Source: Alistipes sp.
GTDB taxonomy: Bacteria > Bacteroidota > Bacteroidia > Bacteroidales > Rikenellaceae
Assembly (NCBI GenBank): GCA_017630455.1
Contig: JAGBVG010000084.1
Coordinates: forward strand, 40,836-104,835
Length of the DNA: 64,000 nucleotides
Direction of reading: 5' to 3'
In this document: piece after piece, positions 1 through 64,000 of the stretch
How positions within the stretch are numbered: position 1 is the first letter of the stretch
Layout: every line of letters begins with the position of its first letter
Notes under the pieces: generated by a model
The model's input: the letters and a program-made list of their open reading frames with translations, nothing else
What the model was told of the DNA's origin: nothing
Database searches by the model: none
Translations under genes and position numbers: made by a program

Positions 1-60
1 AATGCGCTGGAACGATGGCATTGCCGTAAAGAGAAAGTCGAGAGTTTCGGTATAGTTCAT
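1..60 (-). CDS. folC: FolC, folylpolyglutamate/dihydrofolate synthase (N-terminal 20 residues only)
   Basis: The complement of the first 60 bases reads an ATG at 60 followed by MNYTETLDFLFTAMPSFQRI with no stop before the window edge. This N-terminus, with the LDFLF..MPSFQR pattern, resembles FolC enzymes that ligate glutamate to dihydropteroate and folates in the cytoplasm. Only 20 residues are visible, so no ATP-binding motif can be checked. It lies 29 bases downstream of lnt on the same strand and is probably the last visible gene of the operon starting near 7809. The identification rests on recalled similarity of a short N-terminus. Confidence 0.6.
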   Translation of the reverse strand, partial: MNYTETLDFLFTAMPSFQRI

Positions 61-89
61 AATCGAAATATGTATGTTTGTTTTATGGG

Positions 90-1679
90 TTAATCTACAA
101 GATTGTTACGTTTGCGTGTGCGGTAGGCTGTGTAATACATCAGCGATAGTACCGCTATGAGTGTTGCGCAGCGAGCGATCCAGTCGCCATAGAGGGTATA
201 TATACTCCTCTCGGAGCGCAGCTCGAGGCTCTGGGTCAGCACACCCTCCTCGTCCCACTCCAGACGCTCGCCGAGGCTCTTGCCCGTAGGGGTTATAAAT
301 CCCGAGATTCCGGTGTTTGCGCTGCGGGCTATAGCGCGGCGTGTCTCGATAGCGCGAAGACGACAGAAGTCAAAGAGACGTCTGTGACCTGGGGTGTTGC
401 CCCACCAGCCGTCGTTGGAGATGAGGGCCATAACCTCCGCACCCTCGCGTGCGAAGCCTGCGAAATAGCCGCCATAAAGACCCTCGTAGCAGATCGAAGG
501 ACCTATCTTTACGCCGTTGTTTGTAAATATCGTATGCTCCTTGCCCCAGCCGAGCTGTCCCGATACGCCGCCTAAGTCCACCTCGAAGGTGTCGAAGATG
601 CTCTTTAGCGGCACAGCCTCCACGCCTATGACAAGCTTGCCCTTGTGGTATATATCCTCGGTCTCACCCTCGCTATTTATAAGCAGCGCAGAGTTATACT
701 GGTCATACCAGCCGTAGCCCTCGTAGTGGTGTGCCGTATCTGTAGCCTTCACGTCGCCATAGCGGATGATGGTCGAGGCTCCAGCTATAAGTTTCGTAGT
801 GGGGTGGCTATCGCCCTGTAGCGATTTGAGCAGTGGCGTGTATGCCGCGAGGTGTCGCTCCTCGATAGAGCCCATCTTGGGGAGGTAGGCCAGAGCCGAT
901 TCGGGCATAAGAACAAACGTAGAGCTCTCGGGAACCTGTGCCATAAGCTCCTGGACATCTGCCGTAGGGTCGAACTTGCCAGCCGTGAGTCGCTCATCCT
1001 CGTAGCAGGGGACGTTGGGTTGTATGACGCTTATCTCGGCGGTGCGCAGCGATGGGGTGTAGCACCATAGCAGCGTGAGTGACAGGACTATGGGTAGAAG
1101 CACTATCATTGCGGCACGTACCTTAGCCGTTGTGGTGTGTGTGCGTAGTATCTCGAATATCGCAACGTTTGCGGTCAGTGCCCAGAGTGAGCCTCCGAAG
1201 ATGCCCGTATACTCATACCACTGCACAGCCCACGTCGCTCCCGAGAAGCCGTGGCCGAGAAGCAACCACGGGAATGTCATAACATCGGCAGAGTTATATG
1301 CCCACTCCGTCGCGATCCATATAGTCACCAAAAGGGTGTAGGCCAAGGCTCGTGGTGCGCGCTTCGAGGTGTAGTGATAGACCATCAGCGCACAGAGGTT
1401 GTAGAACGAGCCTACGATACCAGCTGCTATAGGACCCAGTGGTGTTGCTATCCATACCCACCATATCGTAGCTGCGCTCCACAGCAGGAATGTGAGCGCA
1501 CCCCAGCCACACATACGCCAAAAGTCGCGTGTCGAGTCGGAGAGGTTCTCGCTGATGATAAGCAGCGGCACAAGGCCAACAAGAAGCGTGAGTCCCGTGC
1601 CTCCGAGCCATCCTATGCTGAGCAGGGCTACAGAGAGGAGTACGAGGAGCAGCTTATGAAGTGTAGAGTGTTGTCTCAT
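90..1679 (-). CDS. lnt: Apolipoprotein N-acyltransferase
   Basis: A 529-residue inner-membrane enzyme that adds the third acyl chain to the N-terminal cysteine of lipoproteins. Several hydrophobic segments fill residues 8-200, followed by a periplasmic nitrilase-type domain (about 215-480) and a final membrane helix (about 497-518). The expected catalytic triad is visible: E260 in MPESA, K346 in YHKGKLV, and C397 in PSICYEG. Length fits the family (about 510-550). It lies 20 bases after mqnC, in the same minus-strand operon. The substrates would include the many lipoproteins encoded in this window (7785, 15382, 9604, 55509, 55727). Confidence 0.93.
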   Translation of the reverse strand: MRQHSTLHKLLLVLLSVALLSIGWLGGTGLTLLVGLVPLLIISENLSDSTRDFWRMCGWGALTFLLWSAATIWWVWIATPLGPIAAGIVGSFYNLCALMVYHYTSKRAPRALAYTLLVTIWIATEWAYNSADVMTFPWLLLGHGFSGATWAVQWYEYTGIFGGSLWALTANVAIFEILRTHTTTAKVRAAMIVLLPIVLSLTLLWCYTPSLRTAEISVIQPNVPCYEDERLTAGKFDPTADVQELMAQVPESSTFVLMPESALAYLPKMGSIEERHLAAYTPLLKSLQGDSHPTTKLIAGASTIIRYGDVKATDTAHHYEGYGWYDQYNSALLINSEGETEDIYHKGKLVIGVEAVPLKSIFDTFEVDLGGVSGQLGWGKEHTIFTNNGVKIGPSICYEGLYGGYFAGFAREGAEVMALISNDGWWGNTPGHRRLFDFCRLRAIETRRAIARSANTGISGFITPTGKSLGERLEWDEEGVLTQSLELRSERSIYTLYGDWIARCATLIAVLSLMYYTAYRTRKRNNLVD

Positions 1680-1699
1680 AATTAATCTATGTTTGTGGC

Positions 1700-2791
1700 T
1701 TAGTCGCGGTAGTTGTAGAGCTGGTCGCGGAGTCGCGGAGTGAAGCCTGCACGGCGTATGGTAGCCTGCATAGCCTCCTTGTCGAAGCGCGTTGTAGCGC
1801 CCGCCGATGAGACCACATTCTCCTCGATCATTATCGAACCCATATCGTTAGCACCGCTCTTGAGGGCTATCTCCGCAACATCCTTACCCACGGTGAGCCA
1901 CGAGGCTTGGATGTTGTCGATGTTGTTGAGCACGATGCGGCTCATAGCCACGATACGCAGATACTCGTTTGCCGAGAAGCGTGGCGCAATGCCCTCCCTC
2001 TCGAGCTGCGTTCCCGTAGGGCAGAATACCCACGGTATGAAGGCGGTAAAGCCGCGCGAACCCTCGGGCTTATGAGCCTGCAGGTCGCGGATGGCAATCA
2101 GGTGGTCGATGCGCTCGTGCGGGGTCTCGATGTGGCCATACATCATCGTGGCCGTAGTAGGTATACCTAAGATATGTGCCTCGTGCATAACCTTCACCCA
2201 TTCGTGTGCCGAGGGCTTGGCTGGCGAGATGATCTTACGCACGCGCTCCGAGAGTATCTCAGCTCCAGCACCCGGAAGTGTGTCGAGACCTGCGGCACGC
2301 AGACGCTCCAAAGTCTCGCGTGTGGAGATACCGCTTATGGCTGCTATGTGTGCCACCTCGGGAGCTCCGAGGGCGTTTAGGCGTAGCGTAGGGTACTCCT
2401 TCTTGAGTTGCGAAAAGAGCTTCTCGTAGAAGTCTATGCCGAGGCGAGGGTGTAGACCGCCCTGAAGTAGTAACTGGTCAGCACCTAAGGCCAGTGCCTC
2501 GTCGATCTTGCGGCGATACTCCGCCATAGTGGTGATATATGCCTTGTCCTCCTGGTGAGGCTTGCAGTGGAAGTTGCAGAACTTACATCCCGACTTGCAG
2601 ACGTTGGTGATATTTACGTTGCGGTCTATCTGCCAAGTCACAACCTCGGGATCGCGCACCACGCTGCGGCGTATGGTGTCTGCCACGCCACAGAGTAGCT
2701 GCAGCGGCGCTTCGTCATATAGTTTGTACGCCTCCTCGCGTGTTAGTGGCTCTCGCTCGAGTGCCTTCTCCAATATCTCCTCTATAGTCAT
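1700..2791 (-). CDS. mqnC: Cyclic dehypoxanthinyl futalosine synthase (MqnC)
   Basis: A 363-residue radical SAM enzyme of the futalosine route to menaquinone; it cyclises dehypoxanthinylfutalosine. The CxxxCxxC cluster motif is C65, C69 and C72 (CKSGCKFCNFHC), preceded by the family-typical WQIDRNVNITNVC. The C-terminal region with QASWLTVGKDVAEIALKSGA is typical of MqnC/MqnE. It is separated from its pathway partners mqnB and mqnD (43245-44572) by about 40 kb. It starts 3 bases from the rnr stop, so the two are probably translationally coupled. MqnE is the closest alternative, but the 363-residue length and motif context favour MqnC. Confidence 0.9.
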   Translation of the reverse strand: MTIEEILEKALEREPLTREEAYKLYDEAPLQLLCGVADTIRRSVVRDPEVVTWQIDRNVNITNVCKSGCKFCNFHCKPHQEDKAYITTMAEYRRKIDEALALGADQLLLQGGLHPRLGIDFYEKLFSQLKKEYPTLRLNALGAPEVAHIAAISGISTRETLERLRAAGLDTLPGAGAEILSERVRKIISPAKPSAHEWVKVMHEAHILGIPTTATMMYGHIETPHERIDHLIAIRDLQAHKPEGSRGFTAFIPWVFCPTGTQLEREGIAPRFSANEYLRIVAMSRIVLNNIDNIQASWLTVGKDVAEIALKSGANDMGSIMIEENVVSSAGATTRFDKEAMQATIRRAGFTPRLRDQLYNYRD

Positions 2792-2794
2792 AGT

Positions 2795-4948
2795 TTAACG
2801 TTTATTCAATAATAACTGGAAATCGAGTGTGCGGCGGTTCATATCCACGCGCTTAACCTTCACACGCACAGGGCTTCCGAGGGTGAGGGCGATGCCCGAG
2901 TTGCGTCCCACAACTTCGTAGCGCGCCTCATCGAAGCGGTAGTAGTCATTATCGTCGATGTCGCGCAAGAATGCCATACCCTCCACGTGGGTATCATCCA
3001 GCTCTACATATATTCCCCACTCGGTCATTCCCGACACCGTACCCGAGAACTCCTCGCCGATGTGATCCTTCATAAACTCCGCCATCTTATACTTGATGCT
3101 TGCGCGCTCAGCCTCCGATGCTAAAATCTCGCGCTCGGTGGAGTGTACGCACTGCTGCTCGAGAATCGTCTTGTCGGCACGCTTACCGCCATCGAGGTAG
3201 GATGCCAAGAGGCGGTGTACTATCATATCGGGATAGCGGCGGATAGGCGATGTGAAGTGGGTGTAGTAGGGGAATGCCAAGCCATAGTGACCGATGTTGT
3301 CGGTCGTATACACCGCCTTTGCCATACTGCGCACGGCAAGTGTGGTGATGGCATTCGACTCTGCACTTCCTGCAATGTTGGTTAGGAGCTTGTTCATCTC
3401 CTTAGCCACGGCACGTCCCTTCGACGCCTTGAAGTAGTGACCGAAGCGCAGGGCAAACTCCCTGAAGCGCGAGAGCTTATCCTCCGAAGGTTCGTCGTGA
3501 ACGCGGAAGACCATAGGGCGTGCCACGCGGCGGCCGTTAGATATTTTGTAGGCGCAGAACTCCGCAACACGGCGGTTGGCAAGCAACATAAACTCCTCGA
3601 TAAGTTGGTTAGCCTCCTTCTGCACCTTGGTATATACACCCGTAGGGCGCCCCTTCTCGTCGAGGAGGAAGCGCACCTCATCGCGCATAAAGGCTATAGC
3701 ACCGCTCTTGAAGCGTGCCGCACGCAACTGCTGCGCGAGGGTGTGGAGTATGATAATCTCGCTGTTGTAGTCGCCAAGACCTGTCTCGATAACCTCCTGC
3801 GCCTTCTCGTATGCGAAGCGGCGGTCGGAGTGTATGACCGTGCGACCAAACCACTCATCCAGAATCTCGGCATTCTCGTTCATCGTAAACACCGCCGAGA
3901 AGCATAGCTTATCCTCGTTTGGGCGCAATGAGCAGAGGTCGTTGCACAACCTCTCGGGAAGCATCGGCACCGTGCGGTCTACGAGGTAAACAGACGTGGC
4001 GCGCTCCAGAGCCTCGTTGTCGACCACCGAGCCGGGCGTTACGTAGTGCGTCACATCGGCAATATGCACACCTACCTCCCACACGCCCTGCTTTAGCTCC
4101 ACGATGGAGAGAGCATCATCGAAGTCCTTGGCATCGGCAGGGTCAATCGTGAATGTCACCCTGTCGCGCATATCTCTGCGGCGCGAAATCTCCTCCTGGG
4201 TAATCTCTCCGGGGATGTGCTCCGCAGCTCTGAGAACATCATCCTCGAAGCGGTAGGGGAGGTCGAACTCCGCAAGAATGGCGTGCATCTCCGTGTCGTT
4301 CTCGCCAGCCTTGCCGAGAATCTCGACAAGTTCGCCTATAGGCAGTCTGTCACCCTCGGTCCAATCCGTAACGCGCACCAGCACCTTGTCACCATCCTCA
4401 ACCTTTGGGTAGCGTTTACGCTCAAGGTATATATCTGTTGCCAGACGGCGGCTATCTGGAGTCACGAAGATGGAGTTTGTGGTGAGCTGCGCAGTACCGA
4501 TATAGGGCTTTGTGCTGCGCTCCGTAACCGCAACGATAGTGCCCTCTAACTCGCCATCCCTCGAGCGGCGTGCCACAACAAGCTCCACACTATCGCCATC
4601 CAATGCACCACCGCCATTGCGGCGCGATACATATACATCGCTCTCCAACTCATCCACCGTAACGTAGAGTGCCGATGGTGTTATGGAGGCTACAACGCCC
4701 GCAAAGCGTGGCATTGCCGAACGCGATAGGCGATATTTGCTGCGCGCCACCTCCTCCACAAAGCCATCCTCTATAAGCTGGCGAACGATGGCGAAGGTCA
4801 TAGTGCGACCATCTCTGTCGGCACCTCCCGATGCTGCGGCGAGGTGCTTCAGTGAAAATTTATTATCGGGAAACTCCCTAAACATATCCACGATGAACGA
4901 AGCGCGCTCATCGCGGTTGTTTCCCCTCTTATTCTTCTTCTTTCCCAT
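2795..4948 (-). CDS. rnr: Ribonuclease R
   Basis: A 717-residue 3'-5' exoribonuclease that degrades structured RNA in the cytoplasm. The order is an N-terminal winged-helix-like region (to about 75), cold-shock-type OB domains (about 80-230), the RNB catalytic domain with the acidic cluster DPADAKDFDDA at 269-279, and an S1 domain (about 634-712). The C-terminus lacks the long lysine-rich tail of enterobacterial RNase R. It sits 5 bases after the M20 amidohydrolase stop in the same operon. Confidence 0.93.
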   Translation of the reverse strand: MGKKKNKRGNNRDERASFIVDMFREFPDNKFSLKHLAAASGGADRDGRTMTFAIVRQLIEDGFVEEVARSKYRLSRSAMPRFAGVVASITPSALYVTVDELESDVYVSRRNGGGALDGDSVELVVARRSRDGELEGTIVAVTERSTKPYIGTAQLTTNSIFVTPDSRRLATDIYLERKRYPKVEDGDKVLVRVTDWTEGDRLPIGELVEILGKAGENDTEMHAILAEFDLPYRFEDDVLRAAEHIPGEITQEEISRRRDMRDRVTFTIDPADAKDFDDALSIVELKQGVWEVGVHIADVTHYVTPGSVVDNEALERATSVYLVDRTVPMLPERLCNDLCSLRPNEDKLCFSAVFTMNENAEILDEWFGRTVIHSDRRFAYEKAQEVIETGLGDYNSEIIILHTLAQQLRAARFKSGAIAFMRDEVRFLLDEKGRPTGVYTKVQKEANQLIEEFMLLANRRVAEFCAYKISNGRRVARPMVFRVHDEPSEDKLSRFREFALRFGHYFKASKGRAVAKEMNKLLTNIAGSAESNAITTLAVRSMAKAVYTTDNIGHYGLAFPYYTHFTSPIRRYPDMIVHRLLASYLDGGKRADKTILEQQCVHSTEREILASEAERASIKYKMAEFMKDHIGEEFSGTVSGMTEWGIYVELDDTHVEGMAFLRDIDDNDYYRFDEARYEVVGRNSGIALTLGSPVRVKVKRVDMNRRTLDFQLLLNKR

Positions 4949-4953
4949 TTATT

Positions 4954-6060
4954 CTACTTATTCAAGATGTGTAGTGCCATACGCCACATCATCCTCTCTC
5001 CATACTCCATAGCTCGCTCGTCGGGCAGGAATGTGGCGGTGTGCGAGCCTCCCGACTCTGCACCCACACCCAGACGATAGAACAACGCCGGGTAACACTC
5101 CGTGTAGTAACCGAAATCCTCGGCCATAGGAATACGTCCCATCTCCTTTACAGCAATACCCTCGTCCTGTGCTACGATCATAGCCTCGTAGGAGAGCATT
5201 ATATCGTTTGTCACCGAGGGGTATCCGCGACTGATGTCTACGCATAGTTTCACGCCATACTTCTCCTCCACGGCGCGAGCATTGGCATCCAAAAGCGTGT
5301 AGATACGCTCTCGCTCCTCGCGGGCAAAGGTGCGCATAGTACCTTCGGCGTATGTCTCGGCGGGGATGACGTTCGTAGCACCATCGGCAACAATCTTTCC
5401 CACCGACACCACTGCGTCAGGGGTGTTGAGTGTTGTGGCGCGCATCACCATATCGGCTATTGCCGTTACCGTGTCGTTGATATCTGCACGGCGTGCCGCG
5501 TGACCACCGCGACCGCTAACATAGAAGCGTAACTCATCGTTCGAGGCCATAAAGACCCCAGGGCATATACCCACCTCGCCGATATTAAGACGAGCATCGA
5601 CGTGCTGGCCTATCACCGCCGCTACGTCGTAACCCTCAAAAGGCCTCTCCGCCAAGACCTTTGATGCACCGCCTGGGTTTACCTCCTCGCCTGGCTGGAA
5701 GATGCCGAAGAGTGTGCCCTCGAAGTTGCGCTCGCGGTTCAGGCGGCTAAGTACGCCATAGAGCATCGCAGCGTGCATATCGTGGCCACAGGCGTGCATA
5801 ACACCTGCGTTGCACGAGCGGAACTCCACATTGTTCTGCTCCTCGATAGGCAGGGCGTCGATATCGGCACGAAGCACCACGGCACGCTTCAGATTACCCC
5901 TCTCACCCTCAATCTTGGCGAGAACTCCTGTGCCAGCTATGGCGCGACACTCGATGCCCTCGGCCTGAAGTGTGGCGAGAATAAACGCCTGGGTCTTATG
6001 CTCCGCAAACGAAAGCTCGGGGTTGCGGTGTATGTGTCTACGAAACTCTATGCTATTCAT
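4954..6060 (-). CDS. M20-family amidohydrolase (N-acyl-amino-acid/hippurate hydrolase type)
   Basis: A 368-residue cytosolic metallopeptidase-like hydrolase of the M20D type, which removes acyl groups from amino acids or related amides. Visible family motifs are RADIDALPI (residues 64-72), the metal-binding stretch MHACGHDMHAA (about 88-98), and the conserved QPGEE with the catalytic-base glutamate. A later GAESGGSHTATF segment supplies the C-terminal metal-ligand region. The substrate cannot be told from sequence. It sits 6 bases after the homocysteine methyltransferase-like gene, in the same operon. Confidence 0.85.
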   Translation of the reverse strand: MNSIEFRRHIHRNPELSFAEHKTQAFILATLQAEGIECRAIAGTGVLAKIEGERGNLKRAVVLRADIDALPIEEQNNVEFRSCNAGVMHACGHDMHAAMLYGVLSRLNRERNFEGTLFGIFQPGEEVNPGGASKVLAERPFEGYDVAAVIGQHVDARLNIGEVGICPGVFMASNDELRFYVSGRGGHAARRADINDTVTAIADMVMRATTLNTPDAVVSVGKIVADGATNVIPAETYAEGTMRTFAREERERIYTLLDANARAVEEKYGVKLCVDISRGYPSVTNDIMLSYEAMIVAQDEGIAVKEMGRIPMAEDFGYYTECYPALFYRLGVGAESGGSHTATFLPDERAMEYGERMMWRMALHILNK

Positions 6061-6066
6061 AATCTG

Positions 6067-6963
6067 TTATTTGCGGGGTTTGTAGTGGCGTGCCATCTGC
6101 GCTACAGCTCGTGTATACTCCGCCGTTGTGCCGCAACAGCCTCCTACGATGCTCAGCAAGCCACGCTCGGCAGCCGAACGCAGCGTCTCGGTATGCTTCT
6201 TCACGGTCTCGGGGTATTTACCCTTGGCATCAGGGATACCCGCAGATGGTGCTACGTAGGTAGGTAGCGACGTGTAGCGGGTCAACAACTCGAGGTTATC
6301 CACCACGCTCTTAACGCCATACGAGCAGTTGAAGCCTATGGCCAGTGGCGCGAACTTCGACGCATCCTCTACATACTTCTCCACGGAGCGTCCCGAGGAT
6401 AGCAGACCGCCAATCTTCGATAGCGTAGCAGAGAATATAATCGGCTTCTCGGGTGCTACCTCGCGGCACACCTCTGCGGCAATCTCGGCATTGCGAATGT
6501 CGGTGATGCTCTCTATGAGGAAGATGTCGACGTCCTCCTTGTCGAGAGCCGTGATGAGGCTGCGGTATGACTCGCGAAGCTCCTCTTCGGTGAGGTCCAC
6601 GGCAAGCGAGATGTTGCGCGTTGAAGGACCTATAGAACCCATTACGAAGATCTCTTTGTCGCACTCTTTGCGTGCCTCGCGGATTGCCGACATCGCTGCG
6701 GCAACAACCTCCTCTGTGGTGATATCCACGCCGCACGACTTTAGCGACAGAGGGTCGCTGAGGAAGGTATTTGTGGTGAGCAGCGTTGCTCCCGCCTTGA
6801 TAGATGCGCGGTAGAGCTCCACAACACGCTGCGGCTCGGTAATCGCCACCATCTCAGGTAGTATGTCGCGGCGCGCACCTGTGAGTGCTGTGCCTATTGC
6901 CGAATCCTTAACTATAATATGACGCTCGAGAATCTCTGCGATGCGCTCCTTAACATTTGCCAT
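6067..6963 (-). CDS. Homocysteine S-methyltransferase family protein
   Basis: A 298-residue single-domain protein of the homocysteine methyltransferase fold. The three zinc-binding cysteines expected for the family are visible: C213 in GFNCSYG and C276/C277 in GGCCGT. The N-terminal KDSAIGTAL and TNTFLS motifs also match. It could methylate homocysteine from S-methylmethionine or a related donor, or act as a stand-alone homocysteine module as in the first domain of MetH; the donor is not evident. It starts 6 bases after the glutaminyl cyclase stop. Confidence 0.82.
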   Translation of the reverse strand: MANVKERIAEILERHIIVKDSAIGTALTGARRDILPEMVAITEPQRVVELYRASIKAGATLLTTNTFLSDPLSLKSCGVDITTEEVVAAAMSAIREARKECDKEIFVMGSIGPSTRNISLAVDLTEEELRESYRSLITALDKEDVDIFLIESITDIRNAEIAAEVCREVAPEKPIIFSATLSKIGGLLSSGRSVEKYVEDASKFAPLAIGFNCSYGVKSVVDNLELLTRYTSLPTYVAPSAGIPDAKGKYPETVKKHTETLRSAAERGLLSIVGGCCGTTAEYTRAVAQMARHYKPRK

Positions 6964-6969
6964 ATATTG

Positions 6970-7785
6970 CTACTTTATAATCTCTATCTCGAATAGTTTG
7001 TTCCAATCCTTGCCCGTAACGTAGAAGTGTCCCGACGCAGGGTTATATGCCACGCCGTTGAAGGCCTCGGCCTCGGGGTTATCCTTAAGCAGGCTGCGCA
7101 ACGCTGGAAGGTCGACATATCCCAACACGACGCCTGTCTCGGGGTCTATCTCCACAATGGCATCGGTAAGGTAGACATTTGCCCAGATATGACCATCCAC
7201 CCACTCCAACTCATTGAGCATATCGAGCGGCTGACCGTCGAACATTACACAGATGGAGGCCTCGGTGACGAAACTCTCGGGGTTGACAACGCGGATTGTC
7301 GACGTGCCATCCGACATATAGAGCTTCTCGCCATCGGTGGTGATGCCCCAGCCCTCGCCGCGATAGGTCACCTCGCGAAGGAGCTTACCCTCGCCGTCGT
7401 AGACGTATGCCTTGTGCGACTCCCACGTAAGCTGGTAGATATTACCCTTGTAGTGCGTTATGCCCTCGCCAAACTCATCTTTAGGAAGCGATGCAACGAT
7501 ATCCACCTTGCCTGTTGCGAGCTCTATACGCTGAAGGTGTGAGCGTCCTTCACGACCAGTGCCCTCCCACATCACGCCATCGACATACTCCAAACCCTGG
7601 GTGTAGCTGCGCGATGAGTGTGGATACTCCCCAACAACACGGTACTGATACACCTCGGCGAGCGCAGGGGCGGAGTTTGTGTTATCGCTCTTTTCGCTCT
7701 TTTTTGCCGATGATGTTCCGCCGCACGCACCGAGCAGGAGCGTTACAAATGCTGCAAGAAATGATATGTATCTTAAAGGTTTCAT
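6970..7785 (-). CDS. Glutaminyl-peptide cyclotransferase lipoprotein (plant/Zymomonas type)
   Basis: A 271-residue protein that would form pyroglutamate at N-terminal glutamine of exported proteins. An N-terminal signal with lipobox LLGAC places the lipidated cysteine at C21, so it should be a periplasmic or outer-membrane lipoprotein. The mature part has the beta-propeller family pattern YPHSSRSYTQGLEY, followed by WEGTGREGRS and a late EWVDGHIWANVY. It is the first gene of the minus-strand operon running to folC, with a -7 box at 7809-7816. In Bacteroidota many exported proteins expose Gln after signal cleavage, which fits this role (known family behaviour). Confidence 0.85.
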   Translation of the reverse strand: MKPLRYISFLAAFVTLLLGACGGTSSAKKSEKSDNTNSAPALAEVYQYRVVGEYPHSSRSYTQGLEYVDGVMWEGTGREGRSHLQRIELATGKVDIVASLPKDEFGEGITHYKGNIYQLTWESHKAYVYDGEGKLLREVTYRGEGWGITTDGEKLYMSDGTSTIRVVNPESFVTEASICVMFDGQPLDMLNELEWVDGHIWANVYLTDAIVEIDPETGVVLGYVDLPALRSLLKDNPEAEAFNGVAYNPASGHFYVTGKDWNKLFEIEIIK

Positions 7786-7808
7786 ACTTTATGTAATATA
7801 TAACCTTG

Positions 7809-7816
7809 CAAAGATA
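7809..7816 (-). promoter_or_regulatory. -7 box TATCTTTG of the glutaminyl cyclase operon
   Basis: The minus strand reads TATCTTTG, a full match to the Bacteroidota TAnnTTTG box, about 25 bases before the ATG at 7785. No good -33 TTTG is seen at the usual spacing. It is back-to-back with the birA box at 7838-7845. Confidence 0.55.
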
Positions 7817-7837
7817 GCCATTTTCGAGGATTTTTCA

Positions 7838-7845
7838 TACCTTTG
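7838..7845 (+). promoter_or_regulatory. -7 box TACCTTTG of birA
   Basis: TACCTTTG matches TAnnTTTG and ends 20 bases before the birA ATG at 7866, giving a leader of only about 13 bases. No clear -33 element. Confidence 0.55.
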
Positions 7846-7865
7846 GGCAAAATATTAACGACTCT

Positions 7866-8600
7866 ATGATTTATCATATCGATATCACAAGCTCTACGAA
7901 TGATCTTGCCCGCGATGCGAAGTACACTCACCTCGATGTTGTATGGGCTGAGCATCAAACCGCAGGACGTGGACAGCGCGGACACTCGTGGCATAGCACC
8001 GAGGGTGAGAACATAACCTTCTCCGTGGTGCTGATACCCTCGTTTCTGCCTATTGTGGAGCAGTTCCTACTCTCTGAAATTGTGGCACTTGCACTTGTGG
8101 ATACTATGGCGCACTATGGTATATGCTGTCGCATAAAGTGGACCAACGACATCTATGCTGCGGATAACAAAATCGCGGGCGTGCTTATCGAGCATTCGCT
8201 CTCGGGCGAGAGCATAGCGCGCACAATAGTTGGCATAGGCCTCAATATCAACCAGCGCGAGTTCCCGGATGATATTCCCAACCCTACGTCGATGGCCCTG
8301 GAGCGCGGTATGATGTTCAATCGCGAGGAGGTTCTTGAACATTATGTCGCAACGCTGCGCGACCTCTATGCGATGCTTGAACGTGGTGAGAAAGAGGCTA
8401 TTGAGGCGCGCTACATTACCACAATGTATCACCTTGCGGAGGAGCATACATACGCCTATGCTTCGGGTGAGCGGTTCCGTGCTACCATACGCGGCGTGCG
8501 TCCTACAGGGCATCTTTGCCTCGAGCATCGCGATGGCACAATAGTCGAATATGCCTTCAAGGAGGTGGAGTTTGTGCTGCCCCATAAGGAGAAAAAGTGA
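7866..8600 (+). CDS. birA: Biotin-[acetyl-CoA-carboxylase] ligase (BirA without repressor domain)
   Basis: A 244-residue cytosolic enzyme that activates biotin with ATP and transfers it to a lysine of biotin carboxyl carrier proteins. It begins directly with the catalytic domain (STNDLAR near 10-16), carries the biotinyl-AMP loop GRGQRG at 34-39, and KWTNDIY in the active site. The N-terminal DNA-binding domain of bifunctional BirA is absent, so it should not act as a repressor. The likely substrates include propionyl/methylmalonyl-CoA-linked carboxylases, which would connect to mutA-mutB in this window (inference). gcvH follows from its own promoter. Confidence 0.92.
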   Translation: MIYHIDITSSTNDLARDAKYTHLDVVWAEHQTAGRGQRGHSWHSTEGENITFSVVLIPSFLPIVEQFLLSEIVALALVDTMAHYGICCRIKWTNDIYAADNKIAGVLIEHSLSGESIARTIVGIGLNINQREFPDDIPNPTSMALERGMMFNREEVLEHYVATLRDLYAMLERGEKEAIEARYITTMYHLAEEHTYAYASGERFRATIRGVRPTGHLCLEHRDGTIVEYAFKEVEFVLPHKEKK

Positions 8601-8640
8601 AAAAAAACGTAAAAAATTTTTCAATCCCACGAAAAAAATA

Positions 8641-8648
8641 TATATTTG
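8641..8648 (+). promoter_or_regulatory. -7 box TATATTTG of gcvH
   Basis: TATATTTG is a perfect TAnnTTTG box, 53 bases before the gcvH ATG. A T-rich stretch (TTTTTC at 8617-8622) sits near the -33 position. The box lies 40 bases after the birA stop, so gcvH probably has its own transcript. Confidence 0.65.
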
Positions 8649-8701
8649 TAGTTGCAAAACTATGACAACTAAACAATAAACAACTTAATACAAGAATTAC
8701 T

Positions 8702-9082
8702 ATGGCTAATGTACCTGCTAATTTGAAGTACTCTAACGACCACGAGTGGTGCCGTGTAGAGGGTGATGTTGCCGTTATCGGCATTACCGATTATGCTCAG
8801 TCACAGCTTGGTGACATCGTTTTCGTTGACGTTCCTACCGTTGGTGAGAACATCGAGGCTAACGAGGTATTCGGCTCTATCGAGGCTGTTAAGACCGTTT
8901 CTGACGCTTTCTCTCCAGTAAGCGGCGAGGTTATCGAGTTCAATGAGGCTGTTGAGGCTGACTCTTCACTTGTAAACAAAGATCCATACGGCGAGGGTTG
9001 GTTGGTTAAGATTAAGATGTCTAACCCTGCAGAGGTTGAGGGTCTTCTTGATGCTGCGGCTTACGAGGCACTCATCGGATAA
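8702..9082 (+). CDS. gcvH: Glycine cleavage system H protein
   Basis: A 126-residue lipoyl carrier that shuttles the aminomethyl group between the P, T and L proteins of glycine cleavage. The lipoylation site is K64 in GSIEAVKTVSD, and HEWCR near residues 14-18 is the family N-terminal motif. Full length for the family. P, T and L genes are not in the window. Codon use is strongly biased to GGT/GCT/GTT types, suggesting high expression. Palindromic element E1 begins at the stop codon. Confidence 0.96.
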   Translation: MANVPANLKYSNDHEWCRVEGDVAVIGITDYAQSQLGDIVFVDVPTVGENIEANEVFGSIEAVKTVSDAFSPVSGEVIEFNEAVEADSSLVNKDPYGEGWLVKIKMSNPAEVEGLLDAAAYEALIG

Positions 9083-9210
9083 TTTTTGATTTATATAGGG
9101 CATCTTCGTCCTATCCCAAAAACTAAGTAACCTCGGGCTGTACGTCTTGTACTATCCCGAGGTTTCTTGTTTTGCGATAGAACAAATCTGCTCCTCTAAA
9201 ATCAAAAATT
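9081..9210 (-). repeat. Imperfect palindromic element E1 (type A), minus strand is the better-folding strand
   Basis: A 130-base inverted repeat starting inside the gcvH stop codon. The outer stem AATTTTTGATTT pairs with AAATCAAAAATT. Arm box 1 is ATATAGG opposite CCTCTAA; box 2 is GCATCT opposite AATCTGC. The central hairpin is AACCTCGGG (9129-9137) with CCCGAGGTT (9156-9164), then an asymmetric CT/TAT loop, GTAC-GTCTT-GTAC and a 5-base tip. On the minus strand box 2 becomes a tandem G.A/A.G inside AGAT/AGAT and the C.A mismatches become G.U. The arms (about 29 and 34 bases) are identical to those of E5 at 53031, but the central stem is unrelated. Confidence 0.85.
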
Positions 9211-9212
9211 AA

Positions 9213-9342
9213 AATTTGATATTGTAAGCTGCAATCTGCGGCATATATCAAAAAGATAACCCATCGGGACTGTACTTCGTGTACTATCCCCGATGGGTTA
9301 CTTTTGCTATGCACCACATCTCACGACTTCTAATATCAAATT
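9213..9342 (-). repeat. Imperfect palindromic element E2 (type B), tandem with E1
   Basis: This starts 3 bases after E1. The outer stem AATTTGATATT pairs with AATATCAAATT. Box 1 is GTAAG opposite CTTCT; box 2 is CAATCTGCGG opposite the CCACATCTCA region. The central hairpin has AACCCATCGGG with CCCGATGGGTT and a GTAC-TTCGT-GTAC tip. On the minus strand one A.C mismatch in the central stem becomes a G.U pair, and the tandem G.A motif is present. Confidence 0.75.
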
Positions 9343-9488
9343 ATAAGGCGATATCACAGATACCTCACTTTCCCCTTTCCCTTTTCTTGGTGCGCCCCGT
9401 CCTATACCCCTCCATATCGCAAACCCAATCGCGAGCCCCATCGCAAACCACCTCTTTACCACGTTCTGTCACTCTTTTATCGCTAAAA
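9343..9488. other. Gene-free stretch between E2 and the next promoter
   Basis: No coding sequence is supported here. It is pyrimidine-rich in its first half (runs of CCCTTT) and holds three 12-base direct repeats (see 9416-9451). No terminator with a T-tract is visible for gcvH. Confidence 0.6.
9416..9451 (+). repeat. Three 12-bp direct repeats, ATCGCaAaCCCm type
   Basis: Three adjacent units ATCGCAAACCCA, ATCGCGAGCCCC and ATCGCAAACCAC. They lie about 40 bases upstream of the -33 element of the lipoprotein gene at 9604, so they could be an activator- or repressor-binding array (inference). Confidence 0.6.
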
Positions 9489-9489
9489 T

Positions 9490-9520
9490 TTTGCTACTCC
9501 AATAAAAAATCGTATTTTTG
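9490..9520 (+). promoter_or_regulatory. Promoter of the FN3-like lipoprotein gene: TTTG-N19-TATTTTTG
   Basis: TTTG at 9490-9493 and TATTTTTG at 9513-9520, with 19-base spacing, fit the Bacteroidota consensus well. The leader before the ATG at 9604 would be about 75 bases. Confidence 0.75.
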
Positions 9521-9603
9521 TATCGGAGAAGTAGTTTTCTATTAATAACGCGCAAAGAGAAGAGATTTTGAAAGCTAATACTAACTTTAATAAAATTAAC
9601 TTT

Positions 9604-11931
9604 ATGAAAACATTTAGATGGTTAATGGTCGCAATGATGACCTTAACACTTTCGCTTGTGGCGTGCGAGAAGGATAAGCCAGAGCCACAGCCACAGCCAG
9701 AACCACAGCCAGAGCCACAGCCTGTGGAGCTTACATTCGATGTGGAGACTCTTAGCACTACTAAGAGCGAGGCTACATTCAACATCACACCTTCAAGCCT
9801 CGAGGCAGACTACATCGTAGCAGTTGTTCTCAAGAGTGAATTGGATGCGGATGATTATAGTGATGCTGAGATTGTCGGAGGTCTCTATCTCAAAATCCAG
9901 GATGTGGCTGAGGCAAACGGTACAACATTCGAGGCATTTATGGCTGAGAAGGTTAAGCGTGGTGCTCTTGAGGCGTACAAGGTTGAGAACCTCATAGTTG
10001 GTTCTGATTACTACCTTTTGGTATTTGGTGTAGATGTAAATAATAGCTTCGCATTGTCAGGTAAGGTGACTAAGCACGAGTTCTCAACAGAGGCTAACCA
10101 GCAGACACCTCCAACATCATCTTGCACATTCGAGGTTAAGGCTAACGTGAACCTCACAGCCGTAGCACTCAACGTTAAGCCATCTGACAACAACCAGTTG
10201 TGGCACCTCATCAACGCTCCTGTTGCGGAGTATGAGGCCTATACAAGCGCTGATGGCGAGTATGGCTGGACTAAGGAGGAGTACTTCCAGAACTACCTTA
10301 ACACCGAGATCGCTACTCTCAAGGAGCAGGGTCTTTCAGTAGATGAGATTGGCGTGAAGCTCTTCCATAAGGGTGTGCGTACGCTCAACGACTCAGGCCT
10401 TCAGCCTAAGACCAAGTATGTGACATTCACTGCTGCGGTAGACTACACCGATGGCGCTGCGGTAGCTACATCGGCTCTCAAGGAGTTGCGTTACAACTCT
10501 GGTGAGGCTGCTGAGAGCAACCTTACATTCGATATCGATGTATACAACATCAGCAACTACTCTGCTGAGGTGCGTATCACACCATCGGATCTCAACGCTA
10601 ACTACTATTACTACATCGGCTACATCGACAGCCAGAAGAAGAGTATGAAGCCTATCGACATTGCTAATGCTGCTGTTACTGAGTATATCTACTATTGGGA
10701 GAACTACACAGAACTCAAGCACCGCGACCCTGTAACTGGCGTTACAGACCTCACAGGCGAGAACAAGGTGGAGCTCAACATCGCAGAGACAGAGTACTTC
10801 GTGGTAGCGTTCAGCTTCGAGCCTAACCCAACATACGGTCAGCTTATCAACGAGGAGACTGGCGAGTATGACTACAACCCAGGTACTATCACCTCGGCTC
10901 CTGTATACGTGTCATTTATGACAGCAGAGCAGGGTGATCCTTACACTGCAAACTTCACTATCTCAGCATCGGATGTAGGTCCTTACGACTTCTACCTCGA
11001 GATTAAGGCTGACGATCCTACAATCTACTACCAGCCAGGTATCGCATACGCCGACAACTTCGACCCACAGGCAGCCCTCGACGCTTCAAGCCCAAGCCTC
11101 GCACAGCTTGTGCAGATGACTATGGAGGGTCAGAGCCCAAGCCTTACATTCTGGGAGGCTTTGGAGGAGAAGCTCACAGGCTACTACCGCAATGGTGATG
11201 GTAAGTACTACGTAGCTAACCTCGAGCCTAACCGCGACTATATCGGCTATGTATTGGCTATCGACGCAGAGAACCGCAAGTTCGCACGCTGCGTATATAG
11301 CGAGGTAATTGCAACTACAACAAACATCGGTTCTGTAACCCCAGAGCTTGAGCTTCTTGGTGTTTACAACGGTGAGCACGAGGCAGGTACTATCTTCGGC
11401 GATAAGAACTTGACTTCGGGCCGTCCTATCGTAGCTGTTAAGTTGAACAACATTGAGAACGCAACAGCTGCTTTTGCTGCACTCTCAACAGATCCATATG
11501 CCGACGTTGCAGCCCTTTCGGACCGCTACATCATCTCGGAGTTCCGTGGCTACTGGCAGCAGCTCTCAAGTATTGAGGTGCCTTACCACTTCTTCGTTGC
11601 TGAGTGGGATGTGGAGCAGACCGTAGTAGCTTACGCACAGGACCAGAACGGCCACGAGGCTAAGGTTGCTCGTATGGGTGTTACCCCTGTATCGGCTGGC
11701 GACATCGAGGAGTTGCGCGGCTACGTAGATGCTGTGAACAACGCTTCGGCGCAGGCTGTAGCAAAGTCTATGGTTATCGCAGAGGTTGCAGAGCCTACAA
11801 TGGAGTGCGTTTGGAGCCAGGAGGTTGGCGCACCACGTGCTGCAGAGGTTATCTACCACGAGGTTGAGCCACTCCACAGCGTTGCTTCTGACCTTGTTAA
11901 GGTTCGCGTTATCAAGAGCTTCTACTTCTAA
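9604..11931 (+). CDS. Large surface lipoprotein with repeated FN3-like domains
   Basis: The start is placed at ATG 9604 (775 residues) because it gives a proper signal: MKTFRWLMVAMMTLTLSLVAC with lipidated C21. An upstream in-frame ATG at 9568 would bury it. After a Pro/Glu/Gln spacer (PEPQPQPEPQ, about residues 25-40), the protein consists of about four to five all-beta repeats, each with a pattern like LTFDVETLSTTKSEATFNITPSS followed by DYIVAVV or YYYYIGYI and a YFVVAF strand. It resembles the repeat part of the BACON lipoproteins at 53557 and 55727, but lacks an obvious BACON domain. No catalytic motif; function unknown, probably cell-surface binding or glycan-related. Strong codon bias suggests high expression. 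Confidence 0.8.
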   Translation: MKTFRWLMVAMMTLTLSLVACEKDKPEPQPQPEPQPEPQPVELTFDVETLSTTKSEATFNITPSSLEADYIVAVVLKSELDADDYSDAEIVGGLYLKIQDVAEANGTTFEAFMAEKVKRGALEAYKVENLIVGSDYYLLVFGVDVNNSFALSGKVTKHEFSTEANQQTPPTSSCTFEVKANVNLTAVALNVKPSDNNQLWHLINAPVAEYEAYTSADGEYGWTKEEYFQNYLNTEIATLKEQGLSVDEIGVKLFHKGVRTLNDSGLQPKTKYVTFTAAVDYTDGAAVATSALKELRYNSGEAAESNLTFDIDVYNISNYSAEVRITPSDLNANYYYYIGYIDSQKKSMKPIDIANAAVTEYIYYWENYTELKHRDPVTGVTDLTGENKVELNIAETEYFVVAFSFEPNPTYGQLINEETGEYDYNPGTITSAPVYVSFMTAEQGDPYTANFTISASDVGPYDFYLEIKADDPTIYYQPGIAYADNFDPQAALDASSPSLAQLVQMTMEGQSPSLTFWEALEEKLTGYYRNGDGKYYVANLEPNRDYIGYVLAIDAENRKFARCVYSEVIATTTNIGSVTPELELLGVYNGEHEAGTIFGDKNLTSGRPIVAVKLNNIENATAAFAALSTDPYADVAALSDRYIISEFRGYWQQLSSIEVPYHFFVAEWDVEQTVVAYAQDQNGHEAKVARMGVTPVSAGDIEELRGYVDAVNNASAQAVAKSMVIAEVAEPTMECVWSQEVGAPRAAEVIYHEVEPLHSVASDLVKVRVIKSFYF

Positions 11932-11952
11932 TATCGCGCTTCTATAACATTC

Positions 11953-11983
11953 GAGGCTGATCCGCTTGGGTCAGCCTCTTTTT
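11953..11983 (+). terminator. Rho-independent terminator
   Basis: Perfect 8-bp stem GAGGCTGA/TCAGCCTC with a 10-base loop followed by TTTTT, 21 bases after the lipoprotein stop. Confidence 0.85.
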
Positions 11984-12040
11984 GTGTGGTGTGGTGTGCT
12001 GTGGTGTCGTTGGGTGTTCGCCGTCTGCAGGTTGTGCATT

Positions 12041-12082
12041 AGGAGATCCTTCGACTCCACTGCGTTTCGCTCAGGATGACAT
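12041..12082. repeat. Short intergenic palindrome-like repeat (AGATCCTTCGACTC...TCAGGATGACA type)
   Basis: AGATCCTTCGACTCC is followed by a CTGCGTTTCGCTC core and then AGGATGACA. I recall near-identical sequences scattered in intergenic regions of unrelated bacterial genomes, but cannot search. TCCT/AGGA and the CGACTCC..CGCTC parts form an imperfect hairpin. It lies between two convergent genes. Confidence 0.5.
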
Positions 12083-12111
12083 AGTGTGCAGCACAATGAT
12101 ATCCAACGAAA

Positions 12112-12135
12112 CAGGGAGGCCTTGCGACCTCCCTG
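12112..12135 (-). terminator. Hairpin terminator of the DUF6562-like gene
   Basis: 8-bp stem CAGGGAGG/CCTCCCTG with an 8-base loop, 21 bases beyond the stop at 12157 on the minus strand. The following T-tract is weak (TTTCG). Confidence 0.6.
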
Positions 12136-12156
12136 AAACGTTATCGAAATGATGTG

Positions 12157-14319
12157 TTACTGCTTGTTGTATGTCACAGTATAAATCGGACGACCATCCT
12201 CGTGCTCGCTCTTTGTGATGGTGTAGCCCTCTGGGATCTCCAACTTGTCATCATATCGTATCTGACCAACAAGGAATGAACCCTGATCAGAACCATTTGG
12301 ACGGAGGTTCGGATTTGTAGGAAGAAAGCGGCCCTCATCGCCCCACGCAGGGTTAAATCCTACAAAAGTTCCATTGTATACATTAATGTAGCTTGCAGAG
12401 CGATTCATAGTTCTTTGGATATTATTCTTTATCGCGTCTTTTCTTTTCTTAATATAAGCATCTGTTTCATTGTCAATACTTTTCTTTCCTTCAAGAATAT
12501 CATCGACATCATCTGCTGCATCATCATAGTAACCTCCATCAAAATAACCACCATTAATTATTATGCCTGCATCTTTGTGCGTAGAGGCGCCTGCGAAAAA
12601 TGCACCGGCCTGCTGACCTTCTTCAATTGGTCGAATGAATCTGCCGTTTTCAAATACAACAACACCAAAAGGAACTGTGAGGGTTACAACAGGGTTGGTC
12701 ATATATATTTCACCATTACCTGTAATGGTAATGTGTGAGTTTATCTTTGAGTCAACAACAGGGTCGATAGTCGTATCATTTACAGTAATTTTATGGCCAT
12801 GCAAATCAAGTTCAACATTGGTGTTGCTGTTGACAATTATCATCTCTTCAAGGATAATATCTTGGGTCAAAACCACCTTGCCACCTTTGGCAATAGCCTC
12901 AACAAGCTTATCACTTGTCGATACTGCCACGCCATTGAAGATCTCAAACCAGTCGCCGTCGGCAATAGTGCAGTAGTCGCCCTTGAGATTCAAGAAGCTC
13001 ATACGTGGGTTCTCGGCGTCGTTGTTCGCAGGGTCGAACTTATAGAAGCGGCCGCCAGAGACGGAGATAAGGCCCGTCTCCTTCATAGAGTCGATGTGGT
13101 TGAGTGTGTAGCGGTGGTCGCCATTGTACTCCGCAGCGCGGAACTCGCCACCCAAAATCTCGATCTGACCGCCGTTGCAGCTGAAGAGTGTGCACTCCTC
13201 GGTGGTGTATGTACCGCTCTCGATAAGGAGCTTACCGCCCTCGTTAACAGATGCGATATAGTCGGTAGACTCGATATTACCATTCTTGAATACCAGCTCT
13301 GAGCCACTCTCCACGCGGGTCATAATATCTGTACCCTTGAATGTGAGGGTGTAGCCGCCAAGGTCGATAACAGCATTGCCGCGGAGGCGTGTAGAGATGT
13401 TGATGGCCATATCCTTGGTGAGGGTATACTCACCACCAGTGCGGAGGGTCTCCAAGAGGCGGTTGCGCTCGGTAATCTGATCCTCGATGCCTACGTCGAT
13501 GTTGCCATTAGTGGTGAGGAGGTTACCAACGATAGATGTGAGTTTGTTGGCCTCAACAGGGATCTCGGTGTTGAATGGAAGGGTTTTGATCGCCGATGTC
13601 TCGCCATTAACCGCAAGGGTAAACTGAACGGTAGATGGCTGTGTCTGAGGCACAAGGATGTAGTCTACGTAGAGGTCCGAAGCAGGGTAGTCCGAAGCTG
13701 CGTAGGTGAAGCTCTTGGTGCGCACATCGGCTGCTGTCTCGTCGAACGATGGGCTCTTGGTGATGACGTTGAATGTGTTGTAGACCGCGACATCCGTGCC
13801 GTAGGTGACAGTAGCACTCTTAGGAGTATGGCCCAAGGCGATGCTCTTCTCCACGTCGTTGGTCACAACGCGCAACTTGGCAAAGGGACGTGTGAGGGTA
13901 AACTGGCTAACCTCCGAGATGTTGCCCTCTTTGCCGAGGGTCTTAGAGCCGTAGTAGGCATCGCGAGCCTCGGTCATAGCCATTGCAACGCCCTCGCCCG
14001 AAAGCATAGTGACCTTGTCCAAGCCATCCTGGGTGTTGTAGTAGAGGTCGGTGTCGCTCTCGCTCTTTACAAAGTCGGCCCACACGGCGAATTGGTACTC
14101 GTGGCCCGGAACGATAGCCACAGGGAACTCTGCAGTAGTAGACTTGCTGACTACAGAGTGGCGCACACGGTAGGTGCCGTTGTGGATCTCGAGGATGAAA
14201 CGAAGGTAGTGGTTCTTGAGAACCTCGTTGTCCAGTGCGCCTTTCTCGCTGTCGGCAGCGCGGGTCAACTCAGGGATAGAGACCGAGATGGTGGTCGTCT
14301 GCGCGCCGAATAGTCTCAT
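12157..14319 (-). CDS. DUF6562/fimbrillin-like surface protein with beta-helix repeats, apparently 5'-truncated
   Basis: From the first ATG (14319) the product is 720 residues; a GTG at 14382 would add 21 residues. Residues about 5-270 look like a DUF6562/fimbrillin-type domain (TTTISVSIPELTRA, then VPGHEYQFAVWADF and RPFAKLRVVT). The rest is a run of short beta-strand turns typical of a parallel beta-helix (VIDLGGYTLTFKG, ELVFKNGNI, GQIEILGGEF, IIINGGYFDGG). Such proteins are normally exported lipoproteins, but neither start gives a signal peptide or lipobox. The GTG start lies inside the terminator hairpin of the upstream operon. This suggests that the native 5' end was lost. Bases about 12360-12880 are clearly more AT-rich than the rest of the gene. 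It may be a silent or broken copy. Confidence 0.6.
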   Translation of the reverse strand: MRLFGAQTTTISVSIPELTRAADSEKGALDNEVLKNHYLRFILEIHNGTYRVRHSVVSKSTTAEFPVAIVPGHEYQFAVWADFVKSESDTDLYYNTQDGLDKVTMLSGEGVAMAMTEARDAYYGSKTLGKEGNISEVSQFTLTRPFAKLRVVTNDVEKSIALGHTPKSATVTYGTDVAVYNTFNVITKSPSFDETAADVRTKSFTYAASDYPASDLYVDYILVPQTQPSTVQFTLAVNGETSAIKTLPFNTEIPVEANKLTSIVGNLLTTNGNIDVGIEDQITERNRLLETLRTGGEYTLTKDMAINISTRLRGNAVIDLGGYTLTFKGTDIMTRVESGSELVFKNGNIESTDYIASVNEGGKLLIESGTYTTEECTLFSCNGGQIEILGGEFRAAEYNGDHRYTLNHIDSMKETGLISVSGGRFYKFDPANNDAENPRMSFLNLKGDYCTIADGDWFEIFNGVAVSTSDKLVEAIAKGGKVVLTQDIILEEMIIVNSNTNVELDLHGHKITVNDTTIDPVVDSKINSHITITGNGEIYMTNPVVTLTVPFGVVVFENGRFIRPIEEGQQAGAFFAGASTHKDAGIIINGGYFDGGYYDDAADDVDDILEGKKSIDNETDAYIKKRKDAIKNNIQRTMNRSASYINVYNGTFVGFNPAWGDEGRFLPTNPNLRPNGSDQGSFLVGQIRYDDKLEIPEGYTITKSEHEDGRPIYTVTYNKQ

Positions 14320-14360
14320 TCTTAACCTGTTTGGCGAAATTGTGACAGGCGTATAAAACG

Positions 14361-14408
14361 AAAAAAGTCGGTATCTCGCCACACCAAAAATGTGAACGAC
14401 ATACCGAC
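14361..14408 (-). terminator. Terminator of the 17328-14433 operon
   Basis: On the minus strand GTCGGTAT (14408-14401) pairs with ATACCGAC (14374-14367), followed by TTTTTT (14366-14361). It overlaps the GTG-started extension of the next ORF, which argues against that start being native. Confidence 0.8.
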
Positions 14409-14432
14409 AAAATATCTCCCAGAATTCCTATT

Positions 14433-15092
14433 TTACAACGTCAACTCGCGTGAGAATTGCAACTTGTTGGCGAGGATGATGATGTGGCTCTTGCGCTCCG
14501 CAGCCGCGATCTCCTCAGCCTTAGCAGCCACGGCAGCCTCCTTATTGCCCATCTCTGTGAGCATCTCAGCAGGGTATCCAGCCTCGATAATCTCGTTAGC
14601 GTACTGCTCCTTAGCCATAATCAAAGCCTCGAGTTCGGCACGTAATGTGAGGATGTGAGCACTGTTTTGTGCGAGTTTCTCAAGCTCTGCAGCCTCATCG
14701 CCAAGGGGCATATTCCACGCCTCATCGAGGTCGCAGATAGTGTTCTGGAGTGCGATCTCCTGTGCGTGGAGGTAATCCTCGGCACTGCGGATGGCAGCAC
14801 GACGCTCGCCTGCAGCATCGAGAATAGGAGTGCACAACGTCTTGAAATATAGAGCCTTTGCGCCGTTGTAGCTCTTGCGGTAGGCAATCTCATACTGTGA
14901 TGCGAGACGCTCAACCTTGCGGAGGTCAGCCTCGGAGTGTATGGTCTCGGCAAGGTGGGCGAGGTGCTGAGCATCCTGCTCTGGTGTTGTGAGGTGGATG
15001 CGTGACTCGCAGCGTGTGCCAAGGAGCAAGCCCACAACAAAAAGGGTATAGATGGTGGCAAGAATTGCCTTCTGTTTTCTATTCTGTTTCAT
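14433..15092 (-). CDS. Membrane-anchored coiled-coil protein of unknown function
   Basis: 219 residues. A short basic N-terminus (MKQNRKQK) is followed by one hydrophobic segment (about 9-28, with a cysteine at residue 28). The rest is a long helical region rich in Ala, Glu and Leu (LAHLAETIHSEADLRKVERL, and the segment about 130-205) that looks coiled-coil. I do not recognise a family. A lipobox is not convincing (LLGTRC). It lies 14 bases after the small lipoprotein gene at 15107 and is the last gene before the terminator at 14361, so the two probably act together in the envelope. Confidence 0.6.
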   Translation of the reverse strand: MKQNRKQKAILATIYTLFVVGLLLGTRCESRIHLTTPEQDAQHLAHLAETIHSEADLRKVERLASQYEIAYRKSYNGAKALYFKTLCTPILDAAGERRAAIRSAEDYLHAQEIALQNTICDLDEAWNMPLGDEAAELEKLAQNSAHILTLRAELEALIMAKEQYANEIIEAGYPAEMLTEMGNKEAAVAAKAEEIAAAERKSHIIILANKLQFSRELTL

Positions 15093-15106
15093 CGTCGTAG
15101 CTCGGT

Positions 15107-15382
15107 TTATTCGTTAAGAATTGCGTTACACTCCTCCAAAAATATCAGGTATGACTCGCCGCCAATCTGTGTGCGGAAGGCCTCCTGATGCGCCTTGAGG
15201 TTCTCCGATGCGGCATGGAATGCCTCGTATGTCTCGGCATCTTTTACTGCTGTGGCAAGCTCGTAACTAAGCTCGTATGCCGCATTCAGGTGATTCTGCT
15301 CGTCGATGATAATCTCGCTTTTCTTCTCTGCGCCACACGCCGCGAGGGCTATGGCCATAGCGAGGATAATGCACTTTTTCAT
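15107..15382 (-). CDS. Small helical lipoprotein of unknown function
   Basis: 91 residues. The signal MKKCIILAMAIALAAC gives a lipobox LAAC with lipidated C16. The mature part (about 75 residues) is predicted helical (EQNHLNAAYELSYELATAV and ETYEAFHAASENLKAHQEAF) without a known motif. It sits between the rlmI-like gene (23-base gap) and the coiled-coil protein. Real coding status is supported by the clear lipoprotein signal and operon spacing. Confidence 0.65.
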   Translation of the reverse strand: MKKCIILAMAIALAACGAEKKSEIIIDEQNHLNAAYELSYELATAVKDAETYEAFHAASENLKAHQEAFRTQIGGESYLIFLEECNAILNE

Positions 15383-15405
15383 CTCTATTTCGTCTTTTTT
15401 ATTGG

Positions 15406-16611
15406 TTACTCTACGTATACCACCAAGCCCTTGAGGTACTCGCCCTCGGGGTGGTAGATGTTAATAGGGTGGTCGGCAGGCTGTGTGAGCTGGCCTATGA
15501 TACGCACCTTGCGGCGTGCTATGGCTGCGGCGGTGAATATCGTGGTGCGGAATAGGTCGCGGCTTACGGCCTGCGAGCAGGAGAAGGTGAAGAGGATGCC
15601 TCCTGGGCGAATCTTCTCCAAGGCACGGGCGTTGATCTTCTTATATCCCTGCAGTGCGTTACCCAACACCTTGTGGTGCTTGGCAAAGGCTGGGGGGTCG
15701 AGGATGATAAGGTCGTAGTCCGAGTCGATATCCTTTAGGTACTCCACAGCGTTGCAGGCGATGGCCTTATGAGGGGCATCTGCGCCAAAGTTGAGCGTGA
15801 CATTCTCCTCGGCGAGCTTCACGGCGCGCTCCGAGAGGTCAATAGATACCACCTCTGTAGCACCGCCCGCCATAGCAGCAACTGAGAAACCTCCCGTGTA
15901 GCAGAAGGTATTTAGCACCTTGCGTCCTTTGGAGTATTGGCGTACCAAGTCACGGTTTACGCGCTGGTCGATGAAGAAGCCAGTCTTCTGACCCTCCTCC
16001 CAGTTGACCTTGAACTTAAGGCCATTCTCCAACACCACGGTGTCGCGCGTGGCGGTGTGCCCCCAAAGATAGCCGTCTATAGCTCCCAACTCAGCCTTGA
16101 AGGGGAGTGTCTGCGAGCTCTTGTCGTAGATAGCCTCGAGGTTGTCGCCGTATGCCGCACGGAGTGCCTCGGCAATAGCTGCGCGAGAGTGGTACATACC
16201 CACAGAGTGGCACTGCACAACGGCGATGCGCTCATATATGTCGATCACAAGACCTGGCAGTAGGTCGCCCTCGCCGTGAACTAAGCGGTAGCAGGTAGTC
16301 TCCTTACTGTCGCTGAGACCCAGGGTTTTACGTATGTTTAGGGCCTCGGCGATGCGGCGATTCCACCACTGCTGGTCGATATCCTCCTTCTCGAATGTCA
16401 GCACTCGCACGGCGATAGAACCTATCTGCCAGTGGCCGCGAGCTATGAACTCTCCCTGCTTGGTCACTACGTCTACGATATCGCCCTCCTTGAGTGGGTT
16501 GCTACCCTCGGTGATACGCTCTATAGCGCCCGAAAATACCCAAGGGTGACAACGTTGTAGCGACTCCTCCTTTCCACGACGTAGGTGGATGATGTTGAAT
16601 TTCTCTGCCAT
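15406..16611 (-). CDS. rlmI: RlmI-like 23S rRNA (cytosine-C5)-methyltransferase
   Basis: A 401-residue class I SAM-dependent methyltransferase. It has an N-terminal PUA-type RNA-binding domain (HPWVFSGAIERI, then EGDIVDVVTKQGEFIARG), a central RlmI-type domain (QKTGFFIDQRVNR), the SAM-binding motif LNTFCYTGGFSVAA, and the catalytic-site motif LDPPAFAK. The length matches RlmI (about 396). The family includes m5C1962 methylases of 23S rRNA and related proteins of unproven target, so the exact site is inferred. Confidence 0.85.
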   Translation of the reverse strand: MAEKFNIIHLRRGKEESLQRCHPWVFSGAIERITEGSNPLKEGDIVDVVTKQGEFIARGHWQIGSIAVRVLTFEKEDIDQQWWNRRIAEALNIRKTLGLSDSKETTCYRLVHGEGDLLPGLVIDIYERIAVVQCHSVGMYHSRAAIAEALRAAYGDNLEAIYDKSSQTLPFKAELGAIDGYLWGHTATRDTVVLENGLKFKVNWEEGQKTGFFIDQRVNRDLVRQYSKGRKVLNTFCYTGGFSVAAMAGGATEVVSIDLSERAVKLAEENVTLNFGADAPHKAIACNAVEYLKDIDSDYDLIILDPPAFAKHHKVLGNALQGYKKINARALEKIRPGGILFTFSCSQAVSRDLFRTTIFTAAAIARRKVRIIGQLTQPADHPINIYHPEGEYLKGLVVYVE

Positions 16612-16620
16612 AATATGGTG

Positions 16621-17328
16621 TTATTCTTTGTGTTGCTCTTTTGGTGAATGTGTGTGGCGGTGGTGTCTGCGGCGACGGTGGGGCTTGTGTGGCGGCTCCG
16701 AAGCCTGCAGCGTAGGCATAACCGATATGATCTTAAGTGGCTCGCTCTTGGGCTCCACGCGCTGCAACTCACTTAGAATCTCGATGCAGACCCACGCATC
16801 CGTGGCGGCATATTCGAGCTGCTGCTGTGTAAGACTTTCGGCTTCCCAGTTGCTGAGTCTCTGAGCTTTAGATACTCGCTTGCCGAGCACTATTGCCGAG
16901 AGTTTGCGCAGACTCTTCTCCTCGATTCCCCATCGCGACGCCTCCACCTGAAGGTCCACGAAGCCTGCGGCGTGGAAGTTACGTAGCGCGTGCAACGCTC
17001 GTATGTCGCCCGTTACATCTGCACCCACCTTGAGTATCTGGCTTGAGCCGAGAATCTTCAGGATGCGGTTATCGAGACGTATGTGCGAGAGGCGAAATAG
17101 GTAGCAGGTGTCGGGTGTTGAGAGCTGCAGTAGTCCCACCTTATACGACACGCCGGCACGAAACGAGGGACGTGTCTCGGTGTCGAAGCCGATGATGGTG
17201 TGACGCTTGAGATCCTCGCACGCCGCCTCTATCTGCTCCGCCTTATCCACGACAACTATACGCCCTTCGAAGCGTGCAGCGTCGAGTGCCGCAACACTAT
17301 CGTTATCTATCGTCTTCTGAAACGCCAT
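16621..17328 (-). CDS. DEDD-type 3'-5' exonuclease (RNase D/WRN-like domain)
   Basis: 235 residues. Exonuclease motifs are visible: Exo I FDTETRP (about 47-53), Exo II around KVGADVTGDIRAL, and Exo III-like YAATDAWVCIEIL (DEDDy). The catalytic domain ends near residue 185; the tail is very basic and His-rich (HKPHRRRRHHRHTHS), probably binding nucleic acid. Related stand-alone Bacteroidota proteins process RNA or DNA 3' ends; the substrate cannot be told. It has its own promoter overlapping the recQ stop, and starts the exonuclease-rlmI-lipoprotein operon. Confidence 0.82.
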   Translation of the reverse strand: MAFQKTIDNDSVAALDAARFEGRIVVVDKAEQIEAACEDLKRHTIIGFDTETRPSFRAGVSYKVGLLQLSTPDTCYLFRLSHIRLDNRILKILGSSQILKVGADVTGDIRALHALRNFHAAGFVDLQVEASRWGIEEKSLRKLSAIVLGKRVSKAQRLSNWEAESLTQQQLEYAATDAWVCIEILSELQRVEPKSEPLKIISVMPTLQASEPPHKPHRRRRHHRHTHSPKEQHKE

Positions 17329-17368
17329 CGTCTACAACCTGAGAGTTATTAAATTCAAATGCAAAGCA

Positions 17369-17376
17369 CAAAGTTA
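17369..17376 (-). promoter_or_regulatory. -7 box TAACTTTG before the exonuclease operon
   Basis: TAACTTTG on the minus strand is a perfect TAnnTTTG box whose TAA is the recQ stop codon. It lies 41 bases before the exonuclease ATG at 17328. Confidence 0.55.
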
Positions 17377-19299
17377 CTCAATAATTTCCAGTTTTCCGCT
17401 CAATGCAATCGAAATTTTTTCCATTCGCAGCAATTTGTCGATATGCTCGACAATCTCCTTATCCTCTGCGGCGATCTGTGCGACTATCTCCTTAACGCTT
17501 AACTTATTGTTGGTGAGTAGGTTGAGAATCTGTTTGTCGATGTCGATATTCTCGCGCACGGGGGCGAGACGTTTCGCACGACATATATCGCACACGCCAC
17601 AAGGCTGAGCCTCTCGCTGCCCGAAATACTCCTCGATGATGGTGCTACGACACTGCTCCGTGGAGTCGACATAGTGTAGCATATTGTTGAATCGCTCGAT
17701 GGCGAGGTCGTAGCGGTGGTGATAGGTCTCTGGGGCTATGAATATGTCGGAGGTTGCCAGACGCTCCGAGTTGAAAAATATCATCGGCGAGTGGGATGCA
17801 GGGATGTAGCGTATTATGTGCATACGCCACAGCATCTTCAGCAGCTCGTGTACACGCTCTGGAAAGAGGTTTGCCGCGGCGGCGATGTTCAGCTCGTCGA
17901 TGGAGCGGAAGTGGGTGAAGACACCGTTGTAGAGACGCAGTATCGAGTAGAGCATCGCATCCATATCGTTGCCTCCAGCATTGAGCTTATAGAGTGCATC
18001 GCGGCTGCAGCAGAACATCAGCTTCGCTGGGTTATCCTGCTCGTCAATGAGCGTCATTAGGTTGTTTTGCTCCAGTAGTTTAAGGGCATTTATGACGTTG
18101 TTCGACGAGAGGCTTGCGCGGTGGCAGAAGTCGTAGATGTTGAATACGAACGACGCCCCCTCGCCATCGCCGATGGCAACTTGTAGGTAGTTACATATAA
18201 GCTCGTAAATGTGCTTTATGGATGGTATGGGCGGGAACTCAGCCTTGAAAAGACGCTCCACACGCTCCCTGTCATCAGGGCCGAGAAGAAGCACGGCATA
18301 GCTGCGTCTGCCATCACGCCCTGCGCGTCCCGCCTCCTGGTAGTATGCCTCGAGCGAGTCGCAAAGGCTGTAGTGTACCACAAAGCGCACATCGGCCTTG
18401 TCGATACCCATACCAAAGGCGTTGGTGGCAACTATGATGCGCACCTTGCCTTGCTGCCACTCATCTTGGCGTATGCTGCGCTCCATTGCTGGGAGTCCGG
18501 CGTGGTAGAAACTTGCCTCGTAGCCATCACCTCGCAGCTGCTCGGCAAGTTGCTCGCACCCCTCGCGTGTTCGCATATAGACAATTCCTGAGCCAGGGAC
18601 ATTGTCCACCACGCGCCTCAGGTGGTAGTACTTATCCTCCACCTCGCGCACGACATACGAGAGATTGGGTCGCGCGAAGCTTGTGCGCAGAATATGCGAC
18701 TCCTTGAAGCCGAGATGATACATTATATCCTTGGCTACTATCTCTGTTGCTGAGGCTGTTAGCGCGAGAAACGTTGCGTCGGGAGCATACTCGCGAAGCT
18801 CGGCAATACGCAAATACGAAGGGCGGAAGTCGTAGCCCCACTGCGATATGCAGTGCGCCTCGTCTACAGCGATTAAGCTAATACGCATCCTGCGCAGGCG
18901 AACTCGGAACGCCTCGGTCGAGAGACGCTCAGGAGCAATATAGAGCAATTTTACATCGCCGTATGTGCAGTTGTCGAGGGCAATCTCTATGCGTCGCGCA
19001 TCCATACCCGAGTGTACCGCCACGGCCGAGATACCACGCTTGTGTAGCTGGTCCACCTGATCCTTCATCAGTGCGATGAGTGGTGTCACAACAATCGTGA
19101 GTCCCTCCATCATAAGTGCTGGAACTTGGTAGGTGAGCGACTTGCCACCTCCTGTGGGCATCAGCGCAAGGGTGTCGCGCCCCGCAAGCACCGAGGTTAT
19201 GATGTCGCCCTGCACGGGACGAAATGCCTCGTAGCCCCACACCTTGTGGAGTATATCCTCGGCCGAGGATAGGAGTATCTTTTCGTCCTGCTCTGTCAT
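17374..19299 (-). CDS. recQ: ATP-dependent DNA helicase RecQ
   Basis: 641 residues from ATG 19299. An in-frame ATG at 19398 is rejected because the only good -7 box (19368-19375) lies inside that extension and the extra 33 residues do not resemble RecQ. Walker A is MPTGGGKS and Walker B is VDEAHCISQWGYDFR; FGMGIDKADVRFVVHY and EAGRAGRDG mark the second RecA domain. The RecQ-Ct zinc cysteines end in CGVCDIC. The C-terminus is a short winged-helix-like segment without a clear HRDC domain. Role: unwinding of recombination and fork intermediates. Confidence 0.93.
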   Translation of the reverse strand: MTEQDEKILLSSAEDILHKVWGYEAFRPVQGDIITSVLAGRDTLALMPTGGGKSLTYQVPALMMEGLTIVVTPLIALMKDQVDQLHKRGISAVAVHSGMDARRIEIALDNCTYGDVKLLYIAPERLSTEAFRVRLRRMRISLIAVDEAHCISQWGYDFRPSYLRIAELREYAPDATFLALTASATEIVAKDIMYHLGFKESHILRTSFARPNLSYVVREVEDKYYHLRRVVDNVPGSGIVYMRTREGCEQLAEQLRGDGYEASFYHAGLPAMERSIRQDEWQQGKVRIIVATNAFGMGIDKADVRFVVHYSLCDSLEAYYQEAGRAGRDGRRSYAVLLLGPDDRERVERLFKAEFPPIPSIKHIYELICNYLQVAIGDGEGASFVFNIYDFCHRASLSSNNVINALKLLEQNNLMTLIDEQDNPAKLMFCCSRDALYKLNAGGNDMDAMLYSILRLYNGVFTHFRSIDELNIAAAANLFPERVHELLKMLWRMHIIRYIPASHSPMIFFNSERLATSDIFIAPETYHHRYDLAIERFNNMLHYVDSTEQCRSTIIEEYFGQREAQPCGVCDICRAKRLAPVRENIDIDKQILNLLTNNKLSVKEIVAQIAAEDKEIVEHIDKLLRMEKISIALSGKLEIIE

Positions 19300-19367
19300 A
19301 GTCTGAAGTCGTAAAATTGTTCTTGGATCACGGCGCGTGCGAGAGCCGATAATCCCCATTGCGATGC

Positions 19368-19375
19368 CAAAGTTA
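19368..19375 (-). promoter_or_regulatory. -7 box TAACTTTG of recQ
   Basis: A perfect TAnnTTTG on the minus strand, 68 bases before the recQ ATG at 19299. It decides between the two candidate recQ starts. It is back-to-back with the promoter at 19398-19425. Confidence 0.6.
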
Positions 19376-19397
19376 CAATTTTTTATGCAGTTATCCA

Positions 19398-19425
19398 TTG
19401 CTCTGAAAAATTTTTCTTATCTTTG
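19398..19425 (+). promoter_or_regulatory. Promoter of the metal locus: TTG-N17-TATCTTTG
   Basis: TTG at 19398-19400 and TATCTTTG at 19418-19425. The ATG of the PqqD-like gene is 24 bases downstream. Confidence 0.7.
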
Positions 19426-19449
19426 TCGCGTAACTCGTTAATATATAGT

Positions 19450-19716
19450 ATGAAGATAAAGGCGCAGTACAAGGTTCGCGAGATGGCGGGAGAGCACGTT
19501 GTGATTATGCAGGGCCGCCACGGTAAGGATCTAACCAAGATAATCTCACTCAACGAGAGTGCGTTATATTTGTGGCGAGAGGTAGAGGGGAAGGAGTTTG
19601 ATGTTGTTCGTATTGCAAATCTTTTGGAGGAGTACTACGGTATTGACGATGTTGTCGCGCAGCGCGATGCACAGCGTTGGGTCGAGAAGCTCGACGAGTG
19701 CGGATTATTGGAGTAG
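19450..19716 (+). CDS. PqqD-family (RRE-fold) small protein
   Basis: 88 residues from ATG 19450; a start at 19423 would overlap the promoter. The sequence KIISLNESALYLWREVEG and later VAQRDAQRWVEKLDECGLL match the PqqD/RiPP-recognition-element pattern (three strands plus winged-helix-like helices). PqqD proteins present precursor peptides to modifying enzymes, but stand-alone homologues are common in Bacteroidota and may have another role. No radical SAM or other modifying enzyme is nearby. It starts the run PqqD-like, His/Cys-rich protein, TonB receptor, HMA protein. Confidence 0.75.
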   Translation: MKIKAQYKVREMAGEHVVIMQGRHGKDLTKIISLNESALYLWREVEGKEFDVVRIANLLEEYYGIDDVVAQRDAQRWVEKLDECGLLE

Positions 19717-19728
19717 GAGATTAGGCTT

Positions 19729-20160
19729 ATGGCGAGACGTAGAGCTTTATATTCGTTTGTTATGGTGACAATATATGTTGTCGCCACGATGCTCTCGTCC
19801 CTGTCGCTCATCTTCTGCGACCACCACCATCCATACCACCACTATCACAGTAGCGAGTGTGGTGCTGCGGGGTGTGACTGTGGCGCAGGGGTTACTTTAA
19901 GTGCCGATTGCTGCGACCATCATCACCCGATTCTTGGTGATAACCACACCGACTATATCGATTCGTCGAACCGTCACAACTCTCGAGCATCACACGCCTT
20001 GGCGCTTATGATGGCTCCGGTGGTTGTGGGTAACGTTATGAACGAGCAGTCGCTCTGCCGTGTTGATTTCGCCTCGTTGCTTATAGAGACCGACTATGGG
20101 CTGCCATCTGCTGTATACATATCCTCTGCGGGGTTGCGCGCCCCTCCCTGTTTGGCTTAA
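19729..20160 (+). CDS. His/Cys-rich membrane or exported protein (DUF6769-like)
   Basis: 143 residues. One N-terminal hydrophobic segment (about 8-29) ends at a cysteine (LSLIFC, C30), so it could be a lipoprotein or anchored protein. It is followed by metal-ligand clusters: DHHHPYHHYH (31-40), CGAAGCDCG (44-52) and CCDHHHP (61-67). The C-terminal part is mildly hydrophobic and ends in PPCLA. I recall similar small proteins placed before copper-type TonB receptors. Probable periplasmic metal binding (Cu, Zn or Ni). It starts 12 bases after the PqqD-like stop. Confidence 0.7.
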   Translation: MARRRALYSFVMVTIYVVATMLSSLSLIFCDHHHPYHHYHSSECGAAGCDCGAGVTLSADCCDHHHPILGDNHTDYIDSSNRHNSRASHALALMMAPVVVGNVMNEQSLCRVDFASLLIETDYGLPSAVYISSAGLRAPPCLA

Positions 20161-20240
20161 CCGTCTCGTAGCGAGGTGGTTTGCTATCCTGTGTGTCGGG
20201 ATAGAGAGTATGTTATTAACCAATTAAGCCAATACAAATA

Positions 20241-22616
20241 ATGAAAAAATCTATATTTCTATTAGTCGTAATGTTGTGCCTGCCGATGTTGGTAATGGCG
20301 CAGCGTACCTTGTCGGGCAGGGTTACCGACGCAAATAATGGACAGCCTCTCGTGGGTGCCACACTCTACTGGAAGAATACCACTGCTGGTGCTACCTCTA
20401 CTACCGATGGCAGCTACTCGCTTAAGCGCGTATCGGGTTTTGAGACTCTTGTTGTCGACTTCCTCGGCTACGATGTTGTGGAGATGGAGGTGGCTAAGGA
20501 TGCCGCAACCCTCGACATCGAGCTAATCCCATCGGCTGTGGATATCGACGAGGTTGTCGTGGAGGGTCAGCAGCGCGGTAACTATGCCAAGAGCAGCGGT
20601 ATCACACGCTCGGAGCAGATCTCGTTTGCCGGATTGTGCAAGATGGCGTGCTGCTCGCTCGCGGAGTCGTTCGAGAACTCAGCTTCGGTGACTGTGGGTT
20701 ATAGCGATGCTATCTCGGGAGCGCGACAGATCAAGATGCTCGGCTTGGCAGGTACATATACCCAGATTTTGGATGAGAACCGCCCTATTATGCAGGGCGC
20801 GGGTGCTACCTACGGCCTTAGCTATACGCCAGGTATGTGGCTCAACTCCATCCAGGTGTCGAAGGGTGTCGCTTCGGTAACTGCGGGTCACGAGGCTATC
20901 ACAGGTCAGATTAACCTCGAGCACCGCAAGCCTACCGACGACGAGCGTTTTTTCCTAAACCTCTACTTCGACTCGGAGCTTCGTCCCGAGATCAACGTCT
21001 CGTCGGCTATTCCACTTACTAAGGATAAGAGCCTCTCGACGGTGATTATGGCGCACGGCTCTCTCGATACGTCGCACCACGATATGAACCACGATGGCTT
21101 TGCCGATATGCCAAAGTCGAACCAGATAAACGTAGCAAATAAGTGGTTATGGCAGAATAGCGGCGGCGTGCAGCTTCGCTGGGGTTGGAAGGTTGTCAAC
21201 GAGAACCGCCTCGGTGGTGAGATGGCATATAAGAAGGATCTCTACGACGAGATGATGAGCAATCCACTTGCTACGCCATACGGCTCGCAGATCCATAACC
21301 GCAATATCAACGCATACGTCAAGCTCGGCATCCCTGTGGGTTATGAGCGTACCTTCACTGGCGACCCTGATGATGCTGTGCAGAACAACGTGGCGATGAT
21401 TCTAGATTATGACAACTACCTCACCGACTCATACTTCGGTATCAACAACGTAGATGTTATGGAGGATGCCTTCCGCTTCAATGCCACCTACGCCCACTAC
21501 TTCACACAGCGCTCGTCTCTCAATGCTGGTGTGTCGGGATATCTGCGCCTGATGGACAACAACTATCTTCAGCAGAGCGTCTCGGAGGCGGGTGTCATAG
21601 CGCCAATGTGGAGCGTAGATGGCAAGTCGATGCTTGCCGAGCCAGGTGTTTTTGCTGAGTATACCTATAACATCGAGGAGAAGTTCTCGTTGGTAGTAGG
21701 TGTTCGTGGCGACTATTCGATGGTTGATGGTAGCTACTACTACGATTCGAAGCCGCAGCTGCTCCTCACGCCACGCTCACACATAAAGTGGAACATCACG
21801 CCACGCACCACGCTTCGTGCCTCGGCAGGTATGGGCTACCGTCGCCAGAACCTCGTGACCGACAACATCTGGATGATGACCACATCGCGAAATATCGTTA
21901 TGAACAGCGACGATCCTGCGTTGCCAAAGCTCACTGACGATATGGAGGCTGCTGCGACATTCGGAGGTAGCATCTCGCAGACATTCCGCCTTGCGGGTGA
22001 CGACCAGACAACAATCAGCTTCGACTACTTCCGCACGCAGTTCCTCAACACTATGGTCTTTGACCAGGAGACTGCCGACAATACTATACTTATATATAAC
22101 ACCGATGGTAAGTCCTATACCGATAACTTCCAGGTGGACTTCAACTGGACACCATTCCGCGGCTTCGACCTCTTCGCTACATTCCGCTACACAAATGCGA
22201 AGATGACCTTGGAGCGCGATGGTAAGCAGTATCTCGTGGAGCGTCCGCTCACCTCACGTTATAAGGGTCTTATCAACATCCAGTATGCCGTGCAGCGCTG
22301 GGTATTCGACGTTACCGCACAGTTGAACGGCCCTATGCGACTCCCAGAGTTGGGTGGCGACCTCGTTAAGGCGCAGACCAATCCAGAGTTGTCTCCAGTA
22401 TATCCTATGTTCTTCGCGCAGGTGAGCTACAAGATGAGTAACCTCACGCTCTACCTCGGTTGCGAGAACATCGCAAACTACTTACAGGGTGTCGATGGTC
22501 ACGGCAACACGCCTATCGTGGGTGTGCCATATCACGATGGCTTCAACTCTTCACAGGTGTGGGGTCCGCTTATGGGTCGTAAGTTCTATATTGGTCTCCG
22601 ACTAAATATATACTAA
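20241..22616 (+). CDS. TonB-dependent outer-membrane receptor (metal-type)
   Basis: 791 residues. Signal peptide to about residue 20 (LVMAQ), a carboxypeptidase-regulatory-like domain (about 22-100; LSGRVTDANNGQPLVGATLYW), a plug domain, then a 22-strand-type barrel ending in FYIGLRLNIY. The plug carries an unusual cysteine cluster C133, C137 and C138 (LCKMACCSLAESFE), which I associate with receptors next to HMA and copper genes. No SusD partner follows, so it is not a standard glycan SusC. Together with its neighbours it suggests import of a metal or metal complex. Element E3 begins at its stop. Confidence 0.88.
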   Translation: MKKSIFLLVVMLCLPMLVMAQRTLSGRVTDANNGQPLVGATLYWKNTTAGATSTTDGSYSLKRVSGFETLVVDFLGYDVVEMEVAKDAATLDIELIPSAVDIDEVVVEGQQRGNYAKSSGITRSEQISFAGLCKMACCSLAESFENSASVTVGYSDAISGARQIKMLGLAGTYTQILDENRPIMQGAGATYGLSYTPGMWLNSIQVSKGVASVTAGHEAITGQINLEHRKPTDDERFFLNLYFDSELRPEINVSSAIPLTKDKSLSTVIMAHGSLDTSHHDMNHDGFADMPKSNQINVANKWLWQNSGGVQLRWGWKVVNENRLGGEMAYKKDLYDEMMSNPLATPYGSQIHNRNINAYVKLGIPVGYERTFTGDPDDAVQNNVAMILDYDNYLTDSYFGINNVDVMEDAFRFNATYAHYFTQRSSLNAGVSGYLRLMDNNYLQQSVSEAGVIAPMWSVDGKSMLAEPGVFAEYTYNIEEKFSLVVGVRGDYSMVDGSYYYDSKPQLLLTPRSHIKWNITPRTTLRASAGMGYRRQNLVTDNIWMMTTSRNIVMNSDDPALPKLTDDMEAAATFGGSISQTFRLAGDDQTTISFDYFRTQFLNTMVFDQETADNTILIYNTDGKSYTDNFQVDFNWTPFRGFDLFATFRYTNAKMTLERDGKQYLVERPLTSRYKGLINIQYAVQRWVFDVTAQLNGPMRLPELGGDLVKAQTNPELSPVYPMFFAQVSYKMSNLTLYLGCENIANYLQGVDGHGNTPIVGVPYHDGFNSSQVWGPLMGRKFYIGLRLNIY

Positions 22617-22678
22617 TTTGTTGTGATAAGCAGTCAATTTTACCGAGCGTTGTATCTAACTGCTTCTGACAACAAATT
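22615..22678 (-). repeat. Mini palindromic element E3 (short type B)
   Basis: A 64-base inverted repeat starting at the TonB receptor stop codon. AATTTGTTGTGATAAGCAGT pairs with ACTGCTTCTGACAACAAATT, keeping the same G.A/T.C positions in box 1 as E4 and E6 (GATAAG opposite CTTCTGAC). The right box 2 ATCTAAC is kept, but its left partner is changed and the central GTAC hairpin is missing. It could be a deletion derivative or a minimal form. Confidence 0.65.
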
Positions 22679-22737
22679 GCAAATAGGTATAATATTTATA
22701 AAATAGATACGTTAACTTAATAAAACATTATAAGACT

Positions 22738-23133
22738 ATGAAGAAGATTATTTTGGTGCTTTTCGTAGCACTTTTCAGCGTAGCAGTAGCTGACGCACAG
22801 CAGCCTAAGAAGGGCGAGAAGCACTATGTGACCGTTGAGTTTATCACATCTCTCGACTGCCAGGGTTGCGCTAAGAAGATCAACGACACACTCCCTTATG
22901 AGAAGGGTGTTCGCGATGTTAAGATTGATGTGCCTACAAAGGTTGTTACCGTAACCTACGACCCTGCAAAGACCAACAACGAGGCTATCATCAAGGCCTT
23001 CGCAAAGGTTAAGATCGAGGCATCGGTAAAGGAGGGTTGCGCAGAGGGTTGCTGTGATCACAAGCACGAGGCTGCAAAGCAGGAGTGCAAGGATGAGTGC
23101 TGCGATGGTCACGCTCACAGCCACAAGCACTAA
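22738..23133 (+). CDS. Periplasmic heavy-metal-associated (HMA) domain protein with His/Cys-rich tail
   Basis: 131 residues: a signal peptide (cleavage near ADAQQ, residue 20), one HMA domain with the metal-binding pair C41/C44 in LDCQGCAKK, then a tail with CAEGCCDHKHE, CKDECCDGHAHSHKH. It could receive copper or another soft metal in the periplasm after passage through the receptor at 20241, or buffer it. The C-terminal ligands resemble those of the protein at 19729. A shared bidirectional terminator follows. Confidence 0.85.
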   Translation: MKKIILVLFVALFSVAVADAQQPKKGEKHYVTVEFITSLDCQGCAKKINDTLPYEKGVRDVKIDVPTKVVTVTYDPAKTNNEAIIKAFAKVKIEASVKEGCAEGCCDHKHEAAKQECKDECCDGHAHSHKH

Positions 23134-23149
23134 TAGGTGGCGTGCAAAT

Positions 23150-23182
23150 AAAAAGAGGTCGGTATTGCGCCGACCTCTTTTT
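23150..23182. terminator. Bidirectional terminator
   Basis: Perfect 13-bp inverted repeat AAAAAGAGGTCGG/CCGACCTCTTTTT with a 7-base loop between convergent genes (HMA protein and FNT channel). Confidence 0.92.
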
Positions 23183-23199
23183 ATATATATGGATAGCTC

Positions 23200-23796
23200 C
23201 TACATCTCAAACTTCTCGCCCATAAACCAGCGCGGTAAGTTGCAACCAATCCAGTTGCCCACAACAGAGCAGAGCCACGCGCCAACCATCCACATCGCAA
23301 AGTCGCCATTGAGGATCGCCTCCCAGTAGTAGAAAGCGTCGGCGATGCAGTGCGGAAGTCCACACATAATAAACACCGGAACACCATACAGCAGCGGGAG
23401 GTAGTTACCCTTGCGCGAGCCGTAGAGTGCCAGCGTCACGATAACACCTGTGCCGATGGAGGTCACAATGAGTCCATACCACGATGCTGCCTCGCGCGCT
23501 GCCATAATGGTGCTGAGCGTCGCGAGAGAGTTCTCGTTCATAGAGTAGTAGCCTATGTATGCCATTGCCAAGCAGCCCACGACGTTGAGTAGAACCATAG
23601 GCAGCAGCTGCAACGACTCCTTATATGGCAAGTAGCCAGCCTTACCCGTAAAGAGCAGCGACCCACTTAGCGACACTGTCATAAGGCCAAAGGCGAACAA
23701 CACAGCGCCACCCAAGCCCCCGACGTGGAGAAAGACAAGGCCTGCAATGCCGATAAGTAGTCCGGCGAAAATTGATAGTGAAATAAATGGTTTCAT
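23200..23796 (-). CDS. Formate/nitrite transporter (FNT) family membrane protein
   Basis: 198 residues with about six hydrophobic segments, shorter than typical FNT proteins (about 260-280). FNT-like features are GGLGGAVLFAFGL, the LLFTGKAG stretch, and GLPHCIADAFYYW, where FNT channels have the conserved central His of the H-x-x-x-N motif (here H with Asp at the following ligand position). It would carry formate, nitrite or hydrosulfide across the inner membrane. The gene starts 9 bases after the leuS terminator, so it depends on read-through or an unseen promoter. Confidence 0.7.
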   Translation of the reverse strand: MKPFISLSIFAGLLIGIAGLVFLHVGGLGGAVLFAFGLMTVSLSGSLLFTGKAGYLPYKESLQLLPMVLLNVVGCLAMAYIGYYSMNENSLATLSTIMAAREAASWYGLIVTSIGTGVIVTLALYGSRKGNYLPLLYGVPVFIMCGLPHCIADAFYYWEAILNGDFAMWMVGAWLCSVVGNWIGCNLPRWFMGEKFEM

Positions 23797-23804
23797 AAGT
23801 CATC

Positions 23805-23846
23805 AAAAAAGTGGGGAGTGTCTAACCAATCTTTAGGCACTCCCCA
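23805..23846 (-). terminator. leuS terminator / read-through control before the FNT gene
   Basis: On the minus strand TGGGGAGTG pairs with CACTCCCCA across a 17-base loop, followed by a C-interrupted T-run TTTTTT. It lies between the leuS stop (23869) and the FNT start (23796). Confidence 0.8.
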
Positions 23847-23868
23847 TTTAGTTAGGTGGCTTCTATGA

Positions 23869-26625
23869 TTATAGAACAATGTTAATAATCTTACCCTTCA
23901 CCACGATAATCTTCTTCGGTGCCTTACCCTCGAGCCACTTCTGTGCGCCCTCAGTGGTTACGATATGCTTCACAATATCATCCTGTGTAAGGTCGAGAGC
24001 ATACTCCTGCTTGAAGCGCAACTTGCCGTTGATCATTACAGGATACTCAAACGAGTTCTCAACGAGGTGCTCAGGGTTAAACTCTGGGAACTTAGCATCG
24101 CAAACTGTAGTCTCGTGACCCATAGCGTGCCACAACTCCTCGGCGATGTGTGGTGCAAATGGTGCGATAAGGGCTGTCAGAGGCTCCAAAATCTCACGCT
24201 TCGAGCACTCTCCCAACTCGTTGAGGCAGATCATAAATGCCGCAACGGAGGTGTTGAACGAGAAGTTCTCGATATCTTCAGAAATCTTCTTAATGGTCTT
24301 ATGTAGGCTCTTCAACTCGGCAGGTGTAGCCTTCTCGTCGTTAATGAGGAACTCGCCATCGCGGTTGTAGAACTTCGACCATAAGCGGCGCAAGAACTTA
24401 TGCACACCGTCGATACCGTTGGTATCCCAAGGCTTCGACTGCTCGAGCGGACCGAGGAACATCTCATACATACGAAGTGTGTCGGCACCGTATGCCTCGA
24501 CGATATAGTCTGGGTTCACGACGTTGAACATCGACTTCGACATCTTCTCGATAGCCCAGCCGCAGATATATTTACCATCCTCCAAGATAAACTCTGCATC
24601 GCGGAACTCTGGACGCCACTGGCGGAATGCCTCGAGGTCGAGGATGTCGTTCTTGACGATGTTTACGTCGACGTGAATCTCCTGTGTCTCGTACTCCTTC
24701 TTAAGGCCGAGCGACACAAACTTGTTAGTACCCACCACGCGGTATACGAAGTTCGAACGACCCTGAATCATACCCTGGTTCACGAGCTTCTTGAATGGCT
24801 CCGACTCACAGACGTAGCCCAAGTCGTAGAGAAACATATTCCAGAAGCGTGAGTACATAAGGTGACCCGTAGCGTGCTCGATACCACCAACGTAGAGGTC
24901 TACGTTGCGCCAATACTCGTTAGCCTCCTTTGATACCAAGCCCTCGTTGTTGCGAGGATCCATATATCGGAGGAAGTATGCCGATGAGCCTGCGAAGCCC
25001 GGCATTGTCGAAAGCTCGAAAGGATGACCCTCCTCGTTGCACCAACCCTCGACACGTGCCAAAGGTGGCTCGCCCTCGGCTGTAGGACCGAAGTTCTCGA
25101 TAGGTGGCAATGTGAGAGGCAACTTATCATCCGCAAGGCGATATGCCACATCATCCTTATAGTAGATAGGGAATGGCTCGCCCCAGTAGCGCTGGCGAGA
25201 GAAGATAGCATCGCGCAAGCGGTAGTTCACAAGGCGCTTACCCAGGCCACGGCGCTCCACCTCCGCAAACATAAAGTCGATAGCCTCCTTAACATCCATA
25301 CCGTTTATGATGTCGGAGTTGATGAGTTTACCCTCCTTAGCATCGTAAGACTCAACCTCGAGGTTACCACCCTCAACAACAGGGATGATATCGAGACCGA
25401 AGTGGCGCGCAAAGGCGTAGTCGCGTGAGTCGTGTGCAGGAACTGCCATAATAGCACCTGTACCATAGCCCGAGAGCACATAGTCCGAGATGTAGATAGG
25501 AATTTTGTTGCCAGTGAATGGGTTGATGGCAAACGAGCCAGTCTTAACGCCGCTTACGCGCTTGGTGTCGGCAATACGCTCACGCTCCGAGCGACGCTTA
25601 GTCTCAGCGATATATGCCTCCACAGCCTCGCGGTTCTCCTCCGTTGTGAGCTCTGCTACCCACTCGTGCTCTGGCGCGATAACCATAAACGTAACGCCAT
25701 AGATGGTATCAGGGCGTGTGGTGAAGATCTCCAACTTACGATCCGACTCTGCAACGTCGAAGAATACCTGAGCACCTACCGAGCGGCCGATCCAGTTACG
25801 CTGAATCTCCTTCAACGACTCGCTCCACTCCAACTTCTCCAGACCGTCCAACATACGCTGTGCGTAGGCCGTAACGCGCAACAACCACTGCTTCATACGC
25901 TTCTGCTCCACAGGGTGACCACCACGTACTGAAAGACCCTCCTTAACCTCGTCGTTGGCAAGCACTGTGCCCAGCGCAGGACACCAGTTTACCATCGTGT
26001 CGGCGCGGAAGGCAAGGCGGTAGTTCTGAAGCACCTGCTCGCGCTCTGCCTCGCTGTATGCTCCCCACTCCGCAGCTGTAAAGTTGAGGGCTGTGGTCTG
26101 TGCGGCATCCAAACCCTCGGTACCGCACTCCGCGAAGTGTGCCACAAGGGCGGTGATAGGCTCAGCCTTCTGGGTCTTGTTGTTATACCAGTGGTCGAAC
26201 ATCTTGAGGAATGCCCACTGTGTCCAGTGGTAATACTCTGGCTCGCAGGTGCGCACCTCGCGCGACCAGTCGAACGAGAAGCCGATCTTATCGAGCTGTG
26301 AGCGGTAGCGTGCGATATTCTCCTCGGTGGTCACGGCAGGGTGCTGACCTGTCTGGATGGCATACTGCTCCGCAGGCAGACCGAAAGCGTCGTAACCCAT
26401 AGGGTGTAACACGTTAAAGCCCTTCTGACGCTTGTAACGTGAGTAGATATCCGATGCAATGTAGCCGAGTGGGTGGCCTACGTGAAGACCCGCACCCGAT
26501 GGATATGGGAACATATCCAAGACGTAGAACTTAGGACGCGATGGGTCTACATCCACTTTGTAGGTACCCTCCTCGCTCCAACGCTTCTGCCATTTTTGCT
26601 CAATGGCTTTAAAATTGTACTCCAT
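23869..26625 (-). CDS. leuS: Leucyl-tRNA synthetase
   Basis: 918 residues, class I synthetase. HIGH-type motif in [16 protein letters not shown] (about 42-57), a CP1 editing domain with the [14 protein letters not shown] region, and [10 protein letters not shown] as the KMSKS loop. An extra segment around residues 155-205 ([15 protein letters not shown]...) lengthens the region before [14 protein letters not shown]. The C-terminal anticodon-binding and extension domains are complete. It charges tRNA-Leu in the cytoplasm. No T-box or leader peptide is seen in the 25-base gap from the upstream S4 gene. Confidence 0.97.
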
Positions 26626-26650
26626 AAATTGTTGGTTTATATATTGTTAT

Positions 26651-27067
26651 TTAATCTTCATCGTCGTCAATAAACGCTCCGTCATCGTAGTAGAAACCCT
26701 CCATCAGAGCATCTATGTCGCGTCGCTCCTTCTTCGTAGGGCGTCCTGTGCCGCGGTCGCGGAATACGAAGATGGTCTCGTGTGGTACGTTCAGCTTATC
26801 GAGCTCCTCCTGCGGTGTGCAGTTGAGGCAGTACATAGGCACGTTCTTGGCGGGCTGGCGGCTCGACACAAGATCAAGAACCTTGTAGCTGTATGTCACT
26901 CTCTCGCGGCGCACCGAGATCATATCGCCAATCTTCACCTCGCGTGAGGGCTTGGCATAGGCGTCGTTCACCATCACGCGGTTTTGGCGTATGGCATCTG
27001 CGGCGTCGCTGCGTGTCTTGAACACTCTGATAGCCCAGAGGTATTTGTCTAATCGTATATCGCTCAT
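26651..27067 (-). CDS. S4-domain RNA-binding protein (Hsp15-like)
   Basis: 138 residues. The N-terminal S4 domain (about 3-60) reads RLDKYLWAIRVFKTRSDAADAIR and VMVNDAYAKPSREVKIGD. A basic middle (GTGRPTKKERRD) and a very acidic tail (DDGAFIDDDED) follow. Hsp15 proteins bind stalled 50S subunits carrying nascent chains. Its start overlaps the ftsW stop by 4 bases (ATGA-type coupling), so it is cotranscribed with the cell-wall cluster. Confidence 0.83.
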   Translation of the reverse strand: MSDIRLDKYLWAIRVFKTRSDAADAIRQNRVMVNDAYAKPSREVKIGDMISVRRERVTYSYKVLDLVSSRQPAKNVPMYCLNCTPQEELDKLNVPHETIFVFRDRGTGRPTKKERRDIDALMEGFYYDDGAFIDDDED

Positions 27068-28302
27068 AACTTGTTGTTTGTCTTAATGTATGGCATTCTG
27101 CTGACGCTGAGGATCATACCCAGGGCCATCGACATCGAAAGTAGCGACGATCCTCCGCGCGATATCAGTGGCAGCGTCTGTCCCGTCTCGGGGAATATGT
27201 TTACCTGCACCACAATGTGAAGCATCGCCTGAGTGGTGATCAGCAGTCCGAGTCCTGCGGCCATAAGCGTCGGGAATGCCGTGACACACCGCCTGCAGAT
27301 CTCTATCGAGCGGAAGGTGATCCATAGGTAGAGCAGCATAAGCATTATGGCGGCTATAGCGCCATACTCCGATGCGAAGAAGGCAAAGGCGTAGTCACTC
27401 TCGGGGTGTATGACCACAGCTCGCGAGGTGCTGTGTCCCGCACCCTCACCCGTGAGACCTCCGTTGTGTATGGCAATCATAGCTCGTTGTGTGTCCGAGA
27501 GCTCGTAGACATAATCTCTGCGGCTGTCGGTCGTAAGCTCCATAATCCAGCGTGTGAGGCGTGTGAAGGCCGTGTCGCCACGTCCCAGGCCTATGAGCGA
27601 TAGGAGTGTGAAGCCTACGATGGCTACAGTAGCTCCTATGCCTATGGTCTTGGCAAGCTCACGCTTAGGTACGCGACCTATGTAGAGCGTAAGCATCGAT
27701 GCCAGTCCGATGATGACTGCCGAGGAGATATGTGCCGGGGCGATAACCACACACGAGATGATCACAGGACTAAGCAGTGGCCAGGTGTTCTCCCTCAGTA
27801 TGCGCTGCTGCTTAGGCTCTTTCAGGCGCAGCGATGTGGGGAGTAGTTGCACCTTGTCGATGTTGTGTTGGCGGTCGGCCATACGCAGCGCAAGCATAAG
27901 TATGGTCGCCACCTTGAGAAGCTCCGAGGGCTGGAACTGGAATGGACCTATAGGGAGCCATCGCGCAGCACCATTCATCGACGTACCCACGAAATAGGTG
28001 GCAATAGTGAGTAGCACGCTGCACCAGTAGAAGGCCTTTGCCCAGCGGTGATAGAAGGTGTAGTTTATCTTGTGTGTGACAAATATCACAGGCACCGACA
28101 TCACCAAAATGAGCATTATCTGCTGGCGTAGTGACTCCGTGGTTGTGAGGCTCGACGATATGTCGTATGCCATCTTTGCAGTCGACGAGTAGACCACAAG
28201 GATGGATATGACGATCAGCGCTGCGTATATGATCCACAGCGTGCGGTCGCCTTCAAGTATCGGAGTGCGCAGACTCTCTTCAGATCTCTCTTTGCCGCTC
28301 AT
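27064..28302 (-). CDS. ftsW: FtsW/RodA-type SEDS peptidoglycan polymerase
   Basis: 412 residues with about ten membrane segments. SEDS signatures include PFQFQPSELLKVATIL and, toward the C-terminus, HPESDYAFAFFASEYG and FPETGQTLPLISRGGSSL. It polymerises lipid II glycan chains at the septum with the partner transpeptidase at 32439. Position between murD and the S4 gene in the cluster favours FtsW over RodA. murG, normally the next gene, is absent. Confidence 0.92.
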   Translation of the reverse strand: MSGKERSEESLRTPILEGDRTLWIIYAALIVISILVVYSSTAKMAYDISSSLTTTESLRQQIMLILVMSVPVIFVTHKINYTFYHRWAKAFYWCSVLLTIATYFVGTSMNGAARWLPIGPFQFQPSELLKVATILMLALRMADRQHNIDKVQLLPTSLRLKEPKQQRILRENTWPLLSPVIISCVVIAPAHISSAVIIGLASMLTLYIGRVPKRELAKTIGIGATVAIVGFTLLSLIGLGRGDTAFTRLTRWIMELTTDSRRDYVYELSDTQRAMIAIHNGGLTGEGAGHSTSRAVVIHPESDYAFAFFASEYGAIAAIMLMLLYLWITFRSIEICRRCVTAFPTLMAAGLGLLITTQAMLHIVVQVNIFPETGQTLPLISRGGSSLLSMSMALGMILSVSRMPYIKTNNKL

Positions 28303-28304
28303 CG

Positions 28305-29672
28305 TTACTTGTTTAAGATATTCTTAGCCACCCACTCCTTGAACTGTCGACCGCGATCCTCGTAGTTGCGGAAGAGGTCGAAGCTCGCGCAAGCAGGCGA
28401 GAGAAGTACGGTGTCGCCAGGTGCTGCAACGTCGCGTGCCGCAGCCATAGCCTCCTCGAGGGTGTGGCAGTCGCGGATAACGGGGATGATGCCTGCAAAG
28501 TCGCGCTTTAGCTTGGCATTATCCACACCCATACACACCAGAGCCTTCACCTTGCGGCGTGCAAACTCCTTCAACGGTGTGTAGTCGTTGCCCTTGTCCG
28601 TACCTCCAGCAATCCATACCGTAGGACGCTTCATACTCTCCAAGGCGTACCATACCGAGTCGACGTTTGTGGCCTTCGAGTCGTTGATCCACTCTATGTC
28701 ATCGTGCTTACCTGCAGGCTCGAGACGATGCTCCACAGGCGAGAAGTCATATATAGAGCGTTTGATGACCTTAGGATCTACGCCCGCAGCAAGGGTTGCC
28801 AAGGCTGCCGACATAGCATTGTAGACGTTGTGCATACCCTCGATCTTCATCTTGCGCGTGTCGATAGTCACCGACTTCTTGCCCACGGTGGCAGTGAAGG
28901 TGTGACCCTCGAGAATAGCATCGCCGTCGCCACTTGCTATGGCTGTGTTGATGGCAAACGGAAGCTGGTGCGCGCGGAGCGAGTCGTCCATCTCCGTGAG
29001 CATCTGCTGCGTAGTAGGGTCATCGGCCGAGAAGATGAAGTAGTCGGCCGTAGTCTGATTCTGCGTGATACGCATCTTGGAGCGGGCATAATTCTCGAGT
29101 TTGTAGTCGTAGCGGTCGAGGTGGTCGGGTGTGATGTTGGTGAGCACGCCGATATCGGCCTTGAACTTATAGCATCCATCGAGCTGGAACGAACTAAGCT
29201 CCAGCACGTGCCAGAAGTATTTATCTGTAGCCACCGAGTAGGCGAAGCTCTCGCCGATGTTACCACCGAGCGACACCTTGCGACCCGCGTCGGTCATAAT
29301 CTTATAGATGAGCGAGGTTGTGGTGGTCTTGCCATTCGAGCCTGTGATGCAGATGGTCTTGGCAACGCCCTTATATCGTGCTGCGAACTCTATCTCCGAA
29401 ATCACAGGGATGCCACGCTCGCGGATCTTCTGAACCATAGGGGCAGTGTCGGGGATGCCTGGAGACTTGATAACCTCCTGAGCATCGAGGATACGCTCCT
29501 CGGTGTGCTGTCCCTCCTCATACTCCACACTCCACTCATCGAGGCGCGCCTTGAACTTATCGGCAATCTTGCCCATATCCGAGAGGAATACATCGAAACC
29601 CTTTTTCTTTGCAAGGATGGCTGAGCCGTAGCCCGAGATACCGCCACCCAAAACTGCTATCTTACGTTTCAT
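28305..29672 (-). CDS. murD: UDP-N-acetylmuramoylalanine-D-glutamate ligase
   Basis: 455 residues. An N-terminal Rossmann-like domain (VLGGGISGYGSAILAKKKG), the ATP-binding loop TGSNGKTTTTS, the family NITPDHLDRYDY, and a C-terminal ligase domain (EWINDSKATNVDSVWYAL). It adds D-Glu to UDP-MurNAc-Ala in the cytoplasm. It lies 2 bases after ftsW's start side in the operon and 16 bases after mraY. Confidence 0.96.
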   Translation of the reverse strand: MKRKIAVLGGGISGYGSAILAKKKGFDVFLSDMGKIADKFKARLDEWSVEYEEGQHTEERILDAQEVIKSPGIPDTAPMVQKIRERGIPVISEIEFAARYKGVAKTICITGSNGKTTTTSLIYKIMTDAGRKVSLGGNIGESFAYSVATDKYFWHVLELSSFQLDGCYKFKADIGVLTNITPDHLDRYDYKLENYARSKMRITQNQTTADYFIFSADDPTTQQMLTEMDDSLRAHQLPFAINTAIASGDGDAILEGHTFTATVGKKSVTIDTRKMKIEGMHNVYNAMSAALATLAAGVDPKVIKRSIYDFSPVEHRLEPAGKHDDIEWINDSKATNVDSVWYALESMKRPTVWIAGGTDKGNDYTPLKEFARRKVKALVCMGVDNAKLKRDFAGIIPVIRDCHTLEEAMAAARDVAAPGDTVLLSPACASFDLFRNYEDRGRQFKEWVAKNILNK

Positions 29673-29688
29673 ATCGAGTGAGTTTTTG

Positions 29689-30936
29689 TTACTGAATCTT
29701 AAGTGTTATAAGTGTCATCGCTGCCATTAGCAACGAGATGATGAAGAATCGCATCATAATCTTGGTCTCGAAGAGCCCCTTCTTCTGGTAGTGGTGGTGG
29801 AGAGGCGACATTAGGAATATGCGTCGTCCCTCGCCATACTTCCTCTTCGTATATTTGAAATATCCCACCTGAAGCATCACCGAGAGGGCCTCGACGAGGA
29901 ATACTCCGCAGAGGAGTGGCAGAAGCAGCTCCTTGCGAATACATAGCGCGAAGACCGCGATGATACCTCCGATGGTGAGCGAGCCAGTGTCGCCCATAAA
30001 AATCTGCGCTGGGAAAGAGTTGTACCACAAGAAGCCGATCAACGCTCCCGCAAATGCAGCAGCAAAGATTATCAGCTCGCCGCTATGGGGGATATACATA
30101 ATGTTGAGGTAGTCGGAGTAGATGATATGTCCCGAGAGGTAGGCGAGGATACCCAGCACCAGGACTATAGGCACGGATACTCCCGTGAGGAGTCCGTCGA
30201 TGCCATCCGTGAGGTTTGCTCCATTCGACACCGCGGTGATAACGAATATCGCAACGATGATATAGAGCAGCCACGCGAGGGTGTCGTTGCCGCCGGTGAA
30301 GAACTTATAGTCGAGCATCGTATCCTTGAGGAACGGAATCGAGGTCTTGGTGGTTTTCTCAGGAGTGGTACTGATAACCTGCTTCTCGATGTAGCTGCTC
30401 ACAACCTCGCCAGTCTGCACATCGGTGATGTTGTAGCGTGTGGTCTCAAAGTTCTTCTCGTGGATCACGATATCCTCCGAGAGCCACATCGTAGTACCCA
30501 CGATGATGCCTAAGCCCACCTGTCCCACAATCTTGAAACGTCCGTTGAGACCCTCCTTGTTGTGGCGGAAGACCTTGATATAGTCGTCGAGGCCGCCGAT
30601 GAAGCCGAGCCACAGCGTGGAGATGAGCATAAGCTGGATGTATACGTTGTGGAGATCACCGAAGAGGAGCACGGGGATTATCACCGCGAGGATGATGATT
30701 ATGCCACCCATCGTAGGTGTGCCCTTCTTTTGCAGCTGTCCCTCGAGGCCGAGGTCGCGGATATCCTCGCCAATCTGCTTGCGCTTGAGCATACGTATGA
30801 TGCGCTTGCCAAAGACTATGGCTATTAGCAGCGAGAGTATGATGGCTGCGGCGGAGCGCACCGAGATATACTCGCCGACACGCATTCCAGGGAGGTCGGT
30901 GTTCTGGTTGAGGTATTCAAAAAGTGTATATAGCAT
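29689..30936 (-). CDS. mraY: Phospho-N-acetylmuramoyl-pentapeptide transferase
   Basis: 415 residues, an integral membrane enzyme making lipid I from UDP-MurNAc-pentapeptide and undecaprenyl phosphate. Signature segments are GTPTMGGI near residue 73, LTDGIDGL (aspartate site) near 242-249, and FMGDTGSL. An additional extramembrane segment of about 60 residues (around 155-215) makes the protein longer than the E. coli enzyme (360); I recall this insertion as common in Bacteroidota. Ends with [10 protein letters not shown]. Confidence 0.96.
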
Positions 30937-30966
30937 TGTGAGTTAGTTTATTCGTGAGTTTGTGAA

Positions 30967-32427
30967 TTAGTTGTTGTGTGTCGCTTCAAAGGCGTTGCGC
31001 ACCTCCTCGCGGTCGTCGAAGTGGTGCTTCTGGGTGCCGATAATCTGGTAATCCTCGTGACCCTTGCCCGCGATAAGGATTATATCTCCTGCGTGTGCAA
31101 GCATCGCGGCGGTGCGTATAGCCTCCCTGCGGTCGGTGATGCGGAGATAGTTCTTTGCCGAGCCTACGCCAGCTACCACATCGTCCAAGATCGCTTCGGG
31201 CGACTCGGTGCGAGGATTGTCGGAGGTGAATATCGCCGTTGTGGCATACTTCACGGCTATGGCAGCCATCTCGGGGCGTTTGGTCTTGTCGCGATCGCCA
31301 CCGCAGCCGCATACCACAAAGAGACGCTGCTCGTCGCGACGCCCCTCCTCGATGGTCTGAAGCACATTCTCCAAGGCATCGGGTGTATGTGCATAATCTA
31401 CGATGGCTATGGCGCGATCCTCGGCGATGATGGTCTCGAAGCGGCCCGCTACGGGTGTGAGCTCGGAGAGTGTTGTGAGGACCTCCAATTTGTCGATGCC
31501 GAGCAGTGTCGCAGCGGCATATACCGTGGTGAGGTTATAGGCGTTGAAGCCTCCTGTGAACTTCACCCACACCTCCTGATTATCGATGTGAAGAAGCATA
31601 CTGTCGGGGAGCATCTCCACAATCTTGGTGCGGAAGTCGGCCATAGAGCGCAACGAGAGGCGGTAGTGCTTGGCATTGCAGTTTTGAAGCATCACCTCGC
31701 CATTGCGGTCGTCGATATTCACCACCGCCCACGCATCCTTGCCCAAAGCATCGAAGAACGACTTTTTCGCACGGATATACTCCTTGTAGGTGCCGTGGTA
31801 GTCGAGGTGGTCGTGCGTGAGGTTGCTAAAGAGCGCACCCGCGAAGTGCAAACCTTCGATGCGATGCTGTGCCGCGGCGTGTGACGACACCTCCATAAAG
31901 CAGTAGTCGCAACCCTCATCGACCATCTCGCGCATCATCTGGTTGAGGCGAATAGAGTCGGGGGTGGTGTGCGTAGAGGCTACGCTACGTTGTGCGATGC
32001 GGTATACAACTGTCGAGATAAGACCTGCCTTATAGCCCATTGTCATAAACATATCGTAGAGGAGCGTTGCGGTAGTGGTCTTGCCATTAGTACCCGTAAC
32101 ACCCACAAGGCGCAACTCTCGTGAGGGGTGGTCATAAAATGCTGCAGCCATCTGTGCCATAGCGATATTCGTATCTTCAACCGCGATATAGCTGATGCCC
32201 TCCACGCGATTCTCCGGCATACGCTCGCAGACAATAGCCGTAGCACCGCGCTCCACAGCCGAAGATATATAGTTGTGACCATCGCTCTGCGTGCCACGAA
32301 CGGCAAAGAAGCACGCTCCTGCCTCCACAGCGCGAGAGTCGTAGGTGAGAGAACCGATAATGGGGTTTGTGGGGTTCTCTATCTCTAACGCTCGAACATT
32401 GTCGAGCAAATCCTGAAGTCGTTTCAT
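30967..32427 (-). CDS. murE: UDP-N-acetylmuramyl-tripeptide synthetase
   Basis: 486 residues. ATP-binding loop TGTNGKTTTATL, the SSHAAAQHR segment, and NLTHDHLDYHGT. The third-residue specificity motif near the C-terminus reads DNPRTESPEAIL, where DNPR is the form linked with meso-diaminopimelate (known for the family). So the peptidoglycan probably carries DAP. 30 bases after it comes mraY; 11 bases before it is the PBP gene. Confidence 0.95.
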   Translation of the reverse strand: MKRLQDLLDNVRALEIENPTNPIIGSLTYDSRAVEAGACFFAVRGTQSDGHNYISSAVERGATAIVCERMPENRVEGISYIAVEDTNIAMAQMAAAFYDHPSRELRLVGVTGTNGKTTTATLLYDMFMTMGYKAGLISTVVYRIAQRSVASTHTTPDSIRLNQMMREMVDEGCDYCFMEVSSHAAAQHRIEGLHFAGALFSNLTHDHLDYHGTYKEYIRAKKSFFDALGKDAWAVVNIDDRNGEVMLQNCNAKHYRLSLRSMADFRTKIVEMLPDSMLLHIDNQEVWVKFTGGFNAYNLTTVYAAATLLGIDKLEVLTTLSELTPVAGRFETIIAEDRAIAIVDYAHTPDALENVLQTIEEGRRDEQRLFVVCGCGGDRDKTKRPEMAAIAVKYATTAIFTSDNPRTESPEAILDDVVAGVGSAKNYLRITDRREAIRTAAMLAHAGDIILIAGKGHEDYQIIGTQKHHFDDREEVRNAFEATHNN

Positions 32428-32438
32428 AATCGTTATCT

Positions 32439-34793
32439 CTATCTCTCCAATAGGAGTTCTATTTTCATATTTTCCGAAATACCTCGTCCCGGCGCGAGGC
32501 TCTGGCTCTTGACGCGGCCGCTGCCACGGTGTGATACCTTGAGGCCTGCCTGCTCGAGGATGTATAGCGCATCGCTGAGACCCATACCGCGTACATCGGG
32601 AACCTTGCCGCTTTCGATCTTTAGGCCCGAGATCTTCACCTCCTGCTCCTCCACCACGACGCGGCTCCAGCTCTCACCCTCACTGCTATCGTCGATCTTA
32701 TGTGCGAGTTTGCCGATGGTTGCCACGTGGTTCGTTTTGCCATCCTTGATCGACTCTGGGGCGTATGGCTCGGCAGCCTTGTCGATTGTGGCGTGCAGCG
32801 TAGGGTCGTTGGCGTAGATATACTCCATAATATCTGCGGCTACAGGGCCTGCGAGGTCGATACCGAAGTATGTAGGGTGGCTCGGTGTAGCCTGCTTGCA
32901 TACCGCAACCATAATCGTATACTTGGGATTCTCCTGCGGCATTGTGCATATCATCGAGCCGTAGTAGTAGTTATCCTGCTTGCCGTTTATGCCGTCGCGC
33001 ATCTGCGCCTTGTCGATGCGGCTCTCGCTGACAAACGTGCTCCACATCTGCGCCGTACCGGTCTTGCAGCCAAAAGGCACGGCCAAATCCCTGAAGTAGC
33101 GGTCGGAACGCTCTGCTGCTGCGGCGAGGCAGCTATCCAGAAGCGCAAGGGTCTTGTTGGAGCACATCTTGTCGATGAGCGTAACCACAGGTGTATACTC
33201 CACCACTTCGCCGTCGCGCTCTATGCGATCCACAAAGCGGGGAGCTACCATACGTCCCTCGTTTGCCACGCCGTTGTAGAACGTGAGCATATGGATAGGC
33301 GGAACATCCAACTCGTAGCCGTATGCCATACGTGGTAGACGCGAGCTGGTGCTACCGCGCTTGTTCCACTCTGGAGTGTCAGCCATAGGGAGCTTGCCCT
33401 TACGCTCGCCATACGCCTCGAGACCTATGTAGTCGTTGAAGCGGAGCTTGGCGAGGAAGTCGGTATACTCCTTGGGGTTATCCTTGAATCTCTCGTAGAT
33501 GGCCTTGGCAAAATAGACATTCGAGGAGTGTGCGAAGCCATCCTTGAGTGTTACGTTGCCGTCGCTATCTTTGCCTGCTGCGTCGTGCGAATCTTCGATC
33601 TTCGCAGCACCAATCTTCACAGGGTGGTTGGGGCGCGAGTGCTCGGTATTGACGGTGGTGTAGAGGTCGTAGCCACCAATCTCGAGGAGTGCCATTGCCG
33701 AGGCGAGCTTCATAGTCGAGCCGGGGCTTATGGCGGTGCTGAGGGCGTGGTTGTTCACACGCTCGCTATATGTCGTACCACGCTCCGCGCCCGAGCCGAG
33801 GCTCACGATACAGAGCATATTTCCGCTCTTTACCTCCATCACCATTGCCACACCAAACGAGCCATTCTGGCGGCGAAGCATAGTGTCGAGGCGTGCGTGT
33901 GCCATACGCTGCAGCCCCGCGTCGATGGTGGTGATGATATTTGCGCCATTCTCCACAGGGCGGTTCTTCTTATCCGCCACACGTGTCCAGAAGCCGTGGG
34001 CTATCCACTGCTCCTTGCTGCATCCGTTCCTACCTGCGAGGTGGTCGTTGAAAAGACCCTCGAGACCTGTGCCAGGAACCTTCTTGCCATCAACAACGAT
34101 GGTGTCGTAGCGACCAATGGTCTGGCGAGCTATATCGCCCGAAGGGTAGAGACGCTTGTCGCCAGCCTGTGTCTTGTACACATAGCCTATGTTGCCGTTG
34201 AAGATAGGGTAGTTACGCTTCATCATATTCCATTCGTCGATGGTTATGGTGCGCGGAAGGATCTTGTAGGCGCGGCGTTTCTTCTCCTTGCGATTCCACT
34301 CCTTGGCAAACATCTTGCGATACTCCGCCTCGGAGATATATTTATAGCCATTCTCCTCGGCATCGGCCTTGGAGAAGTGGGCAGCCAAGAGACGTGATAG
34401 GGCGTCGGTGTGCTTGAAGTATGCTGCGGTGTCTGCCTCGATGATTCCCTGCGACCCGAAGTCCAAGAGAATGTCGTAGCGGAGGCTCGATATGGCCAGC
34501 GGCTCACCCTCGCGCGAGAAGATTGTGCCGCGGTGTGCCTCGATGTCGCTGAAGCGGTATATGCCACTCTCCATCACTGCGGCGTTGTGGCGCACAGTGG
34601 GGCTTATGGCAATGATCCACACGAAGCTCGCGGTGACACCCAAGCCGCAGAAGATCAAAAACGCATATAGCGATTTGATGCGAGCTATGATGTCGTGGCG
34701 CGCGGTGCGCGTCCTCGGTCTCTCGCTGCTCTGTCCTCCTGCGTTTTGTTCCCCTGCGTTCTGTCCCTCTTTATGTGTTTGCTGTTCTCTCAT
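32439..34793 (-). CDS. ftsI: Class B penicillin-binding protein (FtsI/SpoVD type) with PASTA domain
   Basis: 784 residues. A cytoplasmic Arg-rich N-tail, one membrane helix (about 42-64), a PBP dimerisation domain, then a transpeptidase domain with S359-T-M-K362, S423-S-N425 and K577-T-G579. A single C-terminal PASTA domain (about 722-784; VPDVRGMGLSDALYILEQAGL) follows. It cross-links septal peptidoglycan, working with FtsW. It starts 3 bases after the ftsL-like stop. Confidence 0.94.
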   Translation of the reverse strand: MREQQTHKEGQNAGEQNAGGQSSERPRTRTARHDIIARIKSLYAFLIFCGLGVTASFVWIIAISPTVRHNAAVMESGIYRFSDIEAHRGTIFSREGEPLAISSLRYDILLDFGSQGIIEADTAAYFKHTDALSRLLAAHFSKADAEENGYKYISEAEYRKMFAKEWNRKEKKRRAYKILPRTITIDEWNMMKRNYPIFNGNIGYVYKTQAGDKRLYPSGDIARQTIGRYDTIVVDGKKVPGTGLEGLFNDHLAGRNGCSKEQWIAHGFWTRVADKKNRPVENGANIITTIDAGLQRMAHARLDTMLRRQNGSFGVAMVMEVKSGNMLCIVSLGSGAERGTTYSERVNNHALSTAISPGSTMKLASAMALLEIGGYDLYTTVNTEHSRPNHPVKIGAAKIEDSHDAAGKDSDGNVTLKDGFAHSSNVYFAKAIYERFKDNPKEYTDFLAKLRFNDYIGLEAYGERKGKLPMADTPEWNKRGSTSSRLPRMAYGYELDVPPIHMLTFYNGVANEGRMVAPRFVDRIERDGEVVEYTPVVTLIDKMCSNKTLALLDSCLAAAAERSDRYFRDLAVPFGCKTGTAQMWSTFVSESRIDKAQMRDGINGKQDNYYYGSMICTMPQENPKYTIMVAVCKQATPSHPTYFGIDLAGPVAADIMEYIYANDPTLHATIDKAAEPYAPESIKDGKTNHVATIGKLAHKIDDSSEGESWSRVVVEEQEVKISGLKIESGKVPDVRGMGLSDALYILEQAGLKVSHRGSGRVKSQSLAPGRGISENMKIELLLER

Positions 34794-34796
34794 TGA

Positions 34797-35261
34797 TTAC
34801 TCCTTGATTCGTCTGCTGTCGTTGGTCAGGTCGATAAGCTCTATGCCGTGGTGTTTGAGGCGCGCCGTTACATCCTGCTTCGACGACAGACTGTAACGCT
34901 CCTCCTCTTTGAGCACTGCACGCTCGTGGAGTACCGAGGCATATTGCTCTCGCTGGCGGTACTCGCGACTGGCGTTGAGCGACATAAAGGTGATGAAGAT
35001 ACTGAAGAAGCACATCAGGGCTATGGCTATGAAGTAGCGGTAGTAGGCGCGGTTGCCCGTGGGGAGTATGCGTCCCGTGGTGATCATAGTCAGCGGATTG
35101 AGCCTCTCGCTCCTCTCCTCCTCGTTCTGCTCCTCGTATGCAAAGGGTGTCTCCTCCTCTGCAGCCTCATACTCCGTGTCGGTGTCGTCGACAATGACAA
35201 CCTCGCGGTGTATGCGTCGCGCCTCCTCGGTCTCAAATCTATCTCTCTCCTGGCGTGTCAT
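34797..35261 (-). CDS. FtsL-like cell-division protein
   Basis: 154 residues with an acidic cytoplasmic tail (about 1-55; TEYEAAEEETPFAYEEQNEEE), one membrane helix (about 73-93), and a periplasmic coiled-coil-like stretch (REYRQREQYASVLHERAVLKEEE). FtsL sequences are weakly conserved, so the call rests on topology and on position between rsmH and the PBP gene, where ftsL is expected. Its cytoplasmic tail is longer than that of E. coli FtsL. Confidence 0.75.
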   Translation of the reverse strand: MTRQERDRFETEEARRIHREVVIVDDTDTEYEAAEEETPFAYEEQNEEERSERLNPLTMITTGRILPTGNRAYYRYFIAIALMCFFSIFITFMSLNASREYRQREQYASVLHERAVLKEEERYSLSSKQDVTARLKHHGIELIDLTNDSRRIKE

Positions 35262-35263
35262 AG

Positions 35264-36178
35264 CTACTCTGCGATTCTCTCGGCTACGCGAAGCTTGGCA
35301 CTTCGTGAGCGTGGGTTTGTTTCAATCTCCTGGTTGGATGGTACGATGGCCTTGCGTGTTATCACCCTCAGTGGCGTTGTGGCGCGACCGAAAAAGTCCT
35401 TCTCGATGACGCCGTCGCAGTTGCCGCTGCGCATAAAGTTCTTCACGAGGCGATCCTCCAACGAGTGGTAGGACATAACGACTAAGCGACCCTCGGGATT
35501 CAGGAGCTTGAGGCTCTGCTCCAAGGCCATCTTCAGAGCCTCGATCTCGCCGTTAAGCTCTATGCGCAAAGCCTGGAAGAGCTTGGTGAGAAACTTGGCT
35601 TCATCCTTGGGTGGGGTGCAGGGCTTTACCGCCTCAACCAACTCGGCCGTGGTGGTTATAGGCTTCTCAGCGCGAGCACGCTCTATGCAGTTTGCGATCT
35701 TCCACGTGGTGTCCAACTCTCCATACTCGGCAAATATCTTCGAGAGTGCCTCGTTGGAGTAGGTGTTTACTATGTCTGCTGCTGTGCGACCGCCGCGGGT
35801 GTTCATACGCATATCCAACAGCGCGTCGCCACGGAACGAGAATCCGCGGTGCTTGGCATCGAAGTGGTGCGACGACACGCCGAGGTCGGCAAGGATGCCA
35901 TCCACCCTCTCCACTCCACGCAGACGCAACGCTCCGCGCACGAAGCGGAAGTTCGACGCCACGAAGGTGTGGCGCTTATCCTTGGGGGCGTTAGCCTCGG
36001 CATCGGGATCCTGGTCGAGGGAGTAGAGATGTCCCTCCTCGCCGAGATGTTTCAGGATCTCGCGGGTGTGTCCTCCACCTCCCATAGTGAGGTCTACGTA
36101 TATGCCATTGGGTTTGATGTCGAGAGCCGAAATACACTCGTCGAGCATCACAGGTACGTGGTATGTTTCGATGGCCAT
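35264..36178 (-). CDS. rsmH: 16S rRNA (cytosine-1402-N4)-methyltransferase
   Basis: 304 residues from ATG 36178 (MAIETYHVPVML, the usual family start); an ATG three codons upstream (36187) is possible. SAM motif DLTMGGGGHTREIL, then GILADLGVSSHHFD and VVMSYHSLEDRLVK near the C-terminus. It methylates C1402 of 16S rRNA. It is the first gene of the cell-wall cluster, but mraZ, which usually precedes it, is missing. Confidence 0.94.
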   Translation of the reverse strand: MAIETYHVPVMLDECISALDIKPNGIYVDLTMGGGGHTREILKHLGEEGHLYSLDQDPDAEANAPKDKRHTFVASNFRFVRGALRLRGVERVDGILADLGVSSHHFDAKHRGFSFRGDALLDMRMNTRGGRTAADIVNTYSNEALSKIFAEYGELDTTWKIANCIERARAEKPITTTAELVEAVKPCTPPKDEAKFLTKLFQALRIELNGEIEALKMALEQSLKLLNPEGRLVVMSYHSLEDRLVKNFMRSGNCDGVIEKDFFGRATTPLRVITRKAIVPSNQEIETNPRSRSAKLRVAERIAE

Positions 36179-36214
36179 TTTGTGCAAGGTTTTTACATAG
36201 TAAAAATAACGCCG

Positions 36215-36222
36215 CTAAGGTA
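36215..36222 (-). promoter_or_regulatory. Possible -7 box TACCTTAG of the cell-wall cluster
   Basis: The minus strand reads TACCTTAG, 7 of 8 matching TAnnTTTG, 37 bases before the rsmH ATG at 36178. Confidence 0.35.
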
Positions 36223-36308
36223 CGAATTTTATCCTAAAAATCGAAATTTTAAACCGGGGAATTATTAACATAAATTTTTCGCGGTTTTTGGGAGTGGGAG
36301 AGGTGAAT

Positions 36309-36349
36309 AAAAAAGTAAAGCGGCGAGCTTCAATCGAGGCCCGCCGCTT
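36309..36349 (-). terminator. Terminator of the ROK kinase gene
   Basis: AAGCGGCG/CGCCGCTT stem with a 16-base loop. On the minus strand it is followed by CTTTACTTTTTT. 42 bases past the stop at 36391. Confidence 0.8.
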
Positions 36350-36390
36350 AGGTGTCTTAACTATTTTGTAATATCCTTTGCGTCAAGATA

Positions 36391-37419
36391 TTAGTAATTC
36401 TCGATGACAGCCTCGAGATACTGTTTCCAGATGAGTGCAGCACCACCCAAAATAGCTACATTCTTATCCTGGATGCCGCTCATCAAAAGCTTAACCTTGC
36501 CCTTAAAAACGGTGAGCTGATTCTCCTCCATATAGCGGTGTGTAGGCTTGATGATGAAGTCGCCAGCATTTGCCAAACCACCGAAGAGGATGATGGCCTC
36601 GGGAGAGGTGATGGCTGTGAGGTCGGCAAGAGCCTCGCCAAGAACGCGGCCTGTGCGCTCGAAGGCCTCGAGGGCGATAGGGTCGTTCTTCTTTGCTGCA
36701 TCCGAGAGCATCTTAGCCTCGAACTTGTCGTAAGGAATAGAGCGAAGCTCGCTGTCGCAAGTCATCGTTGCCATAAGTTCGAAGGCGGTGCGCTTGATAC
36801 CTGTAGCCGATACGTATGCCTCGAGGCAACCCTTGCGACCGCAACCGCACTGGCGGCCTGTCTGTCGCGATGCCACGGCGATGTGTCCGTACTCACCTGC
36901 GAAGCCGTCGCTGCCGTATACCATCTCGCCATTACATACGATGCCCGAGCCGAGACCTGTGCCGAGGGTGATCATAGCAAAGTCCTTCATACCGCGAGCG
37001 TTACCGAATACCATCTCGCCGATTGCCGCAGCATTTGCATCGTTGGTAATCATAACCTTAACACCCTCGAAGTGTTTGCCCAAATCCTCCACAAACTTGA
37101 AGATTCGGATGGAGTCGGGACGTGGATCGGTAGGATCCTCGAACTTCCAGAGGTTTGCCGGAGTCTCAATCTCACCTGTGTGGATACAGGCATTTGGTGC
37201 GCCCACACCGATACCTATAAGTTCGCACTCTGGCTGCGAGGCAATCACCTCCTTCATAGCCTCAGCCAAGGTGTTGATGTAGGGCTTGTAGTCGTCGTAA
37301 TATCTGAATTTTTCGGTAGATATTTTACCCTCTGCAACAACATTTCCATCCTCGTCAACAAGGCCAAAAGCTGTATTGGTACCGCCGATATCGATACCCA
37401 TTGCAAGTTTTTTCATCAT
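36391..37419 (-). CDS. ROK-family sugar kinase (glucokinase-like)
   Basis: 342 residues. Phosphate-binding MGIDIGGTNTAFGLVDEDG near the N-terminus, ITLGTGLGSG, EYGHIAV (substrate-binding ExGH-type), and the ROK zinc motif CGCGRKGCLEAY. No N-terminal HTH, so it is an enzyme rather than a ROK repressor. Probably phosphorylates glucose or a related hexose in the cytoplasm. Single-gene unit with its own promoter and terminator. Confidence 0.88.
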   Translation of the reverse strand: MMKKLAMGIDIGGTNTAFGLVDEDGNVVAEGKISTEKFRYYDDYKPYINTLAEAMKEVIASQPECELIGIGVGAPNACIHTGEIETPANLWKFEDPTDPRPDSIRIFKFVEDLGKHFEGVKVMITNDANAAAIGEMVFGNARGMKDFAMITLGTGLGSGIVCNGEMVYGSDGFAGEYGHIAVASRQTGRQCGCGRKGCLEAYVSATGIKRTAFELMATMTCDSELRSIPYDKFEAKMLSDAAKKNDPIALEAFERTGRVLGEALADLTAITSPEAIILFGGLANAGDFIIKPTHRYMEENQLTVFKGKVKLLMSGIQDKNVAILGGAALIWKQYLEAVIENY

Positions 37420-37450
37420 AACAATTTGCGAATTTGTAAAAATAATTGGT

Positions 37451-37483
37451 CAAAGTTACCAAAATAATTTTAATCTAAGCAAA
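37451..37483 (-). promoter_or_regulatory. Promoter of the ROK kinase gene: TTTG-N21-TAACTTTG
   Basis: On the minus strand TTTG (37483-37480) and TAACTTTG (37458-37451). The box is 31 bases before the ATG at 37419. Confidence 0.65.
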
Positions 37484-37491
37484 AAAAATAT

Positions 37492-37499
37492 TAATTTTG
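37492..37499 (+). promoter_or_regulatory. Possible -7 box TAATTTTG of the polyprenyl synthase gene
   Basis: TAATTTTG fits TAnnTTTG, 46 bases before the ATG at 37546. No -33 element is seen. Confidence 0.4.
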
Positions 37500-37545
37500 A
37501 GCCATAAATTTAATATAAGGTAATTATTACATAACCAAATAGATT

Positions 37546-38520
37546 ATGACACATACCAACAGCGAGATACTGGAACTTTTTGAGGGGGCTTTGGCGCAGA
37601 TACAGACTCCCGAGGAGCCAGAACTTCTCTATGCCCCTATCATATACTCGATGTCGGGTGGTGGCAAGCGTCTTCGTCCGGTGTTGCTTCTTATCACTGC
37701 CGAGGCTTTTGGCGGCGATGTTGAGGCTACTATGCCTGCAGCCCTTGCGGTGGAGATATTTCACAACTTCACGCTTCTGCACGACGATATTATGGATAAT
37801 GCTGCGGTGCGTCGTGGCAAGCCTTCGGTCTTTGCGAAGTGGGGTGGTAATGTCGCGCTGCTCTCGGGTGATGCTATGCTTATCACGGCATACAAGCATC
37901 TCGCGCGTGTAGCTCCTGCGGTGTTGCCTCGTGTGATGACCATATTCAGCGATATGGCGTTGGAGGTGTGCGAGGGTCAGCAGTATGATATGGATTTCGA
38001 GAGTCTCGACAGGGTGTCGGTGGAGGAGTATCTTCTGATGATCGAGCGAAAGACCTCGGCGCTGCTCTCGGGCTCGGCGATGATAGGTGCTACGATGGCT
38101 GGGGCTTCGGATGATGATATCCGCAAGGTTTATCGCTTTGCTACGGAGTTGGGTCTTGCGTTTCAGCTGCAGGACGATGTCCTTGATAGTTATGGCGACG
38201 AGGCTCTCGGTAAGAAGATTGGTGGCGATATCCTCGAGGGTAAGCAGACATTCCTGATGGTGCAGGCTATGAATCGCGCAACGGATGCGGAGCGAGAGGT
38301 GTTACGCAACACTCACCGCGATGCAGCGTTGTCGGATGCCGAGAAGATTGCACGTGTGAAGGCTCTCTACGACAAGTTGGAGGTGAGGCGCATCGCCGAG
38401 CAGCAGATAGAGCTACGTTTCGAGCGCGCGCTGTCGACACTCGACACACTCTCTATCGAGGGGTCGCGCACGGCAAGCCTCCGAGAGTTTGCTCGTAATC
38501 TTATGGGTCGTAAAAAGTAA
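37546..38520 (+). CDS. Polyprenyl (trans-isoprenyl) diphosphate synthase
   Basis: 324 residues. First Asp-rich motif in LLHDDIMDNAAVRRGKP, second in LAFQLQDDVLDSYGD, and GGGKRLRPVLLL near the N-terminus. It condenses IPP units onto an allylic diphosphate; length and motifs suggest a geranylgeranyl-to-octaprenyl class product. The side chain could feed menaquinone, whose head-group genes mqnC, mqnB and mqnD are in this window (inference). The U32 gene starts 5 bases after its stop. Confidence 0.9.
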   Translation: MTHTNSEILELFEGALAQIQTPEEPELLYAPIIYSMSGGGKRLRPVLLLITAEAFGGDVEATMPAALAVEIFHNFTLLHDDIMDNAAVRRGKPSVFAKWGGNVALLSGDAMLITAYKHLARVAPAVLPRVMTIFSDMALEVCEGQQYDMDFESLDRVSVEEYLLMIERKTSALLSGSAMIGATMAGASDDDIRKVYRFATELGLAFQLQDDVLDSYGDEALGKKIGGDILEGKQTFLMVQAMNRATDAEREVLRNTHRDAALSDAEKIARVKALYDKLEVRRIAEQQIELRFERALSTLDTLSIEGSRTASLREFARNLMGRKK

Positions 38521-38525
38521 AGAGT

Positions 38526-39767
38526 ATGATACGAAGAAAAGATATAGAGATAATGGCCCCTGTGGGGTCGTATGAGTCGCTCAATGCCGCTATTACGGCG
38601 GGTGCCGACTCGGTCTATTTTGGTGTGGAGCAGCTTAATATGCGTGCTGCCTCATCAGTGAACTTCACGCTCGATGACCTCGCGGAGATTGTGCGCATAG
38701 CACACGCGGCGGGCGTAAAGACCTACCTTACGGTAAACATCGTCATCTACGACGATGAGATGGAGGTTATGCGTCGCATCATCGACAGGGCTAAGGCTGA
38801 GGGTATCGATGCCATCATCGCTACCGACCTTGCAGCTATCCTATATGCTCGTGAGGTGGGTATCGAGGTGCATATCTCCACGCAGAGCAACATCTCCAAC
38901 ATCACTGCCGTAAAGTTCTTCTCGCAGTGGGCAGATGTTGTGGTGCTGGCACGCGAGTTGTCGCTCGAGCAGATTGCAGTCATCTCGAAGCAGATCGAGG
39001 AGCAGAATATCTGTGGTCCTGCGGGTGAGCTTGTTAAGATAGAGATGTTTGCTCACGGCGCGATGTGTATGTCGATGTCGGGCAAGTGCTATCTCTCGGA
39101 GCACGAGTCTCACCACTCGGCAAACCGCGGTGCATGTCGCCAGATTTGCCGCCGTAAGTATACCATCACCGACAAGGATTCGGGACAGCAGCTCGATATT
39201 GATGGCCAGTATGTCCTCTCACCAAAGGATTTGTGTACCATCGACTTCCTCGACACCTTCATCGAGGCTGGTGTGCGTGTGCTGAAGATCGAGGGTCGCG
39301 CGCGCGGTGGTGAGTATGTAAAGCGCGTTGTGGAGAGCTACAACGAGGCTCTTATGCTCCTGGAGCGTGGCGAGTTCAATGCCGAGAGCGTTGCACCTCT
39401 CAAGGAGAAGCTGCGCACCGTCTTCAACCGCGACTTCTGGGGTGGCTACTATGCAGCTAAGACTATGGTCGAGCACAGCCAGCACTATGGCTCTTCGGCG
39501 ACCTTGAAGAAGGTCTATATGGGTAAGGTCACCAACTACTTCAAGAAGATTGGCGTGGCGGAGGTGCTTGTCGAGGCTTGCGAGGTTAACGAGGGCGATG
39601 CACTCCTCTTTATGGGTGAGAAGACAGGCGTTGTGGAGCAGAAGGCCGAGGGTATTATGGTCAAGGAACTCCCTACACCTATGGCAAAGCAGGGTGACTA
39701 TATGTCGCTCAAGACCGTTAGCGAGGTACGCCGAGGTGACAAAGTGTACAAAGAGGTAAAACGATAA
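38526..39767 (+). CDS. U32-family protein (TrhP/YegQ-like)
   Basis: 413 residues. N-terminal barrel start IMAPVGSYESLNAAITAGADSVYFGV; the U32 signature lies in KIEMFAHGAMCMSMSGKCYLSEH, with cysteines in GACRQICRRKY. A C-terminal beta-barrel domain (about 330-410) follows. Members of this family were first described as peptidases, but YegQ/TrhP takes part in tRNA U34 hydroxylation (established), which I consider the likelier role. Cotranscribed with the polyprenyl synthase and the aminopeptidase. Confidence 0.82.
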   Translation: MIRRKDIEIMAPVGSYESLNAAITAGADSVYFGVEQLNMRAASSVNFTLDDLAEIVRIAHAAGVKTYLTVNIVIYDDEMEVMRRIIDRAKAEGIDAIIATDLAAILYAREVGIEVHISTQSNISNITAVKFFSQWADVVVLARELSLEQIAVISKQIEEQNICGPAGELVKIEMFAHGAMCMSMSGKCYLSEHESHHSANRGACRQICRRKYTITDKDSGQQLDIDGQYVLSPKDLCTIDFLDTFIEAGVRVLKIEGRARGGEYVKRVVESYNEALMLLERGEFNAESVAPLKEKLRTVFNRDFWGGYYAAKTMVEHSQHYGSSATLKKVYMGKVTNYFKKIGVAEVLVEACEVNEGDALLFMGEKTGVVEQKAEGIMVKELPTPMAKQGDYMSLKTVSEVRRGDKVYKEVKR

Positions 39768-39786
39768 CAACTAAAACTATATAACT

Positions 39787-41184
39787 ATGTTTAGCAAAGA
39801 GACTTATATTGGACGTCGTGCCGAGTTGGCGCGTCGCGTAGGCAAGGGTTTGATTCTTCTTCCTGGTAACCCTGAGGTGCCTAACAACTATCCAAACAAC
39901 ACATACTACTTCCGTCAGGACTCTACATTCCGCTACTACTTTGGCCTTGACGTGCCATCGTTGGTGGGTCTTCTCGATGCGGAGTCTGGCGAGGCTTACA
40001 TCTTCGGTGATGACTTCACTGTGGAGGATATCATCTGGACAGGTCCTATGCCTACTATCGCGGAGCAGGCTGCCGAGGTTGGCGTAGAGCGCACTGCACC
40101 TCTTGCTGATTTGCGTGGCGTGTTGCGCAAGGCTATTGAGCAGAATCGCCCTGTACACTACCTCCCACCATATCGTGCGGAGTTGAAGATTTCGATGGCG
40201 GAGTTGCTCGGTATTCGCCTCGATATGCTTCACGAGCGTAAGTCTTTGGATTTGATGTTCGCCGTTGCGGAGATGCGCGAGAAGAAGTCGGCAGAGGAGA
40301 TTGAGGCTTTGGAGCGTGCATTCAAGATTGGCTACCAGATGCATATCACGGCTATGGGTATGTGTCGTCCTGGTGTTGTAGAGCGTGAGATTGCTGGTCG
40401 CTTGGAGGGCATCGCAAAGTCATACGGCCAGGGTGTGTCGTTCCCAACTATCGTGACGCAGCACGGCGAGATTTTGCACAACCACAACCACGACGGCGTG
40501 TTGGAGGCTGGTAGATTGTTGTTGGTAGACGGTGGTGGCGAGTCTGTTGAGGGCTACTGCTCTGACCACACTCGTACATATCCTGTAAGCGGTAAGTTTA
40601 GCGACTTGCAGCGTGACATATATAATATAGTATTGCGTGCCCACGGCGAGGTTAAGGATATGATTAAGCCAGGCACTATGTATCCCGATATCCACCGCGC
40701 TGCATACCTCTCTTTGGCAGAGGGTCTTAAGGGTGTGGGTCTCATCAAGACATCTGCCGAGACAGCCGTTGACGCTGGTGCTATGTATCTCTTTATGCCT
40801 CACGGCTTGGGTCACGGTATGGGCTTGGATGTTCACGACTTGGAGAATATCGGCGAGCGTTCGTTCGACTTCTCGACTGTTGCCGAGCGTGCTGCGAAGT
40901 CTGCAACCTGTATCCACCGCTCTACGTGGCGTGTTGAGCCAGGTACGGTGATGTCTGACGAGCCAGGTCTTTACTTTATTCCAGCGCTTATCGACAAGTG
41001 CCGTGCCGAGGGTAAGTTCACCGACATCGTAAACTACGACGCTCTCGACTCGTTCCGCAACTTCGGCGGTATCCGTATCGAGGATGATGTTCTCGTGACA
41101 GAGACTGGTAGCCGCTTCATCGGCGATAAGCTCCTTCCGCTCACTGTCGAGGAGTTGGAGGCTGTGGTAGGCTCGTTGAAGTAA
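39787..41184 (+). CDS. Xaa-Pro aminopeptidase (aminopeptidase P, M24B)
   Basis: 465 residues. An N-terminal creatinase-like domain (about 1-170) and a pita-bread catalytic domain. Metal ligands expected for M24 are visible: Asp in LLLVDGGGES and SDHTRTYPV, His in PHGLGHGMGLDVHD, Glu in VMSDEPGLYF and GIRIEDDV. It removes N-terminal residues next to proline, in the cytoplasm (no signal). Lies 19 bases after the U32 gene. Confidence 0.92.
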   Translation: MFSKETYIGRRAELARRVGKGLILLPGNPEVPNNYPNNTYYFRQDSTFRYYFGLDVPSLVGLLDAESGEAYIFGDDFTVEDIIWTGPMPTIAEQAAEVGVERTAPLADLRGVLRKAIEQNRPVHYLPPYRAELKISMAELLGIRLDMLHERKSLDLMFAVAEMREKKSAEEIEALERAFKIGYQMHITAMGMCRPGVVEREIAGRLEGIAKSYGQGVSFPTIVTQHGEILHNHNHDGVLEAGRLLLVDGGGESVEGYCSDHTRTYPVSGKFSDLQRDIYNIVLRAHGEVKDMIKPGTMYPDIHRAAYLSLAEGLKGVGLIKTSAETAVDAGAMYLFMPHGLGHGMGLDVHDLENIGERSFDFSTVAERAAKSATCIHRSTWRVEPGTVMSDEPGLYFIPALIDKCRAEGKFTDIVNYDALDSFRNFGGIRIEDDVLVTETGSRFIGDKLLPLTVEELEAVVGSLK

Positions 41185-41231
41185 GTATCTGCTGGTATTG
41201 ATAAAGTAAATACTGTGTTCGAAAATATCTA

Positions 41232-41263
41232 TTTGATAGATTGAGACTTTTGCCCTATTTTTG
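41232..41263 (+). promoter_or_regulatory. Promoter of fhs: TTTG-N20-TATTTTTG
   Basis: TTTG at 41232-41235 and TATTTTTG at 41256-41263, 31 bases before the ATG at 41295. It also shows that the in-frame ATG at 41241 cannot be the start. Confidence 0.75.
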
Positions 41264-41294
41264 CAACACTAACAAAATAACATATAGAATAGAT

Positions 41295-42965
41295 ATGAAG
41301 ACAGATATTGAAATCGCAAGAGAGACCAAACTCAAGAATATTCGTGAGATTGCTGCTCAGGTTGGCTTTCCTGATGACGAGGTGTTCAACTATGGTAAGT
41401 ACATTGCCAAGGTGCCTTATCGCCTTATCGACGAAAAAAAGGTGCAGAAGAATCACCTTATCCTCGTAACAGCCATCACAGCTACCAAGGCTGGTGTTGG
41501 TAAGACCACCGTGAGCATCGGTCTCGGTATGGGTCTCAACCACATCGGCAAGAAGGCTATCATCGCACTTCGCGAGCCATCGCTCGGTCCTTGCTTCGGT
41601 ATGAAGGGTGGTGCTACAGGTGGCGGCTATGCACAGGTGTTGCCATCGGAGGATATCAACCTCCACTTCACTGGTGACTTCCACGCCATCACCTCGGCGA
41701 ATAACCTCATCGCAGCGTTGCTCGATAACTACCTCTACCACAACCGCTCTACGCAGGTGGGCTTGAAGCGTGTTATGTGGCGTCGTGTGCTCGATATGAA
41801 CGACCGCTCGTTGCGCAACATCGTGTCGGGTCTCGGAGGCTCGTCAAATGGCATCCCAACAGAGACAGGTTTCGACATCACCCCTGCGTCGGAGATTATG
41901 GCAATCTTGTGCCTCGCGCAGAGTGTCGAGGATCTCTATGTGCGCATTGGTCGCATCGTTCTTGGTGTGCGCTACGATGATACTCCGCTTACGGTAGACG
42001 ACCTTGGTGTTACAGGTGCTGTGGTAGCGTTGCTCAAGGATGCTATCAACCCTAACCTCGTGCAGACCACAGAGCACAACCCTGTGATCATCCACGGCGG
42101 TCCTTTTGCAAATATCGCCCACGGCTGTAACTCTGTTATCGCTACCAAGACCGCTATGACACACGCCGAGTATACCGTTACCGAGGCAGGTTTCGGTGCC
42201 GACCTCGGTGCCGAGAAGTTCCTTGACATCAAGTGTCGCCAGGCGGGTCTCAAGCCTGACCTTACGGTGCTTGTGGCATCAACGCTCGCTCTTAAGATGC
42301 ACGGCGGTGTGCCAGAGACGGAAATCAAGCTCCCTAATGCCGAGGGTCTCAAGTGTGGCTTCGCGAACCTCGATCGCCACGTTGCCAACCTCAAGAAGTT
42401 TGGTCAGACGGTGCTCGTATGTTTCAACCGCTTTGCCAGCGATACCGACGAGGAGATCGCTATGGTTATGCAGCACTGCGAGGATCTTGGAGTACGTTGC
42501 GTAATCAACAACGCATACGCCGAGGGTGGTGCTGGAGCTGCAGATCTCGCACGCGCCGCGGTGGAGCTTATCGAGACACAGCCATCTGCGCCTATCAACT
42601 ACGCTTACAACCTCGAGGACTCTATCGTTGAGAAGATTACCAAGGTTGCTAAGAATATCTATGGTGCTGGCACTGTGGTATTTGGTCCTAAGGCTAAGAA
42701 GCAGATTGCGCTCCTCGAGAAGTGGGGTATGAACAACCTCCCAGTATGTATCGCCAAGACTCAGTTCTCATTCAGTGCCGATGCCAAGCGTTACGGCTCT
42801 GTGGAGGGCTTCGAGATCAACATCAAGGATATCGAGCTTAACGCAGGTAGTGGTTTTATCGTAGCACTCGCAGGTGACATTATGCGAATGCCAGGTCTCA
42901 GCAAGACGCCTCAGGCAGGAAATATTCACTTGGCGGAGGATGGAACTGTAGAGGGCATCGTATAA
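41295..42965 (+). CDS. fhs: Formate-tetrahydrofolate ligase
   Basis: 556 residues from ATG 41295 ([16 protein letters not shown]), the normal family length. P-loop [16 protein letters not shown], then [25 protein letters not shown], a family hallmark. It makes 10-formyl-THF from formate, THF and ATP, linking to glycine cleavage (gcvH) and folate polyglutamylation (folC) in this window. The FNT-type channel at 23200 could supply formate (inference). Element E4 starts in its stop codon. Confidence 0.97.
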
Positions 42966-43093
42966 TTTTCTTGTGATAAGGGGTCATCTTCGGCACCAAA
43001 CTCATTGTCACGAATGGGGATGTACGCTCAGTACACCCCCATCCGCGCCAATTTCGATTTGGCACCAAATCTAACCCCTTCTAACAAGAAAAT
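42965..43093 (-). repeat. Imperfect palindromic element E4 (type B)
   Basis: Outer stem ATTTTCTTGT with ACAAGAAAAT. Box 1 is GATAAG opposite CTTCTAAC, box 2 is GTCATCTTCG opposite CAAATCTAAC, then a further paired part GGCACCAAA with TTTGGCACC. The central hairpin is ATGGGG/CCCCAT with tip GTAC-GCTCA-GTAC. On the minus strand the central hairpin is fully paired with one G.U, so this copy lacks the CT/TAT loop of E1, E2, E5 and E6. Four C.A/A.C mismatches in the arms become G.U on the minus strand. No T-tract follows, so it is not a normal terminator. Confidence 0.82.
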
Positions 43094-43137
43094 GGGCGCT
43101 TATCGCTAATTAACGTTTAGTCCTAATTGATAAAACT

Positions 43138-43166
43138 ATCTCAGCAATGAAACCCATTGCTGAGAT
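43138..43166. repeat. Perfect 12-bp hairpin between fhs and mqnB
   Basis: ATCTCAGCAATG, a 5-base loop, CATTGCTGAGAT. No T-tract on either strand. It lies 45 bases beyond E4. Confidence 0.6.
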
Positions 43167-43206
43167 ATTCTATAACTAACGTCCATTTTTCCTTATAAAT
43201 TCCCAA

Positions 43207-43238
43207 TCTCCTTGCGGAGACAACCTATTACTAATTAC
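43207..43238. repeat. Hairpin plus ATTACTAATTACT tail (copy 1)
   Basis: TCTCC-TTGC-GGAGA hairpin (43207-43220), then ATTACTAATTACT ending just before the mqnB start. The same order (short hairpin, GACA-like spacer, ATTACTAATTACT) recurs at 53442-53478, again after a type B element. Confidence 0.55.
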
Positions 43239-43244
43239 TCACTT

Positions 43245-43757
43245 ATGCTCTACATCTTTCCGACAGAACTCGAGGCGAGACGTTTCCGAGAGATTTCGCC
43301 CGATAGCCGTGTGGTAATCTCGGGCGTAGGTATGGCAGCTACGGCGGCGGCAGTGGCACGTTTGGTGCAGTGTGGCAATATCGCAGCCTCGGATGTCGTG
43401 GTTATGGCTGGCATTGCAGGTAGCTATAATGATGCCGTTGCTGTGGGTAGTGTTGTGGAGGTAGTTCGCGAGAGGGTTGTAGAGCTGCCAGAGCGTTTTC
43501 GTCAGGAGTATGCTGTGGAGCAGTATACAGGGCTGCGAGGTGTAGTATCTAATACCGTATGTGGTTGTGGTGCTGAGGGTTGTGGTGCTGAGGTGGAGAA
43601 TATGGAGGGTGCTGCGCTCTTCGCACTTGCCGAGGTGTATGGCTTCCGTGCTGTGGAGATTCGCGCCATATCGAATCGCGTGGGAGAGAGTTTTGAGTGT
43701 TGGCATCTCGAAGAGGCTTTGGAGGCTCTTGCCGAGGTGTTGCAGACTTTAAAGTAG
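43245..43757 (+). CDS. mqnB: Futalosine hydrolase (MqnB)
   Basis: 170 residues from ATG 43245 (MLYIFPTELEARRF). A nucleosidase-fold enzyme that splits futalosine into hypoxanthine and dehypoxanthinylfutalosine. Visible: SGVGMAATAAAVARL, VVMAGIAGSY, and the substrate-site motif VENMEGAALFALAEVYGF followed by IRAISNRVG. It is shorter than typical MqnB (about 210-220); the middle between PERFRQEY and VSNTVCGCG looks condensed. It is 23 bases ahead of mqnD, which secures the assignment. Confidence 0.85.
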   Translation: MLYIFPTELEARRFREISPDSRVVISGVGMAATAAAVARLVQCGNIAASDVVVMAGIAGSYNDAVAVGSVVEVVRERVVELPERFRQEYAVEQYTGLRGVVSNTVCGCGAEGCGAEVENMEGAALFALAEVYGFRAVEIRAISNRVGESFECWHLEEALEALAEVLQTLK

Positions 43758-43780
43758 AAAAATGGAGTAGTTTAAAGCGT

Positions 43781-44572
43781 ATGAAGATGAAAAGTAGTGC
43801 TCTGCATTTGGCGATGTCGCCCTGCCCCAACGACACCTTTATGTTCGATGCAATGGTGAACGGACGTATCGACACCGAGGGTCTTGAGTTTGAGGTGGAG
43901 TATCTCGATATCGAGCAGCTGAATGGCGCGGCATTGGAGCAGCGTTATGATGTAACTAAATGTAGCACAGCGATATTACCAGCGATCTACGAGAGTTATA
44001 AGCTGCTCGACAGCGGCTCGGCATTGGGACGCGGCAATGGCCCGCTTCTGGTGCGTCGCAAGGGCTTTGAGGGTGCGGTGCGTAGCATCGTAGTGCCGGG
44101 ATTGCATACCACGGCAAACCTTCTGACACACAGGTTGTTCCCCGAGATAGAGTCTCGCACGCCGATGCTCTTTTCGGAGATTGCGGATGTGGTGGCAGGC
44201 GGAGAGTACGACGCGGGAGTTCTTATCCACGAGGGACGTTTTGTCTACGAGCGTTACAACCTCGAGTTAGTTGCCGACTTGGGTTTGGAGTGGGAGCGCA
44301 GAACGTCGCTGCCATTGCCCTTGGGCTCTATCGTTGCACGCCGCGCGCTCGATGCGGAGGTTATAGCCACGGTGGAGCGTGTGTTGCGCCGAAGCATAGA
44401 GTATGCCTTTGCGCACCCTATGGCGTCGCGCGACTATGTCAAGCAGCACGCTCAGGAGTTGGATGATAGGGTCATTGACAGCCACATATCACTCTTTGTG
44501 AACGACTACTCGCTATCGCTTGGCGAGGAGGGTCGCAGGGCTGTGGAGAGGCTTACGGAGCTGAAATTATAG
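43781..44572 (+). CDS. mqnD: 1,4-dihydroxy-6-naphthoate synthase (MqnD)
   Basis: 263 residues from ATG 43781; an upstream in-frame ATG at 43697 lies inside mqnB. Periplasmic-binding-protein-like fold with MSPCPNDTFMFDAMVNG at the N-terminus and KCSTAILPAIYESYKLLDSGSALGRGNGPLL, characteristic of MqnD. A later ISLFVNDYSLSLGEEG segment closes the domain. It converts cyclic dehypoxanthinylfutalosine to 1,4-dihydroxy-6-naphthoate, the step after MqnC (1700-2791). Confidence 0.93.
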   Translation: MKMKSSALHLAMSPCPNDTFMFDAMVNGRIDTEGLEFEVEYLDIEQLNGAALEQRYDVTKCSTAILPAIYESYKLLDSGSALGRGNGPLLVRRKGFEGAVRSIVVPGLHTTANLLTHRLFPEIESRTPMLFSEIADVVAGGEYDAGVLIHEGRFVYERYNLELVADLGLEWERRTSLPLPLGSIVARRALDAEVIATVERVLRRSIEYAFAHPMASRDYVKQHAQELDDRVIDSHISLFVNDYSLSLGEEGRRAVERLTELKL

Positions 44573-44703
44573 AAATAAGGAGAGGTGCGCAAAAGGTTTT
44601 CGGGCGTGGCGCATATACCCAAGGTGGCTGTTTGTGTATCTGCGTATAGGGCTTTTGGGTGGTGATTTGCCTAAAAGTTACTTTTGTTGCACAACTTCTG
44701 TTG

Positions 44704-44742
44704 AAAAAGGGCTTGCTAACTATTGTTGGTCAGCCCCTTTTT
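44704..44742 (+). terminator. Terminator after mqnD
   Basis: AAAAAGGGCT pairs with AGCCCcTTTTT (one bulge) around an 18-base loop, ending in a T-run that runs into the next promoter. Confidence 0.6.
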
Positions 44743-44752
44743 ATTACCTTTG
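44726..44752 (+). promoter_or_regulatory. Promoter of the exchanger-to-PAP2 operon: TTG-N16-TACCTTTG
   Basis: TTG at 44726-44728 and TACCTTTG at 44745-44752, 27 bases before the ATG at 44780. The -33 part lies in the loop of the preceding terminator. Confidence 0.65.
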
Positions 44753-44779
44753 CACTCTATATAACAAAAAAAATGAGAT

Positions 44780-45721
44780 ATGGATTTCTTGATTCTTGCA
44801 GCCTCATTGGCTCTTATTATCATTGGCTCGGTGTGGCTTACCGATGGTTCGGTGGCGTTGGCAGAGCGTATGAAGGTGCCGCAGTTTATCGTGGGTCTCA
44901 CGATTATGGCGGTGGGAACCTCTATGCCTGAGTTTGTAGTTAGTTTCCTCTCGGCGTGGAGTGGCCATTCGGATATGGCCATAGGTAATGTCGTGGGCTC
45001 AAACATCTTCAACATCTTCCTTATTTTGGGCGTTTGCGCTGTGTGTGCGCCGATCTCGTTTACCAAGACCAACATCCGTCGCGATATCCCGATGTGTATC
45101 TTCGCAACCTTGGCATTGCTCGCGGTGACGCTTCTGAATCAGGATATCACACGCTGGGAGGGTATTCTTCTCTTGGCGGGATATGTTACGATGATCTACC
45201 TCACGGTGCGTGCCGACCGCCGCGCGATGAAGCAGAGTGGCGGAGAGCAGCAGGAGGAGCAGCCAACGAAGAGGATGCCAGCGTGGAAGATTCCAGTGTG
45301 GATAATCCTTGGCCTCGGTGGTCTCATCTGGGGTGGTAATCTCTTTGTCACCAGTGCTACGAATGTTGCCCACACTTTGGGTGTGTCGGAGGCGGTTATT
45401 GCCATCACGCTTGTTGCGGGAGGTACGTCGCTGCCGGAGTTGGCATCAAGCCTTGTCTCAATCATTAAGGGTAGCCCTTCGTTGGCACTCGGTAATGTCC
45501 TCGGCTCGAATATCGCAAATATCTTGCTTATCTTGGGCGCCTGCTCTACTGTTAAGCCATTGACAATGGGTGGTGTTACGATGTTCGATATCTATGTGGC
45601 TGTTGCGGCTACGGGCGTTGTGATGCTCTCGGCACTCATTATCGGTCGCGATAAGCTCACTCGCATCGAGGGCGTGCTCTTTGTGGCTTGTTACGCCGCT
45701 TATGTCTATACGTTGATCTAA
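44780..45721 (+). CDS. Calcium/sodium antiporter (CaxA/YrbG-like)
   Basis: 313 residues with about ten membrane segments in two homologous halves. The alpha repeats are GTSMPEFVVS (about residue 51) and GTSLPELASS (about residue 216), containing the ion-binding acidic residues. A hydrophilic Glu/Gln-rich loop (about 150-170; GGEQQEEQ) separates the halves. It exchanges Ca2+ for Na+ across the inner membrane. First gene of a five-gene plus-strand operon. Confidence 0.9.
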   Translation: MDFLILAASLALIIIGSVWLTDGSVALAERMKVPQFIVGLTIMAVGTSMPEFVVSFLSAWSGHSDMAIGNVVGSNIFNIFLILGVCAVCAPISFTKTNIRRDIPMCIFATLALLAVTLLNQDITRWEGILLLAGYVTMIYLTVRADRRAMKQSGGEQQEEQPTKRMPAWKIPVWIILGLGGLIWGGNLFVTSATNVAHTLGVSEAVIAITLVAGGTSLPELASSLVSIIKGSPSLALGNVLGSNIANILLILGACSTVKPLTMGGVTMFDIYVAVAATGVVMLSALIIGRDKLTRIEGVLFVACYAAYVYTLI

Positions 45722-45733
45722 ACTTCAGGGGCG

Positions 45734-46483
45734 ATGCTCGCTATACTTCAAACAGGATTTCATTACTCGGCTGTCGAGGGCTATGGCTACGACGGCTCGT
45801 ACAGCTTGGCTATCATACTTATGGTTGCCGTGGCGGTGGTGGGTATGATTGTGCAGATGCGTCTTAAGGCTGTCACACGCCACTACTCCGAGCAGCCGTC
45901 GCCACGCGGTATGACAGGCCGCGAGATTGCCGAGAAGATGCTTCACGACAATGGCATATATAACGTTACGGTTACAAATGTTAGGGGACACCTCACAGAC
46001 CACTTCGACCCAACGACGATGACCGTCAACCTCAGCGATGATGTCTATAATGCAGCTACCATCACCGCAGCTGCCGTTGCGGCTCACGAGTGTGGTCACG
46101 CTGTGCAGCACGCCGAGGGTTATGGCCCTATACGTCTGCGCTCGCAGCTGGTGCCTATCGTAAACTTCTCGTCGAGGGTGGCAGGATGGGTGATACTCCT
46201 CGGCATCGTAATGATGTCGTTTACCAATAGCGCTGCGCTCTGCTGGGTGGGTATTGCTCTTGTGGCTATGTCGGCACTCTTTGCTGTGGTGACACTTCCC
46301 GTGGAGTATAACGCGTCGCAGAGGGCTGTAGCGTGGCTGGAGAGCAGCGGTATGCTTGGTGACAGGGAGCTTGACGGTGCGCACGAGGCACTGCGCTGGG
46401 CAGCACGTACATATCTCGTTGCGGCGCTGAGTGCCATTGTCACCATACTCTATTACGTGGTTCTCATTAAAAATCGCAGATAA
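45734..46483 (+). CDS. YugP-like membrane zinc metallopeptidase
   Basis: 249 residues. Membrane segments near 25-42, 146-168 and at the C-terminus flank a cytoplasm- or membrane-associated catalytic site H118-E-C-G-H122 in AVAAHECGHAVQHAEGYGP, the HExxH zinc motif. Matches the neutral zinc metallopeptidase (YugP) family in length (about 225-250). Substrate unknown. 12 bases after the antiporter, 5 bases before the SGNH gene. Confidence 0.88.
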   Translation: MLAILQTGFHYSAVEGYGYDGSYSLAIILMVAVAVVGMIVQMRLKAVTRHYSEQPSPRGMTGREIAEKMLHDNGIYNVTVTNVRGHLTDHFDPTTMTVNLSDDVYNAATITAAAVAAHECGHAVQHAEGYGPIRLRSQLVPIVNFSSRVAGWVILLGIVMMSFTNSAALCWVGIALVAMSALFAVVTLPVEYNASQRAVAWLESSGMLGDRELDGAHEALRWAARTYLVAALSAIVTILYYVVLIKNRR

Positions 46484-46488
46484 AAGGG

Positions 46489-48096
46489 ATGAAGAACAGA
46501 GATTACTCACCTCGCCTCGGTTGGTTCACCTTTGCTGTCGCCATAGCAGTGGTGGCACTCGGTGTCGTGCCGCAGTTCGAGCTGTTTGGTATGCGCATCG
46601 AGAGCGTGGATATCCTCTCGGAGTTGCGCGGGAGTGATGGTGAGGTTGTTGAGTATGAGGCAGATATAGAGCGTCTGGAGCAGGAGCTTGCAGCAATGTC
46701 GATGCCCGATACGCTGCCTGTAGTAGATTCTCTGCCGCAGCTACCTCCGGTGCGTTACTATTGGCGTTCGGAGCGCGATAGCGTTGTTGTTGAGACGGAT
46801 ACTCTTCGCGAGAGTAAGGCGTTAAGAAGTAGCGATTTAAAACCCCTTGCGGAGCTATGTAGTGTGGCTGTGGAGGATTTCGATACTGTTGAGGTGTCGC
46901 GTTTTGATAGGTTTGTTGAGAAGTTGGCTTCGGGTGAGAGGGTGCGTATAGCCTTTATGGGTGATTCGTTTGTTGAGGGCGATATCCTCACCTCCGATTT
47001 GCGCGAGCAGCTGCAGCAGATCTTCGGTGGTCGTGGTGTGGGATTTGTGGCGTGTGACATACCTTTTGCTACGGTGCGTAGGACAATAAAGCGTACATCA
47101 TCAGGCTGGTCGGCATATAGCGTTATGAAGCCCAAGAGCGCACCAGCGGATGTCGCGGATAAGTTCTTCGTGTCGGGATATCTCGCCAAGGGTGGTGTAG
47201 GTGCTGTAACACGATGGACGGCAACGGATGCCTTCGAGCATCTCGACTCCTGCTCGCGAGGCAGGGTGCTGCTCTATAGTCGCGACACGAGCAGTGTTGT
47301 GGTGACGGTGAACGATACGCTAAGTAGTGAGATTGAGGTTGCGGGATATGATCGTATGCGCGAGATATATGTCGAGGCGGAGGATATAAATTCGTTGTCT
47401 CTGCGCGTCACACGTGGCGAGATCCTCTGCTACGGAGCCTCGATGGAGGAGGATGAGGGTGTCACGGTGGATAACTTCTCGGTGCGCAGCAACAACGGTC
47501 ACGCCATATTCGGCACGGGTGCGGCGATAAACCGCGAAATAGATGAGATGCTCGGCTACGACCTTGTGGTGTTGCAGTATGGACTAAATATTATGCAGAG
47601 GGGTCAGCGTGCCTACACGGGCTATTGCAAGCAGCTCTGCGATATGATTGCCTACGCCGAGCGATGCTTCCCCGACGCGGCGATATTGGTGCTGGGTGTC
47701 AGCGATCGCTGGGTAAAGGGTGACGAGGGTGGATATGTGCCGATAGGATCGGTGGATGCCCTCACGTCGTATCAGCGTGCTGCGGCGGATAGCACCGATG
47801 TAACGTTCTGGAATACTTCGGAGGCTATGGCTGCGCTCGGTGGTATGCCAAAGTTTGTGGCAAATGGCTGGGCAGCAAAGGATTATACGCATATCAACTT
47901 TATGGGTGGTAGGCAGATAGCCAATCTCCTTACCTACGCCATCGTCGAGCCTGTCTATCAACTTTTGGAGGCGAGGGAGCTGGAGCAGCAACGCCGTGAG
48001 CAGTTGCAAAACAATTTCATATATGGCGCGGAGCTGTCGTTTGGCGTTGTGCCTCCAGTAGCCGACACGCTTCACATAGGTAACATTGTCGAGTAA
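46489..48096 (+). CDS. Membrane-anchored SGNH/GDSL-like hydrolase domain protein
   Basis: 535 residues. One N-terminal membrane helix (about 11-30), a short coiled-coil-like segment (about 55-70), and a large exported part. The SGNH nucleophile motif is GDSFVEGD (158-165, Ser160). The block III Asn may lie in QYGLNIMQRGQ, and the Asp/His pair in KDYTHINFMGG. It is followed by an MBOAT acyltransferase with one-base overlap. SGNH-MBOAT pairs typically transfer acetyl groups onto exported polysaccharides (established for AlgI/AlgJ/AlgX and PatA/PatB types). The specific glycan is unknown. Confidence 0.8.
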   Translation: MKNRDYSPRLGWFTFAVAIAVVALGVVPQFELFGMRIESVDILSELRGSDGEVVEYEADIERLEQELAAMSMPDTLPVVDSLPQLPPVRYYWRSERDSVVVETDTLRESKALRSSDLKPLAELCSVAVEDFDTVEVSRFDRFVEKLASGERVRIAFMGDSFVEGDILTSDLREQLQQIFGGRGVGFVACDIPFATVRRTIKRTSSGWSAYSVMKPKSAPADVADKFFVSGYLAKGGVGAVTRWTATDAFEHLDSCSRGRVLLYSRDTSSVVVTVNDTLSSEIEVAGYDRMREIYVEAEDINSLSLRVTRGEILCYGASMEEDEGVTVDNFSVRSNNGHAIFGTGAAINREIDEMLGYDLVVLQYGLNIMQRGQRAYTGYCKQLCDMIAYAERCFPDAAILVLGVSDRWVKGDEGGYVPIGSVDALTSYQRAAADSTDVTFWNTSEAMAALGGMPKFVANGWAAKDYTHINFMGGRQIANLLTYAIVEPVYQLLEARELEQQRREQLQNNFIYGAELSFGVVPPVADTLHIGNIVE

Positions 48097-49658
48097 TGGA
48101 GATGGAGTCGATTCTCGGTGTGGCGAAGGAGTATTTCGCATTTGACCAGGAGGTGTGGCAGCGTCTTCGGGATATGTTGCTATATGACCCTGCCTCTCCG
48201 CTTACGCTTACCACAGGCTTCTTCCTCTTTGCGTTCCTAATCTTTGGCGTGGGGTATCTCGTGGTGCGCAACCGTGCGCATCTGCGTACGTTGTATGTGG
48301 TACTATTCTCGTTGTACTTCTACTATAAACTCTCGGGTGTATACATCCTGCTGCTGCTCTTTGTGGCAGTCAGCGACTATCTCATAGGAAAGTGCCTCTT
48401 TCGTCGTCGCGAGGCAGGTAGGTCCACGCGAGCGTTTGTGGCGTTGAGCGTTGTGATAAATGTCGCAATTTTGGTCTACTTCAAAGCTACGAACTTCTTT
48501 GTCGGCGTTATCAACGATCTATATGGCTCGGGAACGCTCGACTGGGAGAGTGTCGTTGTGCCAGCGGGAGTGTCGTTCTTTGTGTTTCAGTCTATAGCCT
48601 ATGTGGTGGATATAGCGCGCGGCGAGATAAAGCCTCTTCGTCGCCTCTCGGACTACCTCTTTTTGCTGTCGTTCTTCCCCAAGATGTTCCTCGGACCTCT
48701 TGTCAAGACCAAGGAGTTTATACCACAAATAGAGGCGGAGAGGGTAGTGGTGTCGCGCGAGGAGTTTGGGCGTGCGGTGTCGCTTATCGCAGGGGGTATC
48801 ATCAAGTATGCCGTCATAGCCAAGGCTGTGGGTGTGCTCTTTGTCGCTCCTGCCTTTGCGGGAGAGATGGGCGACAGCGGCGTTGTTGCGATAATGGCTA
48901 TCTATGGCTTCACGCTGCAGATATATACCGATTTCTCGGGTTACTCCGATATTGCGCAGGGTGTGGCACTTATGATGGGCTTCCGTCTGCCCGATAACTT
49001 CAATGCTCCATACCACTCGGCCACCATTACCGAGTTTTGGCGTAGGTGGCATATCTCGCTCTCTACGTGGCTCAAGGATTATCTCTACATCTCGCTTGGC
49101 GGCAATCGCAAGGGAGCACTCCGCACATACCTCAATCTCATCATCACGATGTTCCTCGGAGGCTTGTGGCACGGTGTGGGCTTGACATTTATGGCGTGGG
49201 GATTGTTGCACGGCATAGCTCTGGCGCTGCATAAGGTGTGGCTCAGGGTTATCCCTGGTGCAAAGAGCTTAGGACGCGATATGAAGCTGTGGTGGAGGGT
49301 GCCAGCTACGATCTTTACCTTTCATTTGGTTGCCTTCGGATGGCTGCTATTCACGGCTAAGGATATGTTGGTGGTGGAGACTATGCTGCATAACATAGCC
49401 TATAACTTCACGCTTGCGGATGTAGTGCCTGTGGTCGAGGAGTCGGCTGTGGCGTTTGTGCTTATGGGCGTCGGCTATATGCTCCACGCGCTGCCGCGAC
49501 GTGCCGATGAAGCGTTGCGCAGGGGTGTTGTGCGCATAGGATTTGTGGGACAGTGGATATTGATGGTGGCGGCAATATGGCTCGTTATGCAGTGTAATGC
49601 TCTGCTTGCTGCTGAGGCTGGTGCTGCGGCGGGACTTCCTATATATGCAGCTTTTTAA
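48096..49658 (+). CDS. MBOAT-family membrane O-acyltransferase
   Basis: 520 residues with ten or more membrane segments. MBOAT signatures are YTDFSGYSDIAQGVALMMGF, PYHSATITEFWRRWHISLSTWL and the active-site His region FLGGLWHGVGLTFMAWGLLHG. It would carry acetyl groups across the inner membrane for the SGNH partner. The start codon overlaps the SGNH stop by one base (TAATG), so the two are coupled. Confidence 0.93.
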   Translation: MEMESILGVAKEYFAFDQEVWQRLRDMLLYDPASPLTLTTGFFLFAFLIFGVGYLVVRNRAHLRTLYVVLFSLYFYYKLSGVYILLLLFVAVSDYLIGKCLFRRREAGRSTRAFVALSVVINVAILVYFKATNFFVGVINDLYGSGTLDWESVVVPAGVSFFVFQSIAYVVDIARGEIKPLRRLSDYLFLLSFFPKMFLGPLVKTKEFIPQIEAERVVVSREEFGRAVSLIAGGIIKYAVIAKAVGVLFVAPAFAGEMGDSGVVAIMAIYGFTLQIYTDFSGYSDIAQGVALMMGFRLPDNFNAPYHSATITEFWRRWHISLSTWLKDYLYISLGGNRKGALRTYLNLIITMFLGGLWHGVGLTFMAWGLLHGIALALHKVWLRVIPGAKSLGRDMKLWWRVPATIFTFHLVAFGWLLFTAKDMLVVETMLHNIAYNFTLADVVPVVEESAVAFVLMGVGYMLHALPRRADEALRRGVVRIGFVGQWILMVAAIWLVMQCNALLAAEAGAAAGLPIYAAF

Positions 49659-49676
49659 ATTTAAACGATTACGGCG

Positions 49677-50261
49677 ATGAATGATGTAAGATGGGATTGG
49701 CCGCTCTTTGAGCTGATGAATTTCGATGGTCCGCAGTGGCTCGATAGCTTTATGATTTGCGTTACGGGTATAAAGATGTGGATTCCGCTCTATATCCTTA
49801 TTATATATATGGTATGGCGACGTTGCGGCTGGCGTGGCGTTGTGGCGTTGGTGGTGGCTTTGGGTGTCGGTATCGCGGTGGCGGATATCGTAGCTGGAGT
49901 CTTTAAGCATCAGGGTCTCCTTGCCAATCTACTTCCCGAGTTTCCGGCACGTCTGCGTCCGCAGTATAGCGAGGGTCTCGACTTTGTGACGAACGGCTAT
50001 CGCACAGGGCATATAAATGGAACGGTATCGGGGCATACATCGACTATTGTAGCCATCACTATGATCAGCATCTATGGCGTGCGTCGTAGTTGGTTTGCGG
50101 TGGTGATGCCTCTGGTGGCTCTTTTGATTTGCTACTCGCGTATTTACCTCGCCTGCCACTTTCCACAGGATATACTCTTGGGTGCTTGTGTGGGTCTCTT
50201 GGCGGGATTATGCGGAATATGGCTCTTCCGAGGCGTGCTTAAAATAATCAAAAAACGATAG
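49677..50261 (+). CDS. PAP2-family membrane phosphatase
   Basis: 194 residues with five to six membrane segments. The second and third PAP2 motifs are clear: GTVSGHTSTIVA and YSRIYLACHFPQDILLGA. The first (KxxxxxxRP) is represented by FPARLRPQYSEG. It could dephosphorylate undecaprenyl diphosphate or another lipid phosphate on the periplasmic face. Last gene of the operon, 18 bases after MBOAT, before the terminator at 50287. Confidence 0.87.
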   Translation: MNDVRWDWPLFELMNFDGPQWLDSFMICVTGIKMWIPLYILIIYMVWRRCGWRGVVALVVALGVGIAVADIVAGVFKHQGLLANLLPEFPARLRPQYSEGLDFVTNGYRTGHINGTVSGHTSTIVAITMISIYGVRRSWFAVVMPLVALLICYSRIYLACHFPQDILLGACVGLLAGLCGIWLFRGVLKIIKKR

Positions 50262-50286
50262 GTTTTGGATATAAAATAAATGAGAT

Positions 50287-50327
50287 ACGCGCCAGAGGTA
50301 GCTGTGGCGCGTGTTTTTGTTTTTTGT
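50287..50327 (+). terminator. Terminator of the exchanger-to-PAP2 operon
   Basis: 8-bp stem ACGCGCCA/TGGCGCGT, 10-base loop, then GTTTTTGTTTTTTG. Confidence 0.88.
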
Positions 50328-50370
50328 GAATAAAGTGTCGAAAAAATATACCCGCGAAAATTGGGATATC

Positions 50371-50392
50371 CCATAAAAAATCACGAATTTTG
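50371..50392 (+). promoter_or_regulatory. Candidate promoter/operator of the class II RNR gene
   Basis: A perfect palindrome GGGATATCCC (50373-50382) lies just upstream of GAATTTTG (50385-50392, 7 of 8 to TAnnTTTG). It does not match the NrdR box I know (ACACWATATATWGTGT-like). ATG of nrdJ is 86 bases downstream. Confidence 0.3.
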
Positions 50393-50478
50393 TATGCCTG
50401 AATTAGCCTAATCGCAGATGGCGTGGGGCAGAATGGCAGATGTTATTGAGAAAAATAATAACAAAAAATATATATAAA

Positions 50479-53031
50479 ATGAGTCAAAAGTCTAACACAG
50501 AGCAGCTTACGACTGTAGCATACGAGGATGCTGTAGCTGCGTCGAAGGGTTATTTCCAGGGTGATGAGCTTGCCGCACAGGTGTGGGTGAGCAAGTATGC
50601 CTTGAAGGACTCCTTCGGAAATATCTATGAGTCTACACCAGAGGATATGCACCATCGTATCGCAAAGGAGTTGGCGCGTGTCGAGGCAAACTATCCTAAT
50701 CCTTTGACCAAGGAGGAGATCTTTACACTTCTCGACCACTTCCGCTATGTGATCCCACAGGGTGGCCCTATGACCGGTATCGGTAACAACCTCCAGGTGG
50801 CATCGCTCTCTAACTGCTTCGTGATTGGTCACAAGAATCCTGCTGACTCATACGGCGGTATCTTCCGTATGGATGAGGAGCAGGTGCAGCTTATGAAGCG
50901 CCGTGGTGGTGTTGGTCATGACCTCTCGCACATCCGTCCTACAGGTAGCCCAGTGCTTAACTCGGCTCTCACCTCTACGGGTATCGTGCCATTTATGGAG
51001 CGCTACTCAAACTCTACACGCGAGGTGGCGCAGGATGGCCGTCGTGGTGCGCTTATGCTTTCGCTTCTTATTAAGCATCCCGATGCCGAGCACTTCATCG
51101 ATGCTAAGGTTGATACAGGTAAGGTTACGGGAGCGAACGTATCTATAAAGATCGACGATGAGTTTATGCGTGCCGCTGTGGCAGGCGAGCCTTATCGTCA
51201 GCAGTTCCCTATCGGCGTTGAGAATCCTGTCGTAACACGCGATATCGATGCCAAGAAGCTTTGGAATAAGATTATCCACAATGCGTGGAAGTCTGCCGAA
51301 CCAGGTGTGTTGTTCTGGGATACCATTATCCGCGAGAGTGTGCCCGATTGCTATGCCGATGAGGGCTTCCGCACCGTATCTACAAACCCTTGTGGCGAGA
51401 TTCCACTCTGCCCTTACGACAGCTGCCGTTTGTTGGCGCTCAACTTGTTGAGTTACGTTGAGGCACCTTTTACAAAGGAGGCAAAGTTCAACTTCGACCT
51501 CTTTAAGAGCCACGTGGCTAAGGCTATGCGCCTTATGGATGATATCATCGACCTCGAGCTTGAGAAGGTTGACCTTATCATCTCGAAGATTGCCTCAGAC
51601 CCTGAGGATGACGATGTACGCCGCGTGGAGTTGGAGTTGTGGCATAAGATTCGTACTATGGCTCTCAAGGGTCGCCGTACAGGTCTCGGCATCACTGCTG
51701 AGGGTGATATGCTCGCGGCTCTCGGTCTTCGCTACGGCTCGGAGGAGGCTATCGACTTTGCAGTAAACGTACACAAGACCTTGGCTGTGGAGGCATACCG
51801 CGCCTCTGTAGCTATGGCTAAGGAGCGTGGTGCGTTCGGAGTTTATAACTTCGAGAAGGAGCAGGGTAACCCTATGATCGAGCGTATCTGCGAGGCTGCA
51901 CCAGAGTTGCGCGAGGAGATGAAGAAGTATGGTCGTCGTAACATCGCTATGCTTACCATCGCGCCTACGGGTACTACATCCCTTATGTCGCAGACAACTT
52001 CGGGTATCGAGCCTGTCTTCCGCCCTGTATATAAGCGTCGTCGTAAGATCAACCCTTCGGATAAGGAGCAGACAGCATCATTTGTGGATGAGACTGGCGA
52101 GAAGTTTATAGAGTACTACGTCTTCCACCACCAGTTTGTTAAGTGGTTGGAGATCAATGGCTACGACACTTCGAAGCTTCAGAATATCTCGGAGGAGGAA
52201 CTTAATAAGTGGCTTCAGGCGTCGCCATACTACCACGCCACGGCAAACGATATCGACTGGGTTGCTAAGGTGAAGATGCAGGGTGCTATCCAGAAGTGGG
52301 TAGATCACTCTATCTCGGTTACCGTGAACCTACCTAACGAGGTTACCGAGGAGCTTGTGGCAGATGTATACCGCACAGCGTGGGAGTCGGGATGTAAGGG
52401 TATCACCGTATACCGCGATGGCTGCCGCGATGGTGTATTGCTCGACGTAAACTCTAAGGATGGCAAGAAGAAAAATTGCTCTGGCACAGGCTCTAACCGC
52501 CGTCCAGAGTCTATCCCTGCCGACATCGTGCGTTTCAAGAATGGCAAGGAGGATTGGATTGCTTTCGTAGGTAAGCAGGATGACCGTCCATACGAGATCT
52601 TCACAGGTAAGATCGAGGAGGATGCTATGTATATCCCTAAGACCATCACCCACGGCCACATCCTCAAGGTTACAGAGGCTAATGGCACAAAGCGTTACGA
52701 CTTCCAGTACCAGGATCGCTATGGATATATCAATACCATCGGTGGTATCTCGCGCCTCTTCGACGAGGAGTTCTGGAACTACGCAAAGCTTATCTCGGGT
52801 GTTCTCCGCTACGGTATGCCTATCGACAAGGTTGTGCAGCTCGTAGATGGTCTCCACCTCGACTCTGAGACTATCAACACCTGGAAGAATGGTGTGGAGC
52901 GCGCTCTCAAGCAGTACATCAAGGATGGTACTCGTGGTAAGGGCCGTTGCCCACAGTGTGGCCAGGAGAATATGGCATACCAGAATGGTTGCTTGACTTG
53001 TATGGCGTGTGGTTATTCCAAGTGCAATTAG
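50479..53031 (+). CDS. nrdJ: Adenosylcobalamin-dependent (class II) ribonucleotide reductase
   Basis: 850 residues from ATG 50479 (MSQKSNTEQLTTVAYEDAV). Class II catalytic barrel with SLSNCFVIGHKNP, KRRGGVGHDLSHIRPTGS, the active-site segment STNPCGEIPLCPYDSCRL and APTGTTSLMSQTTSGIEP. The C-terminus carries a zinc-ribbon-like set CPQCGQ...CLTCMACGYSKC that contains the re-reducing cysteine pair. It makes deoxynucleotides in the cytoplasm without oxygen, but needs cobalamin, as does mutA-mutB here. No cobalamin riboswitch is visible upstream. Strongly biased codon use. Elements E5 and E6 follow. Confidence 0.96.
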   Translation: MSQKSNTEQLTTVAYEDAVAASKGYFQGDELAAQVWVSKYALKDSFGNIYESTPEDMHHRIAKELARVEANYPNPLTKEEIFTLLDHFRYVIPQGGPMTGIGNNLQVASLSNCFVIGHKNPADSYGGIFRMDEEQVQLMKRRGGVGHDLSHIRPTGSPVLNSALTSTGIVPFMERYSNSTREVAQDGRRGALMLSLLIKHPDAEHFIDAKVDTGKVTGANVSIKIDDEFMRAAVAGEPYRQQFPIGVENPVVTRDIDAKKLWNKIIHNAWKSAEPGVLFWDTIIRESVPDCYADEGFRTVSTNPCGEIPLCPYDSCRLLALNLLSYVEAPFTKEAKFNFDLFKSHVAKAMRLMDDIIDLELEKVDLIISKIASDPEDDDVRRVELELWHKIRTMALKGRRTGLGITAEGDMLAALGLRYGSEEAIDFAVNVHKTLAVEAYRASVAMAKERGAFGVYNFEKEQGNPMIERICEAAPELREEMKKYGRRNIAMLTIAPTGTTSLMSQTTSGIEPVFRPVYKRRRKINPSDKEQTASFVDETGEKFIEYYVFHHQFVKWLEINGYDTSKLQNISEEELNKWLQASPYYHATANDIDWVAKVKMQGAIQKWVDHSISVTVNLPNEVTEELVADVYRTAWESGCKGITVYRDGCRDGVLLDVNSKDGKKKNCSGTGSNRRPESIPADIVRFKNGKEDWIAFVGKQDDRPYEIFTGKIEEDAMYIPKTITHGHILKVTEANGTKRYDFQYQDRYGYINTIGGISRLFDEEFWNYAKLISGVLRYGMPIDKVVQLVDGLHLDSETINTWKNGVERALKQYIKDGTRGKGRCPQCGQENMAYQNGCLTCMACGYSKCN

Positions 53032-53155
53032 TTTTCGATTTATATAGGGCATCTTCGTCCTATCCTAAACAAAATATCGTGGGCTGTACGTCAAGTACTA
53101 TCCCACGATATTTTTTATTACGATAGAACAAATCTGCTCCTCTAAAATCAAAAAC
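53031..53155 (-). repeat. Imperfect palindromic element E5 (type A)
   Basis: Starts at the last base of the nrdJ stop. Outer stem GTTTTCGATTT with AAATCAAAAAC. The arms are base-for-base the same as E1 (TATAGGGCATCTTCGTCC on the left, GATAGAACAAATCTGCTCC on the right). The central stem is unrelated to that of E1: AAAATATCGTGGG (53071-53083) with CCCACGATATTTT (53102-53114), 13 perfect pairs, then CT/TAT loop and GTAC-GTCAA-GTAC tip. Minus-strand folding has tandem G.A plus two G.U in the arms. Confidence 0.87.
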
Positions 53156-53156
53156 A

Positions 53157-53284
53157 TTTTGTTGTGATAAGGGGTCATCTGCGTCACATCTCTAAAAGTA
53201 AACTACCAAGGGCTGTAGGTTAACTACTATCCCTTGGTAGTTTCTTTTGTGATGTAACACATCTAACCCCTTCTGACAAGAAAT
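53157..53284 (-). repeat. Imperfect palindromic element E6 (type B), tandem with E5
   Basis: Starts 2 bases after E5. Box 1 TGATAAGGGG opposite CCCCTTCTGACA; box 2 GTCATCTGCG opposite CACATCTAAC; inner arm pair CACATC/GATGTAA. The central hairpin is AAACTACCAAGGG (53200-53212) with CCCTTGGTAGTTT (53231-53243), 13 perfect pairs, CT/TAT loop, and tip GTAG-GTTAA-CTAC. The tip swap from GTAC/GTAC to GTAG/CTAC is a compensatory change. Three C.A mismatches become G.U on the minus strand. Confidence 0.85.
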
Positions 53285-53308
53285 TAATTTCGCTAATTGA
53301 GGTTTTTG

Positions 53309-53440
53309 TTTTTGGGGATTGTGGGTAGTTATGGAGATTATGGGTAGCGGATACACAATCCCTAAACTCTCTAAATTCCTTAAACTACCTAAACACACGT
53401 TACCCATCTCTACTCATCAATCCCTATAACTCCCCAAAAT
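53309..53440. repeat. Third, looser inverted repeat after E6 with 9-bp tandem units in its loop
   Basis: TTTTGGGG (53310-53317) can pair with CCCCAAAA (53432-53439), and the flanks (GGGTAGTTATGG region against CTATAACTCC region, TGGGTAGCG against CGTTACCCA) continue an imperfect stem of about 36 bases. The loop holds four degenerate 9-base units (53362-53397): CTAAACTCT, CTAAATTCC, TTAAACTAC, CTAAACACA. No coding sequence is supported here. Confidence 0.5.
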
Positions 53441-53441
53441 C

Positions 53442-53478
53442 GCCTCGCAGAGGCGACATCATTACTAATTACTAATTA
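53442..53478. repeat. Hairpin plus ATTACTAATTACT tail (copy 2)
   Basis: GCCTC-GCA-GAGGC hairpin (53442-53454) followed by ATTACTAATTACTAATTA (53461-53478). Compare 43207-43238. The hairpin stem differs between the copies, while the tail is kept. Confidence 0.55.
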
Positions 53479-53490
53479 GTCAATTACTAA

Positions 53491-53533
53491 TTAAAACACC
53501 AAACCCCACAAACGAGTGTTGCGGGGTTTGGTG
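53491..53533 (-). terminator. Terminator of the minus-strand BACON lipoprotein gene
   Basis: CACCAAACCCC (53497-53507) with GGGGTTTGGTG (53523-53533), 11 perfect pairs; on the minus strand TTTTAATT follows. 24 bases beyond the stop at 53557. Confidence 0.85.
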
Positions 53534-53556
53534 GTTGCCTCCGTTGGAGGTTGTAT

Positions 53557-55509
53557 TTACTTCTTCAATCGTAGGTCGATGCTTGAGCGGGTGGCACTCT
53601 GTGTAGTAGTGTAGCCCAACTTATCGAGTAACTCCTCAACAGGGAGTGTACCATTGTTGAACGAGAATGAGAATGGCTCAGATACCCACATATCGCTGTA
53701 GTTACCCTTGTAGTCCATAGTCACGGCGCACATAACGTAGAGCTTGTCGTTCTCGCCAACGAACAAGCAGTTGCGAGGCGAGGTGTACTGCACAACATCA
53801 GCCTTGATATAATCCATATCGGCCGTTACAAGCTCCTCAACCGCGTAGGTGTTCATAAACACATAGTCGTTAGGATTCTCGGTCTCGATAGATGCGCACA
53901 TAGCATACCAGCCCATAGACTCGAACATACCATACTGGTAGAACTCATCAGGCAATGCGGTCTCCAAAGCCAAGAGGCTATAAGGACCTGTGATGTTCAC
54001 GCCGATAACCTCGTTCTGGCACTCGCTCTCTGGCTCGGTCTTGAAGTCGTAGCGGAAGAGGTCGGTAGTGACAACGCCACCGTAGTAGCCAAATGCCAAA
54101 GCGGTATACTCGGTATCAGGCTCAAGACCTACGAGTGTAGTCTCGATAGTACCCTTATAGGTGTTGCTTGAGAGGTTGAAGCCGAGCAACCAGTTGATGA
54201 TATCCTCGTTGGTGGTCACTTCTGCTGGGATGCTCTCTGTTGTGAGGAACGTAGCCACATACTGCTCCATCTCGTTGGATGGTGCGATGCAGATGTCGGC
54301 AACACGCACGTAGCAGTTCTCGACGCTGATCTCGATGGTCATATCCGAAGGCTTAACCTCCTCGGTGCGGAAGTGTGCGAAGTATGGCTTTGTGGTCACC
54401 TGTGGCAGACCGTCAACCATCTCGATGCCGTAGAATACCATACAGTAGTTGGTGCTTGCCTCCTTAATCTCAGAGTAGCTGTCAGGACCCTGCAAGCACA
54501 TAAATTCGAGGAGTGTCTCGGCGCTATAACCAGACTGCATATACATCTCTATCAGGTAAATCCAGTTGTTTGCCACCTGCTTGCAGTATTCGTCATCGGG
54601 TGTTGTGCCCTCTGGACGATACATATAATCACCCTCGGCGAAGATCTCGATGTAGTACTTACCATCCCAGTTCACTGGCTCAAACTCGTATGTAGCTTTA
54701 GGACCATCCACGGTGATGGTTACGTCGAACTCGATGTCGGTGAATACGCGTGTAGGAAGGGTAACTATCTGGTATGAAACAGCCGAGGCGAGGGTGTAGT
54801 CCTGACCATCCTCCGTGAACTCGATGGCATAGGCATATACGACATACTCTCTATCGGGCACCATACCTGTCCAGGTGATGTTGGTGTCGCCCTGGAATGC
54901 AAACTGGTTGAGGTACATAAACTGCTCGAGGTTCGAAGCTCCATAATCCTCTGCCCACTTGGTGTAGGTGTTGTAGTCGTCGAGGAAGAGTGATGTCTCA
55001 TTGTCGATGTTTGCAGCGTAGAAGTAGCTCACCTCCGACATATATACTATATAAGGTGTCTCCTGGTTTGATGGGGAGAGCTTTGTGGTGCAGCTTGTAG
55101 ATGTGATGTCGCTGATCTCGATCTCAAATGTCAGAGCGTCGCTCGACTGCTGTGTGATGCGAACGACCTGAGTGCTGTAGTTAGGGTAGCGCACTGCGAG
55201 TGTAGCTTCGCGAGCCTCGCTTGTGAAGTTCTTGTCGCAAGTGAAGTAGAGACGGCTTTCGGCTGTGCGGATGTTTGTAATCCACTCCACATCTGCCTCA
55301 GCAGCGATGTCGATGCCGTTGATGCCATTCTCGATGGTGTAGCCTATGGAGTACTCGCCGCCATTGCCATCAATCTCCAGCGCTGTCTTCTCGAGCGTAA
55401 TGCTGAGTTCGGTTTTTTTCTTCTCCTCCACCTGATTCTCGGTGCAGCCTACGGTGAGGGCTGTTGCCACGAGGGTCATCAGAATGAACAATTTGGTAAA
55501 AATTCTCAT
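53557..55509 (-). CDS. BACON-domain surface lipoprotein
   Basis: 650 residues. Lipoprotein signal MRIFTKLFILMTLVATALTVGC with C22. A BACON-like domain (about 33-120; GGEYSIGYTIENG, then VEWITNIRT and VVRITQQS). It is followed by about three to four FN3-like repeats recognisable by TPYIVYMSEVSYF, MVPDREYVVYAYAIEF and LVGLEPDTEYTALAFGYYGG. No enzyme motif. Homologous in layout to the divergently transcribed protein at 55727 and to the repeats of the 9604 protein. BACON proteins often bind carbohydrate or mucin-type glycans (inference for this one). Confidence 0.82.
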   Translation of the reverse strand: MRIFTKLFILMTLVATALTVGCTENQVEEKKKTELSITLEKTALEIDGNGGEYSIGYTIENGINGIDIAAEADVEWITNIRTAESRLYFTCDKNFTSEAREATLAVRYPNYSTQVVRITQQSSDALTFEIEISDITSTSCTTKLSPSNQETPYIVYMSEVSYFYAANIDNETSLFLDDYNTYTKWAEDYGASNLEQFMYLNQFAFQGDTNITWTGMVPDREYVVYAYAIEFTEDGQDYTLASAVSYQIVTLPTRVFTDIEFDVTITVDGPKATYEFEPVNWDGKYYIEIFAEGDYMYRPEGTTPDDEYCKQVANNWIYLIEMYMQSGYSAETLLEFMCLQGPDSYSEIKEASTNYCMVFYGIEMVDGLPQVTTKPYFAHFRTEEVKPSDMTIEISVENCYVRVADICIAPSNEMEQYVATFLTTESIPAEVTTNEDIINWLLGFNLSSNTYKGTIETTLVGLEPDTEYTALAFGYYGGVVTTDLFRYDFKTEPESECQNEVIGVNITGPYSLLALETALPDEFYQYGMFESMGWYAMCASIETENPNDYVFMNTYAVEELVTADMDYIKADVVQYTSPRNCLFVGENDKLYVMCAVTMDYKGNYSDMWVSEPFSFSFNNGTLPVEELLDKLGYTTTQSATRSSIDLRLKK

Positions 55510-55543
55510 AAGTATAAAGTTTAAAGTTATTTCTTAATATGCA

Positions 55544-55571
55544 AATATATGATTTTTATTGTCAATCACAA
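55544..55571 (-). promoter_or_regulatory. Promoter of the minus BACON gene: TTTTG-N16-TATATTTG
   Basis: On the minus strand the -7 box TATATTTG is at 55551-55544, with a TTTG-like element at 55571-55568. 34 bases before the ATG at 55509. Confidence 0.65.
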
Positions 55572-55632
55572 AATAAAGACCTATTTCGGTGTAAAAAAGT
55601 AATTGGATGTGCGCATATTTGCAAATTATTCG

Positions 55633-55640
55633 TATATTTG
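55633..55640 (+). promoter_or_regulatory. -7 box TATATTTG of the plus BACON gene
   Basis: TATATTTG is a perfect box, 86 bases before the ATG at 55727. The two BACON genes share an AT-rich 217-base region with outward promoters. Confidence 0.6.
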
Positions 55641-55726
55641 TCACTTGAAGGAGTATTTTTTATTAAATAATTTTAATAACGGAGAACATTAATATTTTTA
55701 TAATAACCTTAAATTTAAATTATTCT

Positions 55727-57790
55727 ATGAGAACAATCAAGAATTTGTTGTGGGCAATGTTGCCTATCTTCGCCTTGACATTCGCAGTGGGTTGCGAGAA
55801 GGGTCCAGAGAATGAGCCAGAGCCAGGCCCAGGCCCACAGATTGTGAAGGATGCTACCATCAAACTCAACTCAAACAAGGTTGAGGCTTCGTTGGCTGGT
55901 GGCGAATACACAATGATCTACGAAATCGAGAACGCTCACGCTGGTGAGAAGATCACAGCTGAGGCTGCTGAGGCTTGGGTAAACAACTTCAACACAAGCA
56001 TCTCTGGTATCCTCTCTTTCTCTGTTGATGCTAACAACACTGACAAGGCTCGTGAGTGCTTGGTAACTGTTAAGTACCGCTACGCTGAGGATGCTATCTT
56101 CGTTGTTAAGCAGGGTGCTAAGGAGACTGCAGGTTTCACATTGGAGAACGTAACTTCTGACTACTTCTCTTACACTGTTGATGTTATCCCAGAGAACAAG
56201 ACTGCTCCATACATCGTGATGTCAGCAGATCCAAAGTACATCGCTGCTTCAGGCTTCGAGACTGGCGAGGATTTCTACGAGGATGATGTTGCTTACTTTG
56301 GCTGGCTTGGTCAGTTCTATGGTATGTCAGCAGTTCAGATTATGCAGGAGCGTGCAAAGGTTGGTGATCAGCGTGGTATCAATCCAGGTAAGGGTGCTGC
56401 AGGTATCCCTTACACATTCTACTGCTACTACTTTGACTATGACTCAGGTGCTCTTCTTTCAGATGTAGCTTTCTTCGAGGTGAAGACTAAGTCTCCAGAG
56501 AAGATTGCTGCAGACTTCGACGTTCAGTACTCTGTTGATGGTTGCGTAGTTCACGCTAACGTAACTCCTAAGGATGGCTTTAACGGTGCATACTACTTCG
56601 ATGTTCTTAACGGCCTTATGGTTGATGACTATCTCGAGACATTCGACTTCCTTGAGAATGAGGGTGACGTAGCTGAGTTCTACTGGTCATTTGCTGTACA
56701 GGATATGATGATCAACGAGGGTATGAGTGGTCAGACAATTCGCGACTATTACAACTGCCAGGGCACATATGAGGATGGTACTCCACGTAGCGAGTTCGAC
56801 TTCGAGCTTTTGGCAAACCACACTTACTACCTCTTCGCATTCGCAATGGAGGAGAATGGTCTTTGCTGCTCAGAGCCTAAGATTGTTAAGATTGAGACTG
56901 AGAGCGTGCCTATGTCAGACAACGTGATCACTCCATCAGTATCTAAGATTACTGCTGAGACTGTTGATATCAGCTTCACTACAACTAACGATGACTACTA
57001 CATCGCAGGTTGGGAGAAGGCTTCAGACTGGGCAACATACGGTAACACAGATGCTGAGCGTCAGCAGTACTTGCTCGCTAACCTCTCTTACGAGTACATC
57101 TCTGGTGACTACTCTCAGACAGTTCTCGGTCTTGAGCAGGGTGTTGAGTACGTTCTCTACGCATTCGGTTCACGTGGTGGTGTAGCAACAACTTCACAGA
57201 TCTGGACTTGCAACTTCACAACTAAGTCAGGTGTAGGTGCTGCAACTATCGAGTTCGTTGACAACGGCTACTATGCTGCAGAGGATCTTGCACAGCTTCC
57301 AGGTTGGGAGTTCTTCGCTGGTGACTACTACTCAGGCACATTCATCTTGCCTGTCGAGTACCGCATCGAGGGTGAGTGGTCAGCATTCTTCGGCAGTGTT
57401 TACAACTGGACTGGCCGTTACGACCTCTACAATGACGAGCAGTACAAGGATGGTCTTGTATGGTCAATCGACCAGTATGGTTCAATGACCCTTGATAAGA
57501 CTTATACAATCCTTCAGAACGATAGCTTCTACATCGTTGCAGCTATGGTAATCGATACAGATGGTGTATATAGCTCTATCGCTAAGCACGAGGTTCGCAC
57601 ATCTTACGATGGCGCTCGCACAAATGCAGATGACTTCGCCAAGTGGTGGAATGGCGACAATGGTGGCGCAGAGCTCTCAAGCGTTGTTGTAGAGCAGGAG
57701 GCTAAGGAGCTTTTCCGCACTAAGGCTAACCACTCAAACAAGCTCTCAGTAGCTGGTTTCGAGGCTAAGGGTAGCCGTATGGAGTTCTAA
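55727..57790 (+). CDS. BACON-domain surface lipoprotein, highly biased codon use
   Basis: 687 residues. Signal MRTIKNLLWAMLPIFALTFAVGC with C23, a Pro/Glu/Gly spacer (PENEPEPGPGPQ), a BACON-like domain (about 43-132; GGEYTMIYEIENAHAGE, then AWVNNFNTS), and FN3-like repeats (TAPYIVMSADPKYIAAS; VLGLEQGVEYVLYAFGSRGG). Same layout as the divergent 53557 gene, but the codons here are much more biased (GCT, TCT, GTT, CGT), suggesting that this copy is the strongly expressed one. Function unknown; probably surface-exposed binding. Confidence 0.83.
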   Translation: MRTIKNLLWAMLPIFALTFAVGCEKGPENEPEPGPGPQIVKDATIKLNSNKVEASLAGGEYTMIYEIENAHAGEKITAEAAEAWVNNFNTSISGILSFSVDANNTDKARECLVTVKYRYAEDAIFVVKQGAKETAGFTLENVTSDYFSYTVDVIPENKTAPYIVMSADPKYIAASGFETGEDFYEDDVAYFGWLGQFYGMSAVQIMQERAKVGDQRGINPGKGAAGIPYTFYCYYFDYDSGALLSDVAFFEVKTKSPEKIAADFDVQYSVDGCVVHANVTPKDGFNGAYYFDVLNGLMVDDYLETFDFLENEGDVAEFYWSFAVQDMMINEGMSGQTIRDYYNCQGTYEDGTPRSEFDFELLANHTYYLFAFAMEENGLCCSEPKIVKIETESVPMSDNVITPSVSKITAETVDISFTTTNDDYYIAGWEKASDWATYGNTDAERQQYLLANLSYEYISGDYSQTVLGLEQGVEYVLYAFGSRGGVATTSQIWTCNFTTKSGVGAATIEFVDNGYYAAEDLAQLPGWEFFAGDYYSGTFILPVEYRIEGEWSAFFGSVYNWTGRYDLYNDEQYKDGLVWSIDQYGSMTLDKTYTILQNDSFYIVAAMVIDTDGVYSSIAKHEVRTSYDGARTNADDFAKWWNGDNGGAELSSVVVEQEAKELFRTKANHSNKLSVAGFEAKGSRMEF

Positions 57791-57827
57791 TCCTTAACGG
57801 ATTTCGGCGACACTTGTCGCTAACAAT

Positions 57828-57864
57828 AGTCCCGATTGTGGTTTCACAGTCGGGACTTTCTTTG
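57828..57864 (+). terminator. Terminator after the plus BACON gene
   Basis: AGTCCCGA with TCGGGACT, extended inside by TTGTG/CACAG, then TTCTTTG. Confidence 0.8.
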
Positions 57865-57887
57865 TTGTGGCGAGGTAGGGTAGGAGC

Positions 57888-57924
57888 AAAAAAAAATAGG
57901 GCGGCTGATTAGCCACCCTATTTT
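57888..57924 (-). terminator. aspS terminator (may work both ways)
   Basis: TAGGGCGGCT/AGCCACCCTA (one mismatch) with a 4-base loop. On the minus strand nine T follow; on the plus strand four T follow. Confidence 0.88.
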
Positions 57925-57943
57925 GGTATAATCGTTTGATGTG

Positions 57944-59707
57944 TTACTCCTTCTTTGGCTCCACGAGCGAGAGGAATAACTCATCGAGCTGTGCCTGTGC
58001 AACAGGTGATGGACCATCGAGCATAACGTCACGGCCGGCGTTGTTCTTAGGGAAGGCGATGTAGTCGCGGATAGACTCCGAGCCACCAAACAACGAGCAC
58101 AAGCGGTCGAAACCGAATGCCAAACCACCGTGTGGAGGTGCACCATACTTAAACGCATTCATCAAGAAGCCAAACTGCTCCTCTGCAGCCTCTGGAGTGA
58201 AACCGAGGGCGTTGAAGACCTTGGCCTGGAGCTCGGCGTCGTGGATACGGATAGAACCACCACCGATCTCCGTACCGTTACATACGAAGTCGTAGGCGTT
58301 AGCACGCATCTTGCCCAACTCGCCAGAGTCGAAATACTGTGCATCCTCAGGCTTTGGAGAGGTGAATGGGTGGTGCATAGCGTAGAAGCGCTGTGTCTCC
58401 TCGTCCCACTCGAACATTGGGAAGTCGACAACCCAGAGTGGCGCGAACTTCTTAGGATCGCGGAGTCCCAGGCGCTCAGCAACCTCCAAACGCAAGGTGC
58501 AGAGCTGGGTCAATGTCTTGAACTTATCGCCGCAAAGGATGAATATCATAGAGCCGTTCTTGGCACCCGTGCGCTCGGCGATAGCCTTCAAATCATCAGC
58601 CGAGAAGAACTTGTCGATAGATGACTTGATGCCGCCATTCTCATCCACGCGAATCCACACAAGACCCTTAGCGCCTACCTGTGGACGCTTCACAAACTCT
58701 GTAAGCTCGTCAATCTGCTTGCGGGTGTAGGATGCGCAACCCTCCGCTGCGAAGCCTACAACGTACGCTGCTGAGTCGAAGACTACGAAGTCGTGGCCGT
58801 GGGCGAGGTCGGTGATATCCGCGAACTCCATACCGAAGCGCAAGTCTGGCTTATCCGAACCATACTTCTCCATAGCCTCAATCCAAGGCATACGGCGGAA
58901 TGGCTCCGCGAACTCGATGTCCATAACCTCCTTGAACATATAACGTGCCCAGCGCTCGAAGATCTCGAGTACATCCTCCTGCTCCACGAACGACATCTCG
59001 CAGTCGATCTGTGTGAACTCTGGCTGACGGTCAGCACGCAAATCCTCATCGCGGAAGCAGCGAACGATCTGGAAATAACGATCGTAGCCCGCAACCATAA
59101 GGAGCTGCTTCAGGGTCTGTGGCGATTGTGGAAGGGCGTAGAACTGGTTAGGGTTCATACGTGATGGCACGATAAAGTCGCGCGCACCCTCTGGAGTAGA
59201 CTTGATGAGGTATGGGGTCTCAATCTCGAGGAAGCCCTCCTTGTCGAGGAACTGGCGAACGGCCTGCGCCATACGGTGGCGGAGAATCATAGCGCGCTGA
59301 AGTGGTGGACGACGAAGGTCGAGGTAACGATACTTCATACGAAGGTCATCACCACCATCCGACTCCTCCTCAATAGTAAATGGAGGTGTCACGGCACGGT
59401 TGAGAATCTTAAGCTCGGTAGCTGAAATCTCGATGTCGCCAGTGGCGATTTTTGAGTTCTTCGATGAGCGCTCGATAACCTTACCCTTAACCTGAAGGAC
59501 AAACTCGCGTCCTACCTCCTGAGCGATAGCCTTAACCTCCTCCGAAGAGTGCTCCTCGACGGTGATCTGTGTGATGCCAAAGCGGTCACGAAGATCGATA
59601 AATGCCATAGCACCGAGGTTACGCACCTTCTGTACCCAGCCGGCGAGGGTTACCTCCTGGCCGACGTTCTCTATGCGGAGTTCACCGCAATTGTGTGATC
59701 TGTACAT
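57944..59707 (-). CDS. aspS: Aspartyl-tRNA synthetase
   Basis: 587 residues, class IIb synthetase. N-terminal OB anticodon-binding domain (about 1-105; [23 protein letters not shown]), motif 2 [18 protein letters not shown], a GAD insertion domain, and motif 3 [15 protein letters not shown] near the C-terminus. The length matches the bacterial type (about 590). It may be discriminating or non-discriminating; not decidable here. Own promoter overlapping that of tadA. Confidence 0.97.
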
Positions 59708-59740
59708 TAGTAGTATATTTTTAGTTTCTATGTTTTTTGT

Positions 59741-59748
59741 TATCTTTG
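59741..59748 (+). promoter_or_regulatory. -7 box TATCTTTG of tadA
   Basis: A perfect TAnnTTTG box 42 bases before the ATG at 59791. The initiation point expected for it lies within the aspS box. Confidence 0.55.
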
Positions 59749-59755
59749 CAACTCA

Positions 59756-59763
59756 CAAAGGTA
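59756..59763 (-). promoter_or_regulatory. -7 box TACCTTTG of aspS
   Basis: TACCTTTG on the minus strand, 48 bases before the aspS ATG at 59707. It is only 7 bases from the tadA box and points the other way, so the two start sites overlap. Confidence 0.5.
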
Positions 59764-59790
59764 GTAATTTTTCAATATATATATAAATAT

Positions 59791-60252
59791 ATGAGTAAAA
59801 AAAATAGCATTGAGGTGCGAAATGATGAAAAATTTATGCGTATGGCAATAGCCGAGGCTGAGCGTGCGTTAAGTAGGGGAGAGGTACCTATTGGTGCGGT
59901 GGTGGTCGTGGACGGCAGAATTATAGGTCGTGGACATAACCTCGTGGAGACGCTTGTGGATGCCACGGCTCACGCCGAGATGCAGGCCATAACCGCTGCT
60001 GCTCAGACACTTGGCGGTAAGTATTTGAATCAGTGTACGCTCTACGTGACCGTCGAGCCGTGTGCTATGTGTGCGGGTGCTATAGCGTGGAGCCAGGTGC
60101 GTAGGGTGGTCTATGGCGCGAGCGACGACAAGCGTGGCTACACGACATTCTCGGAGCGTATTATGCACCCTAAAACCGAGGTGGTGCGTGGCGTGCTCGG
60201 GGAGGAGTGCGAGGCTCTTATGACACAATTTTTCGCCACGCTGCGCAAATAA
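59791..60252 (+). CDS. tadA: tRNA-specific adenosine deaminase (TadA-like)
   Basis: 153 residues from ATG 59791 (MSKKNSIEVRNDEKFMRMAI); an in-frame ATG at 59737 would precede the -7 box. Zinc deaminase motifs TAHAEMQAI and EPCAMCAGAIAWSQV, with VYGASDDKRGY as in TadA. It converts A34 to inosine in tRNA-Arg(ACG) (known for the family). A guanine or cytosine deaminase is the main alternative, but motifs and length fit TadA. Confidence 0.88.
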   Translation: MSKKNSIEVRNDEKFMRMAIAEAERALSRGEVPIGAVVVVDGRIIGRGHNLVETLVDATAHAEMQAITAAAQTLGGKYLNQCTLYVTVEPCAMCAGAIAWSQVRRVVYGASDDKRGYTTFSERIMHPKTEVVRGVLGEECEALMTQFFATLRK

Positions 60253-60264
60253 GTAGCTCTAAAT

Positions 60265-60295
60265 TTTGCGATTACGTAACAAAATAGTAACTTTG
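60265..60295 (+). promoter_or_regulatory. Promoter of the TPR protein gene: TTTG-N19-TAACTTTG
   Basis: TTTG at 60265-60268 and TAACTTTG at 60288-60295, 51 bases before the ATG at 60347. Confidence 0.75.
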
Positions 60296-60346
60296 CGGAT
60301 GCTTTTTTGTTTTTGAGATAACAAATAAACATTATACTAACTATCT

Positions 60347-61297
60347 ATGAAAAAACTTATTATGACCGTTGTGGCCCTTATGGGTGCTACAACACTCTTC
60401 GCCCAGACAGACATCGTGGCGCTTTTCCAGCAGGGTCTTGCTAACGCTAAGGCTAAGAACTACACCGAGGCTATCGCTCAGTTCCAGGAGGTTGTTGATG
60501 CAAGCTGGGATATCGAGGAGCCAGATGCTAACCAGCAGACTGCTATCGAGAACTCTAAGAAGTTTATCGTGACTTGCTACTCTAATATGGGTAAGGCTGC
60601 TGCTGCTGCAAAGGACTTTGAGACAGCTATCCAGAACTTTACTTTGGCTGCTGAGGCTGCTGAGATTTATGACCGTGGTAGCGATGCAAACAAGAACCGT
60701 ACTCTTATCGGTCAGGTGTATGAGGTGATGGGTGCTGATGCCTTTAACTCAGAGGATTATGCTACTGCAATCGCTGTATTCTCAAAGGGTTACGAGGCTG
60801 ACCCACGTAACACATCTATGGCTTTGAATCTCGCAGAGAGCTACTTCAAGAGCGATATGTACAAGGAGGGTATGAGCATCTGCACAAAGATCTCGCAGCT
60901 CAATCCAGGTAAGTATGCTGATGCTATCGCAAAGGCTCAGGAGAAGATGGATATGTATACCAACAACGAGGTTGCGAAGCTCCAGATGGCTAACGACTAC
61001 GACGGCATCATCGCTATGGCAGAGCAGCTCGATGACGCAGCTATCGCAGCAAAGATCACTATGCAGGCATACTTCGGTAAGAAGGACTTTAACAAGATGA
61101 TCGAGATCTCTGAGGCTGCAATCGCAGCACAGACAACTGACGAGGGTCGCAGCGATATCTACTACCTCCTCGGCGTGGCATACAACGAGAAGGAGATGTT
61201 CGACCAGGCTGTTGCTGCTATGCAGAATGTAACTGCTGGTAACAATGTTGCTAACGCTCAGGCTGTTATCGCAGCGCTTACTCAGCCAGCACAGTAG
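60347..61297 (+). CDS. Exported TPR-repeat protein
   Basis: 316 residues. Signal peptide MKKLIMTVVALMGATTLFAQ. The mature part is helical with TPR-like units: about 24-55 (ALFQQGLANAKAKNYTEAIA), 84-115 (NMGKAAAAAKDFETAIQNF), 120-190 (DAFNSEDYATAIAVFSKGYE) and a last one near 270-300 (YNEKEMFDQAVAAM). It may be a periplasmic scaffold. Strong codon bias indicates high expression. No partner gene is evident. Element E7 and a terminator follow. Confidence 0.82.
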   Translation: MKKLIMTVVALMGATTLFAQTDIVALFQQGLANAKAKNYTEAIAQFQEVVDASWDIEEPDANQQTAIENSKKFIVTCYSNMGKAAAAAKDFETAIQNFTLAAEAAEIYDRGSDANKNRTLIGQVYEVMGADAFNSEDYATAIAVFSKGYEADPRNTSMALNLAESYFKSDMYKEGMSICTKISQLNPGKYADAIAKAQEKMDMYTNNEVAKLQMANDYDGIIAMAEQLDDAAIAAKITMQAYFGKKDFNKMIEISEAAIAAQTTDEGRSDIYYLLGVAYNEKEMFDQAVAAMQNVTAGNNVANAQAVIAALTQPAQ

Positions 61298-61307
61298 GTT
61301 GTTTCTT

Positions 61308-61413
61308 TGTTGATATAACAGCGCATCTACTTCCGCTAACAAAATATTTTGCCAATGGGCGAGGCGTGATTTTGGACCATCGTGCACCTAAAATCAGCTC
61401 TTGTTATACGACT
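61308..61413 (-). repeat. Degenerate palindromic element E7
   Basis: Begins about 11 bases after the TPR stop. Left TGATATAACAGCGCATCT, right AATCAGCTCTTGTTATAC. The ATAACA/TGTTAT outer pair is kept, and the minus strand has tandem G.A in TGAT/AGAT as in box 2 of the others. Box 1 and the GTAC tip are not recognisable. Membership is weaker than for E1-E6. Confidence 0.5.
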
Positions 61414-61424
61414 TATGATAGAAG

Positions 61425-61458
61425 AAGGGTGTCCAATCGGATGCCCTTTTTTGTTTTT
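61425..61458 (+). terminator. Terminator after the TPR gene
   Basis: GGGTGTCC/GGATGCCC with wobble pairs and a 4-base loop, followed by TTTTTTGTTTTT. Confidence 0.75.
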
Positions 61459-61503
61459 TATGCACCGTAGCTCTCGTTAGTCGAAAAATAAATATGCGGA
61501 AAA

Positions 61504-61535
61504 TTTGCTTTTCGTGGGAGTTTTTCTTAACTTTG
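61504..61535 (+). promoter_or_regulatory. Promoter of mutA-mutB: TTTG-N20-TAACTTTG
   Basis: TTTG at 61504-61507 and TAACTTTG at 61528-61535. The leader to the ATG at 61666 is about 124 bases and includes a 9-base direct repeat GCGTGCGTG (61561-61569 and 61572-61580). No cobalamin riboswitch is recognised in it. Confidence 0.75.
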
Positions 61536-61665
61536 TTGTGTTTTAGGTATATATGTGCTCGCGTGCGTGTGGCGTGCGTGAGTGCTTATGCGTAAAATAT
61601 AATGTGCAGAATAATACAAGATATTAAATATCACACACTTAAAAACAATTAAATCTAAAACAACT

Positions 61666-63519
61666 ATGGCTAATACCAAAGAAAAGTTGTTCGCGGAGTT
61701 CCCACCGGTGTCAACCGAGCAGTGGGAGGCCGTTATCACAACTGACCTTAAGGGCGCAGATTATGAGCGCAAATTGGTATGGAAGACTGGTGAGGGTTTC
61801 AACGTACGCCCTTACTACCGTGCTGAGAACCTCGCTGAGGTAGAGTATCTTGGCGCTGAGGCTGGTGAGTTCCCATACGTTCGTGGTGTCTCTAAGGACA
61901 ACACTTGGCGTGTACACCAGACCATCGCTGTAAAGTGCGCTAAGGAGGCAAACGAGGAGGCTTTGAAGCTTCTCAACTCAGGTGTTGACTCTTTGGGCTT
62001 CTGCTTCTGCGAGTCTTGCGCTTGCGAGGTAGACGTCGACGCACTCTTGAAGGATATCGTTCCTACAGCAGTGGAGTTGACATTCTGTGGTGCTGATGCT
62101 GAGGCATTAGCTGCTTTGTGCAACAAGGTTTTGGCAAAGTATGCTGCAGAGCCTAAGGATGAGCTTCGCCTCAACTTCTGCATCGACCCTATCATCAAGT
62201 CACTCTCTGTAAAGGGCACTTGCGGCTGCAAGGAGAACGAGCGCAACTGCTTCGACGTTATCGCTGAGCTTGTAAAGGCTACCGCTGAGTACAAGCGTGT
62301 AAAGGTGGTTAACGTATCGGGCGCTACATTCTCTAACGCTGGCTCTACAATCGTTGAGGAGTTGGCATTCTCGCTCTCTGCTGCTCACGAGTACCTCGTG
62401 AAGCTTATGGAGAAGGGTCTCTCAATCGACGAGGTAGCACGTAAGATCCGCTTCACCTTCGCAGTTACTGCAAACTACTTCCTCGAGATGGCTAAGTTCC
62501 GTGCTGCACGTATGCTTTGGGCTAACATCGTTAAGGCTTATGGCCCTGCGAAGGATTGCTCTATGAAGATGGTTGCTCACGCCGTAACATCTACTTGGAA
62601 CCAGACCGTATACGATCCATACGTAAATATGTTGCGTGGTACTACCGAGGCTATGTCTGCTACTATCGCAGGCGTACACTCTTTGGAGGTGTTGCCATTC
62701 GACTACTCTTTCGAGGCTCCTACAGAGTTCTCAAAGCGTATCGCTCGTAACGCACAGCTTCTTTTGAAGCACGAATCACACTTCGATCAGGTTGTTGACC
62801 CAGCGGGTGGTTCATACTACATCGAGTCTCTCACAGCTTCTATCGCTAAGGAGGCTTGGACATTGTTCCGCGAGATCGAGGAGAAGGGTGGCTACATCGC
62901 TGCATTCAAGGAGGGCTTCATCGTTGAGCGTGTAAACGCTTCAGCAGCTGCTAAGGATAAGGCTATCGCTACACGTCGTCTCATCCTCCTCGGTGCTAAC
63001 CAGTATCCTAACTTCACAGAGGTTGCCGACGAGGCTATCTGCGACTGCAAGGTTAAGCGTGCTGAGGTATCTGCAAACGTTCTCACTCCATACCGTGGTG
63101 CTATGGCGTTTGAGGAGATGCGTATGAGTGTTGACCGCTCGGGCAAGACTCCTAAGGCATTTATGCTCACTTGCGGTACTTTGGGTATGGCACGTGCACG
63201 TGCTCAGTTCTCTTGCAACTTCTTCGCTTGCGCAGGTATTCGCGTTGAGGATAACACATTCTTCAAGTCTGTAGAGGAGGGTGTTGAGGCAGCGTTGGCA
63301 TCTAAGGCTGAGATTGTTGTAGTTTGCGCTTCGGATGACGACTACGCAACTGTAGCACCTCGCGTTAAGGAGCTTCTCGGCGACAAGGCTATCTTGGTTG
63401 TTGCGGGTGCTCCAGCGTGCGCTGCAGAACTTGAGGCTCAGGGTATCACAAACTTCATCAACGTTAAGAGCAACGTTTTGGAGACCTTGAAGGATTATCT
63501 TAAGAAGTTGGGCATTTAA
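61666..63519 (+). CDS. mutA: Methylmalonyl-CoA mutase small (beta) subunit
   Basis: 617 residues. Heterodimeric mutase small subunit: N-terminal FPPVSTEQWEAVITTDLKGADYERKLVWKT, barrel region with AFSLSAAHEYLV and LPFDYSFEAPTEFSKRIARNAQLLLKHESHFDQVVDPAGGSYYIE, and a C-terminal flavodoxin-like domain (about 480-617) without the DxHxxG cobalamin motif, as expected for the small subunit. It interconverts succinyl-CoA and (R)-methylmalonyl-CoA, the route to propionate in many gut Bacteroidota. mutB starts 14 bases after its stop. Strongly biased codons. Confidence 0.95.
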   Translation: MANTKEKLFAEFPPVSTEQWEAVITTDLKGADYERKLVWKTGEGFNVRPYYRAENLAEVEYLGAEAGEFPYVRGVSKDNTWRVHQTIAVKCAKEANEEALKLLNSGVDSLGFCFCESCACEVDVDALLKDIVPTAVELTFCGADAEALAALCNKVLAKYAAEPKDELRLNFCIDPIIKSLSVKGTCGCKENERNCFDVIAELVKATAEYKRVKVVNVSGATFSNAGSTIVEELAFSLSAAHEYLVKLMEKGLSIDEVARKIRFTFAVTANYFLEMAKFRAARMLWANIVKAYGPAKDCSMKMVAHAVTSTWNQTVYDPYVNMLRGTTEAMSATIAGVHSLEVLPFDYSFEAPTEFSKRIARNAQLLLKHESHFDQVVDPAGGSYYIESLTASIAKEAWTLFREIEEKGGYIAAFKEGFIVERVNASAAAKDKAIATRRLILLGANQYPNFTEVADEAICDCKVKRAEVSANVLTPYRGAMAFEEMRMSVDRSGKTPKAFMLTCGTLGMARARAQFSCNFFACAGIRVEDNTFFKSVEEGVEAALASKAEIVVVCASDDDYATVAPRVKELLGDKAILVVAGAPACAAELEAQGITNFINVKSNVLETLKDYLKKLGI

Positions 63520-63533
63520 TCGATTTATAGGCT

Positions 63534-64000
63534 ATGAGAGCAAAATTTTCAGATTTAGAATATAAGGCTGCAGCCGCAGAGTGCTGCGCCGCTACTAAGG
63601 CTCCCAAGGAGGATTGGTTGACTGCCGAGCGTATCGCCGTTAAGGAGAACTACACCGCTGCCGACCTCGAGGGTATGGAGCATTTGAACTATGCTGCAGG
63701 TATCGCACCTTTCTTGCGTGGTCCTTACTCAACAATGTACGTTATGCGTCCTTGGACTATCCGTCAGTATGCAGGTTTCTCTACTGCTGAGGAGTCTAAC
63801 GCATTCTACCGTCGTAACCTCGCAGCGGGCCAGAAGGGTCTCTCTGTAGCGTTCGACCTTGCAACACACCGTGGTTACGATGCTGACCACCCACGTGTAG
63901 TAGGTGACGTAGGTAAGGCAGGTGTATCTATCTGCTCTGTAGAGGATATGAAGGTGTTGTTCAACGGTATTCCACTCGATCAGATGTCAGTATCTATGAC
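63534..64000 (+). CDS. mutB: Methylmalonyl-CoA mutase large (alpha) subunit, N-terminal part
   Basis: The first 155 residues are visible before the window edge. [21 protein letters not shown], then [34 protein letters not shown] and [33 protein letters not shown], which are diagnostic of the catalytic subunit (substrate-binding Yx[13 protein letters not shown]). The cobalamin-binding domain lies beyond the window. Confidence 0.96.

Follow-up and report, generated by a model that had tools for sequence, protein, structure and literature searches.

Stop-codon-anchored, strand-polar palindromes with nested variable stems in Alistipes-related gut bacteria

Genomes of Alistipes-related gut bacteria carry dozens to more than 100 copies of an imperfect palindrome of about 130 bp. 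Most arrays of this element begin at a stop codon, in one orientation. Its structure is conserved on the template strand of the upstream gene, its concentric stem segments (shells) vary nearly independently while the two sides of each stay matched, and the unit content of one gene end varies between close species. The family came to notice as five palindromes in a first-pass annotation of the window, by which we mean the whole 64,000-nucleotide stretch of Alistipes sp. DNA analysed here. That interpretation stood as regards the constant frame, the strand and the lack of an Rfam family; it overlooked the anchoring at stop codons, the grouping of units in arrays, their turnover from species to species and the near-independence of the shells. 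The pattern is real and more unusual than first reported.

All five palindromes were confirmed, and a covariance model (R1, described below) added a sixth, shortened copy; all six lie on the plus strand. E1 (9080-9211; 139.4 bits, on the minus strand) is an A-type unit that opens with the TAA stop of gcvH as its first three bases, and leads a pair completed head-to-tail by the B-type unit E2 (9212-9343; 122.5 bits). E4 (42964-43094; 99.2 bits), of the GGGGATGTAC..GTACACCCC core type, sits at the stop of the formate-tetrahydrofolate ligase gene with an offset of -1. The start of E5 (53029-53157; A-type, 126 bits) is the TAG stop of ribonucleotide reductase (50440-53031); the B-type unit E6 (53155-53286; 140.8 bits) follows it head-to-tail. 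Beyond E6 lies a tail motif (53292-53305, plus strand), two mismatches from GCTRATTGAGGTGG, the motif that closes arrays in the related genome G017. The sixth copy is a core-less mini unit of 66 bp (22614-22679; 42.9 bits) at the TAA stop (offset 0) of a TonB-receptor-like gene (20241-22616). Tested as DNA and as RNA against dinucleotide shuffles, the five palindromes gave z scores of -5.4 to -12.1 over both strands, with no shuffle reaching the observed energy, and the minus strand was the better fold of each. The GTAC-N5-GTAC tip (GTAG/CTAC in E6), the GGG..CCC element and the mismatch boxes are present as annotated. Two statements of the annotation gave way: the loops, said always to have 5 bases, span 4-6 nt over 110 parsed family copies, and the central stems, said to have no sequence in common, include nine cores (identical left and right 8-mers) that occur in more than one copy.

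With E5+E6 as query, blastn returned 43 matching pieces from the window's own genome (G000; 93 contigs, 2.0 Mb in total). R1 was built from 30 aligned copies of this genome and gave 112 matches over both strands, reduced by hand to 74 places, 65 of them at 50 bits or more. In G017 it gave 149 matches over both strands, and 61 places were used, from 367 kb of G017 stretches. The unit is 128-134 bp long in 130 of these 135 listed copies. Among the own genome and 60 relatives, 22 of 61 had an R1 match; these were 22 of the 37 from one genus and none of the 24 from other families of the order, and copy number within the genus ranged from 0 to at least 55. Three of the 22 (G015, G031 and G033) carry a distinct sequence type only. 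The matches listed for an exact 22-mer were to MAGs titled Alistipes sp. or Rikenellaceae bacterium, and the host, where the title gives one, is a ruminant. A survey of 393 genomes drawn from the order found an R1 match in the own genome and two others, and may miss weak relatives because eight candidates per genome were scored under strict filters. The two others (G202 and G268) belong to other families and have one weak R1 match each. Their tandem units carry the same boxes, so R1 sees less than the full extent of the architecture; the second unit was an R1 match in G268 (E 0.004) and was seen by eye in G202. The G202 array starts with the TAA of a dnaJ gene, and in G268 a GH43 glycosidase gene ends at a TGA inside the first unit. 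Carriage of E5+E6 by phages or plasmids was rejected, there being neither a blastn match in phages or plasmids nor an exact 18-mer in viral contigs. Among the open-licence papers (preprints excluded) listed for palindromic elements with stop codons and Bacteroidota, for Alistipes, for attC and for REP, we recognised none describing the family.

The folded structure was evaluated on the 30-copy alignment. For the minus strand, 94.1% of cells were paired, compared with 73.1% in shuffled and 41-47% in slid alignments, and the covariation score was 0.561 against 0.187 (shuffled) and 0.09-0.12 (slid); alignment and structure come from the same 30 sequences, which biases these figures toward the unslid version, and the margin is large. 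Two-sided change was found in 29 of 40 pairs (shuffled mean 20.4), in keeping with a constant frame holding variable paired stems. Strong covariation and unequal wobble support on the two strands were the outcomes on which the first-pass annotation had staked its proposal of selection on the folded minus strand, and both were observed. In the minus-strand consensus G.T outnumbered A.C cells by 132 to 17, compared with 45 to 31 in the plus-strand consensus; where half or more of a column is Watson-Crick, the counts were 69 to 17 and 29 to 31. The consensus energy was -45.0 kcal/mol for the minus strand and -20.9 kcal/mol for the plus strand. Over the 126 units of at least 50 bits, the minus strand, which is the template strand of the upstream gene, folded better in 125 with DNA parameters and in 121 with RNA parameters. 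Fold energies do not separate RNA from DNA as the working molecule. The folded strand has two fixed mismatch boxes, box 1 (GTGATA/TTCTRACA) and box 2 (ATCT/ATCT), and most units have the ends TAATTTNTTG..CAANAAATT.

Anchoring to stop codons was measured on 106 array heads, those of 108 with enough upstream sequence (two were dropped); frames were counted mechanically and uncurated, and the start of the model match was taken as the unit start. At 93 of the 106 heads, a same-strand frame of 100 codons or more has its stop at -6 to +12 of the unit start: exactly at offset 0 in 59, before it in 25 and after it in 9. A mirrored control, run from the other end, passed 3 of 105, random positions passed 228 of 10,800 (2.1%), and 222 of 3,993 other intergenic TAA (5.6%) were such stops. 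Of the 13 heads that lack a qualifying stop within that range, four are preceded, at a distance of 8-13 bases, by the stop of a long frame.

Cutting the units at the boxes divided them into outer, mid and core stems, and 120 of 126 were parsed, probably with some A-type units in the wrong register. The left and right sides of a shell, although about 100 nt apart, are strongly linked: the mutual-information excess reaches 0.63 and 0.72 of the maximum over all units and, when only the 102 unique haplotypes are counted, 0.58 and 0.68. Association between adjacent shells is lower, 0.19 and 0.23 for outer-mid (one arm) and 0.33 for mid-core over all units, and 0.13, 0.18 and 0.22 over unique haplotypes; even so, few or none of 2,000 shuffles reach these values. 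Between outer and core shells the value was 0.11 for the full set of units and 0.00 for unique haplotypes. Seven of the nine repeated cores sit in at least two mid-shell pairs, which differ in some cases by single bases and in others by whole different stems; the core ATCACCCT, for example, occurs in both AGGGG and AGCCG arms. E1 and E5, singled out early for equal arms around unlike cores, are one instance of these near-independent nested stems. In three young subfamilies the tip loop ranks with the more variable parts (7 loops in 12 copies, 7 in 10 and 6 in 10). Asymmetric left/right chimaeras also occur, and these run counter to shell exchange: the two sides match at only 0-2 of 5 mid-shell bases in 14 of the 120 units, some of them probably mis-parsed A-type units; one G075 unit is a clear chimaera. 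Compensatory mutation of one stem after another, or internal gene conversion together with selection for pairing, could also make the shells independent.

The 108 arrays comprise 83 single units, 23 pairs and 2 triples. When the tail motif was sought with at most two mismatches in the G017 stretches and the window, 33 of 35 matches lay behind an element, 29 within 10 bp and the remaining four 45-134 bp away; the other two are probably chance. As a result, no lone tail was convincingly found, and a lone ancestral tail motif as the target was rejected. Of 30 loci read at the stop of ribonucleotide reductase, 9 are occupied, by units of several types (a count confirmed with R1), and 21 have none there; the occupied loci all fall in the 14 genomes at 89% identity or more. 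Among the 21, G017 and G075 have an R1 unit of opposite orientation 0.2-0.3 kb beyond the stop, which probably belongs to the convergent neighbour. A second gene end (on L091) has an R1 unit at 7 of 8 loci, and at the eighth, in G000, a divergent unit was seen by eye; a third has one at 8 of 10 loci, one of them cut by a contig end. Between G017 and G075 the unit content differs at 7 of 7 gene ends compared, where the aligned blocks are 83-96% identical, and some units are common to both. Mini units, and in one case a unit whose tip is inverted, were seen at further gene ends. Empty ends carry other downstream sequence, and no exact pre-insertion site was present among the gene ends read.

Profile searches for a mobiliser (Y1_Tnp in 61 genomes, TIGR02249 in 16, RVT_1 in 22) identified no enzyme for the element; as the genomes are incomplete MAGs, the absence of such genes is a soft result. 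The HUH transposase Y1_Tnp (Pfam PF01797) was found in none of the 61 genomes of the genus set, the control search matching in 5 of 14, and RAYT/IS200-type mobilisation was rejected. The same result, with no parent recognised by eye beside the copies read, speaks in part against the reading that the first-pass annotation had set against its own, that the copies are decayed remnants of an insertion sequence. A classical integron was rejected because the integron integrase TIGR02249 exceeded its cut-off in 0 of 16 genomes (MAGs 78-99% complete) and the boundary triplets are absent. Generic tyrosine recombinases matched in all 16, including four with no R1 match. The reverse transcriptase RVT_1 (PF00078) occurs in 5 of 12 copy-rich genomes compared with 5 of 10 with no R1 match, so reverse transcription is not associated with the copies; the seven copy-rich genomes that lack it are 78-89% complete and include G017 and G075, the latter classed as copy-rich from blastn. 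A retroelement of retron or group II type was accordingly rejected as the driver. Six of the 28 units read in eight low-copy genomes are of a distinct sequence type that keeps the same core. Of these six, L282, L292 and L297 lie directly behind 5S rRNA, L283 starts with what reads as a cut 5S end, and L285 and L287 gave no 5S match. The idea that low-copy genomes hold a single autonomous copy was dropped, no transposase being recognised by eye beside these six units.

The reading we favour, tentatively, is that the elements are short non-autonomous repeats whose working form is folded single-stranded DNA complementary to the upstream gene, operating in a manner like attC or REP sequences. A putative enzyme would recognise the fixed boxes 1 and 2 of the folded strand and deliver units beside the stop codon, and material would be exchanged across the stem. 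Such exchange would give the shell pattern in one step, since an inner hairpin could move in that step onto another outer stem. Once placed, the core hairpin may also end transcription. A more ambitious version, which we hold to be doubtful, would make this a Bacteroidales mobile hairpin class covering the Alistipes-like genus and two other families, in which the putative enzyme copies and rearranges folded single-stranded DNA, delivers it to stop codons, and cuts and rejoins the stem at the boxes, so shuffling concentric modules.

Unlikely, yet the strongest of the alternatives, is that these are selfish palindromes of MITE or REP kind, moved by a conventional transposase that is unrecognised or missing from the assemblies. 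Only insertions beside stops would survive, the hairpin serving there as a terminator, and the stems would drift by compensatory mutation. Inverted ends, dispersed copies and patchy copy number all fit. Survival as a terminator would agree with the T-runs: on the plus strand 83 of 106 units, and on the minus strand 78 of 106, have four or more T in a row no further than 24 nt beyond the core. Empty gene ends often hold what reads as an ordinary terminator. A terminator scan, however, flags none of E1, E2, E4, E5 and E6, and the 59 of 106 heads at offset 0, all in one orientation, are not readily explained by survival alone. The right flanks, moreover, vary with no constant duplication seen, and a TA duplication was rejected on this ground.

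Rather unlikely, in our estimate, is a structured RNA, either a minus-strand antisense or a 3′-end RNA, with a conserved scaffold (the tandem G.A box and wobble pairs) and variable stems; its site at gene ends would reflect regulation of mRNA 3′ ends, and its turnover gene conversion. RNA would account equally well for the wobble pairs and the AGAT/AGAT box, and related structures lie at the three low-copy loci directly behind 5S rRNA. The conserved strand is nevertheless antisense to the upstream gene. A sigma-70-type promoter scan, whose model does not cover Bacteroidota promoters, found nothing at E4 or E5/E6; its one hit, on the plus strand some 220 bases behind E2, is at or below the shuffled mean. 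Rfam 15 returned no match at gathering scores in the window, in line with the original impression that no named family was recognisable, and on L001, L330 and L331 only chance-level matches with E-values up to 5; a known RNA family was therefore rejected. Structures that the host itself encodes at its gene ends, as bidirectional terminators or mRNA protectors, passed on vertically and remodelled by slippage, template switching or gene conversion with no transposition, are improbable given the strong copy-number differences between species of one genus and the near-identical units behind many different genes, even though orthologues often share gene-end occupancy while their units differ, some mini units fit a deletion between CATCTGC direct repeats, the tip of one unit is inverted, and the same three 5S rRNA loci carry related structures.

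Returning to folded single-stranded DNA as the working form, delivery of units to stop codons, if it occurs, would couple DNA mobility to gene ends. We know of no precedent for such coupling other than attC; that site follows cassette genes, and its bottom strand is thus their template strand. Should stems be exchanged as concentric modules, recombination on folded single strands would reach well past integrons. Either, if true, would provide a tractable system, with many copies and fast turnover in close species, for studying the recognition of hairpin DNA and the way in which gene cassettes could first gain a recombination site. Even if the family proved to be structured RNA, bacteria of the ruminant gut would have in it an abundant gene-end element with no entry in the Rfam searches made.

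Among known systems, the long nested structure, the conserved mismatch boxes and the better folding of the strand opposite the mRNA (125 of 126 units) set the elements apart from intrinsic terminators, which they resemble as hairpins behind genes, often followed by T. Terminal inverted repeats are present, as in MITEs. The enterobacteria have intergenic repeat units RU-1, which is ERIC, and RU-2. These are described as 127 and 168 bp long and MITE-like (PMC2759123), and the present elements are likewise dispersed and of similar length. In our family, most arrays are anchored at a stop, units can stand in tandem, the structure is strand-polar with variable stems, and no constant duplicated target is seen. 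REP sequences are extragenic palindromes in many copies, some near stop codons, that keep their palindromy as stems vary (PMC2817692, PMC12306157), and in these respects REP, BIME and REPIN elements resemble the family. REPs are 20-40 bp long with a GTAG or CGTC tag (PMC3733652), whereas our elements measure about 130 bp, have no such tag at the foot, are arranged head-to-tail and come from a set of 61 genomes with no Y1_Tnp, which separates them from REP/RAYT systems. The attC site is an imperfect palindrome whose bottom strand is selected, with a stem interrupted by unpaired regions and a variable terminal structure (PMC2727003); the family shares the imperfect palindrome, the single constrained strand, the interrupted stem and the variable tip. 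By eye, the unit ends lack the R'' AAC / R' GTT boundary triplets given there (PMC2727003). Unlike attC, the elements stand behind housekeeping genes, with nearly independent shells, and not in a cassette array behind an integrase. They thus fall outside both attC and REP as defined. The bottom (template) strand is constrained in folded form, which is a correspondence of structure; with no membership claimed, the folded bottom strand of the integron attC site is the nearest working analogy.

Mini units that lack the core hairpin are found at 22614-22679 in the window, at locus L326 and at the end of site 4 in locus L097. Some of these mini units are consistent with deletion between CATCTGC direct repeats, one of which sits in each arm. 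In the first unit after the gene at L329 (G075:C31, a copy-rich relative) the tip of the core hairpin is inverted with respect to its own stem (GAGGATAGTACAATTAGTACAGCCTC). In the Alistipes genome itself (G000) three related units, L065, L066 and L069 (CTTTGTTGATATAACAG..), have no recognised stop codon at their position; the sequence past their right ends is also similar among the three.

Beyond the gcvH-associated units E1 and E2, the next plus-strand frame (9568-11931, TTG start) encodes 787 aa, for which Pfam gave nothing at 1e-5. On the 3′ side of the array tails in the copy-rich genome G017 and of unit E6 (in the latter case at about 53300-53440), G/A-rich runs precede C/T-rich runs that are complementary to them (GGGAAGATA.. 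/ ..TATCTTCCC). These runs are a further repeated fold-back layer behind gene ends.

In low-copy genomes, structures at L282, L292, L297, L283, L285 and L287 share the core (G)GGCTGTAC..GTACTATCC(C), with differing arms. A 5S rRNA lies immediately 5′ of the structure at L282, L292 and L297, and the sequence preceding that of L283 reads as a truncated 5S end; L285 and L287 were both checked and showed no 5S match. The minus strand gave the better fold in all four such structures folded (from G024, G030, G031 and G033). The structures of this group are possibly a vertically inherited relative of the unit family, or its source. Two further families of the order also carry tandem units with the same plan as those of the window; these lie at the end of a dnaJ gene (L330, G202) and of a GH43 gene (L331, G268).
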